Part shown: one piece after another, positions 1 through 64,000 of the stretch | Layout: every line of letters begins with the position of its first letter | How positions within the stretch are numbered: position 1 is the first letter of the stretch | Assembly: GCF_000024125.1 (NCBI RefSeq) | Contig: NC_013222.1 | Coordinates: forward strand, 3,241,501 to 3,305,500 | Source of the DNA: Robiginitalea biformata HTCC2501 | GTDB lineage: Bacteria; Bacteroidota; Bacteroidia; Flavobacteriales; Flavobacteriaceae | Direction: 5' to 3' | DNA length: 64,000 bases | Position numbers and translations under genes: made by a program | The notes under the pieces: model-generated | Database searches by the model: none | What the model was told of the DNA's origin: nothing | What the model saw: only the letters and a program-made list of their open reading frames with translations

Positions 1-870
1 TACCTGCATAAATCCTTCAGCCCGGGGGTTGAGGGCAGGGATTGGTCGGCCGGGGCAAGTATGCGTTACAATTCCCGGAATTACAGCGGATCTACCAAAT
101 GGGTTTACATAGGCGAAAACTTCGATTCCGACCTGGGATTTGTGCGCCGCACGGACATCGTCAAGGGGCTGGCCAGTTTTAACCGGGCCTTCTGGCCGGA
201 GGACAGTTTTATCAACACACACAGTTTTGGAGTGACCCCGGTATTTATCTGGCGCCCCACCCAGGACTACCAGAATACGGATTACAGCATCTTCTCCCAG
301 TGGGAAGCCCGATTCCGGAACCGGGAGCGGCTGCAGCTCCAATGGTCCAACCGCTATACCTATTTGTTCGACTCCTTTGACCCGACGGGTTCCGAGGACG
401 GTCTGGAACTACCGGCGGATACCGAGTACCACTACAACAGTTTCCAGGTGGAATACCAATCGGACGCCCGCCGGATCCTGGCCTACGGGGTGGAGACCAC
501 TGTCGGCGACTTTTACAATGGAGAGCGCTTTTCCGTGGAAGGGAACCTGGCGCTGCGCATCCAGCCCAAGGCATTTATCTCCATGCAGTTGAATTACGAC
601 AAAATCACATTGCCCGACCCCTACCCCAGTGCGGATATCTGGCTGATTGCCCCGCGGTTTGAACTGACTTTTTCCAAGTCCCTGTTTTTATCCACCCTGG
701 TGCAATACAGCAACCAACGCGACAATTTCGGCGTAAATGCCCGGCTGCAATGGCGCTTTGCACCCCTTTCCGACCTGTTCCTGGTATACACGGACAACTA
801 TTACGTAGACCGGTTCAGCCCCCGGTTCCGGTCGGTCAACCTGAAGTTTACCTACTGGTTGAATATCTGA
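1..870 (+). CDS. DUF5916 family outer-membrane protein, C-terminal part
   Basis: The reading frame is open from the first base, so the gene begins outside the window and 289 codons are visible. The visible part is rich in alternating aromatic/polar beta strands with short turns and ends in an aromatic strand (FTYWLNI), as expected for an outer-membrane beta-barrel. The patterns around NFDSDLGFVRRTDI and FGVNARLQWRFAPLSDLFLVY match what I know of the DUF5916 proteins of Bacteroidota, which carry an N-terminal CBM9-like domain and a C-terminal barrel. The N-terminal domain is not in view. Function is unknown; a role in envelope or glycan biology is only inference. Confidence 0.75.
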   Translation, partial: YLHKSFSPGVEGRDWSAGASMRYNSRNYSGSTKWVYIGENFDSDLGFVRRTDIVKGLASFNRAFWPEDSFINTHSFGVTPVFIWRPTQDYQNTDYSIFSQWEARFRNRERLQLQWSNRYTYLFDSFDPTGSEDGLELPADTEYHYNSFQVEYQSDARRILAYGVETTVGDFYNGERFSVEGNLALRIQPKAFISMQLNYDKITLPDPYPSADIWLIAPRFELTFSKSLFLSTLVQYSNQRDNFGVNARLQWRFAPLSDLFLVYTDNYYVDRFSPRFRSVNLKFTYWLNI

Positions 871-925
871 AAGCGCGCTCTGGGGAAATTCGATTATCTT
901 TTGGCCCAAACCGAAATAACCGACC

Positions 926-2194
926 ATGGAGGAACCCCTGATTACTGACGACACCATCGTTTTTGGACTGCTGGCACTGTGCCTCGGCTTCGTATTCTAT
1001 ACCTCCGGACGCCAACAGGGTTTCTGGAAGAAGTTTTACAATTTCATCCCCGGGATCCTGTTGTGCTACCTGCTACCCGCGGTTTTTTCCAGCCTTGGGA
1101 TCATCTCCGGCGACCACTCCCGCCTGTATTTTATGGCGAGCCGGTACCTGTTGCCGGCAGCCCTGGTCCTGATGACCCTGAGTATCGACCTCAAGGCGAT
1201 TCGAAACCTGGGGCTCAAAGCGTTGATCATGTTCCTGACCGGGACCGTTGGGATTGTCGTCGGTGGCCCGCTGGCCATCCTGATCGTTTCTGCCGTTTCA
1301 CCGGAAACGGTTGGCGGCGCGGGGTTTGACGCTGTCTGGCGGGGCCTGGCGACCATCGCCGGAAGCTGGATCGGGGGCGGGGCTAACCAGGCAGCCATGC
1401 TCGAGATATTCCAGTTCAACCCGGACCGGTTTGGGGAAATGGTCCTGGTGGATATTTTAGGTGCCAACCTGTGGATGGCCATCCTCCTGCTGGGCGTTGG
1501 CAAAAACCGCAGGATCGACCGGTGGCTCCGGGCAGATGCCTCCTCTATAGAGACCCTGAAAGTCAAAGTCACCGAATTCGCCGAACGCATCACCCGCGTA
1601 CCCAGCCTGAACGATTACATGATCCTCCTGTTTATGGCCTTTACGGCCGTGGGCCTCGCCCACTGGGCCGGGGGCTATATAAGCCAGGCCCTGAGCGAAG
1701 GCTGGGAATGGGTCAGCGACCCGACGAGTTTCCTCTCCTTCCTGGGCGGGGAGTTTTTCTGGATGATTGTCCTGGCTACCGTCATCGGGATAGGGCTTTC
1801 TTTTACCCCTGCCAAAAACTACGAAGGGGCGGGTGCCAGTAAGATCGGCGGGGTTTTTATCTATATCCTCGTAGCGACCATCGGAATGCAGATGGACCTG
1901 AGCCGGATCCTGGAAAACCCGGGATTGCTGTTATTGGGCCTCATCTGGATCGGATTTCACGCCGGCCTGCTGATCCTGGTAGCCAAATTGATCCGGGCGC
2001 CATTCTTTTTCCTGGCCGTAGGCAGTCAGGCCAATGTGGGCGGTGCCGCTTCGGCACCTGTCGTCGCTGCCGAATTCCACCCCTCCCTGAGTTCTGTAGG
2101 GGTGTTGCTGGCCGTTCTCGGATACGTAGTCGGCACCGGCGGCGCCCTGCTTTGCGCCTACCTGATGGAAGTGGCTGCTCCGGTTACCGGTTGA
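926..2194 (+). CDS. DUF819 family integral membrane protein
   Basis: This 422-residue protein has about ten to twelve hydrophobic segments and conserved glycine-rich stretches near residues 146-155 (SWIGGGANQAAM) and 366-376 (VGSQANVGGAASAP). Those features are typical of the DUF819/YjcL family, whose fold resembles sodium-coupled transporters but whose substrate is not established. The ATG at 926 follows the previous stop by 55 bases and has no Shine-Dalgarno sequence, as is normal here. The gene stands alone between a barrel protein and a lipoprotein, so the neighbours do not reveal a substrate. Confidence 0.85.
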   Translation: MEEPLITDDTIVFGLLALCLGFVFYTSGRQQGFWKKFYNFIPGILLCYLLPAVFSSLGIISGDHSRLYFMASRYLLPAALVLMTLSIDLKAIRNLGLKALIMFLTGTVGIVVGGPLAILIVSAVSPETVGGAGFDAVWRGLATIAGSWIGGGANQAAMLEIFQFNPDRFGEMVLVDILGANLWMAILLLGVGKNRRIDRWLRADASSIETLKVKVTEFAERITRVPSLNDYMILLFMAFTAVGLAHWAGGYISQALSEGWEWVSDPTSFLSFLGGEFFWMIVLATVIGIGLSFTPAKNYEGAGASKIGGVFIYILVATIGMQMDLSRILENPGLLLLGLIWIGFHAGLLILVAKLIRAPFFFLAVGSQANVGGAASAPVVAAEFHPSLSSVGVLLAVLGYVVGTGGALLCAYLMEVAAPVTG

Positions 2195-2363
2195 ATTTCC
2201 TCTGTACCCGGGTTTCCGCAATTTCGTCAGAACTGCCTCCCCGGCTGATGGCAGACCGCCAGGCCCGAATCCTGAGCCGCCGGCCCGAATCCTGTCTGCA
2301 CTACCTGCATCCGCTTCCGGGTTTGTAAAAAAAATGGCATATTTGCCCCGCTAATCTTCAAGG

Positions 2364-3086
2364 ATGAAAAAATTGGTTTTGGCAGCGGTTGCCGCTGTTG
2401 CACTCGCGGGTTGCGGAGGGGATGATACCGCCGGGAATCTCACGGTAGAAGGAAATGTCCGGGGTCTGAAAAAAGGAGTACTCTACCTTCAGCAGGTGGC
2501 AGACACCTCCCTGGTGACGCTGGACTCGGTGGTGGTCAAAGGCAATGGGGAATTCCGATTGACCAGCCCGGTGGACGGAGCCGATATTTTCTATCTCTAC
2601 CTGGACAAGGCAGACAACAACCAACTCAATGACCGCATCGTATTTTTTGCAGAACCGGGTACTATCCGGATCGATACGGAATGGGATGCGTTTGAATCGG
2701 AAGCCGCGATCTCTGGTTCGGCGGCCAATGAGAAGTTTGCAGAGTACCGCAAAATCCAGTCGCGCTACCACGTACAACAGCTCGAATTGGCCCGTGCCAT
2801 GGGCGAATTGCAGCAGCCACAGGATAGTGCGGCCCTGGATTCCCTGGACCGGGTGGGGCAGCGACTCACGCTACGCTCCTACCTCTATGCCCTGAACTTT
2901 GCCCTGAACAATACGGATTCCCACCTGGCCCCGTTTGTGGCCATTACAGAAGTATCCGATGCCAACCCGAAATACCTGGATTCCATATACCAGGCCCTAA
3001 GCCCGGCGGTGGCCGAGTCCAAATACGGCAAGCAGTTAAAGGAATTACTCAGCGAGCAGCGTTCCCAGGCAGAAAACCCGGATTAA
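2364..3086 (+). CDS. DUF4369 domain lipoprotein
   Basis: The 240-residue product starts with a lipoprotein signal: basic MKK, a short hydrophobic stretch, then LAGC with the lipidated cysteine at position 17. Residues about 26-115 (VEGNVRGLKKGVLYL, then LDSVVV and GEFRL) fit DUF4369, a beta-rich domain often found in front of a thioredoxin domain in Bacteroidota. The thioredoxin part is absent here; the remainder is helical and charged. No CxxC motif is present, so a redox role is not supported. The stop codon abuts the stop of the convergent gene with no space between them. Function unknown. Confidence 0.75.
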   Translation: MKKLVLAAVAAVALAGCGGDDTAGNLTVEGNVRGLKKGVLYLQQVADTSLVTLDSVVVKGNGEFRLTSPVDGADIFYLYLDKADNNQLNDRIVFFAEPGTIRIDTEWDAFESEAAISGSAANEKFAEYRKIQSRYHVQQLELARAMGELQQPQDSAALDSLDRVGQRLTLRSYLYALNFALNNTDSHLAPFVAITEVSDANPKYLDSIYQALSPAVAESKYGKQLKELLSEQRSQAENPD

Positions 3087-3356
3087 TCAGGCGAGCTCGT
3101 TGACCCGGTCTACCAATTCGGCAGCTTCTTTCTCAAGGGTTTGACGCACCCCTTTCAAATGCTTTTTCCGGTTTTCAACATCCTTGTTGTTGACCTCCGC
3201 AATGAGCGAGTCGAAGGTCGCTATCGCCTTGTCAATGATCTCGGATCCTTCCTTGGACCCCTCCTTATTACTGCTGCGCTCCGCAATGTAAACGGCCTCT
3301 ATAATGCCGCCCAATACGCTGTTGATATCTTTTTTGAGGTCCCGTATAGTAGCCAT
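3087..3356 (-). CDS. conserved small helical protein, unknown function
   Basis: The 89-residue protein is almost entirely charged amphipathic helix (for example VENRKKHLKGVRQTLEKEA near residues 60-78) with no signal peptide, membrane segment or cysteine, so it is probably cytoplasmic and possibly oligomeric. It lies 55 bases downstream of manA on the same strand but has its own candidate -7 element 17 bases before the ATG. I do not recognise a named family; similar short proteins occur in Flavobacteriaceae next to housekeeping genes. Confidence 0.6.
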   Translation of the reverse strand: MATIRDLKKDINSVLGGIIEAVYIAERSSNKEGSKEGSEIIDKAIATFDSLIAEVNNKDVENRKKHLKGVRQTLEKEAAELVDRVNELA

Positions 3357-3372
3357 GATGGTAAGTTTCTTT

Positions 3373-3380
3373 CAAAAATA
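3373..3380 (-). promoter_or_regulatory. candidate -7 promoter element (TATTTTTG)
   Basis: Read on the minus strand this is TATTTTTG, matching the Bacteroidota -7 consensus TAnnTTTG, placed about 17-24 bases before the ATG at 3356. No clear TTTG is seen about 19 bases upstream, so support is partial. Confidence 0.35.
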
Positions 3381-3411
3381 CAATTTCCCCGCATACCCGC
3401 GGAAACCTTTT

Positions 3412-4377
3412 TCAGGCTGTCACTTGCAGTAATTCGCACCCGTTGGTCGCCAACCGGGCCTTGTGAACGGCTGCCGGCAGCATCAGCGTCTCCCCGGCAC
3501 GGAATTCTTCGGCTACCCCACCTGCAACCAGGGTGGCTGTACCCGACAGACACATAAAAACCGTAAATGACTTCCCGTCAAATTGCAGATCCCTGTCCCG
3601 GTCCAGTTTCAGGTAATCCGTGTTGAAATAAGGACTGCGGGCCAAGCTGTTTGACGTATTCGGCTGCCTGGAATAATCCAGGACAAAATCGTCACGGCGC
3701 CGGTAGTCGATGGCATCGAGGGCGAGGTCCGTGTGGAGTTCCCGCAACTTCCCCTGCGCATCCCGGCGGTTGAAATCGTAAACCCGATAAGTAACATCCG
3801 AACTCTGCTGGATCTCCGCCAACAGGATACCCCCGCCAATTGCATGGATCTTCCCGCTATTGATAAAGAATGCATCCCCCGTGGATACCGGCTGATAGTG
3901 CAGCAGATCCGTCAGTGTACCTCCTTCCAGGGCTTGCTGGTAGCGCTCCCGGGATACATCCTCCCTGAAGCCAACAATGAGCTCGGCGCCCGGGTCGGCA
4001 TCCAGGATATACCACATCTCCGTTTTGCCAAAACTGTTGTGGCGGGTCCGGGCCAGTTCGTCCCCGGGATGCAACTGGATGGAAAGGTCCAGCCGGGCAT
4101 CGATAAATTTAATCAGGATCGGAAATTCCTCCCCAAAACGTTCCAGGACCTCATTCCCCAGAACTTCCCCGGGGAATTCCCCGATGAGTTCCGGCAGGGT
4201 TTTGCCGGCATACGGTCCGTTAACAAGGGTTGTGGCGTCTCCCGGCACTCCGGATAATTCCCAACTTTCCCCCACCGTGTCTCCATCGGCTTCCTTTTCC
4301 AGTACCGTTCGCAGTTTATTGCCACCCCAAAGGCGCTCTTTGAAAATGGGTTGGAATTTTAATGGATACAATTCCAT
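3412..4377 (-). CDS. manA: mannose-6-phosphate isomerase, type I cupin
   Basis: The enzyme interconverts mannose 6-phosphate and fructose 6-phosphate in the cytoplasm. The 321-residue chain (starting MELYPLKF at 4377) shows the zinc ligands Gln101 and His103 in SIQLHPGD, Glu120 in KTEMWYIL, and His168 in SGKIHAIGGG. It is of the short class typical of Firmicutes and Bacteroidota, without the long insert of the E. coli enzyme. A 29-codon upstream extension is open but overlaps the neighbouring QueD-like gene and lacks family similarity, so I use the internal ATG. It follows the QueD-like gene by 22 bases, suggesting one transcript with idi. Confidence 0.9.
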   Translation of the reverse strand: MELYPLKFQPIFKERLWGGNKLRTVLEKEADGDTVGESWELSGVPGDATTLVNGPYAGKTLPELIGEFPGEVLGNEVLERFGEEFPILIKFIDARLDLSIQLHPGDELARTRHNSFGKTEMWYILDADPGAELIVGFREDVSRERYQQALEGGTLTDLLHYQPVSTGDAFFINSGKIHAIGGGILLAEIQQSSDVTYRVYDFNRRDAQGKLRELHTDLALDAIDYRRRDDFVLDYSRQPNTSNSLARSPYFNTDYLKLDRDRDLQFDGKSFTVFMCLSGTATLVAGGVAEEFRAGETLMLPAAVHKARLATNGCELLQVTA

Positions 4378-4399
4378 AAGTATCGTGTTGACAAACGGA

Positions 4400-4813
4400 T
4401 TATTCAGCGCCCCGGTAGGAAACGAAGTTTCTCGGGGTTTCATACAGGGTGATTTCCAGGTCACATGAAGCGGGGATGTGGGGCCGGAGTTTATCCCAGA
4501 TTACCACTGCAATATTCTCGGCTGTCGGGTTGAGTTCCCTAAACTCAGGGACCTCCTCATTGAGGTTCTTATGGTCCAGGGCATCCTCCACTTTATCCCG
4601 GATTAGAACTTTGAGCTCTGCCATATCCACAACAAAACCGGTTTCCGGATCAATCGGACCCGTAACACTGACAATCAACTCGTAATTGTGGCCGTGGTAC
4701 AGCGGATTGCTGCATTTTCCGAATACCTCCCGGTTCCGGGCGTCGTCCCAATCCGGCCGGTAAAGCCTGTGAGCGGCGTTGAAATGTGCTTTTCTGCTAA
4801 CGGTTACTCGCAT
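4400..4813 (-). CDS. 6-pyruvoyl-tetrahydropterin / 6-carboxytetrahydropterin synthase family
   Basis: The 137-residue protein has the family zinc site His15, His40 and His42 (the last two in LYHGHNYEL), the catalytic Cys34 (FGKCSNP), a conserved LDHKNLN segment, and a late E-T-P motif for pterin binding. It could be QueD in queuosine synthesis or a PTPS-like enzyme; sequence alone does not decide. The ATG at 4813 overlaps the stop of idi as TGATG, implying translational coupling; a GTG one codon upstream is possible but less likely. Neighbours (idi, manA) do not belong to the same pathway. Confidence 0.85.
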   Translation of the reverse strand: MRVTVSRKAHFNAAHRLYRPDWDDARNREVFGKCSNPLYHGHNYELIVSVTGPIDPETGFVVDMAELKVLIRDKVEDALDHKNLNEEVPEFRELNPTAENIAVVIWDKLRPHIPASCDLEITLYETPRNFVSYRGAE

Positions 4814-5340
4814 CACTTGAGGTTGTGCGTCATCACGTAGTTGTGAAAGCGTTCAAATATAATCCTAAACCATGCGGTATAGGCTCCCGGGTTCGCCTCC
4901 AGGTCTTCGCGAATCTCTTCCAGCCCCATCCATTTCCAGTCGGCTACCTCATCCGGATTGATGTTGGGCTCGCCCTCGAAATGACCCAGCAGGACATGGT
5001 CCAGTTCGTGCTCCGTAAGGCCGTTGTCGAAAGGGGCTTTATAGATAAAAGAAAAAAGGTCCTGCAAGTCTGTTTGAAAACCCATTTCCTCTTCCAACCG
5101 CCGCTTGCCAGCCTGGATGTTGGTCTCCCCTACTCTTTGGTGGCTGCAACAGGTGTTAGTCCAGAGGCCCGGGGAATGGTACTTGTGGGCGGCGCGCTGT
5201 TGTAACATGGTCTCCCCTTTGTGGTTCAGTACGAAAACCGAAAATGCCCTGTGCAACCGGGCTTTTTCATGAGCCTCCATTTTGGGCATGGTCCCGAGGA
5301 CTTGGTCTTGCTCGTTGACAAGGATTACTTGTTCTTCCAT
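4813..5340 (-). CDS. idi: isopentenyl-diphosphate delta-isomerase, type I
   Basis: The enzyme converts isopentenyl diphosphate to dimethylallyl diphosphate for isoprenoids such as carotenoids and menaquinone. The 175-residue chain has the Nudix-like fold markers of type I Idi: active-site cysteine in TNTCCSH (Cys65), the metal-binding RRLEEEMGF segment, and a late glutamate in DEVADWKWM. The start MEEQVILV at 5340 matches the family; a longer open frame upstream has no family resemblance. A TATTTTTG element lies 8 bases upstream, so the mRNA may be leaderless or nearly so. It begins the idi / QueD-like / manA group. Confidence 0.92.
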   Translation of the reverse strand: MEEQVILVNEQDQVLGTMPKMEAHEKARLHRAFSVFVLNHKGETMLQQRAAHKYHSPGLWTNTCCSHQRVGETNIQAGKRRLEEEMGFQTDLQDLFSFIYKAPFDNGLTEHELDHVLLGHFEGEPNINPDEVADWKWMGLEEIREDLEANPGAYTAWFRIIFERFHNYVMTHNLK

Positions 5341-5347
5341 AACAGCC

Positions 5348-5355
5348 CAAAAATA
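5348..5355 (-). promoter_or_regulatory. candidate -7 promoter element of idi
   Basis: On the minus strand this reads TATTTTTG (consensus TAnnTTTG). Its end is only 7 bases from the idi ATG, which would place the start point within a few bases of the codon. There is no TTTG at the usual distance upstream. Confidence 0.35.
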
Positions 5356-5469
5356 CGGTCTTTGGTGTAGTTTCGGGTTAAGGGGATCATAAAATGTGGA
5401 ATGGGGCCCCCACCCACCCGAAATAAAATTATACGTATCGCCTGCAAAGAACAAGCGGGCACCTGGAAA

Positions 5470-6429
5470 TCAGAAGAATCGCGGAGACTTGATATTGCCA
5501 ACCATTCGCAGGAAGTCATAGCGGAGGATCACTTCAAATGAGCCATCGTTGAATGCGGCGCTACCCAACTCGGTAATTTCCCTGTCATAGGCCACCCCGA
5601 TGAGGAAGGAGGGGGAAATATTGAAGCCTACCATGCCGCTGAAGGCGGCATCCCAACGGTATGCTGCGCCGAAAATAAACTTTTCGTTGTACATGAAATT
5701 GGCCGACACGTCCACCTGCAGGGGTGCCCCAAGGGTCGCTTTGGTCAGGATACTCGGTTTGAATTTCCAAAGCGGGTCGAAGTCCCAGACATAGCCCGTG
5801 ATCATATAAAAGTTCATCTGTTCTTTTGCGGTGGACAGTGAGGATTCGTCAAAGTGGCTGGTCTCCAGGAACCGCGGCACCGACAACCCGGCATAGAAAT
5901 GCTCGGTATGGTAATAAATACCGGCGCCGATATTCGGGGAAAGCCGGTTCTGGATATCGGATTGCAACTGGGCATCCGGGTAATTCGGGTCGGAATTGAG
6001 TTCGGAAAAACGGATGTCCAGCATGTGGACGCTGGCCTTTAATCCAAAGCTCAGGCGCTGCTCCGGCCCCACCTGAAGCGTATAGGAAAAATCCCCGTCA
6101 AAAGCAGTCTCCGAGGTAGGTCCGATCTGGTCGTTGACAATCGACAGGCCCATCCCCACGCCTCGGTACCCTACCGGAGTATGCAGGTTGAAGGTCTGCG
6201 TCTTCGGGGCGCCATCCAGGCCAACCCACTGCGACCTGTAGAGTGCTGCAATACTCAGGTTGCCGCGCGACCCGGCATAACCCGGGTTGATGGAAACCGT
6301 ATTGTACATATACTGGGTATATTGTGCATCCTGCTGTCCTTGTACCGACACTTCAATACAGAGGAGAATAACCATAGTTATGGCCACCCGGCCGAGGCGA
6401 ATGATTGGTAAGAGGTTATTCTGTCCCAT
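5470..6429 (-). CDS. PorP/SprF family type IX secretion partner protein
   Basis: This 319-residue outer-membrane barrel protein has an N-terminal signal region followed by the family hallmark QQDAQYTQYMYNT and NPGYAGSRG near residues 32-55, and ends RFF after a strand-rich barrel. PorP/SprF proteins help specific type B CTD proteins leave the cell through the type IX system and attach. It starts 4 bases after the type B CTD gene at 6434-8446, so the two are almost certainly a cognate pair. A close paralog lies at 24242-25198; both keep the IYYHTxxFYAGLS(A)P pattern. Confidence 0.9.
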   Translation of the reverse strand: MGQNNLLPIIRLGRVAITMVILLCIEVSVQGQQDAQYTQYMYNTVSINPGYAGSRGNLSIAALYRSQWVGLDGAPKTQTFNLHTPVGYRGVGMGLSIVNDQIGPTSETAFDGDFSYTLQVGPEQRLSFGLKASVHMLDIRFSELNSDPNYPDAQLQSDIQNRLSPNIGAGIYYHTEHFYAGLSVPRFLETSHFDESSLSTAKEQMNFYMITGYVWDFDPLWKFKPSILTKATLGAPLQVDVSANFMYNEKFIFGAAYRWDAAFSGMVGFNISPSFLIGVAYDREITELGSAAFNDGSFEVILRYDFLRMVGNIKSPRFF

Positions 6430-6433
6430 GCAA

Positions 6434-8446
6434 TTATCGGTTTAAGTAAAGGTATCCGGTCCGGGTGCGCATCACCCCATTCTCATCCTCAAAATCCAGT
6501 ATATAGAAATAGGTTCCCACCGGTAATTTGTTGTCCTGGGCAATCGTGGCCCGGCCCTGTGAAGTGCCGTCAAAAACGTTGCCCTGCGTATCGTAGGCCC
6601 GTGTGGTGAACACCAGTACGCCCCAGCGGTTGTAGATCCGGATCGTGTTATTCGGGAAATCCTGGATCCCCGCAATTGTCAGGTAATCGTGTGCGCCATC
6701 CCCGTTGGGGGTAACCACATTGAAAACCTCCAGGTCTTCGGCAGAGCTATTGGGCTCCAGGTAGTCCGGGATACCGTCCCCGTCCATATCGTCGTTGTAG
6801 AAGATGCCGTCGCCGTTGGCGTCCTCGCCCGCGGTGAGGATCTGGTCGCCGTCATCGTCCGTATCCCGGTAATCGAGCTCCCCGTCCCCGTCGGTATCGG
6901 GCCAGTCGTTGATGGGGTCGTCCTTGCCGTCGTTGACGTTGATATCAATGGCCGTTGTCCCTTCGAATCCGTCGTCCAGGCCGTCCCCGTCTTTGTCGGA
7001 CCCCACAATTACAGTCTCCGCAAATCCATCCATGTCGATGTCGTTCGCCTCAACGCTGTCGGGTACCCCGTCGTTGTCGCTGTCGCTGTCCACGTAATCC
7101 GGTATGCCATCCCCATCGGTATCTTCAGGGACAATCCCCACGGCCCCGCCGTTCTCATACACGTCATCCAGCCCGTTCATATTGGCGTCCGTACCTCCCG
7201 GGGGAATGTAGCCGGCTGTGGACTGCCCTTCGATATTATCCGGTACGCCGTCGTCATCGCTGTCAATATCCAGGTAATCCGGGACTCCATCCCCGTCCGT
7301 ATCCGTCGGGTTGGTGGCCGGGTTGCCATCGCCGTCCAGATCCAGGTCTTCAAAGCTATCCACGATACCGTCGTTATCCGCATCGATATCGAGCCCAACG
7401 GCATTCACCAGAACCGTCACAGTGGCGGTGCTGCAATTTCCCAGGGCATCGCAAAGGGTATAGGTAAAGCTGTCCGAGCCGGTAAATCCGGGATCAGGCG
7501 TGTAGGTCACCGTATCATCCGAAGGATCCCCGGGCGTGCCGCCGTCATCCAACGCGAGCGTGCCATTGGCAGGCGCCGTGGTGGTCAGGGACCCGGAGGT
7601 GGGTATGTCGTTATCGTTTGCCAGGATATCGGCAATTGTTGCCTCATTTTCATTGGTGGCAATCGCATCATCAAAGGCGTCGACAATCGGGTTGACCGTT
7701 ACGGTAACCGTTCCCGTACTGCAATCCCCGGATGTGTTGCAAACTGTATAATCAAAAGAATCCGTCCCGTTGAAATCAGGATCCGGGGTGTAGGTGAGGA
7801 TATCATCTGTAGGATCGTTCGGGGTGCCGTTCTGGTCGATAGTCACCGTGCCGCCAGCCGGATCCGTAGCTGTCAGGGAGCCGTCCTGGGGGAGGCTGCT
7901 GTCGTTGGCGTATATCGGGATATTCAATGCCACATCCTCGTCGGTAATAGCCGTGTCGTCCACCAGCACAGCGGCCTGCTGCATACAAACAACCGTGAAT
8001 TCCGGTAGCGGTGAACTCACGCCGGCTTTTATGACCGAAGCCGTATAGTTCCGGACGGTCTGGTCGGCTATAACCATGGGGCGAAGGGGGTCTCCGCCCA
8101 CAGCCGGACTCCAGGTCACCGTCGCACCACCGTTTACATTTGCGGAGATATCAAGCGTGACTTCATTGTCCGGGCTATTGCAATCTGTAAGTATAAAATA
8201 TCCGGTTGCGTTCGAGCCGCAAAGCGTTCCGTCATAGGTGGCGAAATAAACACCCGGCTGGGTTGCCTCGTAAAAAAAATCCGTACTCAGGACGGTGCTC
8301 GTATCCGATGCCTCGTACCAGCGGTAATTCGATTCATCTCCCGCATTGGGGGCCTGCAACAGGAACTGCCCATGCAGTTGGGATATACCCGCGATCAGGA
8401 ACAGGCCAACAGAGAGGATTGCGGTATGAAGCAACTTGAGTTTCAA
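6434..8446 (-). CDS. surface protein with cadherin/Ig-like and TSP3 repeats and a type B type IX sorting domain
   Basis: The 670-residue protein has a signal peptide (residues 1-26). Two Ig/cadherin-like repeats follow, about 150-250 and 255-345, each with a late F-DYTVC or F-TYTLC strand. An Asp-rich run at about 350-590 contains many DxDxDGxxD units, the calcium-binding thrombospondin type 3 pattern. The last 85 residues ([13 protein letters not shown], then [12 protein letters not shown] and GTYFYIL) are the gliding-motility-associated C-terminal domain that directs type B export. It lies between the giant repeat gene (23 bases upstream) and its PorP/SprF partner (4 bases downstream). Role: probably a cell-surface adhesin or matrix component; the ligand is unknown. 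Confidence 0.88.
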
Positions 8447-8469
8447 GATTCGGGCTGGGTTGTTGGTTG

Positions 8470-11400
8470 CTACTTAACTACAAAGACCACGTTGATCAGT
8501 GCGTTATAATCTGCAGGTTGTCCGATGATATCGTATGTGAGTACCCCATTGGCATCGATACTCATATTGTCGAATACTGTGGGGTCTGCATACGTCACAT
8601 AATAATACAGTTCATTGGCCGCATAGGTGGGCAGGGCTGCAGGTGCACCGGCACTGGCTACAGCCGGTGTGCCGAATTGGGCAACGTATTGGGCATACAG
8701 GTCTTCGGTAAAACCGGTGCCATTTGCCGATGCATCGATTGCGATGGACGGCGGGTAGAAAATCCGGGCAGCCTTTGAGGTAATCGGCGCAATGGCATTA
8801 ATGACTTCCTGTACAGTTGTTTCGTTGGTTGGCGAAGATTCTCCGCCTTCATCCACGTCAATCGGCGTCCTGAGCGGGACTTCGTCGTCGTACTGGTCGT
8901 CTGTGTTGTCCAGCAGGGAGGAAAGGTCCACTACCTCGTTGGTCCCATTTTCAATCCCGATGGTCAGGTCCGTGCCGCTCAGGCCCGATCCGCTGATGTT
9001 CTGATCGTCCGTGGAGACAAATCCGGAGAGGTCCACACTATTGCCGTCTTCGATGGAGAGCGTGTTCCCGGCCAGGGTCAGGTTCTGGTCGTCCGTGTTG
9101 TCCAGGTAACCACTCAGGTCTACCGTCGTAGCATCGCCGGTTAGACTCAGCGTATTGCCTGCAAGGCTCATATCCTGGATTTCATTATTTGGGTCCGCGT
9201 CTGCATCGTCCACCAGGGCAGAAAGGTCTACCGAGGCAGAGCTGCCATCTTCGATATCAATTTGAAGCGTGTTGCCCGTCAGGCTGGCGCCGGTCAGGTT
9301 CTGATCGTCTGTGTTGTCCAGGTAGCCACTCAGGTCTACACTATTTCCGTCCTCAATAGACAGGGAGTTTACCGCCAGGGTCAGGTTCTGGTCGTCGCTG
9401 CCCAGGCTGGAGACCGGAACAGACAGGGTTCCTGCCGCGTCGGTAATTTCCAGGTTGCCGGCATTGACCGCGAAGGCCGTGTTCGTTTCATTGCTGGAGT
9501 CGTTGTCGTTGTCCGCCACAGATACGGTTCCCCCGCCGTCGGAGAGGGTTACATCCGTACCGGTGCGGCTGATGGTCTGCAGTTCATTGGTCGGGTCAGC
9601 ATCCGCGTCGTCCACCAGAGCAGAAAGGTCTACCGAGGCAGAGCTGCCATCTTCAATGTCAATTTGCAAGGTATTGCCCGTCAAACTGGCGCCGGTCAGG
9701 TTCTGGTCGTCTGTGGATACATATCCGGAGAGGTCCACGCTGTTGCCGTCTTCGATGGAGAGCGTGTTCCCAGCCAGGGTAAGGTTTTGATCGTCTGTAT
9801 TGTCCAGGTAACCACTCAGGTCTACTGTCGTAGCATCGCCGGTAAGACTCAGCGTATTGCCTGCAAGGCTCATATCCTGGATTTCATTATTTGGGTCCGC
9901 GTCTGCATCATCAACAAGCGAAGACAGGTCAATTACTTCATTGGTCCCATTTTCAATCCCGATGGTCAGGTCCGTGCCGCTCAGGCCCGAACCGCTGATG
10001 TTCTGGTCGTCAGATCCCAGGCTGGAGACGGGGACGGAAAGCGTTCCTGCCGCGTCGGTAATTTCCAGGTTGCCGGCATTGACCGCGAAGGCCGTGTTCG
10101 TTTCATTGCTGGAGTCGTTGTCGTTGTCCGCCACAGATACGGTTCCCCCGCCGTCGGAGAGGGTTACATCCGTACCCGTACGGCTGATGGTCTGCAGTTC
10201 ATTGGTCGGGTCAGCATCCGCGTCGTCAACAAGTGAAGACAGATCGATTACTTCATTGGTCCCGTTTTCAATCCCAATGGTCAGGTCCGTACCGCTCAGA
10301 CCGGATCCGCTGATGTTCTGGTCATCCGTGGAGACGAATCCAGAGAGGTCCACGCTGTTACCGTCTTCGATAGAGAGCGTGTTCCCGGCCAGGGTCAGGT
10401 TCTGATCGTCCGTGTTGTCCAGGTAACCACTCAGGTCTACACTATTTCCGTCCTCAATAGACAGGGAGTTTGCCGCAAGGGTCAGGTTCTGGTCGTCGCT
10501 GCCCAGGCTGGAGACCGGAACAGACAAGGTTCCTGCCGCGTCGGTAATTTCCAGGTTGCCGGCATTGACCGCGAAGGCCGTGTTCGTCTCGTTGCTGGAG
10601 TCGTTGTCGTTGTCCGCCACAGATACGGTTCCCCCGCCGTCGGAGAGGGTTACATCCGTACCCGTACGGCTGATGGTCTGCAGTTCATTGGTCGGGTCAG
10701 CATCCGCGTCGTCAACAAGTGAAGACAGATCGATTACTTCATTGGTCCCGTTTTCAATCCCAATGGTCAGGTCCGTACCGCTCAGACCGGATCCGCTGAT
10801 GTTCTGGTCATCCGTGGAGACGAATCCAGAGAGGTCCACGCTGTTACCGTCTTCGATAGAGAGCGTGTTCCCGGCCAGGGTCAGGTTCTGATCGTCCGTG
10901 TTGTCCAGGTAACCACTCAGGTCTACTGTCGTAGCATCGCCGGTTAGACTCAGCGTATTGCCTGCCAGGCTCATATCCTGGATTTCATTATTTGGGTCCG
11001 CATCCGCATCATCAACAAGCGAAGACAGGTCAATTACTTCATTGGTCCCATTCTCAATCCCAATGGTCAGGTCCGTGCCGCTCAGGCCCGAACCGCTGAT
11101 GTTCTGGTCGTCAGATCCCAGGCTGGAGACGGGGACGGAAAGCGTTCCTGCCGCGTCGGTAATTTCTAGGTTGCCGGCATTGACCGCGAAGGCCGTGTTC
11201 GTCTCATTGCTGGAGTCGTTGTCGTTGTCCGCCACAGATACGGTTCCCCCGCCGTCGGAGAGGGTTACATCTGTACCCGTACGGCTGATGGTCTGCAGTT
11301 CATTGGTCGGGTCAGCATCCGCGTCGTCAACAAGTGAAGACAGATCGATTACTTCATTGGTCCCATTTTCAATCCCGATGGTCAGGTCCGTGCCGCTCAG

Positions 11401-14400
11401 GCCGGATCCGCTGATGTTCTGGTCATCCGTGGAGACGAATCCGGAGAGGTCCACGCTATTGCCGTCTTCGATAGAGAGCGTATTCCCGGCCAAGGTCAGG
11501 TTCTGATCGTCCGTGTTGTCCAGGTAACCACTCAGGTCTACTGTCGTAGCATCGCCGGTTAGACTCAGCGTATTGCCTGCCAGGCTCATATCCTGGATTT
11601 CATTATTTGGGTCCGCATCCGCGTCGTCCACCAGGGCAGAAAGATCTACAGAAGCCGAGCTGCCGTCTTCGATATCAATTTGCAGCGTGTTGCCCGTCAG
11701 GCTGGCGCCGGTAAGGTTCTGATCGTCCGTGTTGTCCAGGTAACCACTCAGGTCTACCGTCGTAGCATCGCCGGTTAGACTCAGCGTATTGCCTGCCAGG
11801 CTCATATCCTGGATTTCATTATTTGGGTCCGCATCCGCATCATCAACAAGCGAAGACAGGTCAATTACTTCATTGGTCCCATTCTCAATCCCAATGGTCA
11901 GGTCCGTGCCGCTCAGGCCCGAACCGCTGATGTTCTGGTCGTCAGATCCCAGGCTGGAGACGGGGACGGAAAGCGTTCCTGCCGCGTCGGTAATTTCTAG
12001 GTTGCCGGCATTGACCGCGAAGGCCGTGTTCGTTTCATTGCTGGAGTCGTTATCGTTGTCCGCCACAGATACGGTTCCCCCGCCGTCGGAGAGGGTTACA
12101 TCTGTACCCGTACGGCTGATGGTCTGCAGTTCATTGGTCGGGTCAGCATCCGCGTCGTCAACAAGTGAAGACAGATCGATTACTTCATTGGTCCCATTCT
12201 CAATCCCGATTGTCAGGTCCGTGCCGCTTAGGCCGGATCCGCTGATGTTCTGATCGTCTGTGGAGACAAATCCGGAGAGGTCCACGCTGTTGCCGTCTTC
12301 GATAGAGAGCGTATTCCCGGCCAGGGTCAGGTTCTGGTCGTCGCTGCCCAGGCTGGAGACGGGGACGGAAAGCGTTCCTGCCGCGTCGGTAATTTCCAGG
12401 TTGCCGGCATTGACCGCGAAGGCCGTGTTCGTCTCGTTGCTGGAGTCGTTGTCGTTGTCCGCCACAGATACGGTTCCCCCGCCGTCGGAGAGGGTTACAT
12501 CCGTACCGGTACGGCTGATGGTCTGCAATTCATTGGTCGGGTCCGCATCCGCGTCGTCCACCAGAGCAGAAAGGTCTACCGAGGCAGAGCTGCCGTCTTC
12601 GATATCAATTTGAAGCGTGTTGCCCGTCAAACTGGCGCCGGTCAGGTTTTGGTCGTCTGTGCTGCCCGCAGCCAGCTCGTCGATAGCCGCCTGGGTATCC
12701 CCGGCTGTAAGACCGGAGGTGGAGTTGTCGTAACTCACCTCAGCGGCCGTCTGGTCGTCGGTCTCGGTGAATGTGGTGGCCGTCCCGTCTTCCGAGGTAT
12801 AGGTAAAGCTGCCGTTGGCATTGTCCACCAGGGTGGTCACCGTCTCGTCGATGTCCGTGCTGGAACCGCCCGCATCGGTAACTGTGGCGATCCGGTTGCC
12901 CGCAAGGGTATTGGAGATTGCAACGCCATTTGTGTTAATGGTCACATCCGATCCGTCGTTGTTGGTGAAGGTATAGGTACCGTCCCCGTTATCGGCAACA
13001 TCCGCCTTGCTGACTGTCTGGGAAACCCCATTCTCATTGACATAGGTAAATGTTCCGTCATTGTTGTCCGAAAGGTTTGTAATGGTCTCGGAAATGGTTA
13101 CCGAAGCAACGTTCAGGTAGAGCGCACCGTCTGATCCGGCGGTAATATCGTTATTCGCATCGGCGCTTATCAGGTTGGCAGACTGGGTTCCCCCACCGTC
13201 TGTCACTTCCAATGAACCGGCATTCATGGCCGCACCCGTGTTGTATTCGTTGGTCGGATCCGCATCCGCGTCGTCTACCAGGGCAGAAAGATCTACAGAA
13301 GCCGAACTGCCATCTTCAATGTCAATTTGCAGGGTATTGCCCGTCAAACTGGCGCCGGTCAGGTTCTGGTCGTCTGTGGATACATATCCGGAGAGGTCCA
13401 CGCTGTTGCCGTCTTCGATAGAGAGCGTGTTCCCAGCCAGGGTGAGGTTCTGGTCGTCGCTGCCCAGGCTGGAGACCGGAACAGACAGGGTTCCTGCCGC
13501 GTCGGTAATTTCCAGGTTGCCGGCATTGACCGCGAAGGCCGTGTTCGTCTCATTGCTGGAGTCGTTGTCGTTGTCCGCCACAGATACAGTGCCCCCGCCG
13601 TCGGAGAGGGTTACATCCGTACCCGTACGGCTGATGGTCTGCAGTTCATTGGTCGGATCCGCGTCCGCATCGTCTACCAGGGCAGAAAGGTCAACCGAAG
13701 CCGAGCTGCCATCTTCAATGTCAATTTGCAGGGTATTGCCCGTCAAACTGGCGCCGGTCAGGTTCTGGTCGTCCGTAGATACAAACCCTGAGAGGTCCAC
13801 GCTGTTACCGTCTTCGATAGAGAGCGTGTTCCCGGCCAGGGTCAGGTTCTGATCGTCCGTGTTGTCCAGGTAACCACTCAGGTCTACTGTCGTAGCATCG
13901 CCGGTTAGACTCAGCGTATTGCCTGCCAGGCTCATATCCTGGATTTCATTATTTGGGTCCGCATCCGCATCATCCACGAGCGAAGACAGGTCAATTACTT
14001 CATTGGTCCCATTCTCAATCCCGATGGTCAGGTCCGTGCCGCTCAGGCCCGAACCGCTGATGTTCTGGTCGTCAGATCCCAGGCTGGAGACGGGGACGGA
14101 AAGCGTTCCTGCCGCGTCGGTAATTTCCAGGTTGCCGGCATTGACCGCGAAGGCCGTGTTCGTCTCGTTGCTGGAGTCGTTGTCGTTGTCCGCCACAGAT
14201 ACGGTTCCCCCGCCGTCGGAGAGGGTTACATCCGTACCGGTACGGCTGATGGTCTGCAATTCATTGGTCGGGTCCGCATCCGCGTCGTCCACCAGAGCAG
14301 AAAGGTCAACCGAAGCCGAGCTGCCGTCTTCGATATCAATTTGAAGCGTGTTGCCCGTCAGGCTGGCGCCGGTCAGGTTTTGGTCGTCCGTGCTGCCCGC

Positions 14401-17400
14401 AGCCAGCTCGTCGATAGCAGCCTGGGTATCCCCGGCTGTAAGACCGGAGGTGGAGTTGTCGTAACTCACCTCAGCGGCCGTCTGGTCGTCGGTCTCGGTG
14501 AATGTGGTTGCCGTTCCGTCTTCCGAGGTATAGGTAAAGCTGCCGTTGGCATTGTCCACCAGGGTGGTCACCGTCTCGTCGATGTCCGTACTGGAACCGC
14601 CTGCATCGGTAACCGTGGCGATCCGGTTCCCCGCAACCGTATTGGAAATAGCAATGCCATTCGTGTTAATGGTCACATCCGATCCGTCGTTGTTGGTGAA
14701 GGTATAGGTACCATCCCCGTTGTCTGTTACATCCGCCTTGCTGACTGTCTGGGACACCCCGTTCTCATTGACATAGGTAAATGTTCCGTCGTTGTTGTCC
14801 GAAAGGTTTGTAATGGTCTCGGAAATAGTTACCGAGGCCACGTTGAGGTAGAGCGCGCCGTCCGAGCCCGCAACAATATCGTTGTTGGCATCCGCACTGA
14901 TCAGGTTGGCAGACTGCGTTCCCCCACCGTCTGTCACTTCCAATGAACCGGCATTCATGGCCGCTCCCGTGTTGTATTCATTGGTCGGGTCTGCATCCGC
15001 ATCATCTACAAGCGAAGACAGGTCAATAACTTCATTGGTCCCGTTTTCAATCCCAATGGTCAGGTCCGTACCGCTCAGACCGGATCCGCTGATGTTCTGG
15101 TCATCCGTGGAGACGAATCCAGAGAGGTCCACGCTGTTACCGTCTTCGATAGAGAGCGTGTTCCCGGCCAGGGTAAGGTTCTGATCGTCCGTGTTGTCCA
15201 GGTAACCACTCAGGTCTACACTATTTCCGTCCTCAATAGACAGGGAGTTGCCCGCCAGGGTCAGGTTCTGGTCGTCAGATCCCAGGCTGGAGACGGGGAC
15301 GGAAAGCGTTCCTGCCGCGTCGGTAATTTCCAGGTTGCCGGCATTGACCGCGAAGGCCGTGTTCGTTTCATTGCTGGAGTCGTTGTCGTTGTCCGCCACA
15401 GATACGGTTCCCCCGCCGTCGGAGAGGGTTACATCCGTACCCGTACGGCTGATGGTTTGCAGTTCATTGGTCGGGTCAGCATCCGCGTCGTCCACCAGAG
15501 CAGAAAGGTCTACCGAGGCAGAGCTGCCATCTTCGATATCAATTTGAAGCGTGTTGCCCGTCAGGCTGGCGCCTGTCAGGTTTTGATCGTCCGTGCTGCC
15601 CGCAGCCAGCTCGTCGATAGCCGCCTGGGTATCCCCGGCTGTAAGACCGGAGGTGGAGTTGTCGTAACTCACCTCAGCGGCCGTCTGGTCGTCGGTCTCG
15701 GTGAATGTGGTTGCCGTTCCGTCTTCCGAGGTATAGGTAAAGCTGCCGTTGGCATTGTCCACCAGGGTGGTCACCGTCTCGTCGATGTCCGTACTGGAAC
15801 CGCCTGCATCGGTAACCGTGGCGATCCGGTTCCCCGCAACCGTATTGGAAATAGCAATGCCATTCGTGTTAATGGTCACATCCGATCCGTCGTTGTTGGT
15901 GAAGGTATAGGTACCATCCCCGTTGTCGGTCACATCCGCCTTGCTGACTGTCTGGGACACCCCGTTCTCATTGACATAGGTGAAGGTGCCGTCATTGTTG
16001 TCCGAAAGGTTTGTAATGGTCTCTGCAACGGTAACTGAGGCGACATTCAGATACAGGCCACCATCGGATCCGGCTGTAATGTCATTGTTAGCATCCGCAC
16101 TGATCAGGTTGATGGTAACGGGAGTTCCCGTTTCATCCGTATAGGTAAAAGTGGCATCCCCATTATCCACCAGGGTGGAAATGGAGGTGTCGCTGATGGT
16201 AGTGGTTGCACCTGACGCATCGGTAAAGGTATAGGTGCCGTCGCCATTATCGGCCAGGGCAACCGTTCCGGCCAGCGTATTTATTTCGTCTATCGCATCC
16301 TGAACGTTGTTAGCCGCCAGGCCAGAACCGCTGTTGTCATACGGGTTGGAGGCCGCCTCAGTAAAAATCTGCTGGGTGTTGCCATTTTCATCTGTATACG
16401 TATAGGTGCCACCGCCATTGTCAACCAGTGTACTTGTGGTCTCGGTAAAAGTCGTAACCGTACCGTCCTCCGAGGTATAGGTAAAGCTGCCGTCCCCGTT
16501 GTCGACGAGCGTGGTTACCGTATTGTTTGTGTCGATGGTCACCGAGGTGCCAAAGTCGTCCGTAATCGTATAGGTGCCGTCCAGGTTGTCCGCTACCGTG
16601 GCGATCTTGGCGTCAAAGGTGGTGGTGGCCCCGTTTTCGTCCGTATAGGTGAAGGTGCCGTCGCCGTTGTCGGCCAATGAGCTGGTGGTCTCCGTAAACG
16701 TGGTCACCGTCCCGTCCTCCGAGGTATAGGTGAAACTGCCGTCCCCGTTGTCTACCAGGGTGGAGAGCGAAGTATCGCTGATGGTAGTTACATTCCCGGC
16801 AGCATCTGTAAAGTCGTATGTCCCGTCACCGTTATCGGTGAGGGACACGTTGCCTGCTGCGGCATTGATCTCGTCCAGGGCATCCTGCACATTGTTGGCC
16901 GCCAGGCCAGATCCGCTGTTGTCGTATGGGTTGGACGCTGCCTCCGTAAAGATTTGCTGGACATTCCCGGCTTCGTCCGTATAGGTATAAGTGCCTCCCC
17001 CGCTGTCTACCAGGGTGGAGAGCGACGTATCGCTGATGGTAGTTACATTCCCGGCAGCATCTGTAAAGTCGTATGTCCCGTCACCGTTATCGGTGAGGGA
17101 GACGTTGCCGGCTGCGGCATTGATCTCGTCCAGGGCATCCTGCACATTGGTACCTGCCAGGCCGGAAGTGGTGTTGTCGTAGGAGACCTCGGCGGCAGAC
17201 TGGTCGTCGGTATCTACCACCGCCGCGACATCTGCCAACGGAACGCTAACCGTATTCCCGTCGCTGTCTGTAATTACCAGGTCGGTCCCAACCACCTCAA
17301 ATAAGGCATTTGTAGTGTTTGTATCGATAACTGCTGCCAGGTCTGCCAGAAGGATACTCACCGTATTGCCGTCACTATCCGTCAGGGTCAGGTTTGTGCC

Positions 17401-17889
17401 GTCTTCGGTAAGGCTTGCGTTGGTCGTGTTTGTATCGGTCAGGGCGGCAATGTCCGCAACAGGTACGCTTACCGTATTACCCTCGCTATCGGTGATCACC
17501 AAATCTGTTCCGATAACGCCAAAGGCTGCATTGGTGGTATTCGTATCCGTAACCGCTGCGATATCCGCCAGGGGTACGCTTACCGTATTCCCGTCGCTAT
17601 CGGTGATCACCAGGTCCGAGCCCGCGACGGCAACCGAAGTATTCGTGGTATTGGAGTCCGTGGAGGTGTGCTCCCAGGAGTCCCCGTCCCAGAAATAAAT
17701 GGTTCCGGTATTCGTATTGACGTAAATATCGCCTGTATCCGCGCCGGACGGGGTGGTCATCCCCGGGGCACTGACGTCGGTGCCGCTCAGGACCTCGCAG
17801 TTGCACTGGTCGGCCAGGTTGACCGTAGTCTGGGCGTATCCCGCCGCAGTAAACAGCAACAGGAAGGCGAGTACGATGAAAATTTTCAT
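8470..17889 (-). CDS. giant modular Asp/Asn-rich repeat surface protein (about 3140 aa)
   Basis: The start MKIFIVLAF at 17889 gives a clean signal peptide ending at AGYAQ; a start 21 codons earlier is open but would bury it. After a short Cys-containing head (CNCEVL) and a [17 protein letters not shown] segment come four 37-residue units ([20 protein letters not shown]). Next is a zone of [10 protein letters not shown] units, then about 2000 residues assembled from a few modules in shuffled order: nine 62-residue LQTISRTGT units, [27 protein letters not shown] and IQDMSLAG modules, and three 172-residue blocks. A distinct 100-residue tail (FYPPSIAID.., ending VVFVVK) closes the chain. There is no type IX sorting domain, almost no Lys/Arg in the repeats and no enzyme motif. 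Probably a secreted fibre or adhesin; family unnamed to me. Confidence 0.8.
9397..15462 (-). repeat. nine copies of a 186-bp coding module
   Basis: Nine in-frame 186-bp (62-codon) copies lie at 9397-9582, 10012-10197, 10498-10683, 11113-11298, 11944-12129, 12343-12528, 13459-13644, 14074-14259 and 15277-15462. They differ at only a few, mostly silent, bases. They alternate with 84- to 129-bp linker modules. Longer identical tracts exist: 10106-10440 equals 10592-10926 by eye. Confidence 0.92.
12658..16107 (-). repeat. three copies of a 516-bp coding block
   Basis: Copies at 12658-13173, 14389-14904 and 15592-16107 each encode 172 residues beginning LISADANND and ending LAAGST. They are nearly identical at the DNA level and are separated by runs of the shorter modules, so whole composite segments were duplicated. 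Confidence 0.9.
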
Positions 17890-18003
17890 GGTACCTGGTA
17901 TTTCATTAAAAAGCTTGGTGGTGATCATAGCAAAACGCTTATGTAAGCTCAATTTTGTTCGATTGGGCCTGTGCTCCTTAGAACACAGTATTTTATCATC
18001 CTA

Positions 18004-18011
18004 CAAATTTA
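18004..18011 (-). promoter_or_regulatory. possible -7 element of the giant gene operon
   Basis: Minus strand reads TAAATTTG, matching TAnnTTTG, about 115 bases before the chosen start codon. No TTTG at the expected distance upstream, so this is weak. Confidence 0.25.
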
Positions 18012-18265
18012 ACCTGATGCCTAGGGGGGGAAAATAATTGTTGTGAAGGGGTCATATTCCACAGTATAGCCCCCTTTTTCTGAGGTGTGGCTGGGTTGCA
18101 GGTGCCCGATTTTAGCGTTCCGTTGGTCGATAAGCCCCGTAACCATGGGCATTTTCAAATGCATAAAATTGTAGGAATTAACTTATTAACAACGTCGTTG
18201 AAGTGAAACTATATCCCGTTGAAATACGTCCAATATGGCGGTATAAAATTGTCAGTTCCAAGTAG

Positions 18266-18285
18266 TACAGGGAAGTTTCCCTGTA
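18266..18285. other. 20-bp palindrome, hairpin or operator
   Basis: TACAGGGAA and TTCCCTGTA are perfect 9-bp inverted arms around GT. It sits 38 bases past the stop of the beta-helix protein gene. No T-run follows on the minus strand, so it may be an operator rather than a terminator. Confidence 0.4.
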
Positions 18286-18322
18286 GAATCCGACGCGTGA
18301 AAAATCCAGGATCCGGAAACTA

Positions 18323-21300
18323 TCAATTGGGATTCACCCGATAGGTGATACGGCGGTTAGTGATCAAAGTGGGTACCCGAATTTCGATCATCGGGCTAAA
18401 CTCGGAGGTGCTGCCCGCACCCGTAGCTGTCCCTGTAAGCAAATCGCCAATATCCGTGCCCGCGGGCAGCGGAAAACGGAATTCAAAGCGGTTGGTGGTA
18501 TCCGTATTTCCATCCAGGTCGGCATAGGATGCCGTGGCACCGTCCAGATCGCTTCCGGATCCTTCGGTTGCGGAGCCGATAAAAGTCTGACCTTCGCCGT
18601 AGTCGTAGTTATTGCCGAGTTGGTTATCCCCGATGGTAGCCGTACCTTCCTGGATATCCGAAAAGAAGACTTCAACGAGATCGCCGGGGCGCGCCCATCC
18701 CTTGACTATCAGTTCGGTACCCTGGATATAAGCCCCGGCCAACACCGGGAAATTTATGAGCCCATTCGGGCCGTTGTCGGTGTCGCCTGAATCGTTGTAG
18801 GACACGCCATCCCCCATGGGATCCGCTCCGCCCGGGCCACCCAGGTCAATTCCAAGTGCATCCCCAGCCGTGCCATTGGCGAAGATGGAGTTTTGGGAAA
18901 TCGTATTGCCGGAGGTCCCGTTTCCAGCCAGGACAATCCCGGCACCACCGTTGCTGTAAATGACGTTGTTGCTGATGCTGGAATTACTGCCTCCTAGGCG
19001 AATTCCGGCATTTTCTATCACGCCGCTGCAGGATCCCCCATCCTGGCCGGATCCGGTAATGGAATTCTCGCTGATGGTGATTCCACCAAGGGAGGCCAGG
19101 CCGTCAATTCCCAGGGCTGCGGCATTCTCTATCAGGTTGCGCTCAATAACAATCCCGGACCCGCCGGTGATGGTAATATTGTCGAAGCACTTGTCGCCAC
19201 CGTTCGCAGACAACTGGTTATCCCGAATCCGGGAAGATGTGCCTCCTGCAACCAGGATTCCCGCCTCTTCGTTGGTTGCGATGTAATTGGCCTCAGCCAG
19301 TAAACTACCTCCGGCCTGGTGGATCCCATACAGGATGTTGCCGACATTGGTTCCTGATGCATCGACCCCCAGCAAGTTTTCCCGAACATTGGCATCCCCG
19401 CTATTGAGCCGGATGGCCGCTTCGTCGTTTGCAAAAATCGAAAGGTTCCGGACAGTGGTGTTTGCCGCGGCTATTCGAAATACATCCCCGTCATTCCGGT
19501 GGACCTGAATTTCCGGCAGGTCGAAGTCTGGCAGCAAACTGCCGGATACACCTACCGGAGTACCCCCGGACCCCGTTGTACCGGAATTCGTGTCCCCGCT
19601 ATAAGCGGTTTGGGTCCGGCCGTCGATAAACGTATTATCTGCCGATATTTCCGGTAAAGGATCCCCAATGGGTTGTTCGATATTGAAAACCCCTGCACTG
19701 TACTCCGGATCCGCACTGCGACCCAGGGCATCGCCGGTAGGTGGAATCATGAAAATAGAAACATCTTCTCCCGCTCCCGGGTCAAAAAGGGCATTTGCGA
19801 CGATATCCAGGCCGCTCTCGTCCAGGTTATTGGCATTTGTTATAAACTGACTGAGGGATCCCTGGCCCGTTTCGTTTGTGTTGACAATCGTATTAAAGTT
19901 AAACCCAAAGTCCATCCCGGCCACCCCCTGGTTGAGGATCGTCATGCTGCTCCGCGACTGGGCGTTGTTAAGCGATCCAGGGCCCGGGTCTTCGGCCGAG
20001 GGGTCCTCCCCCCCTACCGCATCGGTGTCCTCCACAAGTGCACCCAGGATAAAATCTGTTTTAAAGGTCTGTACAGGGAAGCATTCCGTGCAGCCAGCCC
20101 CGCCTGTCCGGGAGGAACGCACCGAATTGTTGACGGCCCGGATCGTATACGTGCCGTTGGCCATCCCCCCGAAAACGTACCGCCCGGCTGCATTGGTTGT
20201 GGTGGTCTCCCGGAGGCCGCCCCCCGAGTCGTAGAGTTCCATGGTCACGCCCTCCAGCGGCACACCGCCGGCCGTAGCGCGGTTCCGTCCGGGTCCCCCC
20301 CCGTAATTCAAATCTTCAAAGACTATCCCGGTAACCAGGTTGGAAGGTACTTTCAATACCACCGCATTGACCAGCACAAAATCCTGCCCGGACTGGACAG
20401 TGGTCGTCACACTGGATTCCCCGGGTTGCACGTATGGCGACACATCATACGTATCCAGGTCGATTCCGTAGGCGGCTGCATTGTTAATCGTAGGAGTTAC
20501 CGTATTGTCGAATATGGTGGAGTTGAAGGGGTTATTGGTAGTAATTCCATTGTTATCCCCATCGCCGGCCAGGGTAAAAGTACCCAAACCGGTGGTGACC
20601 GTTAATAGCTCGTTGTTGCTGAGGGTCTGGTCACCTTCCCAGGACAATACGGTCGTTTTCGCACCGGATGCCCCAATTGCGAAAAAGCCCCCCAGCGTAT
20701 AACTCGAGGAAGAATTGCTCTCCCCGCTGAAGCCCTCGTAGACGTTGATGGTGGATGCCGGCAGCCCATTGTCCGTATAGAATACCATGATGCTCCAGGC
20801 TCCCAGGGTTGTGGCCGTGGAACAATAACTGCCTGTATTGTCGATGGTCAGGCCGGAAAAGGTGAAATTGTGTGTAGACAGGGATGGCAGGGACGCCACA
20901 TAGGTGGTGATATCGGCACGTCCGCCATAAAAGGTACGATTGGTCAGGGAACTCCCATATAGGAAATCCGCATCGATGGTATTCCCGTCCAGGTTCACCT
21001 GGGTATCCGGCGTAGCTCCGGAATGCGACCAGTACAGAATGGCTTTGTCGATGGTGGCCGTAGCCGGGATATTCCCGATAAGCGAATTGCTTGAACTCGT
21101 GGTAATTGCACAGGGGTCGGTATTGTTGGACTGAGTCCTGAGTGTCCCGCCAGTGGTGGTATAATCCACGTAGCCGTCAAATTCTTCCTTGAGGACCAGG
21201 GGCGTGTTAAACAGGTATTCATCATCCGAGATCGTCCCTTCCCCGCTCCCGTCAAGGATCACCACCCCCGGGTCGCTGATATTGCTCAGGGTCACCGTAA

Positions 21301-22093
21301 AGGTTTCGTCCAGGTATTCGGGAATGGAATCGTCGATGAGCGGGACAGTTATCGTTTGGGTTTCCCCATCTGTGCCCAGGAAATTCAAGGTGCCGGATGT
21401 AGTTGTGTAGTCGCTGCCGGCTACGGCGGTCCCGTCCGCGGTAGCATAATCTACAGAGAAAGCGCCGGGGGCATCCAGCTGGAGGCTTACGGTAAACACG
21501 GCTACGCCGTCATCTTCGTTGACAGCCACGTCGTCTATCGAAATACTCGGCGAGAAATTCGCTGTGAACAAGACATTGTCGACAAATACAGTTTCCGAGC
21601 CGCCCCAGTTGCCGCTACCGGTTATAAACCGAATTTCGGAACTGGCAGAAATTTCATTGGGCGCCAGGGTATAACTGATGGACCCCGTACCAGCCAGATT
21701 GGCAACGGTATTGAAGCCGCTGCCGTCCCAGAGCTGTACGTCGATGTCCTCATTCCCGTTGGTCCGGTTGTAATCCAGGGTGAGTGTCACTGATGTGGCA
21801 CCGGCCAGGTTCAGAGTCCTGCTGATCCGGGCGTTGTCCATATTCTGGAACCGCAATTGGTTGCTGATGATCCGTATCCGCCCGTTTGATGGGTTGTTGT
21901 CGTCGTTGTCCTCGTTCCAGGCGGCCGAAAAGTTCAATGTACCGTCATTGTTGGAATACGAGGTGGAACTGAAATTGTCCCGGAAGGTATCCTGGCCAAA
22001 TGCATTATGGAGTCCCCCCAGGACTACGCAACATACCAGCAGGCAAACCAGCCGGCAGTTGATCCGTAAAAAGTAAGGGTTCGAATGACGCAT
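18323..22093 (-). CDS. secreted Calx-beta / SdrD-B-like / right-handed beta-helix surface protein
   Basis: The 1256-residue protein has a signal peptide (cleavage near residue 34, AFGQ). A jelly-roll-like domain (about 35-180) is followed by a Calx-beta domain (about 185-290; VNEDDGVAVFTVSL and DYATADGTAVAGSDY). Residues about 300-600 form a region with SIMVFYTDNGLP and DTYDVSPYV patterns, and an SdrD B-like repeat (about 605-700) contains GGVPLEGVTMELYDSGG and AAGRYVFGGMANGTY. A parallel beta-helix (about 800-1130) has NSIxxN-type turns as in NosD/pectate-lyase folds. No gliding C-terminal domain is visible; the end is ITYRVNPN. It follows the OmpA gene by 171 bases and may be a separate transcript. 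Likely an extracellular adhesin or structural protein. Confidence 0.75.
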   Translation of the reverse strand: MRHSNPYFLRINCRLVCLLVCCVVLGGLHNAFGQDTFRDNFSSTSYSNNDGTLNFSAAWNEDNDDNNPSNGRIRIISNQLRFQNMDNARISRTLNLAGATSVTLTLDYNRTNGNEDIDVQLWDGSGFNTVANLAGTGSISYTLAPNEISASSEIRFITGSGNWGGSETVFVDNVLFTANFSPSISIDDVAVNEDDGVAVFTVSLQLDAPGAFSVDYATADGTAVAGSDYTTTSGTLNFLGTDGETQTITVPLIDDSIPEYLDETFTVTLSNISDPGVVILDGSGEGTISDDEYLFNTPLVLKEEFDGYVDYTTTGGTLRTQSNNTDPCAITTSSSNSLIGNIPATATIDKAILYWSHSGATPDTQVNLDGNTIDADFLYGSSLTNRTFYGGRADITTYVASLPSLSTHNFTFSGLTIDNTGSYCSTATTLGAWSIMVFYTDNGLPASTINVYEGFSGESNSSSSYTLGGFFAIGASGAKTTVLSWEGDQTLSNNELLTVTTGLGTFTLAGDGDNNGITTNNPFNSTIFDNTVTPTINNAAAYGIDLDTYDVSPYVQPGESSVTTTVQSGQDFVLVNAVVLKVPSNLVTGIVFEDLNYGGGPGRNRATAGGVPLEGVTMELYDSGGGLRETTTTNAAGRYVFGGMANGTYTIRAVNNSVRSSRTGGAGCTECFPVQTFKTDFILGALVEDTDAVGGEDPSAEDPGPGSLNNAQSRSSMTILNQGVAGMDFGFNFNTIVNTNETGQGSLSQFITNANNLDESGLDIVANALFDPGAGEDVSIFMIPPTGDALGRSADPEYSAGVFNIEQPIGDPLPEISADNTFIDGRTQTAYSGDTNSGTTGSGGTPVGVSGSLLPDFDLPEIQVHRNDGDVFRIAAANTTVRNLSIFANDEAAIRLNSGDANVRENLLGVDASGTNVGNILYGIHQAGGSLLAEANYIATNEEAGILVAGGTSSRIRDNQLSANGGDKCFDNITITGGSGIVIERNLIENAAALGIDGLASLGGITISENSITGSGQDGGSCSGVIENAGIRLGGSNSSISNNVIYSNGGAGIVLAGNGTSGNTISQNSIFANGTAGDALGIDLGGPGGADPMGDGVSYNDSGDTDNGPNGLINFPVLAGAYIQGTELIVKGWARPGDLVEVFFSDIQEGTATIGDNQLGNNYDYGEGQTFIGSATEGSGSDLDGATASYADLDGNTDTTNRFEFRFPLPAGTDIGDLLTGTATGAGSTSEFSPMIEIRVPTLITNRRITYRVNPN

Positions 22094-22264
22094 AGCTTCG
22101 ATCTAGCCCCTAAAAATAAGATGCGATGCCCCGCTGGTTAAATATTTGTTGTAAATGGACCGATAAGTCGTGTCAAGGGGGTAATCCCTGTTGTCAGCCG
22201 GTAAAAAAGCATGGACGTTTATCGATGCGCCCCGATAAACACAGTAGTTCCCAAGGAGGCGAAT

Positions 22265-24223
22265 CTATTCCAGGATAATAAACTCCGAGCGGCGGTTGAG
22301 TTCGTGTTCCTGGGCGGAACAGGGTACCCCGTCATCGCAGCGATTGATCAGGCGGGATTCCCCGAAGCCTTCCCCTTCCAGACGTTCCGGGGCGATGCCC
22401 TTGGAGATCATGTACCGCACGGTGGAGTCGGCCCGACGCTGGGAGAGCGCCAGGTTATACGCATCCGGGCCCCGGCTGTCCGTATGGGAATTCGCCTTAA
22501 TCCGCAGGCTGGGGTATTTTTCCATGGCGGCAATCACTTTCTGGATCTCGATCTCGGCATCCGGGCGGATGTTCGCCTTGTCAAAATCAAAGTAGATCGT
22601 ACTCAGCTGCAGGAGTTTGGCCAAATCGTCCCCGTAGCCGGCCGTAATGGTCTCCGGTTCCAGGTAGAAGTCCACTACCCGGGGTTTCCCGTCAGAGGGC
22701 GACAGGTATTCCTCGGCGGGAACATACCCCTCCCGGGAGGCCCGGACAAAATTCGGCTGGTTGCAATCCAGGGTAATCTCGTAATTCCCCCGGGAATCCG
22801 TAATGGCCGAGGAAACTTCGTTGTTCTGCTCGTCGATGATACGGACGGTGGCCCCCGCCAGCAGCTCGTTGGTGATCTTGTTCCGGACCGTTCCGCTGAT
22901 GGCCTGGATACACTCAAACTGCAGCGGGCGGTTTTCTACAAAACCGTAAATATCATCTCCCCCGGGTCCGCCCGGCCGGTTTGAGGCAAAATAGCCTTCC
23001 CGGGTCGTATCCGAAATCACATAGGTGAAATCGTCCTGGGCCGAATTGACGGGCGTGCCGACGTTCTGTACGGAGCCCTTCCAGGGCAAATAGTCCAGCT
23101 TGGTGGCAAAAACGTCCAGCCCGCCGAGACCCGGGTGGCCGTCCGAGGAGAAATACAGGATGCCTTCCGAACTGACAAATGGGAAGGTCTCCCGCGCCTC
23201 GGTATTGATCTTGGGCCCCAGGTTCTCAGGCTCGCCGAACGTGCCGTCCTCGCGGATCACCACCCGCCACAAATCGGACTGCGCTACCTGATCGGCAGCG
23301 CCGATTCGGGACCCCGGCATATCCGAGGCAAAATACAGGACCCGGCCGTCCGGGCTCAGCGCCGGGTGGGCCACCGAATAACTGTCGCTGTTAAAGGGCA
23401 ATTCCTCGATGGTCGCCCAGACCCCGTCTATTTTTTCCGCCCGGAATATCTTGAGCCGGACAAACCCCGCCTCATCCCGCGTGTACTTGCCTTCCTTAAA
23501 ATTGTTCCGGGTAAAATAAAGGGTGTTTCCATCCGGGCTGAGTGCGGAGGTGGATTCGTGAAACCTCGAATTCACCCCGTCAACCTTGGTCACCCGCTGC
23601 CCCCGGGCACTGTCCGGGGATACCTCGTAGAGATCCAGGAAATCCTGGGAATTCCAGGTGTGGCGGTACCTGGCCAGGTTGCCGGTATCCCGGTCCGAGG
23701 AAAATAGCAATCCCTCCCCGGTGAGCGAAGGGGCAAAATCCGAATAGGGCGAATTAAAGGCAAAAGGCGTCAGGTCGTACCGGCCGGAATTCGCCTGGAT
23801 CTCTGCCTGGTAATCCCGATTGGCCTGGTAAATCTCAGCCCGCGCATCGGATAGTGAGCGGGTCAGTTCGGTAAACCGTTCCATGACCGAGTCGGCCCGG
23901 CCCAGTTGCCCGGTACTCCGCAGTGCCTGCGCATATCGAAAATAATAATCCGGCGTAGCCTCGTCCTCAAACTCCCTGAGTAATCTTTCGTAGGATTCCG
24001 CCGCCCGGTCGTACTGCGCGTTAAAATAATAGGAATTCCCCAGGCGTTGCAGCAATTCGGCCGACACATACCCCCGGTCCACCACCTTTTGGTAGATATC
24101 CTGTGCAGGTTTGAAGGAATAATCGGCATACTGGCGATTGGCCCGCTCGAGCAGCCGTTCCTGAGCGGTCACAGAGCCGCTTCCCAGCAGGAGAATCAGG
24201 AGGATGGAACGATATAGCTTCAT
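22265..24223 (-). CDS. OmpA-family protein with TPR, PD40 propeller and carboxypeptidase-regulatory-like domain
   Basis: The 652-residue protein has a signal peptide (1-20), TPR helices (about 25-125), a WD40-like/PD40 propeller (about 155-400, with repeated LSPDGxxLYFxS), a carboxypeptidase-regulatory-like domain (about 415-500) and a C-terminal OmpA domain (about 540-652). The last has TIYFDFDKANI and NLALSQRRADSTVRYM, which bind peptidoglycan. This architecture resembles PorE-type proteins that anchor type IX components to the cell wall. It follows the PorP/SprF gene by 18 bases and probably completes the three-gene operon. It has no lipobox, unlike some relatives. Confidence 0.88.
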   Translation of the reverse strand: MKLYRSILLILLLGSGSVTAQERLLERANRQYADYSFKPAQDIYQKVVDRGYVSAELLQRLGNSYYFNAQYDRAAESYERLLREFEDEATPDYYFRYAQALRSTGQLGRADSVMERFTELTRSLSDARAEIYQANRDYQAEIQANSGRYDLTPFAFNSPYSDFAPSLTGEGLLFSSDRDTGNLARYRHTWNSQDFLDLYEVSPDSARGQRVTKVDGVNSRFHESTSALSPDGNTLYFTRNNFKEGKYTRDEAGFVRLKIFRAEKIDGVWATIEELPFNSDSYSVAHPALSPDGRVLYFASDMPGSRIGAADQVAQSDLWRVVIREDGTFGEPENLGPKINTEARETFPFVSSEGILYFSSDGHPGLGGLDVFATKLDYLPWKGSVQNVGTPVNSAQDDFTYVISDTTREGYFASNRPGGPGGDDIYGFVENRPLQFECIQAISGTVRNKITNELLAGATVRIIDEQNNEVSSAITDSRGNYEITLDCNQPNFVRASREGYVPAEEYLSPSDGKPRVVDFYLEPETITAGYGDDLAKLLQLSTIYFDFDKANIRPDAEIEIQKVIAAMEKYPSLRIKANSHTDSRGPDAYNLALSQRRADSTVRYMISKGIAPERLEGEGFGESRLINRCDDGVPCSAQEHELNRRSEFIILE

Positions 24224-24241
24224 GTTGTATTTCCTTGATAA

Positions 24242-25198
24242 TTAGAAGAACCGGGGTGAAACGAGCCGCTGGAACGACCGGACGAGTTCCCAACGGACAA
24301 ACAACTCAAAAGATCCGTCGTTAAACTGGGTCCCCCCGAGTTCCGTAGTCTCCCGGTCGTAGGCCAGGCCTACCATGAGTTGCTGGTTTAGCTGAAAGCC
24401 GATCAGCCCGCTGATAGCGGCATCCCACCGGTATGCTGCTCCAAAAGAAAATTTCTCGTTGAACAGGAAGGTGCCCGACAGGTCGAGCTGAAGCGGTGCG
24501 CCGCTGACCACCTTGGTGAGCAGGGCAGGCTTGAACTTCAATGTGGGGTTCAGGTCAAAGACATAACCGGTGATCATATAAAAATTTACCCGGTCTACCG
24601 AGAGAAACTGGTTTTCCTCCCCGTCCTGGTCGGAATTGTCAAAATGCTCGGATTCCAGCAGGTTCGGGGCGGAGACCCCGGCGTAGAACCGGTCCGTATG
24701 GTAATAGATCCCCAAGCCGAAATTCGGCGTAAAGCGGTTGTCGATATTGTCGGCGTCCACCATCTCCTCCTGGTAGCGGGCCAGCCCGTTGAAATCCAGG
24801 CTCAAAAGGTTTCCTCCGGCTTTCAGGCCAAAGGAGAGTTTCGCGTCCCGCGATACATCGATCGTATAAGACAAAACGGCATCCAGATACGTCTCCTGGA
24901 CCACCCCGTCCCCAATATTGTCGTTCACCACGGAGATCCCGTAACCCAGGCGGGAATTCCGAATGGGCGAATGCACGTTGAGGGTGAAGGTCTTGGGCGC
25001 CCCTTCCAGCCCGATCCACTGGGAGCGGTACAGGGCCGCAAGGCTCAACTGCCCGCGTGAACCCGCATAGGCCGGGTTCACTGTCATGGTATTGTACATG
25101 TACTGGGTGTACTGGGCATCCTGCTGGGCATGGCCCACAGCTGTCGCCAGGACTGCCAGGAGCAGGAGAAACGGGCGTGAAAGTATCCGCATGTTCAT
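24242..25198 (-). CDS. PorP/SprF family type IX secretion partner protein (second copy)
   Basis: The 318-residue protein shares the hallmark QQDAQYTQYMYNT and NPAYAGSRGQ with the copy at 5470-6429, and has the same barrel end (VSPRFF). A signal peptide (about residues 1-24, ending GHAQ) is clear. The start codon overlaps the stop of the upstream TSP3/CTD gene as TAATG, so translation is probably coupled, which would keep the secretion partner and its cargo in proportion. The paralogous pair suggests cargo-specific partners rather than redundancy. Confidence 0.9.
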   Translation of the reverse strand: MNMRILSRPFLLLLAVLATAVGHAQQDAQYTQYMYNTMTVNPAYAGSRGQLSLAALYRSQWIGLEGAPKTFTLNVHSPIRNSRLGYGISVVNDNIGDGVVQETYLDAVLSYTIDVSRDAKLSFGLKAGGNLLSLDFNGLARYQEEMVDADNIDNRFTPNFGLGIYYHTDRFYAGVSAPNLLESEHFDNSDQDGEENQFLSVDRVNFYMITGYVFDLNPTLKFKPALLTKVVSGAPLQLDLSGTFLFNEKFSFGAAYRWDAAISGLIGFQLNQQLMVGLAYDRETTELGGTQFNDGSFELFVRWELVRSFQRLVSPRFF

Positions 25199-28100
25199 TA
25201 TTTATTCCCGACGTACAGGTATCCGCTGTCCGTGATCCGCCGTTGGTTCAATTCGTATTCAAATATATAGAAATATACCCCTGAAGGCAGGTATTCCTCG
25301 GTATTAACCGTTGAGCGGCCCTTGGAACGCCCGTCGAATACATTGTTCTGGTTGTTGTAATTAATACCCTCATAAACTGAAACCCCCCAGCGGTTGAAAA
25401 TTTTCAGCGTATTGTTCCGGGCGAGCTCCACATTTTCGATAAAGAGGAAGTCGTTCTGGCCGTCGCCGTTGGGGGTGACCAGTTGGAATACAATGATGTC
25501 CCCTTCCGGCACCACGGTGGGGTCCGGATCCAGGTATTCCGGGGTGCCATCCCCGTCGGAATCGTCGTCCGTGGGGTCCCCGTTGTCGTCCAGATCTTCG
25601 TTCGGGGTATCGATGCCGTCCCCGTCGTCGTCAAAATCCCGGTAGTTTACATCCTCCGTCCCGTCCGTGTCCGGCAGGTCTTCCGCCGGGTTGTCGATCT
25701 CGTCGTTCACGTCAAACCCGTCATTCACATCGGCGCCTTCATAACCGTCGTCCAGGCCGTCCCCGTCCGTATCCGTTCCCGTAAATGTCTGATCGGGTAT
25801 CCCGTCGAAGTTAAAATCGTTCCCCTCGTTGTTGTCAGGAACCAGATCGTTGTCCGAATCGCCGTCCAGGTAATCCGGGGCGTCCGTGCCATCGGTATTC
25901 ACAGGGTCCAGCCCCCCCAGGTAAGCGGAATTCACCCCGTTGTTCGCAGCGTAGGTTGCCGCATCATCGTCGTTGGGCGGGATATAACCGGCAGTGGTCT
26001 GCGCTTCCACATTGTCCGGGATGCCATCGTTGTCCGAGTCGATGTCCAGATGGTCCGGGAACAGGTCCCCGTCGCTGTCGGCAAAGTTGGTCAGCGGGTC
26101 GTTATCCCCGTCCGTATTCGGGTCCTCCACGGAATCCAGAATCCCGTCGTTGTCGTCATCCAGGTCGTCGATATCCGGTACGCCGTCCCCGTCTGTATCG
26201 GTACCGGGCGGCGGGCCGTCCGGATCCAGGTAGTCCGGGGTGCCGTCGTTGTCCGTATCGTCATTGGTCGGGTCGCCGTCCTGGTCGGCGTCCTCGTCAG
26301 GAGTATCGATGCCGTCCCCGTCGTCGTCAAAATCCCGGTAGTTTACATCCTCCGTCCCGTCCGTATCCGGCAGGTCTTCTGCCGGGTTGTCGATCTCGTC
26401 GTTCACGTCAAAACCGTCGTCCACATCGGAGCCTTCATAACCGTCGTCCAGGCCGTCCCCGTCCGTATCGGTACCGGTAAATGTCTGGTCGGGTATCCCG
26501 TCGAAGTTAAAATCGTTCCCCTCGTTGTTGTCCGGCACGCTGTCGTTGTCCGAATCGCCGTCCAGGTAATCCGGGATCTCGTCCCCGTCCGTATCCTCCG
26601 GGGTAATGCCTTCATCCCCCGTTCCTTCATAGGCGTCGTCCAGGCCGTCGTTATCGCTGTCGTTGCCGCTCGGGGGCACGTAGCCGTCCGTAGGCTGGCC
26701 CTCCACGTTGTCTGGGAGGCCGTCGTTGTCGGAATCGATATCCAGGTGATCCGGAATCGCGTCCCCGTCCGTGTCCAGCGGATTGGTCAGCGGGTCGTTA
26801 TCCCCGTCCGTATTCGGGTCCTCCACCGTATCCAGGATCCCGTCGTTGTCGTCATCCAGGTCAATCGGGTCCGGAACGCCGTCCCCGTCCGTGTCCGGGT
26901 CAACCGTCGGGTCCAGGTAGTCCGGGGTGCCGTCGTTGTCCGTATCGTCATTGGTCGGGTCGCCATCCTCGTCGGCATCCTCGTCAGGAGTATCGATGCC
27001 GTCCCCGTCATCGTCCACGTCCCGGTAGTTCACGTCTTCCGTCCCGTCCGTATCCGGCAGGTCCTCTGCCGGGTTGTCGATCTCGTCGTTCACGTCAAAA
27101 CCGTCGTCCACATCGGAGCCTTCATAACCGTCGTCCAGGCCGTCCCCGTCCGTATCGGTACCGGTAAATGTCTGGTCGGGTATCCCGTCGAAATTAAAAT
27201 CGTTCCCTTCGTTGTTGTCAGGAACCAGATCGTTGTCCGAATCGCCGTCCAGGTAATCCGGGATCTCGTCCCCGTCCGTATCCTCCGGGGTAATGCCTTC
27301 ATCCCCCGTTCCTTCATAGGCGTCGTCCAGGCCGTCGTTATCGCTGTCGTTGCCGCTCGGGGGCACGTAGCCGTCCGTAGGCTGGCCCTCCACGTTGTCA
27401 GGGAGGCCGTCGTTGTCCGAATCCAGATCCACCCGATCCGGGTAGCCGTCACCGTCGCTGTCTACGTCCTGGCTGAAATTCACTGTCTGAGGATCCTGGA
27501 AGTTATCCAGGCAGGAGAACTGAATCCCCGACTGGCGGGGGACGTTGGTGGTGAAATTTTCACCCACGGACGCCTGTATCCCGAATCGAAAAACAAAAGT
27601 GGAAATATTGACGAATTCCACGGCCAGGTTCACACTGGGGTTTTGATTGGAAATCCCGTTATATTCGGCGGTTCCCCCATTGATCAGCAGGCCGCCTTCC
27701 GTATTGTTGACCACGATTTCCGTCGGGTTGTCGAACGTGTAGCTGGCCGGGGTATCAAAACGGTTGAATTCCTGGAACTGCTCGTTCCCGTCCACGTCCA
27801 GGAAATTCGCTATCAATTCTGCCTGGGTAGCCGGGGTATTGGTCCCCGCCTCAACCAGGGTAATCCTCAGGTCCGCATAGGGTCGGCGGAGCATGTCCGA
27901 TGTGGTGAAAAAGATCTCGGGTTTGAAGAACTCCGGGTCCACGGCATTCTGGTCCAGCGTGCTGATCGCTGCGCCCTGCAGGGCCTCGATAGTCACCAGG
28001 GCATCCAGGCCGCTGCCAATACCCGGGATGCGGTAGACGGCCCCTTCGGCGAATTCCCCGCCGGATTCCAGGACGGGTTCCTGGTCAAAGGAGAGGGTGG

Positions 28101-28659
28101 GGATCTCGTCACAGTCAAAATCCGTGCTCAATACACTCGACTCCACGCGGTCCAGTATTCCGTCATTGTCCGAATCCGGATCCCGGTAATCGGGAATCCC
28201 GTCGGATTCCGTATCCACCGGCTGGAGTCCTTCCCCGGCGCCGGGTGCACTCTCGAATGCATCGTCCAGCCCGTTCCCGTCTGCGTCAATCCCGGACGGG
28301 GCCAATACTGCCGTGGCATCCTGAGCCTCAACGCGATCGGGTATGCCGTCATTGTCCGAATCGAGGTCCAGGTAATCCGGGATACCGTCCCCGTCCGTGT
28401 CGGTCGGGTTTGTGGCAGGGTCGTTGTCTCCGTCCGTATTGGCGTCTTCCACCAGGTCCGTGATGCCGTCGCCGTCATCATCGATGTCGTTCTGGTTCTG
28501 TACCCCGTCCCCGTCGTAGTCGAGGGCGCTTGGGTCTGCGGGAAAGGGCTGCAGCGTTTCCGCAAAGGAGGTAAGCAGGAAAACCGCCGTCAGCAGGCAG
28601 GCGAATATTCGAAAGGAAGAAAGCGGCCGGGCGCTTTTGGTTTGCGTAGTGATCTCCAT
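25198..28659 (-). CDS. large Asp-rich TSP3-repeat surface protein with type B type IX sorting domain
   Basis: The 1153-residue protein has a signal peptide after a basic N-terminus (hydrophobic about 17-33). It then carries dozens of DxDxDGxxD calcium-binding units, interrupted at about 175-395 by a beta-rich non-repetitive domain ([14 protein letters not shown] onward). The last 95 residues ([35 protein letters not shown]) are the type B sorting domain. A block of about 229 residues (687 bp) is present in two almost identical tandem copies and a third diverged one. It starts the operon with PorP/SprF and the OmpA protein. Expected role: calcium-dependent surface filament or adhesin; ligand unknown. 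Confidence 0.88.
25550..27435 (-). repeat. tandem 687-bp TSP3 coding blocks
   Basis: Two nearly identical 687-bp blocks (about 27435-26749 and 26748-26062) encode the same 229-residue TSP3 series; for example the run starting at 26641 recurs at 27328. A third, shortened and diverged copy occupies about 26061-25550. Confidence 0.85.
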
Positions 28660-28725
28660 AGATGATCGTTTATTGGGACGAGCACCATGGCATTGCGGTT
28701 AGGTTCTTTTAGCTGATTGGGGCAC

Positions 28726-28733
28726 CAAAAGTA
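28726..28733 (-). promoter_or_regulatory. candidate -7 element of the TSP3/PorP/OmpA operon
   Basis: Minus strand reads TACTTTTG (TAnnTTTG), ending 66 bases before the start codon at 28659. An exact upstream TTTG is missing. Confidence 0.4.
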
Positions 28734-29008
28734 CGATGCAAGATAAAACTAAAATACCCCGAAGCCAACAGAATTGCTCCCGGATATTCGGGATAATCCG
28801 TCAACGACCGCTTTCATCGACAAACGGGGAAATCCCCGGGGGCATCCTTTTCATTTAAAGGCAGATACATTCCATTTATCGGATGTCCCCGGCAAGGCAA
28901 CCGGGTGTTTCAGACAGGCTGCGGCCCCTGGGTTGAAGGAATCTTCTTATTAATGCCGCCCCGGATAGATCGGGCAGGCTCCCGTGCCGGCAATCCGATG
29001 CTTTTTGG

Positions 29009-29016
29009 TATTTTTG
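29009..29016 (+). promoter_or_regulatory. candidate -7 element of prfC
   Basis: TATTTTTG matches TAnnTTTG and ends 34 bases before the GTG start of prfC. No TTTG at the usual distance upstream. Confidence 0.4.
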
Positions 29017-29050
29017 CGCAAATTTCCCATCACCGCAAATTTCCCAACAC

Positions 29051-30652
29051 GTGAGTTTTAAAAGCGAAATAGATAAACGCCGCACCTTCGGCATCATTTC
29101 CCACCCGGATGCCGGGAAGACCACCCTCACCGAAAAATTGCTGCTTTTCGGGGGGGCCATCCAGGAAGCCGGCGCCGTTAAGAGCAACAAAATTAAAAAA
29201 GGGGCTACCAGTGACTTCATGGAAATTGAACGACAACGCGGTATCTCTGTGGCCACCTCGGTACTCGCATTCCTGTATAAGGACAAGAAGATCAATATCC
29301 TGGATACGCCCGGCCACAAGGACTTTGCGGAGGATACCTTCCGTACGCTGACCGCCGTGGACAGCGTGATCGTGGTTATCGACGTGGCCAAGGGTGTAGA
29401 GGAGCAGACCGAAAAACTCGTGGAGGTATGCCGGATGCGGAACATCCCGATGATCGTTTTTATCAACAAACTCGACCGGGAGGGGAAGGACGCCTTTGAC
29501 CTGTTGGACGAAGTGGAACAAAAGCTCGGTTTGAGCGTCACCCCCTTGAGTTTCCCGATCGGGATGGGCTATGATTTCAAGGGGATCTACAATATCTACG
29601 AACGGAACCTGAACCTCTTCAAAGGCAGCAGCAAGAAAAAGGTGGAAGAGGTCATGGCTTTTGAGGACCTGGACAACCCGGAGCTGGAGCAACTCATCGG
29701 TTCGGATGCGGCCAACGCCCTGAGGGAAAACCTGGAACTCGTGGAAGGGGTCTACCCGCCCTTTGACCGGGAGGCTTACCTGGCCGGTACGCAGCAACCC
29801 GTGTTTTTCGGCTCCGCCCTGAATAATTTCGGGGTCCGGGAGCTATTGGACTGCTTTGTGGAGATCGCGCCGCCCCCACGTCCCAAAAAGGCGGAAGAAC
29901 GCCTGGTAGAGCCCTCGGAAAAGGAAATGACCGGGTTTGTCTTTAAAATCCATGCCAACATGGACCCCAAACACCGGGACCGCCTGGCATTTGTGAAGAT
30001 CGTCTCGGGCACGTTCCAGCGCAACAAACCCTACCTGCATGTCCGCCTGGACAAGCAACTGAAATTCTCGAGCCCGAACGCGTTCTTTGCCGAGAAGAAG
30101 GAAATCGTCGACGAGTCTTACCCCGGGGATATTGTCGGGTTGCACGATACGGGGAATTTCAAGATCGGCGACACGCTGACCGAAGGGGAAGCCCTACACT
30201 ATAAAGGGATCCCCTCGTTTTCACCCGAACATTTCCGCTATATCAACAACGCGGATCCGATGAAGTCCAAGCAGCTGGCCAAGGGGATCGACCAGCTGAT
30301 GGACGAAGGGGTGGCTCAGCTATTTACCCTGGAAATGAACGGCCGGAAAATCATCGGCACCGTGGGCGCCCTTCAGTACGAGGTTATCCAATACCGACTG
30401 GAGCACGAATACGGGGCCAAATGTACGTATGAAAATTTCCCGGTACATAAGGCCTGCTGGGTGGAGGCTGCAGATCCCGACAGTGAATCCTATCAGGAAT
30501 TTTTGCGCGTTAAACAGAAATACCTGGCGCGGGACAAACGCGGCCAGTTGGTTTTCCTGGCGGATTCCGCCTTCTCCCTGCAGATGACCCAGCAGAAATA
30601 CCCGGATGTGAAACTGCACTTCACTTCGGAGTTCGAGCCCCAGGGAGCCTGA
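29051..30652 (+). CDS. prfC: peptide chain release factor 3
   Basis: RF3 is the GTPase that recycles class I release factors after termination. The 533-residue chain begins at a GTG ([13 protein letters not shown]) and shows the GTP-binding elements SHPDAGKTT (residues 17-25), [16 protein letters not shown] and NKLDRE in order, then the RF3-specific middle and C-terminal domains. Length matches the family. GTG is preferred because the next ATG is inside the G domain. It is followed 45 bases later by a bidirectional terminator. Confidence 0.95.
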
Positions 30653-30661
30653 GACACGCTG

Positions 30662-30693
30662 CAAATCTTCAAATCGACAAATCTTCAAATCAA
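30662..30693. repeat. 16-bp tandem duplication after prfC
   Basis: CAAATCTTCAAATCGA at 30662-30677 is followed directly by CAAATCTTCAAATCAA at 30678-30693. It lies in the 3' untranslated region just before the terminator. Confidence 0.8.
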
Positions 30694-30722
30694 AAAACCG
30701 CGCCTCCCAGCGCGGTTTTTTT
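30692..30722. terminator. bidirectional intrinsic terminator between prfC and DUF3467 gene
   Basis: CCGCGC (30698-30703) pairs with GCGCGG (30710-30715) around a 6-base loop. It is flanked by six A on the left and seven T on the right, so it can stop transcription from both convergent genes. Confidence 0.9.
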
Positions 30723-30724
30723 GA

Positions 30725-31042
30725 TCAAGCCTCCCCCGTGGGCCCGAAATTGATCGGGATGGGTGGTTGCTCGTAATCCTTGATGGGCCCATGGGCCTGC
30801 TCAAATCGCTGCACGTTCTCGCCCAGCGCCTTGAGGAACTTCTTGGCGTGCTGGGGCGTGAGCACAATGCGGCTCTTCACCTTGGCCTTTGGCCGTCCGG
30901 GCATCATGCTGATAAAATCCACTACAAATTCAGAGACCGAGTGGTTGATGATGGCCAGGTTTGAATAGATACCCTCGGCGGTTTGCTCATCCAGCTCGAT
31001 GTTGATTTGCTTCTGCTGTTGTTTCTCCGGTTTATCTGCCAT
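30725..31042 (-). CDS. DUF3467 family protein
   Basis: The 105-residue cytoplasmic protein starts MADKPEKQQQKQINIELDE. It contains the family core GIYSNLAIINHSVSEFVVDF, then KSRIVLTPQHAKKFLKAL, a compact alpha/beta pattern. DUF3467 genes sit next to rpoC in many Bacteroidota; the biochemical function is unknown. An 11-codon upstream extension is open but runs into the rpoC terminator, so I use the internal ATG. The terminator T-run ends only 9 bases before this start, so expression depends on read-through or on a promoter inside rpoC. Confidence 0.85.
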   Translation of the reverse strand: MADKPEKQQQKQINIELDEQTAEGIYSNLAIINHSVSEFVVDFISMMPGRPKAKVKSRIVLTPQHAKKFLKALGENVQRFEQAHGPIKDYEQPPIPINFGPTGEA

Positions 31043-31050
31043 GGCAATGG

Positions 31051-31087
31051 GATTTAAAAAACCCCCGGTTTTCATGGCCGGGGGTTT
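31051..31087 (-). terminator. intrinsic terminator of the rpoBC operon
   Basis: A perfect 10-bp stem, AAACCCCCGG at 31078-31087 on the minus strand paired with CCGGGGGTTT at 31059-31068, ends in a run of six T. It begins 14 bases past the rpoC stop. Confidence 0.9.
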
Positions 31088-31100
31088 GTAATATGAATGA

Positions 31101-34100
31101 TCAGAATTTCAATTCCTCCTTGCGGGCCATGATCTCGTCGTACTCCTCCTTGGAGCCCACGATGATGCTGTCATAGTCGCGCATACCGGTTCCGGCCGGG
31201 ATCTTGTGACCCACGATCACATTTTCCTTGAGGCCTTCCAGATCGTCGATCTTACCGCTTACGGCCGCTTCGTTCAACACCTTGGTGGTTTCCTGGAAGG
31301 AAGCCGCAGAGATAAACGATTTGGTCTGGAGGGATGCCCGGGTAATTCCCTGAAGGATCGGGGTAGCGGTTGCCGCAACGGCATCGCGTCCTTCGACCAG
31401 CGTCTTGTCGGCGCGCTTGAGGATGGAATTCTCATCCCGCAGCTCGCGGACGGAAACAATCTGGCCGCGCTTCAGATTCTCGGATTCCCCGGCATCGGTT
31501 ACGACCTTCATCCCGAAGATGTTGTCGTTCTCCCGGATAAAGTCGTCCTTGTGAACCAGCTGGTTCTCCAGGAAGATGGTGTCGCCCGGATCCTGGATCT
31601 GGACTTTACGCATCATCTGGCGAACCACCACTTCAAAGTGTTTATCGTTGATCTTCACTCCCTGGAGGCGGTACACTTCCTGCACTTCATTGACCAGGTA
31701 CTGCTGTACGGCAGACGGGCCTTTAATGGCCAGGATGTCTTCCGGGGTAATGGACCCGTCCGACAGCGGCATACCGGCGCGGACGTAGTCGTTCTCCTGT
31801 ACGAGGATCTGGTTGCTGAGTTTCACCAGGTATTTCTTCACCTCGCCCAGTTTGGACTCGATGATGATCTCCCGGTTCCCCCGCTTGATCTTGCCAAAGG
31901 AAACCACCCCGTCGATCTCGGAAACCACAGCCGGGTTGGAGGGGTTCCGGGCTTCGAAGAGCTCGGTAACCCGCGGCAGACCCCCGGTGATATCCCCCGC
32001 TTTGGCGGATTTCCTCGGAATCTTGACCAGGATTTTGCCCTCCTTAATCTTCTCCCCGTTGTCCACCATCAGGTGGGAACCAACCGGCAGGTTGTAGGAA
32101 CGCAGTACCTCGCCTTTTTTATCCTTGATATGCAGGGTCGGGATCAGTTTCTTGTTCCGGGACTCGGAAATTACCTTTTCCTGGAAACCGGTCTGTTCGT
32201 CGATTTCCACCTGATAGGTAACCCCCTGGTCGATATTCTCATAGTCGATTTCCCCGGGGAATTCGGAAACGATTACCCCGTTATAGGGATCCCACTGGCA
32301 GATGATATCGCCCTTCTTCACCTTGGCGCCGTCCTTGATGTGCAGCGTGGATCCGTAGGGAATGTTGTTCGTGCTCAGCGTAATGCCTGTCTTGGCGTCG
32401 ACGATCTTGATCTCCGAGGTCCGGGAGATGACGATTTCCGCCTTGTTCCCTTCGGAGTCCTGCCCCGTTACTGTGCGCAGGTCTTCAATCTCGGCTACAC
32501 CGTCGTACTTCGCTTCGAGTTTATTATCCTCGGAGATGTTCCCGGCAATACCTCCCACGTGGAAGGTCCGCAGGGTCAGCTGGGTACCCGGCTCCCCGAT
32601 GGACTGGGCAGCCACCACACCGACGGCTTCGCCTCGCTGGACCATCTTGTTGGTCGCCAGGTTCCGCCCGTAGCATTTGGCGCAAATCCCCTTCTCTGCC
32701 TCACATGTAAGCGGCGACCGCACCTCGATGCGCTCGATGGGGGAATTCGCAATCTTCTGCAGGTCGGCCTCCAGGATTTCCTGTCCGGCTTCCAGCAGTT
32801 TTTCTTCGGTAAGCGGATCGAAGACGTCGTGGAGGGATACCCGTCCGAGGATTCGCTCCCCGAGGGTTTCCACAATCTCTTCGTTCTTCCGCAGCGCTTC
32901 CACTTCGATTCCGCGTAGCGTACCGCAATCCTCGATGTTGATGATCACGTCCTGGGAAACGTCGACAAGACGACGGGTCAGGTATCCGGCATCCGCCGTC
33001 TTCAGGGCCGTATCCGCCAATCCTTTCCGCGCCCCGTGCGTGGAGATAAAGTATTCCAGGATCGAAAGGCCTTCCTTAAAGTTCGACAGGATCGGGTTTT
33101 CGATAATCTCGCCCCCGCCGGCCGTGGACTTCTTCGGCTTGGCCATCAGCCCCCGCATACCGGTAAGCTGGCGGATCTGCTCCTTGGAACCCCGGGCACC
33201 GGAATCCAGCATCATGTACACGGAGTTGAAGCCCTGTTGGTCTTCCCGTATCCGCTTCATGGCCAGTTCTGTGAGCATGGCGTTCGTAGAGGTCCAGACG
33301 TCGATCACCTGGTTGTACCGTTCGTTGTTCGTGATCAGCCCCATGTTGTAGTTCATCATGATGCCGTCCACCTGCTCATTGGCGTCCGCAATCATCTCGT
33401 GCTTTTCCTTAGGGATGATAATATCCCCGAGGCTGAAGGAGAGTCCGCCCCGGAAGGCGAAATCGTACCCCATGGTCTTGATGCGGTCGAGGAACTCGGC
33501 CGTGGTGGGTACATCCGTCACGGAGAGGATGCGCCCGATAATATCCCGGAGGGATTTTTTGTTGAGAACCTCGTTGATAAAGCCCGCTTTCTCGGGAACC
33601 ACGGAATTGAACAATACCCGTCCCACTGTGGTCTCGATGATCTTGCTTTCGAGTTCGCCCGCTTCGTTCAGGTCCTTGACGCGCACCTTGATGGACGCGT
33701 TCAGGTTCACCCGCTTTTCATTGTAGGCTATCTCCACCTCTTCCGCGCTGTAGAACGTCAGGCCTTCCCCTATGACAGGGACTTCCTTGGTAGACTTCCG
33801 CTCCTTGGTCATATAGTACAGTCCGAGGACCATGTCCTGGGAGGGTACCGTAATGGGCGAGCCATTGGCCGGGTTGAGAATGTTGTGCGATGCGAGCATC
33901 AGCAACTGGGCTTCCAGGATGGCTTCCGGCCCCAGGGGCAGGTGCACCGCCATCTGGTCCCCGTCGAAATCCGCGTTAAAGGCGGTACATACCAGGGGGT
34001 GGAGGCGGATCGCCTTTCCTTCGATCAGGCGCGGCTGGAAAGCCTGGATCCCTAGGCGGTGGAGCGTGGGGGCCCGGTTCAGCAACACGGGGTGCCCTTT

Positions 34101-35399
34101 CAGCACGTTCTCGAGGATATCCCAGACTACAGGCTCCTTCTTGTCGATAATTTTCTTGGCCGACTTCACCGTCTTGACGATGCCGCGCTCAATCAGCTTG
34201 CGGATCACAAACGGCTTGTACAGCTCTGCAGCCATGTCCTTGGGCAGACCGCACTCGTACAGCTTCATCTCCGGTCCTACCACAATTACGGAACGGGCGG
34301 AATAATCTACCCGCTTTCCGAGGAGGTTCTGGCGGAAACGCCCCTGTTTTCCTTTGAGGGAATCCGAAAGGGATTTCAGCGGCCGGTTCGATTCGGTCTT
34401 CACCGCGGAAGCCTTCCGCGTGTTGTCGAAGAGGGAATCCACAGCTTCCTGGAGCATCCGCTTTTCGTTCCGGAGGATCACCTCCGGCGCCTTGATCTCC
34501 ATGAGGCGTTTCAGCCGGTTGTTCCGGATGATCACGCGGCGGTACAGGTCGTTCAGGTCGGAGGTGGCAAAACGGCCCCCGTCCAGCGGTACCAGCGGCC
34601 GGAGTTCCGGCGGGATCACCGGGATGACCTTCATGATCATCCACTCCGGGTTGTTGTCGCGGTTGTCCTGGGACTCGCGCAGGGCTTCCACCACCTGCAG
34701 CCGTTTCAGGGCCTCGGTCTTCCGTTGCTTGGAAGTCTCGGTATTCGCCTTGTCGCGGAGTTCGTAGGACAGTTCCTTGAGGTTGATGCGGGAGAGCAGG
34801 TCAATGAGGCACTCCGCACCCATTTTAGCGATGAACTTGTTCGGGTCGCTGTCCTCCAGGTACTGGTTTTCCGGCGGGATGGTCTCCAGGATGTTCAGGT
34901 ACTCCTCCTCGGTGAGGAAGTCCATGGGCTGGATCTCCTCCCCGTCGGGGCCCTTGGCAATGCCCGGCTGGATGACCACATACCGCTCGTAATAGATAAT
35001 CATGTCCAGCTTCTTGGACGGCAGCCCAAGCAGGTAGCCGATCTTGTTGGGAAGCGAACGGAAATACCAGATATGGGCAACGGGAACCACCAGGTTGATG
35101 TGCCCCACCCGGTCGCGACGGACCTTTTTCTCGGTCACCTCTACCCCGCATCGGTCGCAGACGATCCCGCGGTAGCGGATCCGCTTATATTTACCGCAGG
35201 CGCACTCGTAATCCTTTACCGGGCCGAAGATGCGCTCGCAAAAGAGCCCGTCCCGCTCCGGCTTGTGCGTACGGTAGTTGATGGTTTCAGGTTTCAGGAC
35301 TTCCCCCCGCGATTCGGCGAGGATGGCTTCGGGCGATGCCAGGCCGATGGAAATCTTGTTGAACCTCTTGATTTGTGTATTATCCTTTAGTCGTGCCAT
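31101..35399 (-). CDS. rpoC: DNA-directed RNA polymerase subunit beta'
   Basis: The catalytic large subunit, 1432 residues. The N-terminal zinc finger ([20 protein letters not shown]), the catalytic NADFDGDQ near residue 475 that holds the Mg ion, the bridge helix/trigger loop region, and the second zinc site ([14 protein letters not shown]) are all present. It lies 40 bases after rpoB and is followed by a strong terminator. No insert or truncation stands out compared with other Bacteroidota. Confidence 0.98.
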
Positions 35400-35439
35400 G
35401 TTGTGATGGTACTAGTATTAAATGTGATGTGTTAACAGC

Positions 35440-38400
35440 TTACTCCTCCAGGCGGATGTCCAGACCCAATCCCTTGAGTTCGTGCATCAGTACGTTAAAG
35501 GATTCCGGCAGGCCGGGTTCCGGCATGCTTTCCCCTTTCACGATGGATTCGTAAGTCTTCGCCCGGCCGATTACGTCGTCGGACTTCACCGTCAGTATCT
35601 CGCGCAGGGTGGCAGAGGCGCCGTAGGCCTCCAGGGCCCAGACCTCCATTTCCCCGAAACGCTGGCCACCGAACTGCGCCTTACCGCCCAACGGCTGCTG
35701 GGTGATGAGGGAGTACGGCCCAATGGAACGGGCGTGCATCTTGTCGTCCACCATGTGGCCGAGTTTCAGCATGTAGATCACACCCACCGTTGCCGGTTGG
35801 TGGAAGCGCTCCCCGGTACCCCCGTCGTACAGGTAGGTATGTCCGAAGCGCGGGATCTCGCCCTTGTCGGTGAGCTCGTTGATCTCGTCCAGGGTGGCCC
35901 CGTCAAAGATCGGCGTGGCGAATTTCTTGCCGAGTTTCTGTCCGGCCCATCCGAGTACCGTTTCATAGATCTGCCCGATGTTCATCCGCGAGGGTACCCC
36001 CAGCGGGTTCAGCACGATGTCCACCGGAGTCCCGTCCTCGAGGAACGGCATATCCTCCTGGCGCACGATCCGGGCAACGATTCCCTTGTTTCCGTGGCGT
36101 CCGGCCATCTTGTCACCCACCTTCAGCTTCCGCTTCTTGGCGATGTACACCTTGGCCAGTTTCATGATGCCGGCTGGCAGTTCATCCCCAACCGAGATGG
36201 TAAACTTATCCCGACGCAGGTTCCCCTGCAGGTCGTTCAGCTTGATCTTGTAGTTGTGCAACAGGTCTGCAACCAGGTCGTTGGTCTTGGAGTCCGTTGT
36301 CCAGCTGCCGCCAACCAGGTGGGCAAAATCGTCCACCGCGTTCAGCATCTTCAGCGTGTACTTCTTGCCCTTCGGCAGGACCTCTTCGCCCAGGTCGTTC
36401 ATCACGCCCTGGGAGGTTTTCCCGTTCACCAGCTGGAAGAGTTTCTCCACCAGCACGTCCTTGAGCTGCTCAAACTTGGTCTCGTACTCGAGCTCCAGCT
36501 TGGCAATCGCCTCCTTGTCCTCGGACCGCTTGCGCTTGTCCTTGATGGAGCGGGAGAAGAGCTTCTTGTCGATGACCACCCCGTTCAGGGAGGGCGGCGC
36601 CTTCAGGGAAGCGTCTTTAACATCCCCGGCCTTGTCGCCGAATATGGCGCGCAGCAGTTTCTCCTCCGGCGTCGGGTCGGACTCCCCTTTCGGGGTGATC
36701 TTCCCGATCAGGATATCCCCGGGCTTCACCTCGGCCCCGATACGGATCATCCCGTACTCATCCAGGTCCTTGGTAGCCTCTTCGGAGACGTTCGGGATGT
36801 CGTTGGTGAGCTCCTCGGCCCCCAGTTTGGTGTCCCGTACTTCCAGGGCGTATTCGTCGATGTGGATGGAGGTGAAAATATCCTCGCGCACCACTTTTTC
36901 CGATATGACGATCGCATCCTCAAAATTGTAACCCTTCCAGGGCATAAAGGCCACTTTCAGGTTCTGGCCCAGGGCCAGCTCGCCGCTTTCGGTGGCGTAC
37001 CCTTCACAGAGCACCTGTCCCTTCTTCACCTTCTCGCCCTTCCGGACAATCGGCTTCAGGTTGATACTAGTACCCTGGTTGGTCTTGCGGAACTTGACGA
37101 GTTCGTAGGTCTTGGAGTCCTCATCGAAGCTCACCAGGCGTTCCTCGTCGGTACGCCCGTATTTGATGGTGATCCGCTTGGAATCCACGCTTTCCACCAC
37201 CCCGTCGCCTTCGGCGTTGATCAGAACGCGGGAGTCCGTGGCCACCTGGCGCTCCAGCCCGGTCCCGACAATCGGGGATTCCGGCTTGAGCAGGGGTACG
37301 GCCTGCCGCATCATGTTCGACCCCATCAGCGCCCGGTTCGCATCGTCGTGCTCCAGGAACGGGATCAGGGAAGCGGAGATGGAGGCAATCTGGTTGGGCG
37401 CTACGTCCGTGTAGTTGATCTCCTTGGGATCCACCACCGGGTAGTCGGCCTCCAGGCGCGCAATTACTTTTTCCGCATCGATGGCCCCATCCTTTTTGAG
37501 CGGGATGTTGGCCTGTGCAATTTTCTTGCCCTCTTCCTCTTCGGCGCTCAGGAAGGTATAGTTGGCCGTATCGACCTTGCCTTCCTCCACCTTGCGGTAA
37601 GGGGTCTCCAGGAAGCCCATGCTGTTCACCTTGGCGAATACAGACAGGGAGGAGATCAGTCCGATGTTCGGCCCTTCAGGGGTTTCGATCGGGCAGAGCC
37701 TTCCGTAGTGCGTGTAGTGTACGTCACGAACCTCAAAACCTGCGCGCTCCCGCGAGAGACCTCCCGGCCCGAGGGCCGACAGCCGCCGTTTGTGCGTGAT
37801 TTCCGCCAGCGGGTTGGTCTGGTCCATAAACTGGGACAGCTGGTTCGTACCGAAAAACGAGTTGATCACCGAAGACAGCGTCTTGGCATTGATCAGGTCA
37901 ATGGGGGTAAACACCTCGTTGTCGCGCACGTTCATCCGCTCGCGGATGGTACGGGCCATACGGGCCAGCCCCACGCCGAACTGGGCGGAAAGCTGCTCCC
38001 CTACCGTACGCACCCTCCGGTTGGAAAGGTGGTCGATATCGTCGATCTCGGCCTTGGAGTTGATCAGTTCGATCAGGTACTTAATGATGGTGATGATATC
38101 CTCCTTGGTCAGCACCTGTTTGTCCATGCCGATATCCAGCCCGAGCTTTTTGTTCATCCGGTAACGCCCTACCTCTCCCAGGTTGTAGCGCTGGTCGGAG
38201 AAGAAGAGCTTGTCGATGATGCCGCGGGCGGTTTCCTCATCCGGCGGCTCGGCATTCCGTAGCTGGCGGTAGATGTGCTCCACCGCTTCCTTTTCTGAGT
38301 TCGTCGGGTCCTTCTGCAGCGTGTTGTGGATGATCGCGTAGTCGCTCTGGGCGTTGTTCTCCTTGTGCAGCAGGATGGTTTTTACGTCCGTTTCGATGAT

Positions 38401-39249
38401 CTGGTCGATATGCTCTTTCTCCAGGACGGTATCCCGGTCCAGTACAATCTCGTTCCGTTCGATGGAAACCACCTCCCCGGTATCCTCGTCCACGAAATCC
38501 TCGTGCCAGGTGTTCAACACCCGGGCGGCGAGCTTGCGACCCAGGACCTTTTTGAGGCCGGTCTTGGACACCTTCACTTCTTCCGAAAGGTCAAAGATCT
38601 CCAGGATGTCCTTATCGCGTTCAAAGCCGATGGCCCGGAACAGGGTGGTTACGGGTAATTTTTTCTTCCGGTCGATATACGCGTACATGACGCTGTTGAT
38701 ATCGGTGGCGAATTCGATCCAGGATCCCTTGAAGGGGATGACCCGGGCCGAGTAAAGCTTGGTGCCGTTTGCGTGGAACGACTGCCCGAAAAAGACGCCG
38801 GGCGAACGGTGCAGCTGGGAAACCACCACGCGTTCCGCCCCGTTGATGACAAACGTCCCGCTTGGGGTCATGTACGGGATGGTGCCCAGGTATACGTCCT
38901 GGACGATGGTTTCGAAATCCTCGTGCTCCGGATCCGTGCAATACAATTTCAACCGCGCCTTGAGCGGCACGCTGTAGGTAAGCCCGCGTTCGATACACTC
39001 CTGGATGGAGTAACGGGGCGGGTCGATGAAGTAATCCAGGAATTCCAGGACAAACTGGTTCCGGGTGTCTGTGATGGGGAAATTTTCCATGAAGGTGTTG
39101 TACAAACCTTCATTGGCCCGCTGGTCAGATTTCGTCTCAAGCTGGAAAAAATCCTGAAACGATTGAATCTGAATGTCCAAGAAATCCGGGTATTCCGGTA
39201 TGTTCTTAGCCGAGGCAAAGCTTATTCTTTCAGTCTGTTTTGTGAACAT
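35440..39249 (-). CDS. rpoB: DNA-directed RNA polymerase subunit beta
   Basis: The 1269-residue second large subunit of RNA polymerase. The rifampicin pocket region is visible ([19 protein letters not shown] and [14 protein letters not shown]), with residues matching the drug-sensitive form at the Asp, His and Ser positions. The C-terminal [19 protein letters not shown] and KGLGLDI motifs are intact. It is preceded by a 129-bp gap with a hairpin after rplL, and followed by rpoC after 40 bases. Confidence 0.98.
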
Positions 39250-39317
39250 CTACGGACAACATTTAGTGTGAATACGAAAGAGGGGCTGTATATGACTTTA
39301 TATACATCGTATAAAAG

Positions 39318-39357
39318 GGTTTAGGCCTAGCCGCCAGAAAGGCGGAAGACCTAAACC
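39318..39357 (-). other. rplL-rpoB intercistronic hairpin, possible attenuator
   Basis: GGTTTAGG (39318-39325) pairs with CCTAAACC (39350-39357), and inside it CCGCC (39331-39335) pairs with GGCGG (39341-39345). On the minus strand a short CTTTTAT follows, so termination would be partial. It may reduce rpoBC transcription relative to the ribosomal proteins, as is known at this position in E. coli. Confidence 0.5.
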
Positions 39358-39378
39358 TAAACCATATGGTCGACGCAA

Positions 39379-39762
39379 TTATTTAAGCTCAACTTCTGCT
39401 CCTGCTTCTTCCAGTGATTTTTTGATACCTTCGGCTTCGTCTTTGGATACGGCTTCCTTAACAGCTTTGGGTGCGCTGTCAACGATGTCTTTTGCATCTT
39501 TCAGACCGAGTCCGGTCAGTTCTTTTACCAATTTAACAACTGCCAGTTTGGAACCACCGGCGGCCTTCAGGATTACGTCGAATTCGGTTTGCTCTTCAGC
39601 AGCTTCACCGGCGTCTCCACCAGCAGCAGCACCTCCGGCAACCGCAACCGCAGCAGCGGCGGGCTCGATTCCGTATTCCTCTTTCAGGATATCGGCCAAT
39701 TCATTTACCTCCTTAACGGTAAGGTTGACCAACTGTTCTGCGAATTCTTTTAAATCTGCCAT
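39379..39762 (-). CDS. rplL: 50S ribosomal protein L7/L12 (bL12)
   Basis: The 127-residue stalk protein has an N-terminal dimer helix region ([20 protein letters not shown]), an Ala/Gly hinge (about 35-55), and the conserved C-terminal domain with [20 protein letters not shown] and [20 protein letters not shown], which binds translation factors. It lies 52 bases after rplJ, as usual. Confidence 0.97.
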
Positions 39763-39814
39763 TTTTCTATCGTTTACTTCTGTTTGAAATTTATACTTAG
39801 GTTTTAGTGCGTAC

Positions 39815-40333
39815 TTACTCTTTTTCGGAAAGGGTCTTCAGGATTCCCGCCAGTTTGCCGCCGCCGGACTTCAGACCTGAAATCACGTTCTTGGCCGGTG
39901 ACTGCAGCAGGCCGATGATATCTCCAATTACCTCTTCCTTGGACTTGATGCTTACCAGCGCGTCCAATTTGTCATCGCCGATATAGATTGCCTCCTCGAT
40001 GAAAGCGCCTTTGAGCAGCGGCCGGTCGGACTTCTTGCGGAAGTTCTTGATCAGCTTGGCCGGGGCGTTTCCGGTCTCGGAAAGCATCAGCGAAGTGTTC
40101 CCCTTCAGGACTTCGGGCAAATCCCCGAACTCCTTTTCAGAGGCCTCCATAGCCTTGGCGAGCAGTGTATTCTTCACTACCGCCAGCTTGATATTTGCTT
40201 TAAAGCAAGCGCGACGGAGGTCCGAGGTGGTACCGGCATCCAGGCCGGAAATATCGGCCAGGTAGATGATACCGCTCTCGCCCAGCTGGGCTTTCAGGTC
40301 CTCAATTACAGTTGCTTTTTCTTCTCTGGTCAT
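39815..40333 (-). CDS. rplJ: 50S ribosomal protein L10 (uL10)
   Basis: The 172-residue stalk base protein binds 23S rRNA and carries L7/L12 dimers on its C-terminal helix. The N-terminal [17 protein letters not shown] and central [14 protein letters not shown] segments are characteristic. It follows rplA by only 11 bases, so there is no room for a separate long L10 leader between them. Confidence 0.96.
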
Positions 40334-40344
40334 CTTGGGTTCTT

Positions 40345-41040
40345 TTAGATTTGGACCACTTTCGGATCCAGTTGAACACTCGGACTCATGGTGCTGGACA
40401 TGTAGATACTCTTCATGTACACCCCTTTGGCAGCCGCGGGTTTCATCTTGACCAGGGTCTCGATGAGTTCCTTGGCATTGCCAGCGATCTTGTCGGCTGA
40501 AAAGGATACCTTGCCGATTGCGGCATGGACGATCCCCGTTTTATCCACCTTGAAATCGATCTTACCGGCCTTGACCTCGGAAACCGCCTTGGCGACATCC
40601 ATGGTTACCGTACCCGTCTTCGGGTTCGGCATCAGGCCACGGGGCCCCAGGATCCGCCCGAGCGGTCCGAGTTTCCCCATGACGCTGGGCATGGTGATGA
40701 TGACATCCACGTCCGTCCAGCCGCCTTTGATCTTTTCGAGGTATTCATCCAGACCTACGAAGTCTGCTCCTGCTTCTTTTGCTTCCGCTTCCTTATCCGG
40801 GGTCACCAGTGCGAGCACCTTGACGTCCTTCCCGGTCCCGTGGGGGAGGGTTACAACCCCGCGGACCATCTGGTTGGCCTTCCGCGGATCCACCCCGAGG
40901 CGGACCGCCAGGTCTACCGTGGCGTCAAATTTTACGTTGGTGATTTCCTTGATAAGCTCGGAGGCTTCCTGAATAGAGTAGAGCTTGTCGCGTTCGATCT
41001 TGGCCCGAGCCTCTTTTTGCTTCTTTGTTAATTTCGCCAT
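40345..41040 (-). CDS. rplA: 50S ribosomal protein L1 (uL1)
   Basis: The 231-residue L1 stalk protein shows the RNA-binding signature [12 protein letters not shown] and the nearby [12 protein letters not shown], with [16 protein letters not shown] in the N-terminal half. It follows rplK by 18 bases. In many bacteria L1 represses its own operon at the translational level by binding the rplK leader. Confidence 0.97.
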
Positions 41041-41058
41041 GTTAAAGTGCTTTTCGGA

Positions 41059-41496
41059 TTAAAAGGGGCGTTTGCCTGCCACCTTCAGGCCCATGGAACG
41101 GGCCGTACCGGCAACCATCATCATGGCTGACTCGGTGGTGAAGGCATTCAGGTCTGCCATCTTGTCTTCTGCGATGGCGCGAATCTGATCCCAGTTCACA
41201 CTCCCCGCTTTCACGCGGTTCGGTTCGCCGGATCCCTTTTTAACCTTTGCCGCTTCCATTAGCTGAACTGCCGCTGGCGGTGTCTTGACGACAAAGTCAA
41301 AGGACTTGTCGCCGTATACGGTGATAACAACAGGCAAAACCTTGCCCTGTTTGTCCTGCGTACGCGCATTGAACTGCTTGCAGAACTCCATGATGTTAAC
41401 GCCGGCAGCACCTAAAGCGGGTCCAACCGGTGGCGACGGATTCGCAGCACCTCCCCTTACTTGTAGTTTAACTACTTTACTTACTTCTTTTGCCAT
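41059..41496 (-). CDS. rplK: 50S ribosomal protein L11 (uL11)
   Basis: The 145-residue protein shapes the GTPase-associated centre of the 50S subunit. The N-terminal proline-rich segment [19 protein letters not shown] and the C-terminal [10 protein letters not shown] are typical. The start codon is preceded by AT-rich sequence without a Shine-Dalgarno element, and by a hairpin at 41519-41540 in a 129-bp gap after nusG. Confidence 0.97.
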
Positions 41497-41518
41497 TGTT
41501 ATATTTAATTTACAGCTC

Positions 41519-41540
41519 CCGGCCGTTTCACCCCGGCCGG
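41519..41540 (-). other. hairpin in the rplK leader
   Basis: CCGGCCG (41519-41525) and CGGCCGG (41534-41540) form a 7-bp GC stem around an 8-base loop, 22 bases before the rplK start. It could be part of an L1 or L11 feedback site, but I see no clear copy of the 23S L1 site. Confidence 0.35.
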
Positions 41541-41625
41541 TTTAAATCCCGCCACCCGGGGGCCGCGGAACATAAAAGCGAGTTAAATTGGAAGCAACTC
41601 CACTTTTAAGCGTAACAATTATTCT

Positions 41626-42177
41626 CTATACCTTTTCTACCTGCATGTAGCTGAGCTCCAGAGGCGTCTTCCTTCCGAAAATCTTCACCATCACCTCGAG
41701 TTTCCGCTTTTCCTCGTTGATCTTCTCCACCGTTCCGTTGAAACCATTGAAAGGACCGTCGATTACTTTTACCGTCTCGCCCAGGACAAACGGAATCGCC
41801 ACGGCATCCGTGTTGATTGCCAGCTCGTCCACCTTCCCGAGCATCCTGTTGACTTCGGATTTGCGAAGCGGCACCGGGTCTCCCCCTTTGGTTTCACCCA
41901 AAAAGCCGATCACATTGGTGATGGAGCGGATAATGTGGATCATCTCCCCGGTAAGGTTTGCCTTAACCATGATGTATCCGGGAAAATAAACGCGCTCCTT
42001 GTTGATCTTTTTTCCGTTGCGGATCTGGACCACTTTTTCGGTAGGAACCAGGACCTCTTCCAGGTTATCCCCGAAACCGTGGCGTTCCACCTCGCTCTCG
42101 ATATACCCTTTGATCTTGTTTTCCTGACCGCTTACGGCGCGGACTACGTACCACTTCTTCTCCAATACTTCTGACAT
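41626..42177 (-). CDS. nusG: transcription termination/antitermination factor NusG
   Basis: The 183-residue protein has the NGN domain (WYVVRAVSGQENKIKGYIE, then VYFPGYIMVKA) and a C-terminal KOW domain (GETVKVIDGPFNGFNGTVE). It binds RNA polymerase and couples it to Rho or to ribosomes. It lies 10 bases after secE. Confidence 0.97.
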   Translation of the reverse strand: MSEVLEKKWYVVRAVSGQENKIKGYIESEVERHGFGDNLEEVLVPTEKVVQIRNGKKINKERVYFPGYIMVKANLTGEMIHIIRSITNVIGFLGETKGGDPVPLRKSEVNRMLGKVDELAINTDAVAIPFVLGETVKVIDGPFNGFNGTVEKINEEKRKLEVMVKIFGRKTPLELSYMQVEKV

Positions 42178-42187
42178 CCTCCTCCGC

Positions 42188-42376
42188 TTATCCGATTAAT
42201 GCGTTAAAATACAACTGGATGAGTTTTGAAAACAGGGAATCCACACCCCAGGTCGCCAGGGCAAACAGAATGGAAAAGACCGCTACGATCACCATCAGGT
42301 TAGACGCCTCCGCCCGCGAGGGCAGGGTTACCTGGTGCCTTAATTCATGATAGGATTCCTTAAAATATGTCAACAT
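42188..42376 (-). CDS. secE: preprotein translocase subunit SecE
   Basis: The 62-residue protein has the short single-span form: an amphipathic helix (YFKESYHELRHQVTLPSRAE) and one membrane segment (about 28-50). It stabilises SecY in the inner membrane. The ATG at 42376 is used; the longer open frame upstream enters the tRNA-Trp gene and is not coding. Confidence 0.93.
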   Translation of the reverse strand: MLTYFKESYHELRHQVTLPSRAEASNLMVIVAVFSILFALATWGVDSLFSKLIQLYFNALIG

Positions 42377-42433
42377 CGCTGGTTGTATTTTATTCCTGAA
42401 GACCCGCTCCCTGCGGGACCTTCCGTTGCTCTG

Positions 42434-42506
42434 CACGGGAGGAGAGACTCGAACTCCCGACACCTGGTTTTGGAGACCAGTGCTCTACCAACTGAGCTAC
42501 ACCCGT
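42434..42506 (-). tRNA. tRNA-Trp (CCA)
   Basis: A 73-base cloverleaf: acceptor ACGGGTG pairs with CTCCCGT with one U-U mismatch. The anticodon loop is CTCCAAA with anticodon CCA, the T loop is TTCGAGT, and the discriminator is G. The CCA end is not encoded. It lies between tuf and secE. Confidence 0.95.
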
Positions 42507-42583
42507 ATTTACAGTGAAAGGGATCCGTCCCGATTCGTTATCAGGACGGGACCCCTCACTGCCTTTCCTAAGCCTTTTGGGGC

Positions 42584-43771
42584 TTAATCCAGAATCTTGG
42601 TTACCTGGCCGGCACCGACAGTACGACCTCCTTCGCGGATGGCGAAGCGCAGCCCCACGTTCAGGGCGATCGGCTGGATCAGGTCTACAGTGATGGTCAG
42701 GTTATCCCCCGGCATCACCATTTCAACGCCGTCAGGCAGGTTGATGGTTCCGGTAACGTCCGTTGTCCGTACGTAGAACTGAGGACGGTAGTTGTTGTGG
42801 AACGGCGTGTGACGTCCACCTTCTTCTTTTTTCAGGATATAGACTTCCGCTTCGAACTTGGCGTGCGGAGTAACAGATCCCGGCTTGCAGATTACCATTC
42901 CGCGCTTGATATCTTTTTTCTCGATACCGCGCAGCAGGATACCTACGTTGTCACCGGCTTCCCCGCGGTCGAGGATCTTGCGGAACATCTCAACACCTGT
43001 AATGGTAGAGGACAGTTTTTCAGCGCCCATACCGATGATGTCAACCGCGTCTCCTGTACTGGCAACACCAGTCTCGATACGGCCTGTAGCAACAGTTCCA
43101 CGTCCGGTAATGGTGAATACGTCTTCAACGGGCATCAGGAAATCCTTGTCCACATCGCGCTGGGGCAGCTCGATCCACTCGTCTACAGCCTTCATCAGCT
43201 CCATTACGGTGTCCACCCACTTTTGCTCGCCATTCAGGGCGCCCAGGGCAGAACCGGAAATAACCGGGCTGTTGTCGCCGTCGTACTCGTAGAAGGAAAG
43301 CAGCTCGCGCACTTCCATTTCAACGAGCTCCAGCAGCTCCTCGTCGTCCACCATGTCTACCTTGTTCAGGAAGACAACGATGCGCGGGATACCAACCTGG
43401 CGGCCGAGCAGGATGTGCTCGCGGGTCTGGGGCATCGGACCGTCTGTAGCAGCAACTACCAGGATAGCGCCGTCCATCTGGGCAGCACCCGTAACCATGT
43501 TCTTTACGTAATCCGCGTGACCCGGACAGTCAACGTGGGCGTAGTGACGGTTTTCGGTCTGGTATTCTACGTGAGAAGTGTTGATGGTAATACCACGTTC
43601 TTTTTCCTCGGGAGCGTTATCGATGGAGTCGAAGCTCCGAATGTCAGAGAGGCCAGCGTTTGCCAGTACGGTAGTAATGGCGGCTGTCAGCGTAGTTTTA
43701 CCGTGGTCGACGTGTCCAATCGTACCGATATTCAAGTGCGGTTTGGAACGGTCAAATGTTTCCTTAGCCAT
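42584..43771 (-). CDS. tuf: translation elongation factor Tu
   Basis: EF-Tu delivers aminoacyl-tRNA to the ribosome. The 395-residue chain has the G-domain motifs GHVDHGKTT (residues 19-27), DCPGHADY and NKVDMVDD, followed by beta-barrel domains 2 and 3 ending [10 protein letters not shown]. It lies in a tRNA/secE/nusG context that is conserved across bacteria. A short hairpin (AAGCC/GGCTT) follows the stop. Confidence 0.98.
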
Positions 43772-43927
43772 TGTTAGTGATTTTAATCTTAGTTTATATT
43801 AGTGTAACTGTTCTAAACGCGTCCGGCCCGCCATCCCCAAACTCCCTGCCGGTAAACGGCAATTGGAAATCGGTTCGATCAGGGCTCCGAAAGCGGGTGA
43901 TCCGGCCACCGGGGCCATATTTCTTTG

Positions 43928-43999
43928 AGCCAACGACGGGAATTGAACCCGTGACCTCTTCCTTACCAAGGAAACGCTCTACCCCTGAGCTACGTCGGC
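43928..43999 (-). tRNA. tRNA-Thr (GGT)
   Basis: A 72-base cloverleaf: acceptor GCCGACG pairs with CGTTGGC (one G-U). The anticodon loop is TTGGTAA with anticodon GGT, and the T arm is ACGGG/CCCGT. The CCA end is not encoded. It lies 156 bases upstream of tuf. Confidence 0.93.
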
Positions 44000-44089
44000 T
44001 GGTTGGCGCAAGGTTCAGGGGGCGACATCACCGAAAACCTTTCGGAAATCGATCGGCCCAAGCACCGCAAACGCTTGCCCAAGGTCTTG

Positions 44090-44162
44090 AGCGGGAGACC
44101 GGGTTCGAACCGGCGACATTCAGCTTGGAAGGCTGACGCTCTACCAACTGAGCTACTCCCGC
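44090..44162 (-). tRNA. tRNA-Gly (TCC)
   Basis: A 73-base cloverleaf: acceptor GCGGGAG pairs with CTCCCGC, anticodon stem TCAGC/GCTGA, loop CTTCCAA with anticodon TCC, and T loop TTCGAAC. Confidence 0.95.
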
Positions 44163-44451
44163 AATAATTTAATCTCAATATGTCAATTCGCGAGGATTAC
44201 CTCGCTGCGCTCGGTTCCGGTTAAACCTAAAACCATTTTTAGTAGCGTTTCGGTTGTCTCCGGATTACCGCCACCGGTTTCCCGGTGTCGGTGATCCTGG
44301 TTCGGGGAACCGGTCCGAACGTTTGCAGAACGTCCGGTGGACGTTTTGCAGTGAGGAGCCAGCTGGTGCGCTGGCCTCATCCTCTTATATAAGAACTCAA
44401 TGAACGCTAATCAAAAGCGAGCTCTTGACACCCACTTTAAGAATTTCTTTG
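44163..44451. other. 289-bp spacer inside the tRNA cluster
   Basis: No coding gene or tRNA is seen. It is longer than the other tRNA spacers and carries imperfect direct repeats (ACGTTTGCAG at 44319-44328, ACGTTTTGCAG at 44341-44351) and several short GC inverted repeats. It could hold processing sites or a decayed gene. Confidence 0.4.
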
Positions 44452-44534
44452 TGGGGAGAGCAGGATTCGAACCTGCGAAGGTGAAAACCAACAGATTTAC
44501 AGTCTGTCCTCGTTGGCCGCTTGAGTATCTCCCC
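44452..44534 (-). tRNA. tRNA-Tyr (GTA)
   Basis: An 83-base class II tRNA: acceptor GGGGAGA pairs with TCTCCCC, anticodon stem ACAGA/TCTGT with anticodon GTA, a long variable arm, T loop TTCGAAT and discriminator A. Confidence 0.95.
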
Positions 44535-44560
44535 GAACCCTAGAAATTTAAGAACTTACG

Positions 44561-44634
44561 AGCCGATGGAGGGACTCGAACCCACGACCCCGAGATTACA
44601 AATCACGTGCTCTAGCCAGCTGAGCTACATCGGC
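44561..44634 (-). tRNA. tRNA-Thr (TGT)
   Basis: A 74-base cloverleaf: acceptor GCCGATG pairs with CATCGGC, and the anticodon loop TTTGTAA gives anticodon TGT. The anticodon stem CGTGA/TCTCG has one T-T mismatch. It is the first gene after the candidate promoter at 44685-44714. Confidence 0.92.
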
Positions 44635-44656
44635 TTAATGGGCCTTTTTTAAGCAT

Positions 44657-44683
44657 AAAAAAGTCCGCTATTTCTAACGGACT
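44657..44683 (-). terminator. intrinsic terminator after hpf
   Basis: On the minus strand AGTCCGTTA pairs with TAGCGGACT (one G-U) around a GAAA loop, followed by six T. It lies 38 bases past the hpf stop. Confidence 0.88.
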
Positions 44684-44684
44684 G

Positions 44685-44714
44685 CAAATGTAGATAATTA
44701 TTTATTTAATCAAA
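44685..44714 (-). promoter_or_regulatory. promoter of the tRNA-tuf-secE-nusG-rpl-rpo gene group
   Basis: Minus strand has TTTG (44711-44714), an 18-base spacer, then TACATTTG (44685-44692): a full match to the Bacteroidota -33/-7 promoter. The predicted start falls at the first bases of the hpf terminator stem, so the new transcript would begin inside that hairpin. Confidence 0.6.
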
Positions 44715-44721
44715 ACTATAT

Positions 44722-45039
44722 TTATAAAAATTTTAGGGAGGAATACGCCCTGGGTTTGCGCTTCTTTTTGACCAGTTTCCGCTCCAGGGAACTGCAGGCA
44801 GAATCGACTGCTTCCTCAAAGGATTTACACTGCTTTTTCACGACGAAGGTATCTTTGGGAACCTGCATTTTAATCTCTGCAACCTTGTTCTCCTTTTCGC
44901 TGATGTTCTCCACCTTCAGAAACACCTCGGCCCGGATGACCCGGTCGTAAAATTGTTCGAGTTTGTCGAGCCGGCGCTGGGTGAATTCCAACAGTTTACC
45001 ATCGGCGTTAAAATTGACGGATTGTGTGGTCACATGCAT
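44722..45039 (-). CDS. hpf: ribosome hibernation promoting factor / RaiA family, short form
   Basis: The 105-residue protein binds the 30S decoding region and inactivates ribosomes in slow growth. It has the family pattern: LLEFTQRRLDKLEQFYDRV, then an NKVAEIKMQVPKDTFVVKK strand pair, and a basic C-terminal KKKRKPR. The long C-terminal dimerisation domain is absent. It starts 21 bases after xerC. Confidence 0.9.
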   Translation of the reverse strand: MHVTTQSVNFNADGKLLEFTQRRLDKLEQFYDRVIRAEVFLKVENISEKENKVAEIKMQVPKDTFVVKKQCKSFEEAVDSACSSLERKLVKKKRKPRAYSSLKFL

Positions 45040-45060
45040 ACGCGTTGATTTTGATGGTTC

Positions 45061-45954
45061 TTACTTTGTTTTGTTCCTCGGGTGCGAAGTACCGTGGATC
45101 CGTTTCAGCTCGGCAATGCTATTGTGCGTATAAACCTGCGTGGAGGCCAGTGAAGAGTGTCCCAAAAGTTCCTTGACGGAATTCATATCGGCTCCCTGGT
45201 TTAGTAGATGAGTAGCGAAGGTATGCCTGAGGATGTGCGGGCTCCTTTTGGACTTCGCGGATACCATACTAAGGTATCTATTTATAATTCTATAAACAAG
45301 ATTTTCATATAATTTATTGCCCCTGGAAGTGAGGAAGAGATGCGGTTCCGAACCGGATTTGAAGTGGGCGCCCCTGAGCTCCAGGTAGGCCCGGATTTCA
45401 CGTACAATCCCCGGTAGGAGCGGCAGGATACGCTCCTTGTCCCGCTTCCCGGTAACCCGCAGCGTCCCCTGTTCCAGGTCTACGTCCCCGAGCTTTAATC
45501 CAATGAGTTCGGCCCGACGCATCCCCGTGGTATAGAGGAGTTCCACAACCAGTTTGTCCCGATGGGCCTCATACCCTTCCGATGGCTCCCATTCGCCCAG
45601 CAGGCCCTCCATTTCCGACTCGCTGAAGGGGATTTCCACCCGGCGCGGGATTTTCAACGGTTTGTGGGCGGCCAGCGGGCTCGCGTCAATGCGGCCCTGC
45701 CGAAGCTGGTATTTATAATAGGATTTCAGGGAGGCTACCTTCCGGTTCACCGACCGGTTGTTCAGGCCGGATTCCATCAGGTGGATGATCCAGCTGCGGA
45801 TCACGGGGTACGGCTGGTCCGCCAGGGCAAATTCCCCCTGTTCCTCCCGGCAGTATTCCGAAAATGCATCCAGGTCGGCCAGGTAGGCCTTCACCGTATG
45901 GGCGGCATACTTCTTTTCCAGGGTCAGGTATTTGGCAAACGCCTCCAGGGACAT
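45061..45954 (-). CDS. xerC: tyrosine recombinase, XerC/XerD type
   Basis: The 297-residue recombinase has an N-terminal SAM-like DNA-binding domain and the catalytic set Arg146 (TGMRRAEL), Lys170 (TGKRDKE), His240 and Arg243 (HILRHTFATH), His266 (GHSS) and nucleophile Tyr275 (QVYTH). Length and motifs fit chromosomal dimer resolution at dif rather than an integron or phage integrase. It sits between rpsU and hpf, a housekeeping context also seen in other Flavobacteriaceae. I see no dif site nearby. Expression is probably by read-through of the rpsU terminator. Confidence 0.92.
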   Translation of the reverse strand: MSLEAFAKYLTLEKKYAAHTVKAYLADLDAFSEYCREEQGEFALADQPYPVIRSWIIHLMESGLNNRSVNRKVASLKSYYKYQLRQGRIDASPLAAHKPLKIPRRVEIPFSESEMEGLLGEWEPSEGYEAHRDKLVVELLYTTGMRRAELIGLKLGDVDLEQGTLRVTGKRDKERILPLLPGIVREIRAYLELRGAHFKSGSEPHLFLTSRGNKLYENLVYRIINRYLSMVSAKSKRSPHILRHTFATHLLNQGADMNSVKELLGHSSLASTQVYTHNSIAELKRIHGTSHPRNKTK

Positions 45955-45982
45955 GGATTAAAGATACGAAAGGGGCGGGTAC

Positions 45983-46015
45983 AAAAAAACGACCCGGGCC
46001 AAATGGTCCGGGTCG
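45983..46015 (-). terminator. intrinsic terminator after rpsU
   Basis: On the minus strand an 11-bp stem (outer CGACCCGG/CCGGGTCG, inner GCC with GGT) around an ATTT loop is followed by seven T. It lies between rpsU and xerC, only about 30 bases before the xerC start. Confidence 0.9.
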
Positions 46016-46038
46016 CGATATTGCTTGCTGAGTGGATC

Positions 46039-46233
46039 CTAGTATTCTTCCTGGTCCCTCAGACTTTGGATATATTCTGCCTTGAGCACTTGCTGGCGGC
46101 GTTCTACCGAAGGCTTGGTAAACTGCTGCCGCTTCCGCAGCTGGCGCATGGTACCGGTCCGGTCGAATTTCCGCTTAAAGCGCTTGAGCGCTCGGTCGAT
46201 ATTTTCTCCTTCTTTTACAGGTATAATTAACAT
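46039..46233 (-). CDS. rpsU: 30S ribosomal protein S21 (bS21)
   Basis: The 64-residue basic protein (IIPVKEGENIDRALKRFKRKF) is a 30S platform protein. In Flavobacteriia it helps hide the 16S anti-Shine-Dalgarno sequence. Its own mRNA has an 11-base Shine-Dalgarno match 9 bases before the ATG, unlike the other genes here. This supports autoregulation: low bS21 exposes the anti-SD and favours rpsU translation. It has its own promoter and terminator. Confidence 0.95.
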   Translation of the reverse strand: MLIIPVKEGENIDRALKRFKRKFDRTGTMRQLRKRQQFTKPSVERRQQVLKAEYIQSLRDQEEY

Positions 46234-46241
46234 GGGCTACA

Positions 46242-46252
46242 ACCTCCTTTCT
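46242..46252 (-). promoter_or_regulatory. extended Shine-Dalgarno sequence of rpsU
   Basis: AGAAAGGAGGT on the minus strand is complementary over 11 bases to the usual 16S 3' end (ACCUCCUUUCU), with 9 bases to the ATG. I checked the upstream regions of rplK, tuf and rpoB and found nothing comparable. Confidence 0.8.
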
Positions 46253-46268
46253 TTTGGGATTCGGGCTG

Positions 46269-46276
46269 CAAATATA
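46269..46276 (-). promoter_or_regulatory. candidate -7 element of rpsU
   Basis: Minus strand reads TATATTTG (TAnnTTTG), giving a leader of about 30 bases that contains the Shine-Dalgarno sequence. A TTTC is found near the -33 position. Confidence 0.5.
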
Positions 46277-46301
46277 CAGCCATTCCCCGGAAACTTCCTA
46301 G

Positions 46302-47465
46302 TTATTTTAAAAGATTCTTTGAGATGACCACTTTCTGTATCTCCGTAGTCCCCTCCCCGATGGTGCACAGTTTGGCATCCCGGTAGAATTTTTCCACGGG
46401 AAATTCACGAATATACCCGTATCCCCCATGGATTTGCACCGCCTCGTTAGCCACCCGCACACACACTTCCGAAGCGTACATCTTGGCCATGGCGCTCTGT
46501 TGGGTTACCGGTTTACCCGCATTTTTCAAAAACCCCGCTTTGTGGACCATCAATTCAGCCGCCTCGATTTCCGTGGCCATCTCAGCGAGTTTGAAGGAGA
46601 TACCCTGGAATGCGCTGATGGGCTTGCCGAACTGCACGCGTTCCTTGGAGTATTTCAGGGATGCCTCAAAGGCTCCTTTGGCAACTCCCAGGGAGAGTGC
46701 CCCGATGGAGATGCGGCCTCCGTCCAGGACCTTCATGGACTGGATAAAGCCTTCCCCTACCGGCCCGAGCCGGTTGCCGTCCGGGATGCGGCAATCCTCA
46801 AAAATCAATTCGGCGGTTTCACTGGCGCGCATGCCGAGCTTATCCTCTTTCTTGCCGCTGGAGAATCCCGGGGTACCCTTTTCCACCACAAAAGCCGTCA
46901 TGCCCCGGCTGTCTCCTTTCTCCCCGGTCCGGGCAATGATTACCGCCACATCGCCGCTGATCCCGTGGGTGATAAAATTTTTGGCACCATTGAGAACCCA
47001 GTGGTCACCGTCCTTTTTAGCCGTGGTATTCATCCCGCCGGCGTCCGACCCTGTGTTGTGCTCGGTCAGGCCCCAGGCACCGATCCATTCGGCAGTGGCT
47101 AATTTAGGAATCCAGCGCTGCTTTTGCTCTTCGTCCCCAAAAAGCAATATATGGTTCGTGCAGAGCGAATTGTGGGCGGCCACGGACAGGCCGATACCCG
47201 GGTCCACCTTCGAGATTTCCTCGATAATGGCGATGTATTCGTGGTACCCCATCCCGGAGCCCCCCAGGGCTACCGGTACCAGCACCCCCATAAATCCGTA
47301 TTCCCCGGCTTTCTTGAAAACCTCCACGGGAAACGTCTGGGAAGCATCCCATTCCATTACGTGGGGACGGATGAACTGTTCCGCAAAATCCCGCGCAGAT
47401 TCGGCCACCATACGCTGGGTTTCGGAATATTCAAAATTCACACTATCAGTGGATTCGGCGATCAT
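46302..47465 (-). CDS. acyl-CoA dehydrogenase
   Basis: The 387-residue FAD enzyme oxidises acyl-CoA thioesters to enoyl-CoA. It has the family signatures AWGLTEHNTGSDAGG and QIHGGYGYIREFPVEKFYRDAK, and the catalytic glutamate region GEGTTEIQ near the C-terminus. It most resembles the short/branched-chain class, but substrate length cannot be fixed from sequence alone. A TATATTTG element lies in the end of the upstream HhH gene, so it may have its own promoter. The next gene downstream is rpsU. Confidence 0.92.
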   Translation of the reverse strand: MIAESTDSVNFEYSETQRMVAESARDFAEQFIRPHVMEWDASQTFPVEVFKKAGEYGFMGVLVPVALGGSGMGYHEYIAIIEEISKVDPGIGLSVAAHNSLCTNHILLFGDEEQKQRWIPKLATAEWIGAWGLTEHNTGSDAGGMNTTAKKDGDHWVLNGAKNFITHGISGDVAVIIARTGEKGDSRGMTAFVVEKGTPGFSSGKKEDKLGMRASETAELIFEDCRIPDGNRLGPVGEGFIQSMKVLDGGRISIGALSLGVAKGAFEASLKYSKERVQFGKPISAFQGISFKLAEMATEIEAAELMVHKAGFLKNAGKPVTQQSAMAKMYASEVCVRVANEAVQIHGGYGYIREFPVEKFYRDAKLCTIGEGTTEIQKVVISKNLLK

Positions 47466-47471
47466 AGCAAT

Positions 47472-48206
47472 TCATTGTTTTTCAAGGGACAAATATAACG
47501 CTATTCTCTCAATTCGCCCGCCTGGAATACTGCCGATCTCCCGGAGCTCCTCCAGGGATTCGTAGGGACCCAGGGTATTTCGGCGGGCCACGATATCCCG
47601 GGCCATTTGCCAGTCCAGGTACACCAGTGCAGCCAGTTCCTCAACGGTGGCATCGTTGATATCTATGCGTTGTACCGGCGGGGGTTGCACCACCCGGAAC
47701 TGCAGGGCGGCACGCCTGGCTACCTCCGGGGGGAGCCCGTATACGTCGTAGAGCTGCCCGGCGTGCTGGAAGCCGCCAAGGGCATCTCGGAACTTTACGA
47801 TCCGGGCAGAAAGGACCGGACCAATCCCGCGGACGGCCTGCAAATCCGATGCGCTGGCCTGGTTCAGGTCCCGGAAAGGGTTGGGTTTTGCCTCGTCCCG
47901 GCCCGGCGGGCGGACCCGGAGGGTGGAGGTGTCTGAATGGGGTACCCGTACTGCGGAGGCGTCCGGATGGCGTTGCCGGCCCGCAAAGGATTCCGGCTTA
48001 CCGGACTTTTGATCGGAAACCGGAGTAACCGGGGTGTCAGGGATCCAGGTAAAAGTAGTGTCGGGTCCTGCAGCGACCGGATGCCCGCTCCCCCACCCGG
48101 GCGCCGAGCGACGCAAGCATTCCAGCAGTAACATCAGGCACAGGAAATAAAAAATCCCACTCCGGATGCGTTGGTTGCCTCTGAAGTGGGATTCGGGTCG
48201 CCTCAT
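47472..48206 (-). CDS. helix-hairpin-helix (ComEA-like) membrane-anchored protein
   Basis: The 244-residue protein has a basic N-terminus, one hydrophobic segment (about 18-32), a Pro/Ser-rich linker, and two HhH units. One is at about 113-150 (NQASASDLQAVRGIGPVLSARIV) and one at about 185-235 (INDATVEELAALVYLDWQMARDIV, then LREIGSI). ComEA-type proteins bind DNA outside the inner membrane during uptake; here that role is inferred from architecture only. It lies 28 bases downstream of the AGCS symporter gene. Confidence 0.8.
   Translation of the reverse strand: MRRPESHFRGNQRIRSGIFYFLCLMLLLECLRRSAPGWGSGHPVAAGPDTTFTWIPDTPVTPVSDQKSGKPESFAGRQRHPDASAVRVPHSDTSTLRVRPPGRDEAKPNPFRDLNQASASDLQAVRGIGPVLSARIVKFRDALGGFQHAGQLYDVYGLPPEVARRAALQFRVVQPPPVQRIDINDATVEELAALVYLDWQMARDIVARRNTLGPYESLEELREIGSIPGGRIERIALYLSLEKQ
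47490..47497 (-). promoter_or_regulatory. possible -7 element of the acyl-CoA dehydrogenase gene
   Basis: Minus strand reads TATATTTG within the last codons of the upstream HhH gene, 25 bases before the ATG at 47465. There is no upstream TTTG match. Confidence 0.3.
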
Positions 48207-48234
48207 CCGCCAAAAATACGGATGGGGCCTGCCC

Positions 48235-50301
48235 CTATTCTGCAGTCTGCTTCCGGAAAAGCTGGTTATTCTTGAGTTTCGTCATGTACTCCCGCAGGTC
48301 TACCCGTACCTCGCCGGACATGATATACAAGCCGATGATGTTCGGGAAGGACATGGCCAGGATCATCATATCCGAGAAATCGAGTACCGCACCCAGGCTC
48401 ACAGACGCCCCGATTACGACAAATACCAGGAAAAGGGATTTGTAGACCATCTCGGATTTCTTGCTCTTGCCGAAGAGGAACGTCCAGGCCCGCATACCGT
48501 AGTAGGACCATGAAATCATCGTGGAAAAGGCAAAGAGGAATACCGCGATGCCCAATACATACGGGAACCAGGAAATCTGGCTGCCAAAGGCATCGGACGT
48601 AAGTTGGGCGCCGGCCATGCCCTCCACCTCGTGCATCCCGGTAAAAATCAGGACGAGTGCCGTCAGCGTACAAACCACCACTGTATCGATAAACGGTTCG
48701 AGCAGGGCCACAAAGCCCTCAGAGGGCGGATGGTTGGTTTTTGCGGCGCTGTGCGCGATGGCAGCCGACCCCACACCGGCTTCATTGGAGAATGCCGCCC
48801 GCTGGAAACCGACCACCAGCACGCCGATGATCCCCCCCTTGAGGGCTCCCGGGTTAAATGCGCCGTCCACGATGGCGGAAAAAGCCGGTCCGATATTTTG
48901 TATGTTCATGATAATGACCGCGAGGGCGGCAACCACATAGATAGTCGCCATGAGGGGGACCACCTTGCCGGTTACCTTGGCGATGCTCCGGATTCCCCCG
49001 ATGATCACGACCCCTACCAGGATGGCCGTAACCACACCGAACCAGAAGCCGTTCCCCTGAAGGACCGAGAATTGCCCGGCCAGTTGTTCAAAAGACTGAT
49101 TGGCCTGGAACATATTCCCCCCGCCAAAGGAAGCGCCTACTGCCAGGACGGCAAATACCACGGCCAGCACCCTTCCGAGGCCTTTGAGGTTCCTTTTTTC
49201 CAGCCCGTACCGCAGATAGTTCATCGGCCCGCCGAAGACCCTCCCGTCCGGGAGGATGTCCCGGTATTTCACGCCCAGGGTGCACTCCACAAATTTCGAG
49301 GACATCCCGAGCAGCCCGCAGATAATCATCCAAAAAGTCGCCCCTGCCCCACCGAGGGATACGGCAACGGCTACACCTGCGATATTTCCAAGCCCGACAG
49401 TACCGGACACCGCGGTCGCCAGTGCCTGGAAATGCGTAACCTGCCCGGGGGCATTCGGGTCGTCGTATTTGCCGCGTGCCAGGGCCAGGGAATGCCGGAA
49501 GCCGCGGATGTTGATAAAGCCCATGCGGATGGTGAAGAAGGTGGCCCCCAGTACGAGCCAGATTACGATAAACGGAATGCCATTGGTAATCGGGTCGCCG
49601 TTCGGGTGTGCAATTACCACGGGCTCGTCGTATTCCACCTGGGCCAGGTAATGGGCCCCCTGCTCGATGATGTGTTCCGGGTTGTCCGGGTTGTAGATTA
49701 CCTTCCCTTCGTCCACCAGGTGTTTCAGTGAACCGGAGGCGTTAGCCGAAATGGTCTGGTCCGGCCCGTTATCCCGGGATATAACCGCTATGGGGTCTCC
49801 ATTTCGGACTTGCTCCCCTTCTGCCTTCAGCCACTCTTTAAGGACGTACCGGTCGGTTACGTCTGGCGACCAGCCGGGGATGCCGATATTCTTGACGTCG
49901 GCATATACCACCGGGTCGTACAGGCCGAGAGCGGCGAACGGATCCCAGAAAAGCACGGATCCCAGGGCGTTGACCGCCGGTGTCATCGTGCCGTTGAATA
50001 CTTCCGTGATCGCCTCGGTGGGGACGGTGTATTCCGCGGTTGCCGAGTTCCCCTGCGAATCCGTTACGACCACGGAGTAAGGCACGCCTTCGGTGAGCCC
50101 TGTAGACCGGTCCGAGGTAAGCGGGGTCTCCTGGTTGCTCCACCGGTAGGTGTACGGCGCCGTACCACCGGAAACGGTTACCCGGATGACCCCGTCGTTG
50201 ATATTGGATGACGGGTTGTTGATGGTCCCCCGGAGTTCGAGTTCCTGGGCGGTTATCCCCAGGGATGTCATGCAGATCAGGAGGGAAAGTAAATACTTCA
50301 T
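48235..50301 (-). CDS. AGCS-family sodium/amino-acid symporter with SprB-like and lipoyl-like N-terminal extension
   Basis: Residues about 241-688 form a normal alanine/glycine:cation symporter: ALATAVSGTVGLGNIAGVAVAV, then FGGPMNYLRYGLE, AAFSNEAGVGSAAIAHSAAKT, and about ten membrane spans. The first 240 residues are unusual. They hold a signal peptide (1-19), an SprB/Ig-like module (about 20-95; DGVIRVTVSGGTAPYTYRWS), and a lipoyl/biotinyl-like hammerhead (about 150-200; KEWLKAEGEQVRNGDPIAVI and SGSLKHLVDEGK). The lysine usually modified in lipoyl domains is replaced by the DNGPD region. The extension would lie in the periplasm. It may sense or bind a ligand; this is inference. Confidence 0.85.
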   Translation of the reverse strand: MKYLLSLLICMTSLGITAQELELRGTINNPSSNINDGVIRVTVSGGTAPYTYRWSNQETPLTSDRSTGLTEGVPYSVVVTDSQGNSATAEYTVPTEAITEVFNGTMTPAVNALGSVLFWDPFAALGLYDPVVYADVKNIGIPGWSPDVTDRYVLKEWLKAEGEQVRNGDPIAVISRDNGPDQTISANASGSLKHLVDEGKVIYNPDNPEHIIEQGAHYLAQVEYDEPVVIAHPNGDPITNGIPFIVIWLVLGATFFTIRMGFINIRGFRHSLALARGKYDDPNAPGQVTHFQALATAVSGTVGLGNIAGVAVAVSLGGAGATFWMIICGLLGMSSKFVECTLGVKYRDILPDGRVFGGPMNYLRYGLEKRNLKGLGRVLAVVFAVLAVGASFGGGNMFQANQSFEQLAGQFSVLQGNGFWFGVVTAILVGVVIIGGIRSIAKVTGKVVPLMATIYVVAALAVIIMNIQNIGPAFSAIVDGAFNPGALKGGIIGVLVVGFQRAAFSNEAGVGSAAIAHSAAKTNHPPSEGFVALLEPFIDTVVVCTLTALVLIFTGMHEVEGMAGAQLTSDAFGSQISWFPYVLGIAVFLFAFSTMISWSYYGMRAWTFLFGKSKKSEMVYKSLFLVFVVIGASVSLGAVLDFSDMMILAMSFPNIIGLYIMSGEVRVDLREYMTKLKNNQLFRKQTAE

Positions 50302-50350
50302 ATTCGGTAGGGTGAGTTAGTGTGGTTTGAATTTTTCGGACCGCGGCAAT

Positions 50351-50367
50351 ATCCTAAAAATTAGGAT
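50351..50367. other. palindrome upstream of the AGCS gene
   Basis: ATCCTAA and TTAGGAT are perfect arms around AAA, flanked by GGC and GCC. It lies 50 bases before the symporter start and 26 bases past the K+ channel stop. Without a T-run it is a possible operator rather than a terminator. Confidence 0.4.
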
Positions 50368-50392
50368 GCCGTCCAAATATTATCCCCGGGGT

Positions 50393-51403
50393 TCAGCCGA
50401 TGTGAAACATCTCGTTGAGCTTGCGGATCTGTTCCGGACGGCCCAATACGATGACCTTGCTCTTGGGTTGCAAGGGGAGGTCCGCTTCCGGGTTGATGAT
50501 ATAGTTGCCATCGGGTTCGATATACCCGATAATCGTACATCCCGTTTTCCGCCTGAGGTCCAAATCGCGAAGCGTATTGCATTCCACCTGGTTGCGAAAA
50601 TCCTCAATCCCGACTTCTTCCAGGTTTGTCGTGTGCTCGCCTTCCATGGAAAGCTGGTCCATGAAGGTAATCAGGTCCGGCAGCACCACCAGGGATGCCA
50701 TGTGATCTCCGCCGATCTTGTCCGGCATGATCACCTTGTCAGCGCCTGCCAGTTGCAGTTTTTTGACCGAGGAAATCTGCGAGGCGCGGCTGATGATGGT
50801 GAGGTCCGGGTTCAACTGGCGGGCCGAAAGGACCACAAACAGGTTGGCCGCGTCGTCCGGGAGGGTGGTAATCAGGTACCGGGCGCGTTCCACCCCGGCC
50901 TCCTGCAGCACCTCGTCCTCGTTGGCATCCCCTTCCTGGAACAGGATGTCGTCCGTTTCGTACTTCTCGATAATGGTTGGATCCCGCTCCACTACGACAA
51001 AGGGCTGTTTGTAATTCTGCAGCCGCTGCGCGGCCTGGGAGCCGTTCCGTCCGTACCCGCAGATGATCACATGGCGCTCAAGTGCATCGATTCGCTGTTT
51101 CACTTTTTTCTTCTTTAGGATTTGAAGGGAATTTCTCCCGAGGATATACTCGGTAATCACTGAGATCGCAAAGGCAAAGATAAAGACGCTCGATACGATC
51201 AGGATAACCGTAAAGAGTCGTGCCTCCGTATCCAGCGGGCGCACCTCCTGAAAGCCCACCGTGGTCACGGTGATGATGGTCATGTACAGGGACTCGCTCC
51301 AATTGAACCCGGCGACGTAACGATACCCGAACAGCCCGAATAGCAGCACGAGGAGCATCAGCGTCAGCGCCAGGTAAATCTTGGACCGGAAGAGCTTCAG
51401 CAT
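50393..51403 (-). CDS. two-TM potassium channel with RCK (TrkA-N/TrkA-C) domain
   Basis: The 336-residue channel has TM1 (about 9-28), a pore loop with filter TTVGFQE (residues 47-53), TM2 (about 63-87), a Rossmann RCK domain with GYGRNG (116-121), and a C-terminal TrkA-C domain (about 255-335). It probably conducts K+ under nucleotide or ion control. The filter has FQE where most channels have YGD. It starts 2 bases after the PspC-like gene, so the two are co-transcribed. Confidence 0.9.
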   Translation of the reverse strand: MLKLFRSKIYLALTLMLLVLLFGLFGYRYVAGFNWSESLYMTIITVTTVGFQEVRPLDTEARLFTVILIVSSVFIFAFAISVITEYILGRNSLQILKKKKVKQRIDALERHVIICGYGRNGSQAAQRLQNYKQPFVVVERDPTIIEKYETDDILFQEGDANEDEVLQEAGVERARYLITTLPDDAANLFVVLSARQLNPDLTIISRASQISSVKKLQLAGADKVIMPDKIGGDHMASLVVLPDLITFMDQLSMEGEHTTNLEEVGIEDFRNQVECNTLRDLDLRRKTGCTIIGYIEPDGNYIINPEADLPLQPKSKVIVLGRPEQIRKLNEMFHIG

Positions 51404-51405
51404 AG

Positions 51406-51633
51406 TCAGAGGTCAAATACGGAGGTTCGTTTGGTGTACACCAGATCCTTGATCCTCAGCCAGAATGCGAGGAAGAGATAGAGGGCAAATCCAAAGCCCA
51501 GCGTAACAAACGTCAGGTAAATAAACGAGGTCCGGACCACCCGGGTACGGATGCCCAGGCGCTCGGCTATGCGGCGGCAGACTTCAAATCCCCGCTTTTG
51601 GAAATAATACAGTGCCGTGTAAAAAAGGTTCAC
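51406..51633 (-). CDS. PspC domain protein
   Basis: The 75-residue protein has a short helical N-terminus (ERLGIRTRVVRTSFIYLTF) and a single membrane segment (about 43-62), the pattern of PspC domains linked to envelope stress. It is immediately upstream of the K+ channel gene. The full Psp regulon is not visible here. Confidence 0.75.
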   Translation of the reverse strand: MNLFYTALYYFQKRGFEVCRRIAERLGIRTRVVRTSFIYLTFVTLGFGFALYLFLAFWLRIKDLVYTKRTSVFDL

Positions 51634-51660
51634 ATGCTAAAAATAGCACATTCCGAACAA

Positions 51661-51972
51661 TTATTCGGTTACCTCCCCGTCCCACTCGAGCATCCCCCCT
51701 ACCAGGTTGTAGGTACGCTCAAAGCCCTTGCTTTGCATCAGGGAGCAGGCCTGGCCGCTGCGGTTCCCGGAACGGCAGTACACGTAATAACTTTTGGATT
51801 TATCCAGTTTTTCCACTTCGTCCAGGAACCCCTGTCCGCGGTATATATCGATCTGGATGGCCCCGGGGATGTACCCCTCCTCCATCTCTTCGTCGGTCCG
51901 GACATCCAGGATGACGGCATCCGGGTCGGATTCCAATTGTTCCCTCCAGTCTTCTTGGGTAAGGTCTGCCAT
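51661..51972 (-). CDS. rhodanese-like domain protein
   Basis: The 103-residue single-domain rhodanese has the active-site loop CRSGNRSG with its catalytic cysteine, plus VILDVRTDEEMEEGYIPGAI. It may carry a persulfide sulfur; the physiological acceptor is unknown. The ATG at 51972 (MADLTQEDW) is preferred because earlier codons read a low-complexity basic stretch. Confidence 0.88.
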   Translation of the reverse strand: MADLTQEDWREQLESDPDAVILDVRTDEEMEEGYIPGAIQIDIYRGQGFLDEVEKLDKSKSYYVYCRSGNRSGQACSLMQSKGFERTYNLVGGMLEWDGEVTE

Positions 51973-52113
51973 ACGGTGTTTTCTGTTTTTGGAGTCGCGC
52001 ATTCCAGAAAACCGGGGCGCGCGAATTCCCGGCAAAAATACGGATTTTGGACCAAATGCCCGCCGGGTCGCCCGAAACTGCCTCCGGGCTCCGTGCGGCT
52101 ACCTCAACTATTC

Positions 52114-52719
52114 TCAGGCCTTGATGCTGCACCCGATTGCCCGGGTGGTTTCAGTTGGCACGGGTTGTCCGTTGAGCAGGGCGTCCACGGCAGCTTCCAC
52201 GTAGGGCGTTTCCACGGCCGAGGCATCCCGGTAATTGTCGTCGACGGCTCCGATATAGCGTACAATATGGTCGGAACCGCTGCGCTCCAGCAAAAAGACG
52301 TGGGGGGTGCGGGTGGCCCCGTAAAGCGGGTAGATTTCCTGTTCCTCGTCGAGCAGGTAGGGAAAGGAGAAGCCTTTTTCCTTTGCCCGCAGGGCCATCT
52401 TTTCAAAGCTGTCCCCGGGTTGTATCTCCGGGTTATTCGGGTTGATGGCAATCACGGGGAAACCCCGGTTCGCATACTTCGCATTCAACGCCTCGATCCG
52501 ATCCTCGTAGGCCTGGGCATACGGGCAGGTGTTGCAAGTGAACACAACGATAAAGCCCTTAGCCTCCGGGTAATCGCTGAGGCTGACGCGATCGCCGCCA
52601 ACGGCGGGCAGTTCAAAATCCGTGGCCTTGTCCCCTACGGAATATCCCTGTGATAATACTTCCTGGAGCGGAAAGAGGAGCAAGCCAAATAAAACGAGAA
52701 GGTGTTGCAGTGTTTTCAT
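52114..52719 (-). CDS. exported AhpC/TSA-fold thioredoxin family protein
   Basis: The 201-residue protein has a signal peptide (1-23) and a thioredoxin fold with CNTC (Cys62/Cys65) in VVFTCNTCPYAQ, plus the cis-proline region ATRTPHVF. This resembles peroxiredoxin-like redoxins of Bacteroidota. It probably acts in the periplasm. It lies 10 bases after the TlpA-like gene, suggesting a shared redox task. Confidence 0.85.
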   Translation of the reverse strand: MKTLQHLLVLFGLLLFPLQEVLSQGYSVGDKATDFELPAVGGDRVSLSDYPEAKGFIVVFTCNTCPYAQAYEDRIEALNAKYANRGFPVIAINPNNPEIQPGDSFEKMALRAKEKGFSFPYLLDEEQEIYPLYGATRTPHVFLLERSGSDHIVRYIGAVDDNYRDASAVETPYVEAAVDALLNGQPVPTETTRAIGCSIKA

Positions 52720-52729
52720 GCTATTTGAT

Positions 52730-53275
52730 TTAATCGTTTAAAAAAGATTGAACGACCGACTCGAGTTGTGGGCCGTCAAATGTTTGTTCGTAGAATTCGC
52801 GGCGGTTTGCGGAATAGATCAGGGTGGCCGGGATGGCGCCGGACCATTCCTGAGAAACCCGGGGGATCCAGTCGTTTTGCCGGGGGTCGTCCAGGACCAC
52901 CACCGGGCTTTCGATTCCCCGTTTTTCAATAAAGGCCGGCAGACGCTTTTCCCACATGGAAGGCATATCCAGGCTCACCAGGGTAACCTCCACGCCCCGG
53001 TCGGCATATTCCCGGCGGATTTTTTCAAAAAAGGGAAGTTCCGCAATACAGGGGGCACACCAGGTGGCCCAGAAATTGATGATCCGGACCTGGGTGCCTT
53101 CCTGATGGAATAACGGCTCCAACTCCTCAAAGGCCAGCACGGGAATCGGTCCGGATACCGTTTCTACAGTTGTCTTGGGGGATCCTGTCAACCAGCTGAA
53201 ATCTCCCTGTTGGGCATACAGCTTACCTGTAAGTAACATGGGTATCAGCAGAGGCAATAAACGCAGATGTACCAT
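52730..53275 (-). CDS. TlpA-like periplasmic thioredoxin
   Basis: The 181-residue protein starts with the signal peptide MVHLRLLPLLIPMLLTG and has the WATWCAPC active site followed by the TlpA-type helix. A start 10 codons earlier is possible. It probably reduces periplasmic disulfides or helps cytochrome maturation. It is divergent from marR with 132 bases between. Confidence 0.87.
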   Translation of the reverse strand: MVHLRLLPLLIPMLLTGKLYAQQGDFSWLTGSPKTTVETVSGPIPVLAFEELEPLFHQEGTQVRIINFWATWCAPCIAELPFFEKIRREYADRGVEVTLVSLDMPSMWEKRLPAFIEKRGIESPVVVLDDPRQNDWIPRVSQEWSGAIPATLIYSANRREFYEQTFDGPQLESVVQSFLND

Positions 53276-53377
53276 ACCGAATTTGATTCCCTTAAAATTA
53301 ACCACAGGGTCTCCCCCCTATGGAACGTTTAACAAAATTTTAGCTTGCCGCAGGTTGGAGTCCTTTGATTTATGTTA

Positions 53378-53385
53378 TATATTTG
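53378..53385 (+). promoter_or_regulatory. candidate -7 element of the marR operon
   Basis: TATATTTG matches TAnnTTTG and ends 22 bases before the marR ATG. It overlaps the palindrome at 53381-53396. Confidence 0.55.
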
Positions 53386-53396
53386 TATATACAAAT
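53381..53396. promoter_or_regulatory. 16-bp perfect palindrome, probable MarR operator
   Basis: ATTTGTATATACAAAT is an exact palindrome covering half of the -7 element and the predicted transcription start. Size and symmetry suit a MarR dimer, suggesting autorepression of marR, the nitroreductase and yceI. Confidence 0.6.
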
Positions 53397-53407
53397 GTTG
53401 TAGTGAC

Positions 53408-53854
53408 ATGAATGTAGAAGCAATTATCAAAACGGCTACCCTTCCGCCCCGGCGGCGCACCATGATCCACCTGATGCTCGTGAACAACCGGATTGGCGAG
53501 GCCATGGCACAGACATTGAAACCATTCGGCCTGTCCATGCAGCAATTCAACGTGCTGCGAATCCTGCGGGGTCAAAAGGGGCAGCCGGCCAATATGCGCA
53601 CACTCAATGAGCGGATGGTTTCCAAGATGAGCAATACCACCCGTTTGGTCGATAAATTAATCGCCAAAGGCCTGGTAAGGCGCAATGTCTGCCCGGAAAA
53701 CCGACGCAAGGTGGAAATATTCCTGACCGATACGGGGAAGGAACAGCTGGAGGACATGTCCGCAGCTGTAGACGCCCAGGAGCACGCGCTGATGGAGAAC
53801 TTCTCGGATGATGATCTGCGCCGTTTAAATGAATTGTTGGACTTAATAAAATAA
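53408..53854 (+). CDS. MarR family transcriptional regulator
   Basis: The 148-residue protein shows the MarR winged helix: LSMQQFNVLRILRG, RMVSKMSNTTRLVDKLIAKGLV (recognition helix), then NRRKVEIFLTDTGKE (wing), with dimer helices at both ends. It starts MNVEAIIK at 53408; earlier codons lie over the operator. It is 4 bases before the nitroreductase gene and probably represses that operon in response to a small molecule. Confidence 0.9.
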   Translation: MNVEAIIKTATLPPRRRTMIHLMLVNNRIGEAMAQTLKPFGLSMQQFNVLRILRGQKGQPANMRTLNERMVSKMSNTTRLVDKLIAKGLVRRNVCPENRRKVEIFLTDTGKEQLEDMSAAVDAQEHALMENFSDDDLRRLNELLDLIK

Positions 53855-53858
53855 AACC

Positions 53859-54515
53859 ATGCAAACCAGCACACAGACAGAAATAGAAACTTATCTCGAT
53901 TCGCTGAACTGGCGTTATGCCACCAAGGAATTCGACCGGGATGCAAAACTCCCGGAACCCGTCCTGGAAGGATTGCTGGAGGCGGTTCGCCTCAGCGCTT
54001 CCTCCTATGGGTTGCAACCCTATGAAATTCAGGTAGTCTCCGATCCGGAAGTCCGTCAAAAATTGCGCGCCGCCGGCTGGGACCAGTCACAGATTACGGA
54101 TGCTTCCCATCTTCTGGTCTTTACATACAAAACGGATTTCGGCCCGGAACTGGTAGAAAGCTATATCGACCGGGTATCAGAAACCCGGGGTGTCGAAAAG
54201 GCCAAACTAAATGGCTACTCAGACTTTATGAAGTCGAAACTCATGGACCTGCCCCGGGAACAAAAATCCAACTGGACGGCCCGTCAGGCGTACATCGCCG
54301 TGGGCAACCTGCTTTCAGCTGCAGCTGTGGCCCAGGTAGACGCCTGCCCCATGGAAGGCTTTGACCCGGTAAAGGTGGACGAAATCCTGGACCTTGGATC
54401 GCGCAACCTGAGCGCCGCAGCCCTGGTGGCCCTGGGCTACCGGTCCGAATCGGACGCTACCCAGCATCAGAACAAGGTTAGGCGTACCCGACAAGAACTT
54501 TTTACACACATTTAA
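53859..54515 (+). CDS. NAD(P)H-dependent nitroreductase family protein
   Basis: The 218-residue flavoprotein has the nitroreductase fold: RYATKEFDRDAKLPEPVL at the N-terminus, then RLSASSYGLQPYEIQVV for FMN binding, and late RNLSAAALVALGYRSE. It is close to NfsB/dihydropteridine reductase-like enzymes. It is co-transcribed with marR and yceI, suggesting a response to quinones or other electrophiles; the substrate is not known. Confidence 0.9.
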   Translation: MQTSTQTEIETYLDSLNWRYATKEFDRDAKLPEPVLEGLLEAVRLSASSYGLQPYEIQVVSDPEVRQKLRAAGWDQSQITDASHLLVFTYKTDFGPELVESYIDRVSETRGVEKAKLNGYSDFMKSKLMDLPREQKSNWTARQAYIAVGNLLSAAAVAQVDACPMEGFDPVKVDEILDLGSRNLSAAALVALGYRSESDATQHQNKVRRTRQELFTHI

Positions 54516-54562
54516 TCAATTTATTAACAACTATTTATTATCTCAAAAACAGAAACAACACC

Positions 54563-55153
54563 ATGAAAAAGAACCTTTTTGCCCTGACCCTGGCTGTGGT
54601 TACCACTACAGCTACATTAGCCACAGAACCCGCAGCCGACGAGACCAAAACCGTCGATGCAAAGGCGAGCACCGTTACCTGGAAAGCCTACAAGGTAACC
54701 GGTTCCCACACCGGGACCGTTGCCCTGAAGTCCGGTTCCCTCATTTTTGACGGGGACAAGCTTACCGGAGGCGAATTCCAGGTAGACATGACCACGCTGA
54801 CTGCAACGGACCTCGAGGGGGAATACCGGGATAAGCTCGTCGGGCACCTGAAGTCCGATGATTTCTTCTCAACGGAGAAATACAACACCTCAAAACTGGT
54901 TTTCACCCAGGTAAAATCTACCGGGAAAAACTCCTATGAGGTAACCGGGAACCTCACCATCAAGGGCATCACCAACCCCGTGACCTTTGACCTGTCCGTC
55001 TACGGAAGCAAGGCTACTGCCAATGTAAAGGTAGACCGGGCGGCGTATGATATCCGCTACGGATCCGGCAGTTTCTTCGACAACCTGGGCGACAAGACCA
55101 TTTACGACGAGTTCGACCTGGTCGTCGACCTGGAATTCGCAACAGCGAGCTAA
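54563..55153 (+). CDS. YceI family periplasmic lipid-binding protein
   Basis: The 196-residue protein has a signal peptide (about 1-20), then a lipocalin-like YceI barrel with VTWKAYKVTGSHTGTVALKS, GEFQVDMTTL, LKSDDFFST and FDLVVDLEFA. YceI proteins bind isoprenoid quinone-like lipids. It follows the nitroreductase by 47 bases, and a strong terminator closes the operon. The link to quinone stress is inference from the three genes together. Confidence 0.9.
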   Translation: MKKNLFALTLAVVTTTATLATEPAADETKTVDAKASTVTWKAYKVTGSHTGTVALKSGSLIFDGDKLTGGEFQVDMTTLTATDLEGEYRDKLVGHLKSDDFFSTEKYNTSKLVFTQVKSTGKNSYEVTGNLTIKGITNPVTFDLSVYGSKATANVKVDRAAYDIRYGSGSFFDNLGDKTIYDEFDLVVDLEFATAS

Positions 55154-55194
55154 TATGCAGGACGAGCACATGCAGTTTAAAATAACTGACTGAT

Positions 55195-55225
55195 AAACGC
55201 CGGGGTCCGCTCCGGCGTTTTTTTT
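55195..55225 (+). terminator. intrinsic terminator of marR-nitroreductase-yceI
   Basis: AAACGCCGG pairs with CCGGCGTTT around an 8-base loop, followed by eight T. It lies 41 bases after the yceI stop. Confidence 0.92.
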
Positions 55226-55234
55226 GAAACGGGG

Positions 55235-55265
55235 TTTGACAATACCGAATTCCTTTCTATATTTG
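55235..55265 (+). promoter_or_regulatory. promoter of the trp operon
   Basis: TTTG (55235-55238), a 19-base spacer, and TATATTTG (55258-55265) match the Bacteroidota -33 and -7 elements exactly. The predicted start point is about 3 bases before the leader peptide ATG. Confidence 0.75.
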
Positions 55266-55271
55266 ACTCCG

Positions 55272-55328
55272 ATGAAAACATTGATTACAACAAACTGGTG
55301 GTGGGTATCTGATCGCGGAACGTCGTGA
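55272..55328 (+). CDS. trpL: trp operon leader peptide
   Basis: An 18-codon ORF, MKTLITTNWWWVSDRGTS, has three consecutive Trp codons at 55296-55304. It lies between the trp promoter and a terminator hairpin ahead of trpE, the arrangement of ribosome-mediated attenuation. When Trp-tRNA is scarce the ribosome should stall on the Trp codons and favour an antiterminator. The ORF begins only about 3 bases after the predicted RNA start, so it would be read almost without a leader; there is no Shine-Dalgarno sequence. Confidence 0.8.
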   Translation: MKTLITTNWWWVSDRGTS

Positions 55329-55360
55329 CCTGAGCCCCCCTGTGTTTGTCCACCATACCT

Positions 55361-55390
55361 AAGGCTTGTCTGTCACGACAGGCCTTTTTT
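55361..55390 (+). terminator. trp attenuator terminator
   Basis: AAGGCTTGTC (55361-55370) pairs with GACAGGCCTT (55377-55386), one G-U, around TGTCAC, with T through 55390. It is 22 bases before trpE. AGCC (55333-55336) and GAC (55327-55329) could pair with GGCT/GTC of the 5' arm as an antiterminator. Confidence 0.8.
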
Positions 55391-55412
55391 AATTTTTGTC
55401 AACAAGCTCAAT

Positions 55413-56810
55413 ATGGCATACGAACTCCATACACACCACAAGAAAATCCTCGCGGACACCCTGACGCCGGTGAGCGTCTACCTGAAGGTACGCGACCGGT
55501 TCCCGGGCAGCCTCCTGCTGGAGAGCAGCGACTACCACGCCAACGACAATTCGTTTTCCTATATCTGCTGCAACCCGATTGCCTCCATCCGGGTACAGCA
55601 CGAGACGATCTTCCTGGAATACCCGGACGGGAAACGCGAACAGCGCCCCGTGGGCCCGGATACGGATATCCCGATGGAAATACATGCATTTGCGGCCCGC
55701 TTCCGGGCGGAGTCTTCAAATTTCAAGTTCATCAACAACGGGTTGTTCGGCTACATGGCCTATGACGCCGTCCGCTATTTTGAGGATATTTCCATTGGCA
55801 GGAAACCGGATTCCCCGGATATCCCCGATATCTACTACGCGGTTTACCGCAACATCATCGCCTTTGACCACTTCAAAAACGAAGCCTACCTGTTTGCCCA
55901 TTCCCACGACGGGAAAAACAATATACCCGAATTGGAACAGCTACTGGCCGTACAGACCTTTGCTTCGTACTCCTTCCGCAAGGAAGGCGAACGGCAAACA
56001 AACCTGGAGGATGCCGAATACCTGGAGCAGGTGGAACTCGCCCGCAAGCACTGCGGCCGGGGAGACGTATTCCAGCTGGTCCTCTCCCGGCGTTTCGCCC
56101 AGGGTTTCAAGGGGGATGAATTCAACGTGTACCGGGCCCTGAGGTCCATCAATCCCTCCCCCTACCTGTTCTACTTTGACTACGGGAGTTTCAAGATATT
56201 CGGCAGTTCCCCGGAAGCCCAACTGGTCGTAGGGGATGGCAAGGCGGAAATCCACCCGATCGCCGGGACGTTCAAACGCACCGGGAACGACGAGGAAGAT
56301 GCCCAATTGGCCCGGGAGCTCGCGGCCGACGACAAGGAGAACAGCGAACACGTCATGCTCGTGGACCTCGCCAGGAACGACCTGAGCCGCAACGGGAATA
56401 CCGTGCAGGTGGAAACCTACCGGGAAGTCCAGTATTTCTCCCATGTCATCCACCTGGTTTCCAAGGTTACCGGGCGCAAGAAACCGGAAATCCCGACGAT
56501 GAAGGTGGTTGCCGACACCTTCCCGGCGGGGACGCTCAGCGGCGCGCCCAAGCACCGGGCGATGCAGTTGATTGAACAGTACGAAAAAACAAGCCGGACC
56601 TACTACGGGGGGGCCATCGGATTCATGGCCTTTGACGGCGATTTTAACCACGCCATCATGATCCGGACCTTCCTGAGCCGGAACCACACGCTGTATTTCC
56701 AGGCCGGGGCCGGGCTGGTCGCGGCCTCGGACCCGGAGGCGGAACTCCAGGAGACCTACAACAAACTCGGGGCCCTGAACCAGGCACTCGAAATCGCCGA
56801 AAACCTCTGA
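55413..56810 (+). CDS. trpE: anthranilate synthase component I
   Basis: It converts chorismate to anthranilate using ammonia from TrpG. The 465-residue chain has the Trp-feedback motif LLESSDYHANDNSFS (about residues 35-49), and the chorismate-site motifs GTFKRTG, LVDLARNDLSR, FPAGTLSGAPKHRAM and AGAGLVAASDPEAE. The feedback site suggests end-product inhibition in addition to attenuation. trpG follows after 1 base. Confidence 0.96.
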   Translation: MAYELHTHHKKILADTLTPVSVYLKVRDRFPGSLLLESSDYHANDNSFSYICCNPIASIRVQHETIFLEYPDGKREQRPVGPDTDIPMEIHAFAARFRAESSNFKFINNGLFGYMAYDAVRYFEDISIGRKPDSPDIPDIYYAVYRNIIAFDHFKNEAYLFAHSHDGKNNIPELEQLLAVQTFASYSFRKEGERQTNLEDAEYLEQVELARKHCGRGDVFQLVLSRRFAQGFKGDEFNVYRALRSINPSPYLFYFDYGSFKIFGSSPEAQLVVGDGKAEIHPIAGTFKRTGNDEEDAQLARELAADDKENSEHVMLVDLARNDLSRNGNTVQVETYREVQYFSHVIHLVSKVTGRKKPEIPTMKVVADTFPAGTLSGAPKHRAMQLIEQYEKTSRTYYGGAIGFMAFDGDFNHAIMIRTFLSRNHTLYFQAGAGLVAASDPEAELQETYNKLGALNQALEIAENL

Positions 56811-56811
56811 T

Positions 56812-57381
56812 ATGAAAAAGGTACTGGTAATCGATAATTACGACAGCTTCACTTACAACCTGGTCCACTATCTGGAAGACCTCGATTGCGAGGTACACGT
56901 GTGGCGGAACGACAAGTTCGACCTGGAGGATGCCGGGGCTTTTCACCATATTGTCCTGTCTCCCGGGCCGGGGATACCGGATGAGGCCGGGTTGCTCAAG
57001 CCGCTCATCGAGAAATATGCCCCCACCCGGCGTATTTTCGGGGTCTGCCTCGGACAACAGGCTATTGCGGAGGTCTTCGGCGGCAAGCTCATTAACCTGG
57101 ACCGGGTTTACCACGGGGTGGCCTCCCCTATCGATATTACGGTCCCGGACAGCTTGTATCGGGGCATGCCCGCCAGCATCGAGGTTGGCCGCTACCACTC
57201 CTGGGTGGTGGACCCGGACCTGCCCGATTCCCTGGAGGCAACCGCCTTTGACGGGAATGGACAACTCATGTCGCTCCGGCACAAAACCTATGACGTGCGC
57301 GCCGTGCAATACCACCCGGAATCCGTGTTGACGCCCAGGGGCAAAGATATCCTCTCCAACTGGTTAAATTCTGAAGCATGA
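56812..57381 (+). CDS. trpG: anthranilate synthase component II (glutamine amidotransferase)
   Basis: The 189-residue class I amidotransferase supplies ammonia to TrpE. The nucleophile Cys79 lies in GVCLGQQAIAE, and the His/Glu pair in VQYHPESVLTP. It is a separate subunit, not fused to trpD. Its end overlaps the trpD start by 4 bases (ATGA). Confidence 0.96.
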   Translation: MKKVLVIDNYDSFTYNLVHYLEDLDCEVHVWRNDKFDLEDAGAFHHIVLSPGPGIPDEAGLLKPLIEKYAPTRRIFGVCLGQQAIAEVFGGKLINLDRVYHGVASPIDITVPDSLYRGMPASIEVGRYHSWVVDPDLPDSLEATAFDGNGQLMSLRHKTYDVRAVQYHPESVLTPRGKDILSNWLNSEA

Positions 57382-58379
57382 AAGAGACACTGAACAAACT
57401 CATCGAACACCGGATGCTGGAGCGGGCCGAAGCCCGCCAGGTCCTTGTGGACATTGCCGGGGGGCAGTATAACACAAGCCAGATTGCAGCCTTCCTGACC
57501 GTGTTTATGATGCGGAGCATCCGCACGGAAGAACTCGAAGGTTTCCGGGACGCCCTCCTGGAACTCTGCCATAAGGTCGACCTGGGCGGACATGAGCCCA
57601 TCGACCTCTGCGGCACCGGGGGGGACGGCAAGAACACCTTCAACATCTCCACCCTGGCCTCCTTCGTAACGGCAGGTGCCGGGATTCCGGTGGCCAAACA
57701 CGGGAATTACGGGGTGTCCTCCCAATGCGGCAGCAGCAACGTCCTGGAATTTTTGGGCGTTCGCTTCAGCAACGAGCAGGACTTCTTAAGGCGTTGCCTG
57801 GACCGGGCGGGGATCTGTATTCTCCACGCCCCGCTTTTCCACCCGGCCATGAAAAACGTGGCACCCATCCGGAGGGAACTCGGGGTGAAGACCTTTTTCA
57901 ATATGCTGGGGCCCATGGTCAACCCGGCATTCCCGAAATACCAGATGGTTGGGGTGTTTAACCTGGAACTCGCCCGGATGTACGGCTACCTGTACCAGAA
58001 TACGGACAGGACGTTCAGCATCCTGCACGCCCTGGATGGGTATGACGAGATTTCCCTGACGGGCCCGGCCAAGGTAATCCGCAACGAAAGCGAGGAATTG
58101 CTCTACCCGGAAGACCTCGGGCTGCGGGCCCTGGAGGCGGAGTCCATTTACGGGGGGGAGAGCATCGAAGAGGCGGCAGGGATCTTCCTCCAGGTACTCC
58201 AGGGCCGTGGGAGCGAGGCACAACAATCCGTAGTCTGCGCCAACGCGGCAGTCGCGATTTCCACGGTGGAGGGCGGATCGATGACCGCCGCCTACGAGAA
58301 AGCCACAGAATCCCTCAAGAGCGGGAAAGCCCTTGAAGCCCTGAGGGAATTACAGGAACTAAGCCGGATTGCGCCATGA
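57378..58379 (+). CDS. trpD: anthranilate phosphoribosyltransferase
   Basis: The 333-residue enzyme joins anthranilate to PRPP. The PRPP loop DLCGTGGDGKNTFNIST and the anthranilate-binding KHGNYGVSSQCGSSNVLE are intact. It overlaps trpG and trpC by 4 bases each, suggesting coupled translation. Confidence 0.96.
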   Translation: MKETLNKLIEHRMLERAEARQVLVDIAGGQYNTSQIAAFLTVFMMRSIRTEELEGFRDALLELCHKVDLGGHEPIDLCGTGGDGKNTFNISTLASFVTAGAGIPVAKHGNYGVSSQCGSSNVLEFLGVRFSNEQDFLRRCLDRAGICILHAPLFHPAMKNVAPIRRELGVKTFFNMLGPMVNPAFPKYQMVGVFNLELARMYGYLYQNTDRTFSILHALDGYDEISLTGPAKVIRNESEELLYPEDLGLRALEAESIYGGESIEEAAGIFLQVLQGRGSEAQQSVVCANAAVAISTVEGGSMTAAYEKATESLKSGKALEALRELQELSRIAP

Positions 58380-59161
58380 ATATCCTGGACCGAATTGCAG
58401 CGACCAAGCGGGAGGAAATTGCCCTGAAACAACTGGTGGTGCCCGAAGCCCGGCTTCGGGATTCCGCCCTGATGCAGCGGGAACCGGCTTCCATGAAAGC
58501 CTCCCTCTCCGCCCGGAGTTACGGTATCATCGCCGAGCACAAGCGCAGGTCGCCCTCCCGTGCGGTAATCAACCAGGCGCTCACCGTCCAGCAGGTGGTC
58601 CGGGGCTATACGGCAGGAGGAGCCGGTGCGGTTTCCGTACTGACGGACGGGACCTATTTCGGCGGGTCCCTGGAAGACCTGTTGCTGGCCCGGGCCGTAA
58701 CGGACCTGCCCCTGCTTCGCAAGGAATTTATCCTGGAGCCCTACCAGGTACTCGAGGCGCGGGCCCACGGAGCAGATGCCATCCTGTTGATAGCCGCCCT
58801 GCTGGAACCCGGCCAAATCGAAGCCCTCGCCGGCCAGGCGCGGGAACTGGGCATGGAGGTCCTCCTCGAGGTACACGACCGGGAGGAACTGGACAAATCC
58901 CCCCTGGGCTCGGCCGATATGATCGGGGTCAACAACCGCAACCTGAAAACCTTTGAAGTAGACCTGGCCACCAGCCACAGCCTGGCGGGCCTCATCCCGG
59001 ACACGGCCCTGCGCATTACCGAAAGCGGCCTGGGGAAGCCCGGGGAGCTGCGGGAGCTGCGGGATTCCGGTTACCGGGGGTTTTTGATGGGGGAATCTTT
59101 CATGAAACAGGACGACCCGGGCAAGGCACTTAAAGCATTTCTCAAAACCCTGGAAGCATGA
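58376..59161 (+). CDS. trpC: indole-3-glycerol phosphate synthase
   Basis: The 261-residue TIM barrel forms indole-3-glycerol phosphate. Conserved elements are the catalytic lysines in EHKRRSPSR and LRKEFILEPYQ, then LEVHDREEL, GVNNRNLKTF and ITESGLG. It is not fused to trpF; the two overlap by 4 bases. Confidence 0.96.
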   Translation: MNILDRIAATKREEIALKQLVVPEARLRDSALMQREPASMKASLSARSYGIIAEHKRRSPSRAVINQALTVQQVVRGYTAGGAGAVSVLTDGTYFGGSLEDLLLARAVTDLPLLRKEFILEPYQVLEARAHGADAILLIAALLEPGQIEALAGQARELGMEVLLEVHDREELDKSPLGSADMIGVNNRNLKTFEVDLATSHSLAGLIPDTALRITESGLGKPGELRELRDSGYRGFLMGESFMKQDDPGKALKAFLKTLEA

Positions 59162-59820
59162 AACTCAAAGTCTGCGGCATGAAGGAGAATACCGGCGAAA
59201 TCGCCCGGCTGGAACCCGATTACCTGGGATTCATTTTCTGGAAGGGATCGTCCCGGTATTTCGACGGGGAACCTCCCGGTACGGCGGCTAAAAGCCCCAG
59301 GCGCGTGGGGGTGTTCGTCGATGCAGACCCGTCCGATATCCTGCAGCGTACCCGCGATTTTGACCTGACATACATCCAGTTGCACGGCTCGGAAACCGCC
59401 GGGTACTGCAGCAGGCTGAACGCATATCTGAAGGACGCATTGGCCCAACCTCCTGGTCTGATCAAGGCCTTTGCCGTGGGGGGCGATTTTGACTTCAAAC
59501 CCCTGGAGGCGTACCGCCCGAGCTGCGAATATTTCCTTTTCGACAGCCGCGGACCCCTGCCTGGCGGCAATGGCACAGTCTTTAACTGGGAGATCCTGCG
59601 GGGATACCCCTTTGATACCCCGTTCTTCCTGAGCGGCGGCATCGGACCGGATTCCCTGGAAGCGCTTGAGGCGTTCGCCGCATCTGCCGCCGGTGCGCAT
59701 TGCCATGCCATTGATGTAAATAGTAAATTTGAAATCGCCCCGGGAAAAAAAGATGCAGGGAAAATTAAGCGATTTATGGCGGCCAGCCCGTGGCTTTGGC
59801 AAGGCAGCGCCGGACAGTGA
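59158..59820 (+). CDS. trpF: phosphoribosylanthranilate isomerase
   Basis: The 220-residue TIM barrel carries out the Amadori rearrangement. KVCGMKE at the N-terminus holds the catalytic cysteine; YIQLHGSE and LFDSRGPLPGGNGTVFNW are typical, and FLSGGIGPDS is the phosphate loop. It is followed by a 50-base gap before trpB, the largest in the operon. Confidence 0.94.
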   Translation: MKLKVCGMKENTGEIARLEPDYLGFIFWKGSSRYFDGEPPGTAAKSPRRVGVFVDADPSDILQRTRDFDLTYIQLHGSETAGYCSRLNAYLKDALAQPPGLIKAFAVGGDFDFKPLEAYRPSCEYFLFDSRGPLPGGNGTVFNWEILRGYPFDTPFFLSGGIGPDSLEALEAFAASAAGAHCHAIDVNSKFEIAPGKKDAGKIKRFMAASPWLWQGSAGQ

Positions 59821-59870
59821 AAACAACGGCCAGTTGCCTTCTCGCAAATGGCAAATAAAATTGCAAGAAA

Positions 59871-61064
59871 TTGGAAACAAGTAAATACAAAGTAGATGCA
59901 CAAGGGTTTTACGGGGAGTTTGGCGGCGCCTTTATCCCCGAGATGCTCTACCCGAATGTGGAAGAATTACGGGAGAATTACCTGCCCATCATCGAATCGG
60001 AGGAATTTCAGTCCGAATTCCGGAAGCTGCTTCGGGACTACGTGGGAAGGCCTACCCCCCTCTACCTGGCCCGTCGTCTCTCCAGCACGTACAAAGCCCG
60101 GATCTACCTCAAGCGGGAAGACCTTTGCCACACCGGGGCCCATAAAGTAAACAACACCATCGGACAGATCCTGCTGGCAAAAAAACTGGGAAAAAAACGG
60201 ATCATTGCGGAAACCGGGGCCGGCCAGCACGGCGTGGCGACGGCTACCGTCTGCGCCCTGATGGGGCTGCCCTGCGTGGTCTATATGGGCGAAGTGGATA
60301 TTGCCCGGCAGGCGCCCAACGTAGCCCGGATGAAACTGCTGGGGGCCGAGGTACGGCCGGCTCGATCGGGAAGCCGCACCCTCAAGGACGCCACCAATGA
60401 AGCCATTCGGGATTGGATCAACAACCCTGTGGATACGCATTACATCATCGGGTCCGTAGTGGGGCCGCACCCCTACCCGGATATGGTAACCCGCCTGCAG
60501 GCAGTCATCTCGGAGGAAATACAATCTCAATTGCAGGAGGCCGAGGGACGCCCGGACCCGGATTACCTGATTGCCTGCGTAGGCGGCGGCAGCAATGCGG
60601 CTGGCACCTATTACCATTACCTGGACAGGGAGCACGTCCGGATCATCGCAGCAGAAGCAGCCGGGAAGGGGGTGGAAACGGGCGAAAGCGCCGCTACATC
60701 CGCCCTGGGCCGGCCTGGCATCATCCACGCGAGCAAGACTTTGCTAATGCAGACGGACGACGGCCAGATTACCGAACCCTATTCCATCTCGGCAGGCCTG
60801 GATTACCCGGGTGTGGGCCCCCTCCATGCCCACCTCTTCCAAACCGGACGGGCCCGCTTTATCCCCGTCACCGACGACCAGGCCATGGAAGCCGGTCGTG
60901 AACTCGCCCGGCTGGAAGGCATCATCCCGGCAATCGAAACCTCCCATGCCCTGGCAGTCCTCTCCCAGGGCGCTGTCCCGGAAGGATCCCTGGTAGTGAT
61001 CAACCTCTCCGGAAGGGGTGACAAAGACCTGCAAACATATATCGACCATTTTAAGCTCGCCTAA
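59871..61064 (+). CDS. trpB: tryptophan synthase beta chain
   Basis: The 397-residue PLP enzyme makes Trp from indole and serine. The PLP lysine is Lys92 in [13 protein letters not shown], and GGGSNAAG binds the PLP phosphate. The best start is a TTG at 59871 ([20 protein letters not shown]): the nearest upstream ATG (59848) is in another frame, and the first internal ATG lies past the conserved N-terminus. trpA starts 10 bases after the stop. Confidence 0.95.
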
Positions 61065-61074
61065 TACCCCCTAC

Positions 61075-61863
61075 ATGAAAACCGCATTACCACACGTATC
61101 CGACAGGCTGAAAAGCACCCTGGAAAAACCGGGGAAACTCGTCTCCATCTATTTTACGGCCGGATACCCCGAGCTCGGGGATACCGTCCCGATCCTGCGG
61201 GAATTGCAGGCAGCCGGGGCCGATATCGTCGAAATCGGGCTGCCATTCAGCGACCCGCTGGCGGATGGGCCCACCATACAGGAAAGCTCCACGGCAGCTT
61301 TAAAAAACGGCATGCACACGGCCCGCCTGTTTGAACAGCTGCGGGGTATCCGGGAAGAAATCCACATCCCGTTGATCCTGATGGGATATTTCAACCCGGT
61401 GCTGCAATTCGGGGTGGAGGCGTTTTGCCAAAAATGCCAGGAGGTGGGTATCGACGGGTTGATTTTGCCGGATCTGCCCCTGGAGATCTACCAACGGGAT
61501 TACCAGCCTTACTTTGAAGCCGCCGGTTTGAGCATGGTGTTTCTGATCAGCCCGCAGACCTCTGAAAAACGGATCCGTCAAATCGACGCGGCTTCCGGCA
61601 GTTTCATCTATATGGTGAGCTCGGCGAGCACCACCGGGGTCCAGGACAGTTTCGGCTCGGGGCAACAAGCCTATTTTAACCGGATTGCCGGCATGAACCT
61701 CAGCTGCCCGCAATTGGTGGGCTTCGGTATCAGCGACGCCGGGAGTTTCCGGGCTGCCACGCAAAAGGCAAAAGGCGCGATCATCGGATCGGCATTTATC
61801 CGGCTCCTCACCGAGAAGGGGATTCCGGGTATCCGCGATTTTGTGAAAGGGTTGAGGGGGTAA
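61075..61863 (+). CDS. trpA: tryptophan synthase alpha chain
   Basis: The 262-residue TIM barrel cleaves indole-3-glycerol phosphate and passes indole to TrpB. Catalytic Glu53 (VEIGLPFSD) and Asp64 (PLADGPTIQ) are present; the phosphate loop GFGISDAGS is intact. The ATG at 61075 is preferred to an upstream in-frame one that overlaps trpB. No clear terminator follows. Confidence 0.95.
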   Translation: MKTALPHVSDRLKSTLEKPGKLVSIYFTAGYPELGDTVPILRELQAAGADIVEIGLPFSDPLADGPTIQESSTAALKNGMHTARLFEQLRGIREEIHIPLILMGYFNPVLQFGVEAFCQKCQEVGIDGLILPDLPLEIYQRDYQPYFEAAGLSMVFLISPQTSEKRIRQIDAASGSFIYMVSSASTTGVQDSFGSGQQAYFNRIAGMNLSCPQLVGFGISDAGSFRAATQKAKGAIIGSAFIRLLTEKGIPGIRDFVKGLRG

Positions 61864-61966
61864 CCGGGATCTTCGGCCAACCCGGGCGGAATGGGTGGTC
61901 CAAACGTGCGGTTATTTGTCGCACTTGTGGTAAATTGAACCCGCCATACCCTTAAAACGCCTAATC

Positions 61967-63472
61967 ATGAAATTCCGCCTGCTCCTCCTGCTGATCCTGT
62001 TCCAGTTTTCCGTCCGCGGACAGGACGAAGCCCTGCTGAAAACCCAGGTACGGCATACCATCGACGAACTCGTCCAGTTCATCGCCATTCCGAACGACGC
62101 CCTGGAACACGCCGATATCAACCGGAACCTCACCTGGCTTACCCGGGCGTTTTCCGAGCGGGGTTTCAACACGAGCATCCTCCCCACCGAAGAAGAGTCC
62201 CTGTTCTTTGCCGCCCTGCCCATGGAAGACGGCAAACCCACCCTGCTCTGGTACATGCATTTTGACGGGCAATCCGTGGACCCTTCCCAATGGGACCAGC
62301 CGGACCCCTACAAGGTGGTGCTCAAGGCGCCTTCGGGGGAGGGGTGGGAAACCCGGCCGATGAGCGAACTCAGCGACGACATCCCCTACGACTGGCGCCT
62401 GTTCGGGCGTTCCGTATCGGATGACAAGGGCCCGATTATCATGATGCTCAACGCCATCGACCTGTTGAAAAAACAGGGAACCTCCCTGCCCTACAACATC
62501 AAGGTCATCCTGGACGGGCAGGAGGAGCGCAGCAGCAAGCCTCTGCCCAAAGCAGTGGAAACATACCGGGAACTCCTGCAGGCCGATTACCTGCTGATTG
62601 CGGACGGCCCGGTCCACTACTCGGGCAACCCCACCGTGGTATATGGCTGCAGGGGAATAACCACGATGACCCTGACCACCTACGGCCCGGTGCTCCCGCA
62701 ACACAGCGGCCATTACGGCAATTATGCCCCGAACCCGAATTTCCAGCTGGCGGAGATCCTGGCGAGCATGAAAGACCGGGAAGGACGGGTACTGATCCCG
62801 GGATATTACGACGGCATCAGCCTGAGTGAGGCTGAAATGGATATCCTCCGATCCGTCCCGGACGAGGCCTCATTGATCAATGGGAACCTCCAGATCGCCG
62901 AACCGGACCAGGTGGGCAGCTTTTACCAGGAAGCCCTGCAATATCCCTCCCTGAACGTTCGCGGCATGGGCTCCGGATGGATCGGATCCGGGGCGCGAAC
63001 CATCGTACCTGCCACTGCCACAGCCGAAATTGACATTCGCCTGGTCCCTGAAACGGACGGGAAACGGATGAAAAAGCTGGTCAGGGACCACATTGCCAGC
63101 CTGGGATACCGGATAACGGAACAGGAGCCGGATGCCGGGATGCGCACTACCCAATCCCATTGGGTGCGGGTTACAGAAAGTGAAGTCACTGATGCGTTCC
63201 GCACCCCCCTGGACAACCCTTTCGGGATGCACCTGGTCTCCCTGCTGGGGGAAACCTTTGAAAAACCGGTGGTTCAGATCCGAATTGCAGGGGGTACCGT
63301 CCCAATCGCCCCGTTTGTCAACGCCCTGGATATCCCGGCCTTCCTCCTGCCCCTGGTCAATCCGGACAACAATCAGCACAGCCCCAATGAAAATCTGGAA
63401 ATCGGACAGATCGCCTACGGACTCCGGGTTTTTGAAGTGATCCTCAGCACGCCGCCTCCCGGGGGATTTTAG
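61967..63472 (+). CDS. M20-family metallopeptidase, exported
   Basis: The 501-residue zinc peptidase has a signal peptide (1-18). The di-zinc set is recognisable: His in MHFDGQS, bridging Asp in SVSDDKGP, catalytic Glu in DGQEERSS, and later DGPVHY and NQHSPNE. The M20 dimerisation insert lies at about 240-390. It probably acts in the periplasm on small peptides or acyl amino acids; the exact substrate is unknown. It stands 103 bases after trpA. Confidence 0.88.
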   Translation: MKFRLLLLLILFQFSVRGQDEALLKTQVRHTIDELVQFIAIPNDALEHADINRNLTWLTRAFSERGFNTSILPTEEESLFFAALPMEDGKPTLLWYMHFDGQSVDPSQWDQPDPYKVVLKAPSGEGWETRPMSELSDDIPYDWRLFGRSVSDDKGPIIMMLNAIDLLKKQGTSLPYNIKVILDGQEERSSKPLPKAVETYRELLQADYLLIADGPVHYSGNPTVVYGCRGITTMTLTTYGPVLPQHSGHYGNYAPNPNFQLAEILASMKDREGRVLIPGYYDGISLSEAEMDILRSVPDEASLINGNLQIAEPDQVGSFYQEALQYPSLNVRGMGSGWIGSGARTIVPATATAEIDIRLVPETDGKRMKKLVRDHIASLGYRITEQEPDAGMRTTQSHWVRVTESEVTDAFRTPLDNPFGMHLVSLLGETFEKPVVQIRIAGGTVPIAPFVNALDIPAFLLPLVNPDNNQHSPNENLEIGQIAYGLRVFEVILSTPPPGGF

Positions 63473-63543
63473 CAGTTTTTAACGGTTTTTCTCAACCTAA
63501 TTACCTATATTAAAGATAGTTAACTAGAAAAAAGAGAAAGACC

Positions 63544-63678
63544 ATGAGTGATAGAAGGAAGTTTAAGAGAAAGAAAGAACAACACAACCCGGCCAATCCC
63601 ACGGGAAATACAAATATCGACACAAATACCTTTGATATAGACGAATCCACCATCAAGGATCAACAGAACAAGAGCTGA
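63544..63678 (+). CDS. 44-residue basic-headed small protein, unknown function
   Basis: An ORF begins MSDRRKFKRKKEQHNPAN and ends TIKDQQNKS. The first 15 residues are strongly basic and the rest is Asn/Thr/Asp-rich, with no membrane segment. A good terminator lies 29 bases past the stop, and the codons look like those of nearby genes, which supports a real gene. It may bind nucleic acid through the basic head; that is only inference. Confidence 0.55.
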   Translation: MSDRRKFKRKKEQHNPANPTGNTNIDTNTFDIDESTIKDQQNKS

Positions 63679-63707
63679 GCGGTTAACCTGCCGCCCGGCG
63701 AACCATG

Positions 63708-63743
63708 AAAAAACCGGAGTTTCTCGCGAAACTCCGGTTTTTT
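63708..63743. terminator. bidirectional intrinsic terminator
   Basis: CCGGAGTTTC (63714-63723) pairs perfectly with GAAACTCCGG (63728-63737) around TCGC, flanked by six A and six T. It serves the small gene and the convergent gene ending at 63791. Confidence 0.92.
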
Positions 63744-63790
63744 ATTTGCATCCCGGTACCGGAAAACCATTAAATCGGCGTGTCCCTATG

Positions 63791-64000
63791 TCAGGCTGAG
63801 TTCCGGCTCGCATTGATATTGCCGTAGAGGGAGCGGGTCACGATCTTTTCGTAGAGTTCCTTCCGGTCCGTGCCCTCGGCAATTCGATGCAGGGCGTATT
63901 GTTGGATAACCAAAAGGGGCAGCACAATGTTCTCGCGAATTTTCACGGACTCCCGGGAAACCGACTCATTTTCCATCAGGACTTTGTAGCCGGAGAGCTG
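63791..64000 (-). CDS. ppc: probable phosphoenolpyruvate carboxylase, C-terminal fragment
   Basis: The frame is open to the window edge and encodes the last 69 residues of a longer protein, ending VTRSLYGNINASRNSA. The ending NxxxSRNSA resembles the conserved GMRNTG end of PEP carboxylase, which carries an active-site arginine, and the helical LREN-VLPLLxIQQYAL part fits its last helices. The remaining gene lies outside the window, so the call is probable rather than certain. Confidence 0.65.
   Translation of the reverse strand, partial: QLSGYKVLMENESVSRESVKIRENIVLPLLVIQQYALHRIAEGTDRKELYEKIVTRSLYGNINASRNSA

Follow-up and report, generated by a model that had tools for sequence, protein, structure and literature searches.

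A predicted ribosome-mediated attenuator of the trp operon in Robiginitalea biformata and a possible lysine variant of its chassis

The DNA immediately upstream of the trpEGDCFBA operon of Robiginitalea biformata HTCC2501 most likely encodes a ribosome-mediated transcription attenuator of that operon, a reading to which we assign a probability of about 0.93. The element occupies positions 55235–55412 of the window, the 64,000-nucleotide stretch that was analyzed (NC_013222.1, positions 3,241,501 to 3,305,500), taken from a 3.53 Mb genome on one contig. Ahead of the trp genes it carries a short ORF with a run of Trp codons, an intrinsic terminator before the first gene, and RNA strands that can pair in mutually exclusive ways; these parts and their conservation were read from the sequence and from comparison with relatives.

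The genes downstream of the attenuator were named by matches to NCBIfam and lie on the forward strand in the order trpE-trpG-trpD-trpC-trpF-trpB-trpA. The best match for trpE (55413–56810), anthranilate synthase component I, is TIGR00564 at 439 bits, below the cut-off of 517.7; the closest named TrpE relatives are from Robiginitalea species, with 85 and 81% identity. The block from trpG to trpA (56812–61863) consists of trpG (56812–57381), trpD (57378–58379), trpC (58376–59161), trpF (59158–59820), trpB (59871–61064), and trpA (61018–61863), all with mechanically set ORF limits. TrpG, TrpD, TrpC, TrpB, and TrpA each score above the threshold of a named family, and TrpF, like TrpE, is named by its best match below a cut-off (117 bits vs 216). 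The ORF preceding the attenuator (54563–55153) matches the YceI family at 61.9 bits, below its cut-off, and this upstream gene has its own terminator-like hairpin at 55195–55220, so the second hairpin, at 55361–55386, lies inside the trp transcript. Elsewhere in the window, Rfam identifies five tRNA genes on the minus strand at 42434–44634.

The leader ORF (55272–55328, forward strand) begins with an ATG at 55272, ends with a TGA at 55326–55328, and encodes the 18-residue peptide MKTLITTNWWWVSDRGTS, in which three tandem Trp codons (TGGTGGTGG, 55296–55304) form the putative sensor. In minimum-energy folds, element 1 (TCGCGG, 55313–55318) pairs with the stop-codon strand TCGTGA (55323–55328) to give stem 1:2; in the equivalent stem of relatives, CTTACG directly follows the Trp codons and its partner CGTGAG lies at the stop codon. 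The stem of the window is in a different register. Strand 2 (55322–55336) comprises GTCGTGAC (55322–55329), which holds the stop codon, and GAGCC (55332–55336). Its alternative partner, strand 3 (55361–55379), spans the 5′ arm of the terminator, the loop, and the first bases of the 3′ arm. The antiterminator (2:3) consists of GTCGTGAC paired with GTCACGAC (55372–55379), from the terminator loop and arm, and of GAGCC paired with GGCTT (55363–55367). Its conserved core, TCGTGA:TCACGA, joins the stop codon to the loop and 3′ arm. The terminator with its U tract (55361–55391) has a stem of 10 pairs (55361–55386) and a loop of 6, followed by T residues; U tracts are weak in some relatives. Folding of 55272–55391 gave z = -2.53, with 4 of 200 shuffled sequences as stable. 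A preliminary description of this DNA had listed a promoter, an 18-codon ORF with WWW, a 10-bp terminator with a T-tail, and trpE, all of which were confirmed to the base. The pairing of AGCC and GAC with the terminator arm that it proposed is present as well, but only as part of the longer GTCGTGAC:GTCACGAC and GAGCC:GGCTT pairing.

These parts suggest the following model. Transcription would begin on the leader AUG or no more than about 3 nt from it, and the ribosome would thus probably load on a leaderless or nearly leaderless message. When charged tRNA-Trp is scarce, the ribosome would stall on the three UGG codons and block stem 1:2. The stop-codon strand (55322–55336), left free, would then base-pair with the terminator's 5′ arm and loop, and RNA polymerase would continue into trpE. 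With plentiful Trp, the ribosome would reach the UGA within strand 2 and cover that strand, the terminator (55361–55386) would form, and transcription would end near 55390. If the leader were not translated, stem 1:2 and the terminator would be the expected default.

Relatives were collected as the best 80 of 588 TrpE loci from one scan of species genomes. TGGTGGTGG is present upstream of trpE in all 80, within 400 bp in 75 and at 466–554 bp in 5. As the sequences were excised for alignment by their TGGTGGTGG, the invariance of those columns is by construction, which does not affect the count of 80/80. The terminator stem (3:4) is paired in 790 of 790 alignment cells across 79 distinct sequences. 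According to the preliminary description, absence of the Trp codons or of the hairpin from relatives would speak against it, and the comparison turned up no such case; ribosome-mediated trp attenuation, which it had proposed, is also the best reading here. At five loci (L018, L020, L027, L040, and L051), a small ORF with adjacent palindromes lies between the attenuator terminator and trpE and would therefore fall under Trp control. The two of these ORFs that were scanned (L020 and L027) contain a GIY-YIG domain (Pfam), and the other three resemble them by eye, that of L040 being seemingly broken.

Nascent leader peptides of the TnaC type stall the ribosome in response to free Trp. That the WWW peptide senses free tryptophan in this manner, rather than uncharged tRNA, would accommodate the retention of WWW in every relative but is highly improbable: the residues flanking WWW vary and the C-terminal frame differs among clades while the RNA motif stays constant, and a biosynthetic operon requires control by scarcity, the opposite of TnaC. 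Three leaders (L070, L077, and L078) end in another frame and retain TCGTGA as RNA, which argues that this motif is not kept for its peptide.

The pairings themselves were examined in the alignment of relatives. For stem 1:2, 88.0% of 474 cells pair, and the covariation score of 0.146 (0.091 in shuffled alignments) was reached by none of 500 shuffles; changes on both sides occur in 17 cells, all at one pair. Slid registers of this stem gave up to 19 such cells and covariation up to 0.140, with pairing of at most 56.1%. For stem 2:3 within the family of the window (f1), 82.8% of cells are paired, compared to 82.4% after column shuffling, a small gain because both strands are nearly invariant; slid registers pair at most 42.7%. 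The covariation score of 2:3 within f1 was reached by 110 of 500 shuffles, and its both-side changes, confined to 1 pair, were matched by 464 of 500. At the variable end of the helix, 16 of 81 sequences pair (4 C-G, 9 A-U, 2 G-U, and 1 U-A) and 65 do not.

Stronger support for the antiterminator than this within-family pairing comes from changes on both strands in another family of the order (f2). Where f1 has UCGUGA:UCACGA, f2 has GGUUC:GAACC, GAUUC:GAAUC, and the intermediate GGUUC:GAAUC (L226, L239, and L240). Strands were also swapped between families, with 300 random pairs of strand 2 and strand 3 per combination. Matched strands gave -12.6 kcal/mol (f1 with f1) and -10.8 kcal/mol (trp leaders of f2 with one another), compared to -7.7 kcal/mol for f1 strand 2 with f2 strand 3 and -9.5 kcal/mol for f2 strand 2 with f1 strand 3, the latter a small gap from the matched f2 value. 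This retention of the alternative pairings, which change together between families, argues against a leaky constitutive terminator whose ORF is a byproduct or yields a trans-acting small peptide or sRNA. Such trans-acting products have a precedent in peTrpL and rnTrpL of Sinorhizobium meliloti (PMC7298713), and termination would yield an RNA of about 120 nt here also; however, the peptide outside WWW varies, with no conservation across families, and we regard this explanation as very unlikely. A trans role could exist in addition to cis attenuation.

The dependence of the antiterminator on ribosome position, a further hallmark of a trp attenuator, was examined by folding for the window and 79 relatives (n = 80). 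A stalled ribosome was represented by a 20-nt mask starting at the first Trp codon, with the third UGG in the A site and an assumed footprint, and the pre-terminator transcript was taken up to the start of the 3′ arm of the terminator. The antiterminator was the minimum-energy fold of this transcript in 79 of 80 masked sequences, vs 13 of 80 unmasked. A 17-nt mask likewise gave 79 of 80, and with strand 2 shuffled the antiterminator appeared in 7 of 1600 masked folds. The terminator formed in 80/80 sequences when the ribosome was placed at the stop codon, and likewise in 80/80 when they were naked. It still prevailed in 75 of 80 full-length stalled folds; the switch must therefore be kinetic, with the decision taken during RNA synthesis. 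In the window itself, the naked pre-terminator transcript already prefers the antiterminator as its minimum-energy fold, which makes the no-translation state less clear here than in most relatives. All trp leaders of f2 (n = 18) formed the antiterminator when masked, compared with 10 of them when naked.

Stem 1:2, in which the stop strand is bound to bases that follow the Trp codons, is present in the naked full-length folds of 80/80 sequences. In 76/80, the window among them, 4 or more of the 9 Trp-codon bases are paired with sequence lying between the stop strand and the terminator, a count made without a shuffle control. The preliminary description had paired TGGTGG with CCACCA. The latter does lie at 55350–55355, within the region of this common pairing, but the window is the one sequence of the 80 to have these letters after the Trp codons, and CCACCA itself was rejected as a conserved partner of the Trp codons.

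A sigma-A promoter of the Bacteroidota type precedes the leader (55235–55265, forward strand), with a -33 TTTG at 55235–55238 and the -7 box TATATTTG at 55258–55265; a consensus-style reading as TTGACA (55236–55241) and TATATT (55258–55263) agrees at 11 of 12 positions. A promoter scan alone performs at about chance (2 found vs 1.3 expected), and the support for this promoter is the box and its spacing, which are kept in relatives. In Flavobacterium psychrophilum, the TAnnTTTG box is placed at -12 to -5 (PMC9723704). From this spacing, transcription is predicted to start at about 55270, leaving a 5′ UTR of 2 nt. The earlier remark that no Shine-Dalgarno sequence precedes the ORF was right, and the predicted start of the message lies just a few bases from the AUG. 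By the same box-spacing rule, the predicted 5′ UTR is 0–4 nt in 65 of 81 leaders (the window and 80 relatives), including two whose box ends in A (L055 and L061), and 10–26 nt in 15, mostly in Flavobacterium and allied genera. In the one other leader (L075), no in-frame ATG follows the box; a GTG lies 5 nt after it instead.

To obtain a baseline for this spacing, mechanically called ORFs of at least 120 codons were taken from 40 stretches of 20 kb (400 kb per genome) in the genome of the window (294 ORFs) and in one relative (G134; 288 ORFs), and a box was sought up to 70 nt from the first ATG. A box was present for 43 of the 294 and 59 of the 288 ORFs, respectively. Its distance to the ATG was 4–8 nt in 5/43 and 13/59 cases, 9–13 nt in 2/43 and 0/59, and beyond 13 nt in 36/43 and 45/59, with 1/59 nearer than 4 nt. 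Reversed boxes totaled 8 and 12, of which 1 and 1 were at 4–8 nt; a baseline from the window only (a box in 3 of 37 ORFs, 2 of them at 4–8 nt) is too small a sample. The spacing from TAnnTTTG to ATG is therefore bimodal (L253–L292), with 4–8 nt followed by 14 nt and more, and suggests a discrete minority class of near-leaderless genes to which the trp leader would belong. Leaderless messages make up 5.5% in F. psychrophilum (PMC9723704), and 5′ UTRs shorter than 10 nt about 3.7% in Bacteroides thetaiotaomicron (PMC7366714). The near-leaderless trp leader is possibly a new aspect.

The distribution of the element was then assessed with a covariance model (R1) that spans the Trp codons to the terminator. 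It comprises 80 sequences, the window among them; of the full 81, L021 was left out as identical to L014 over the stretch. At E <= 0.01, R1 found a match in 184 of the 199 genomes sampled from the window's family. In a phylum-wide sample, 51 of 296 genomes were matched, 29 of them from the window's family, and one member of that family is among the misses listed. Matches outside f1 and f2 exist at E values of 1e-4 to 1e-2. In a class-wide sample, TrpE was found at E <= 1e-60 in 30 of 90 genomes, at 31 places. Upstream DNA was read at 26 of these places, all outside the window's family; the set excludes two places within the family, two that start at a contig end (G514 and G533), and G488. An ATG-initiated ORF with clustered Trp codons was seen within about 300 bp in 20 of the 26, by eye and without a shuffle control, and 13 of these 20 carry WWW. 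One further leader (L199) has a GTG start, and no Trp leader was seen in the 5 other stretches read (L184, L187, L188, L202, and L204), that of L188 having about 150 bp of upstream DNA.

A second model (R2), consisting of the chassis without the Trp codons, matched 31 of 148 genomes of f2 at E <= 0.001. The 30 f2 loci that were fetched comprise 18 WWW leaders before trpE, 11 Lys leaders, and one locus (L241) that the script left unassigned. The Lys leaders (L145, L147, and L214–L222; 11 genomes from three genera) follow the pattern MI[LS]SNLKK[AGS]KKQ[NY]LR..[SP] and precede an ORF starting MKVLKFGGTSVGSP. One of these ORFs (L145) was scanned and scores above the cut-off of the aspartate kinase family TIGR00657; its best match is lysine-sensitive aspartokinase 3, below that cut-off. 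Lys leaders and f1 trp leaders share the chassis TTRCG...CGTGAG...GAGCTTGTCATCACGACARGCTC, and the last two Lys codons stand where the trp leaders have their last two Trp codons. In the same genomes, trpE has a WWW leader with a different stop strand and terminator (11 of 11, by eye). Lys codons on the trp chassis before an aspartokinase gene, with trpE under another leader, make the switch look portable. We therefore lean towards a portable trp attenuator whose specificity is set by the codons at one fixed place and which would be driven from a leaderless start in Robiginitalea, Maribacter, and Muricauda. The antiterminator formed in 11 of 11 naked as well as 11 of 11 masked folds of the Lys leaders, which counts against the same switch mechanism there or is silent on it. 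The Lys-for-Trp chassis before aspartokinase is possibly also a new aspect; nothing on such a swap was found in the titles and abstract openings from a literature search, which is no proof of absence.

The other candidates for the chassis that were read were rejected. In the window's genome, TCACGACARGCC occurs exactly only once, with 10 one-mismatch places, and a second R2 match (L179, E 0.099) reads as an ordinary terminator. Of the weak R2 matches in 26 genomes, 27 were read, as were L159 and L155, from a list with more than 100 further entries; those read all look by eye like ordinary terminators and follow unrelated genes. Two other leaders were observed in this genome, both on the minus strand of its contig: a Phe leader (MNTTYFWNGFFFYFFFKGSTGPL) with a terminator before a prephenate dehydratase gene (L213, near 3474205), and, ahead of hisG (L208, near 2590138), a His leader (MKKNTTHHHIGSCAQAR) accompanied by a terminator-like hairpin. 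The His leader was recognized only on reading the DNA; the simple scan that missed it found no such leader at two ilvD-type and two homoserine-dehydrogenase loci.

Taken together, the analysis provides a model of amino-acid attenuation in Bacteroidota that is worked out and open to testing. Should both the leaderless start and the exchange of Trp for Lys codons hold, a few codon changes would have redirected one RNA switch to another amino acid. This would be a naturally occurring case of modular design and would give access to leaderless translation in a setting that does not use Shine-Dalgarno pairing.

In Escherichia coli, trpL combines Trp codons, three mutually exclusive stems, and a terminator before trpE. 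The element described here follows the same logic; it differs from trpL in having its stop codon inside the antiterminator strand and a message predicted to be nearly leaderless, and the Rfam Trp_leader family is not among the 13 Rfam matches of the window region at E up to 10. Bacteroidetes/Chlorobi attenuators were reportedly listed by Vitreschak et al. in 2004. The closest known family is Bacteroid-trp (RF01692), which likewise lies before trp genes, has a Trp leader ORF and stem 1:2, and ends in AAGGCUUGUC; its model stops at the 5′ arm of the terminator, and the terminator and antiterminator are not drawn there. RF01692 is absent from the default Rfam scan of the window, yet it is the top match in a sensitive scan, at 29.4 bits (E 0.13), below the gathering score of 49. 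That score is passed by 11 of 14 f1 relatives tested (L004, L005, and L008 miss it) and by none of 6 loci from other families. In the alignment, the window's leader occupies the homologous position and shares its chassis with members above the cut-off, R1 including the window by construction. Weinberg et al. (2010, PMC2864571) gave the motif as a probable cis-regulator in Bacteroidetes. Later reports liken it to E. coli attenuation and place it upstream of the F. psychrophilum trp operon (PMC6414381) or describe strong indications that leader peptides attenuate operons for amino-acid biosynthesis (PMC9723704). The preliminary description had called leader-peptide attenuation of trp established in proteobacteria; it is not new to Bacteroidota either, as RF01692 and PMC6414381 came earlier, so the kind is known and the window holds a divergent relative below the Rfam cut-off. 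Attenuation of trpE(G) by S. meliloti trpL, whose transcript begins at the trpL AUG in the account of PMC7298713, is a further parallel, from another phylum and with a different peptide and RNA; the start is known there and predicted here.
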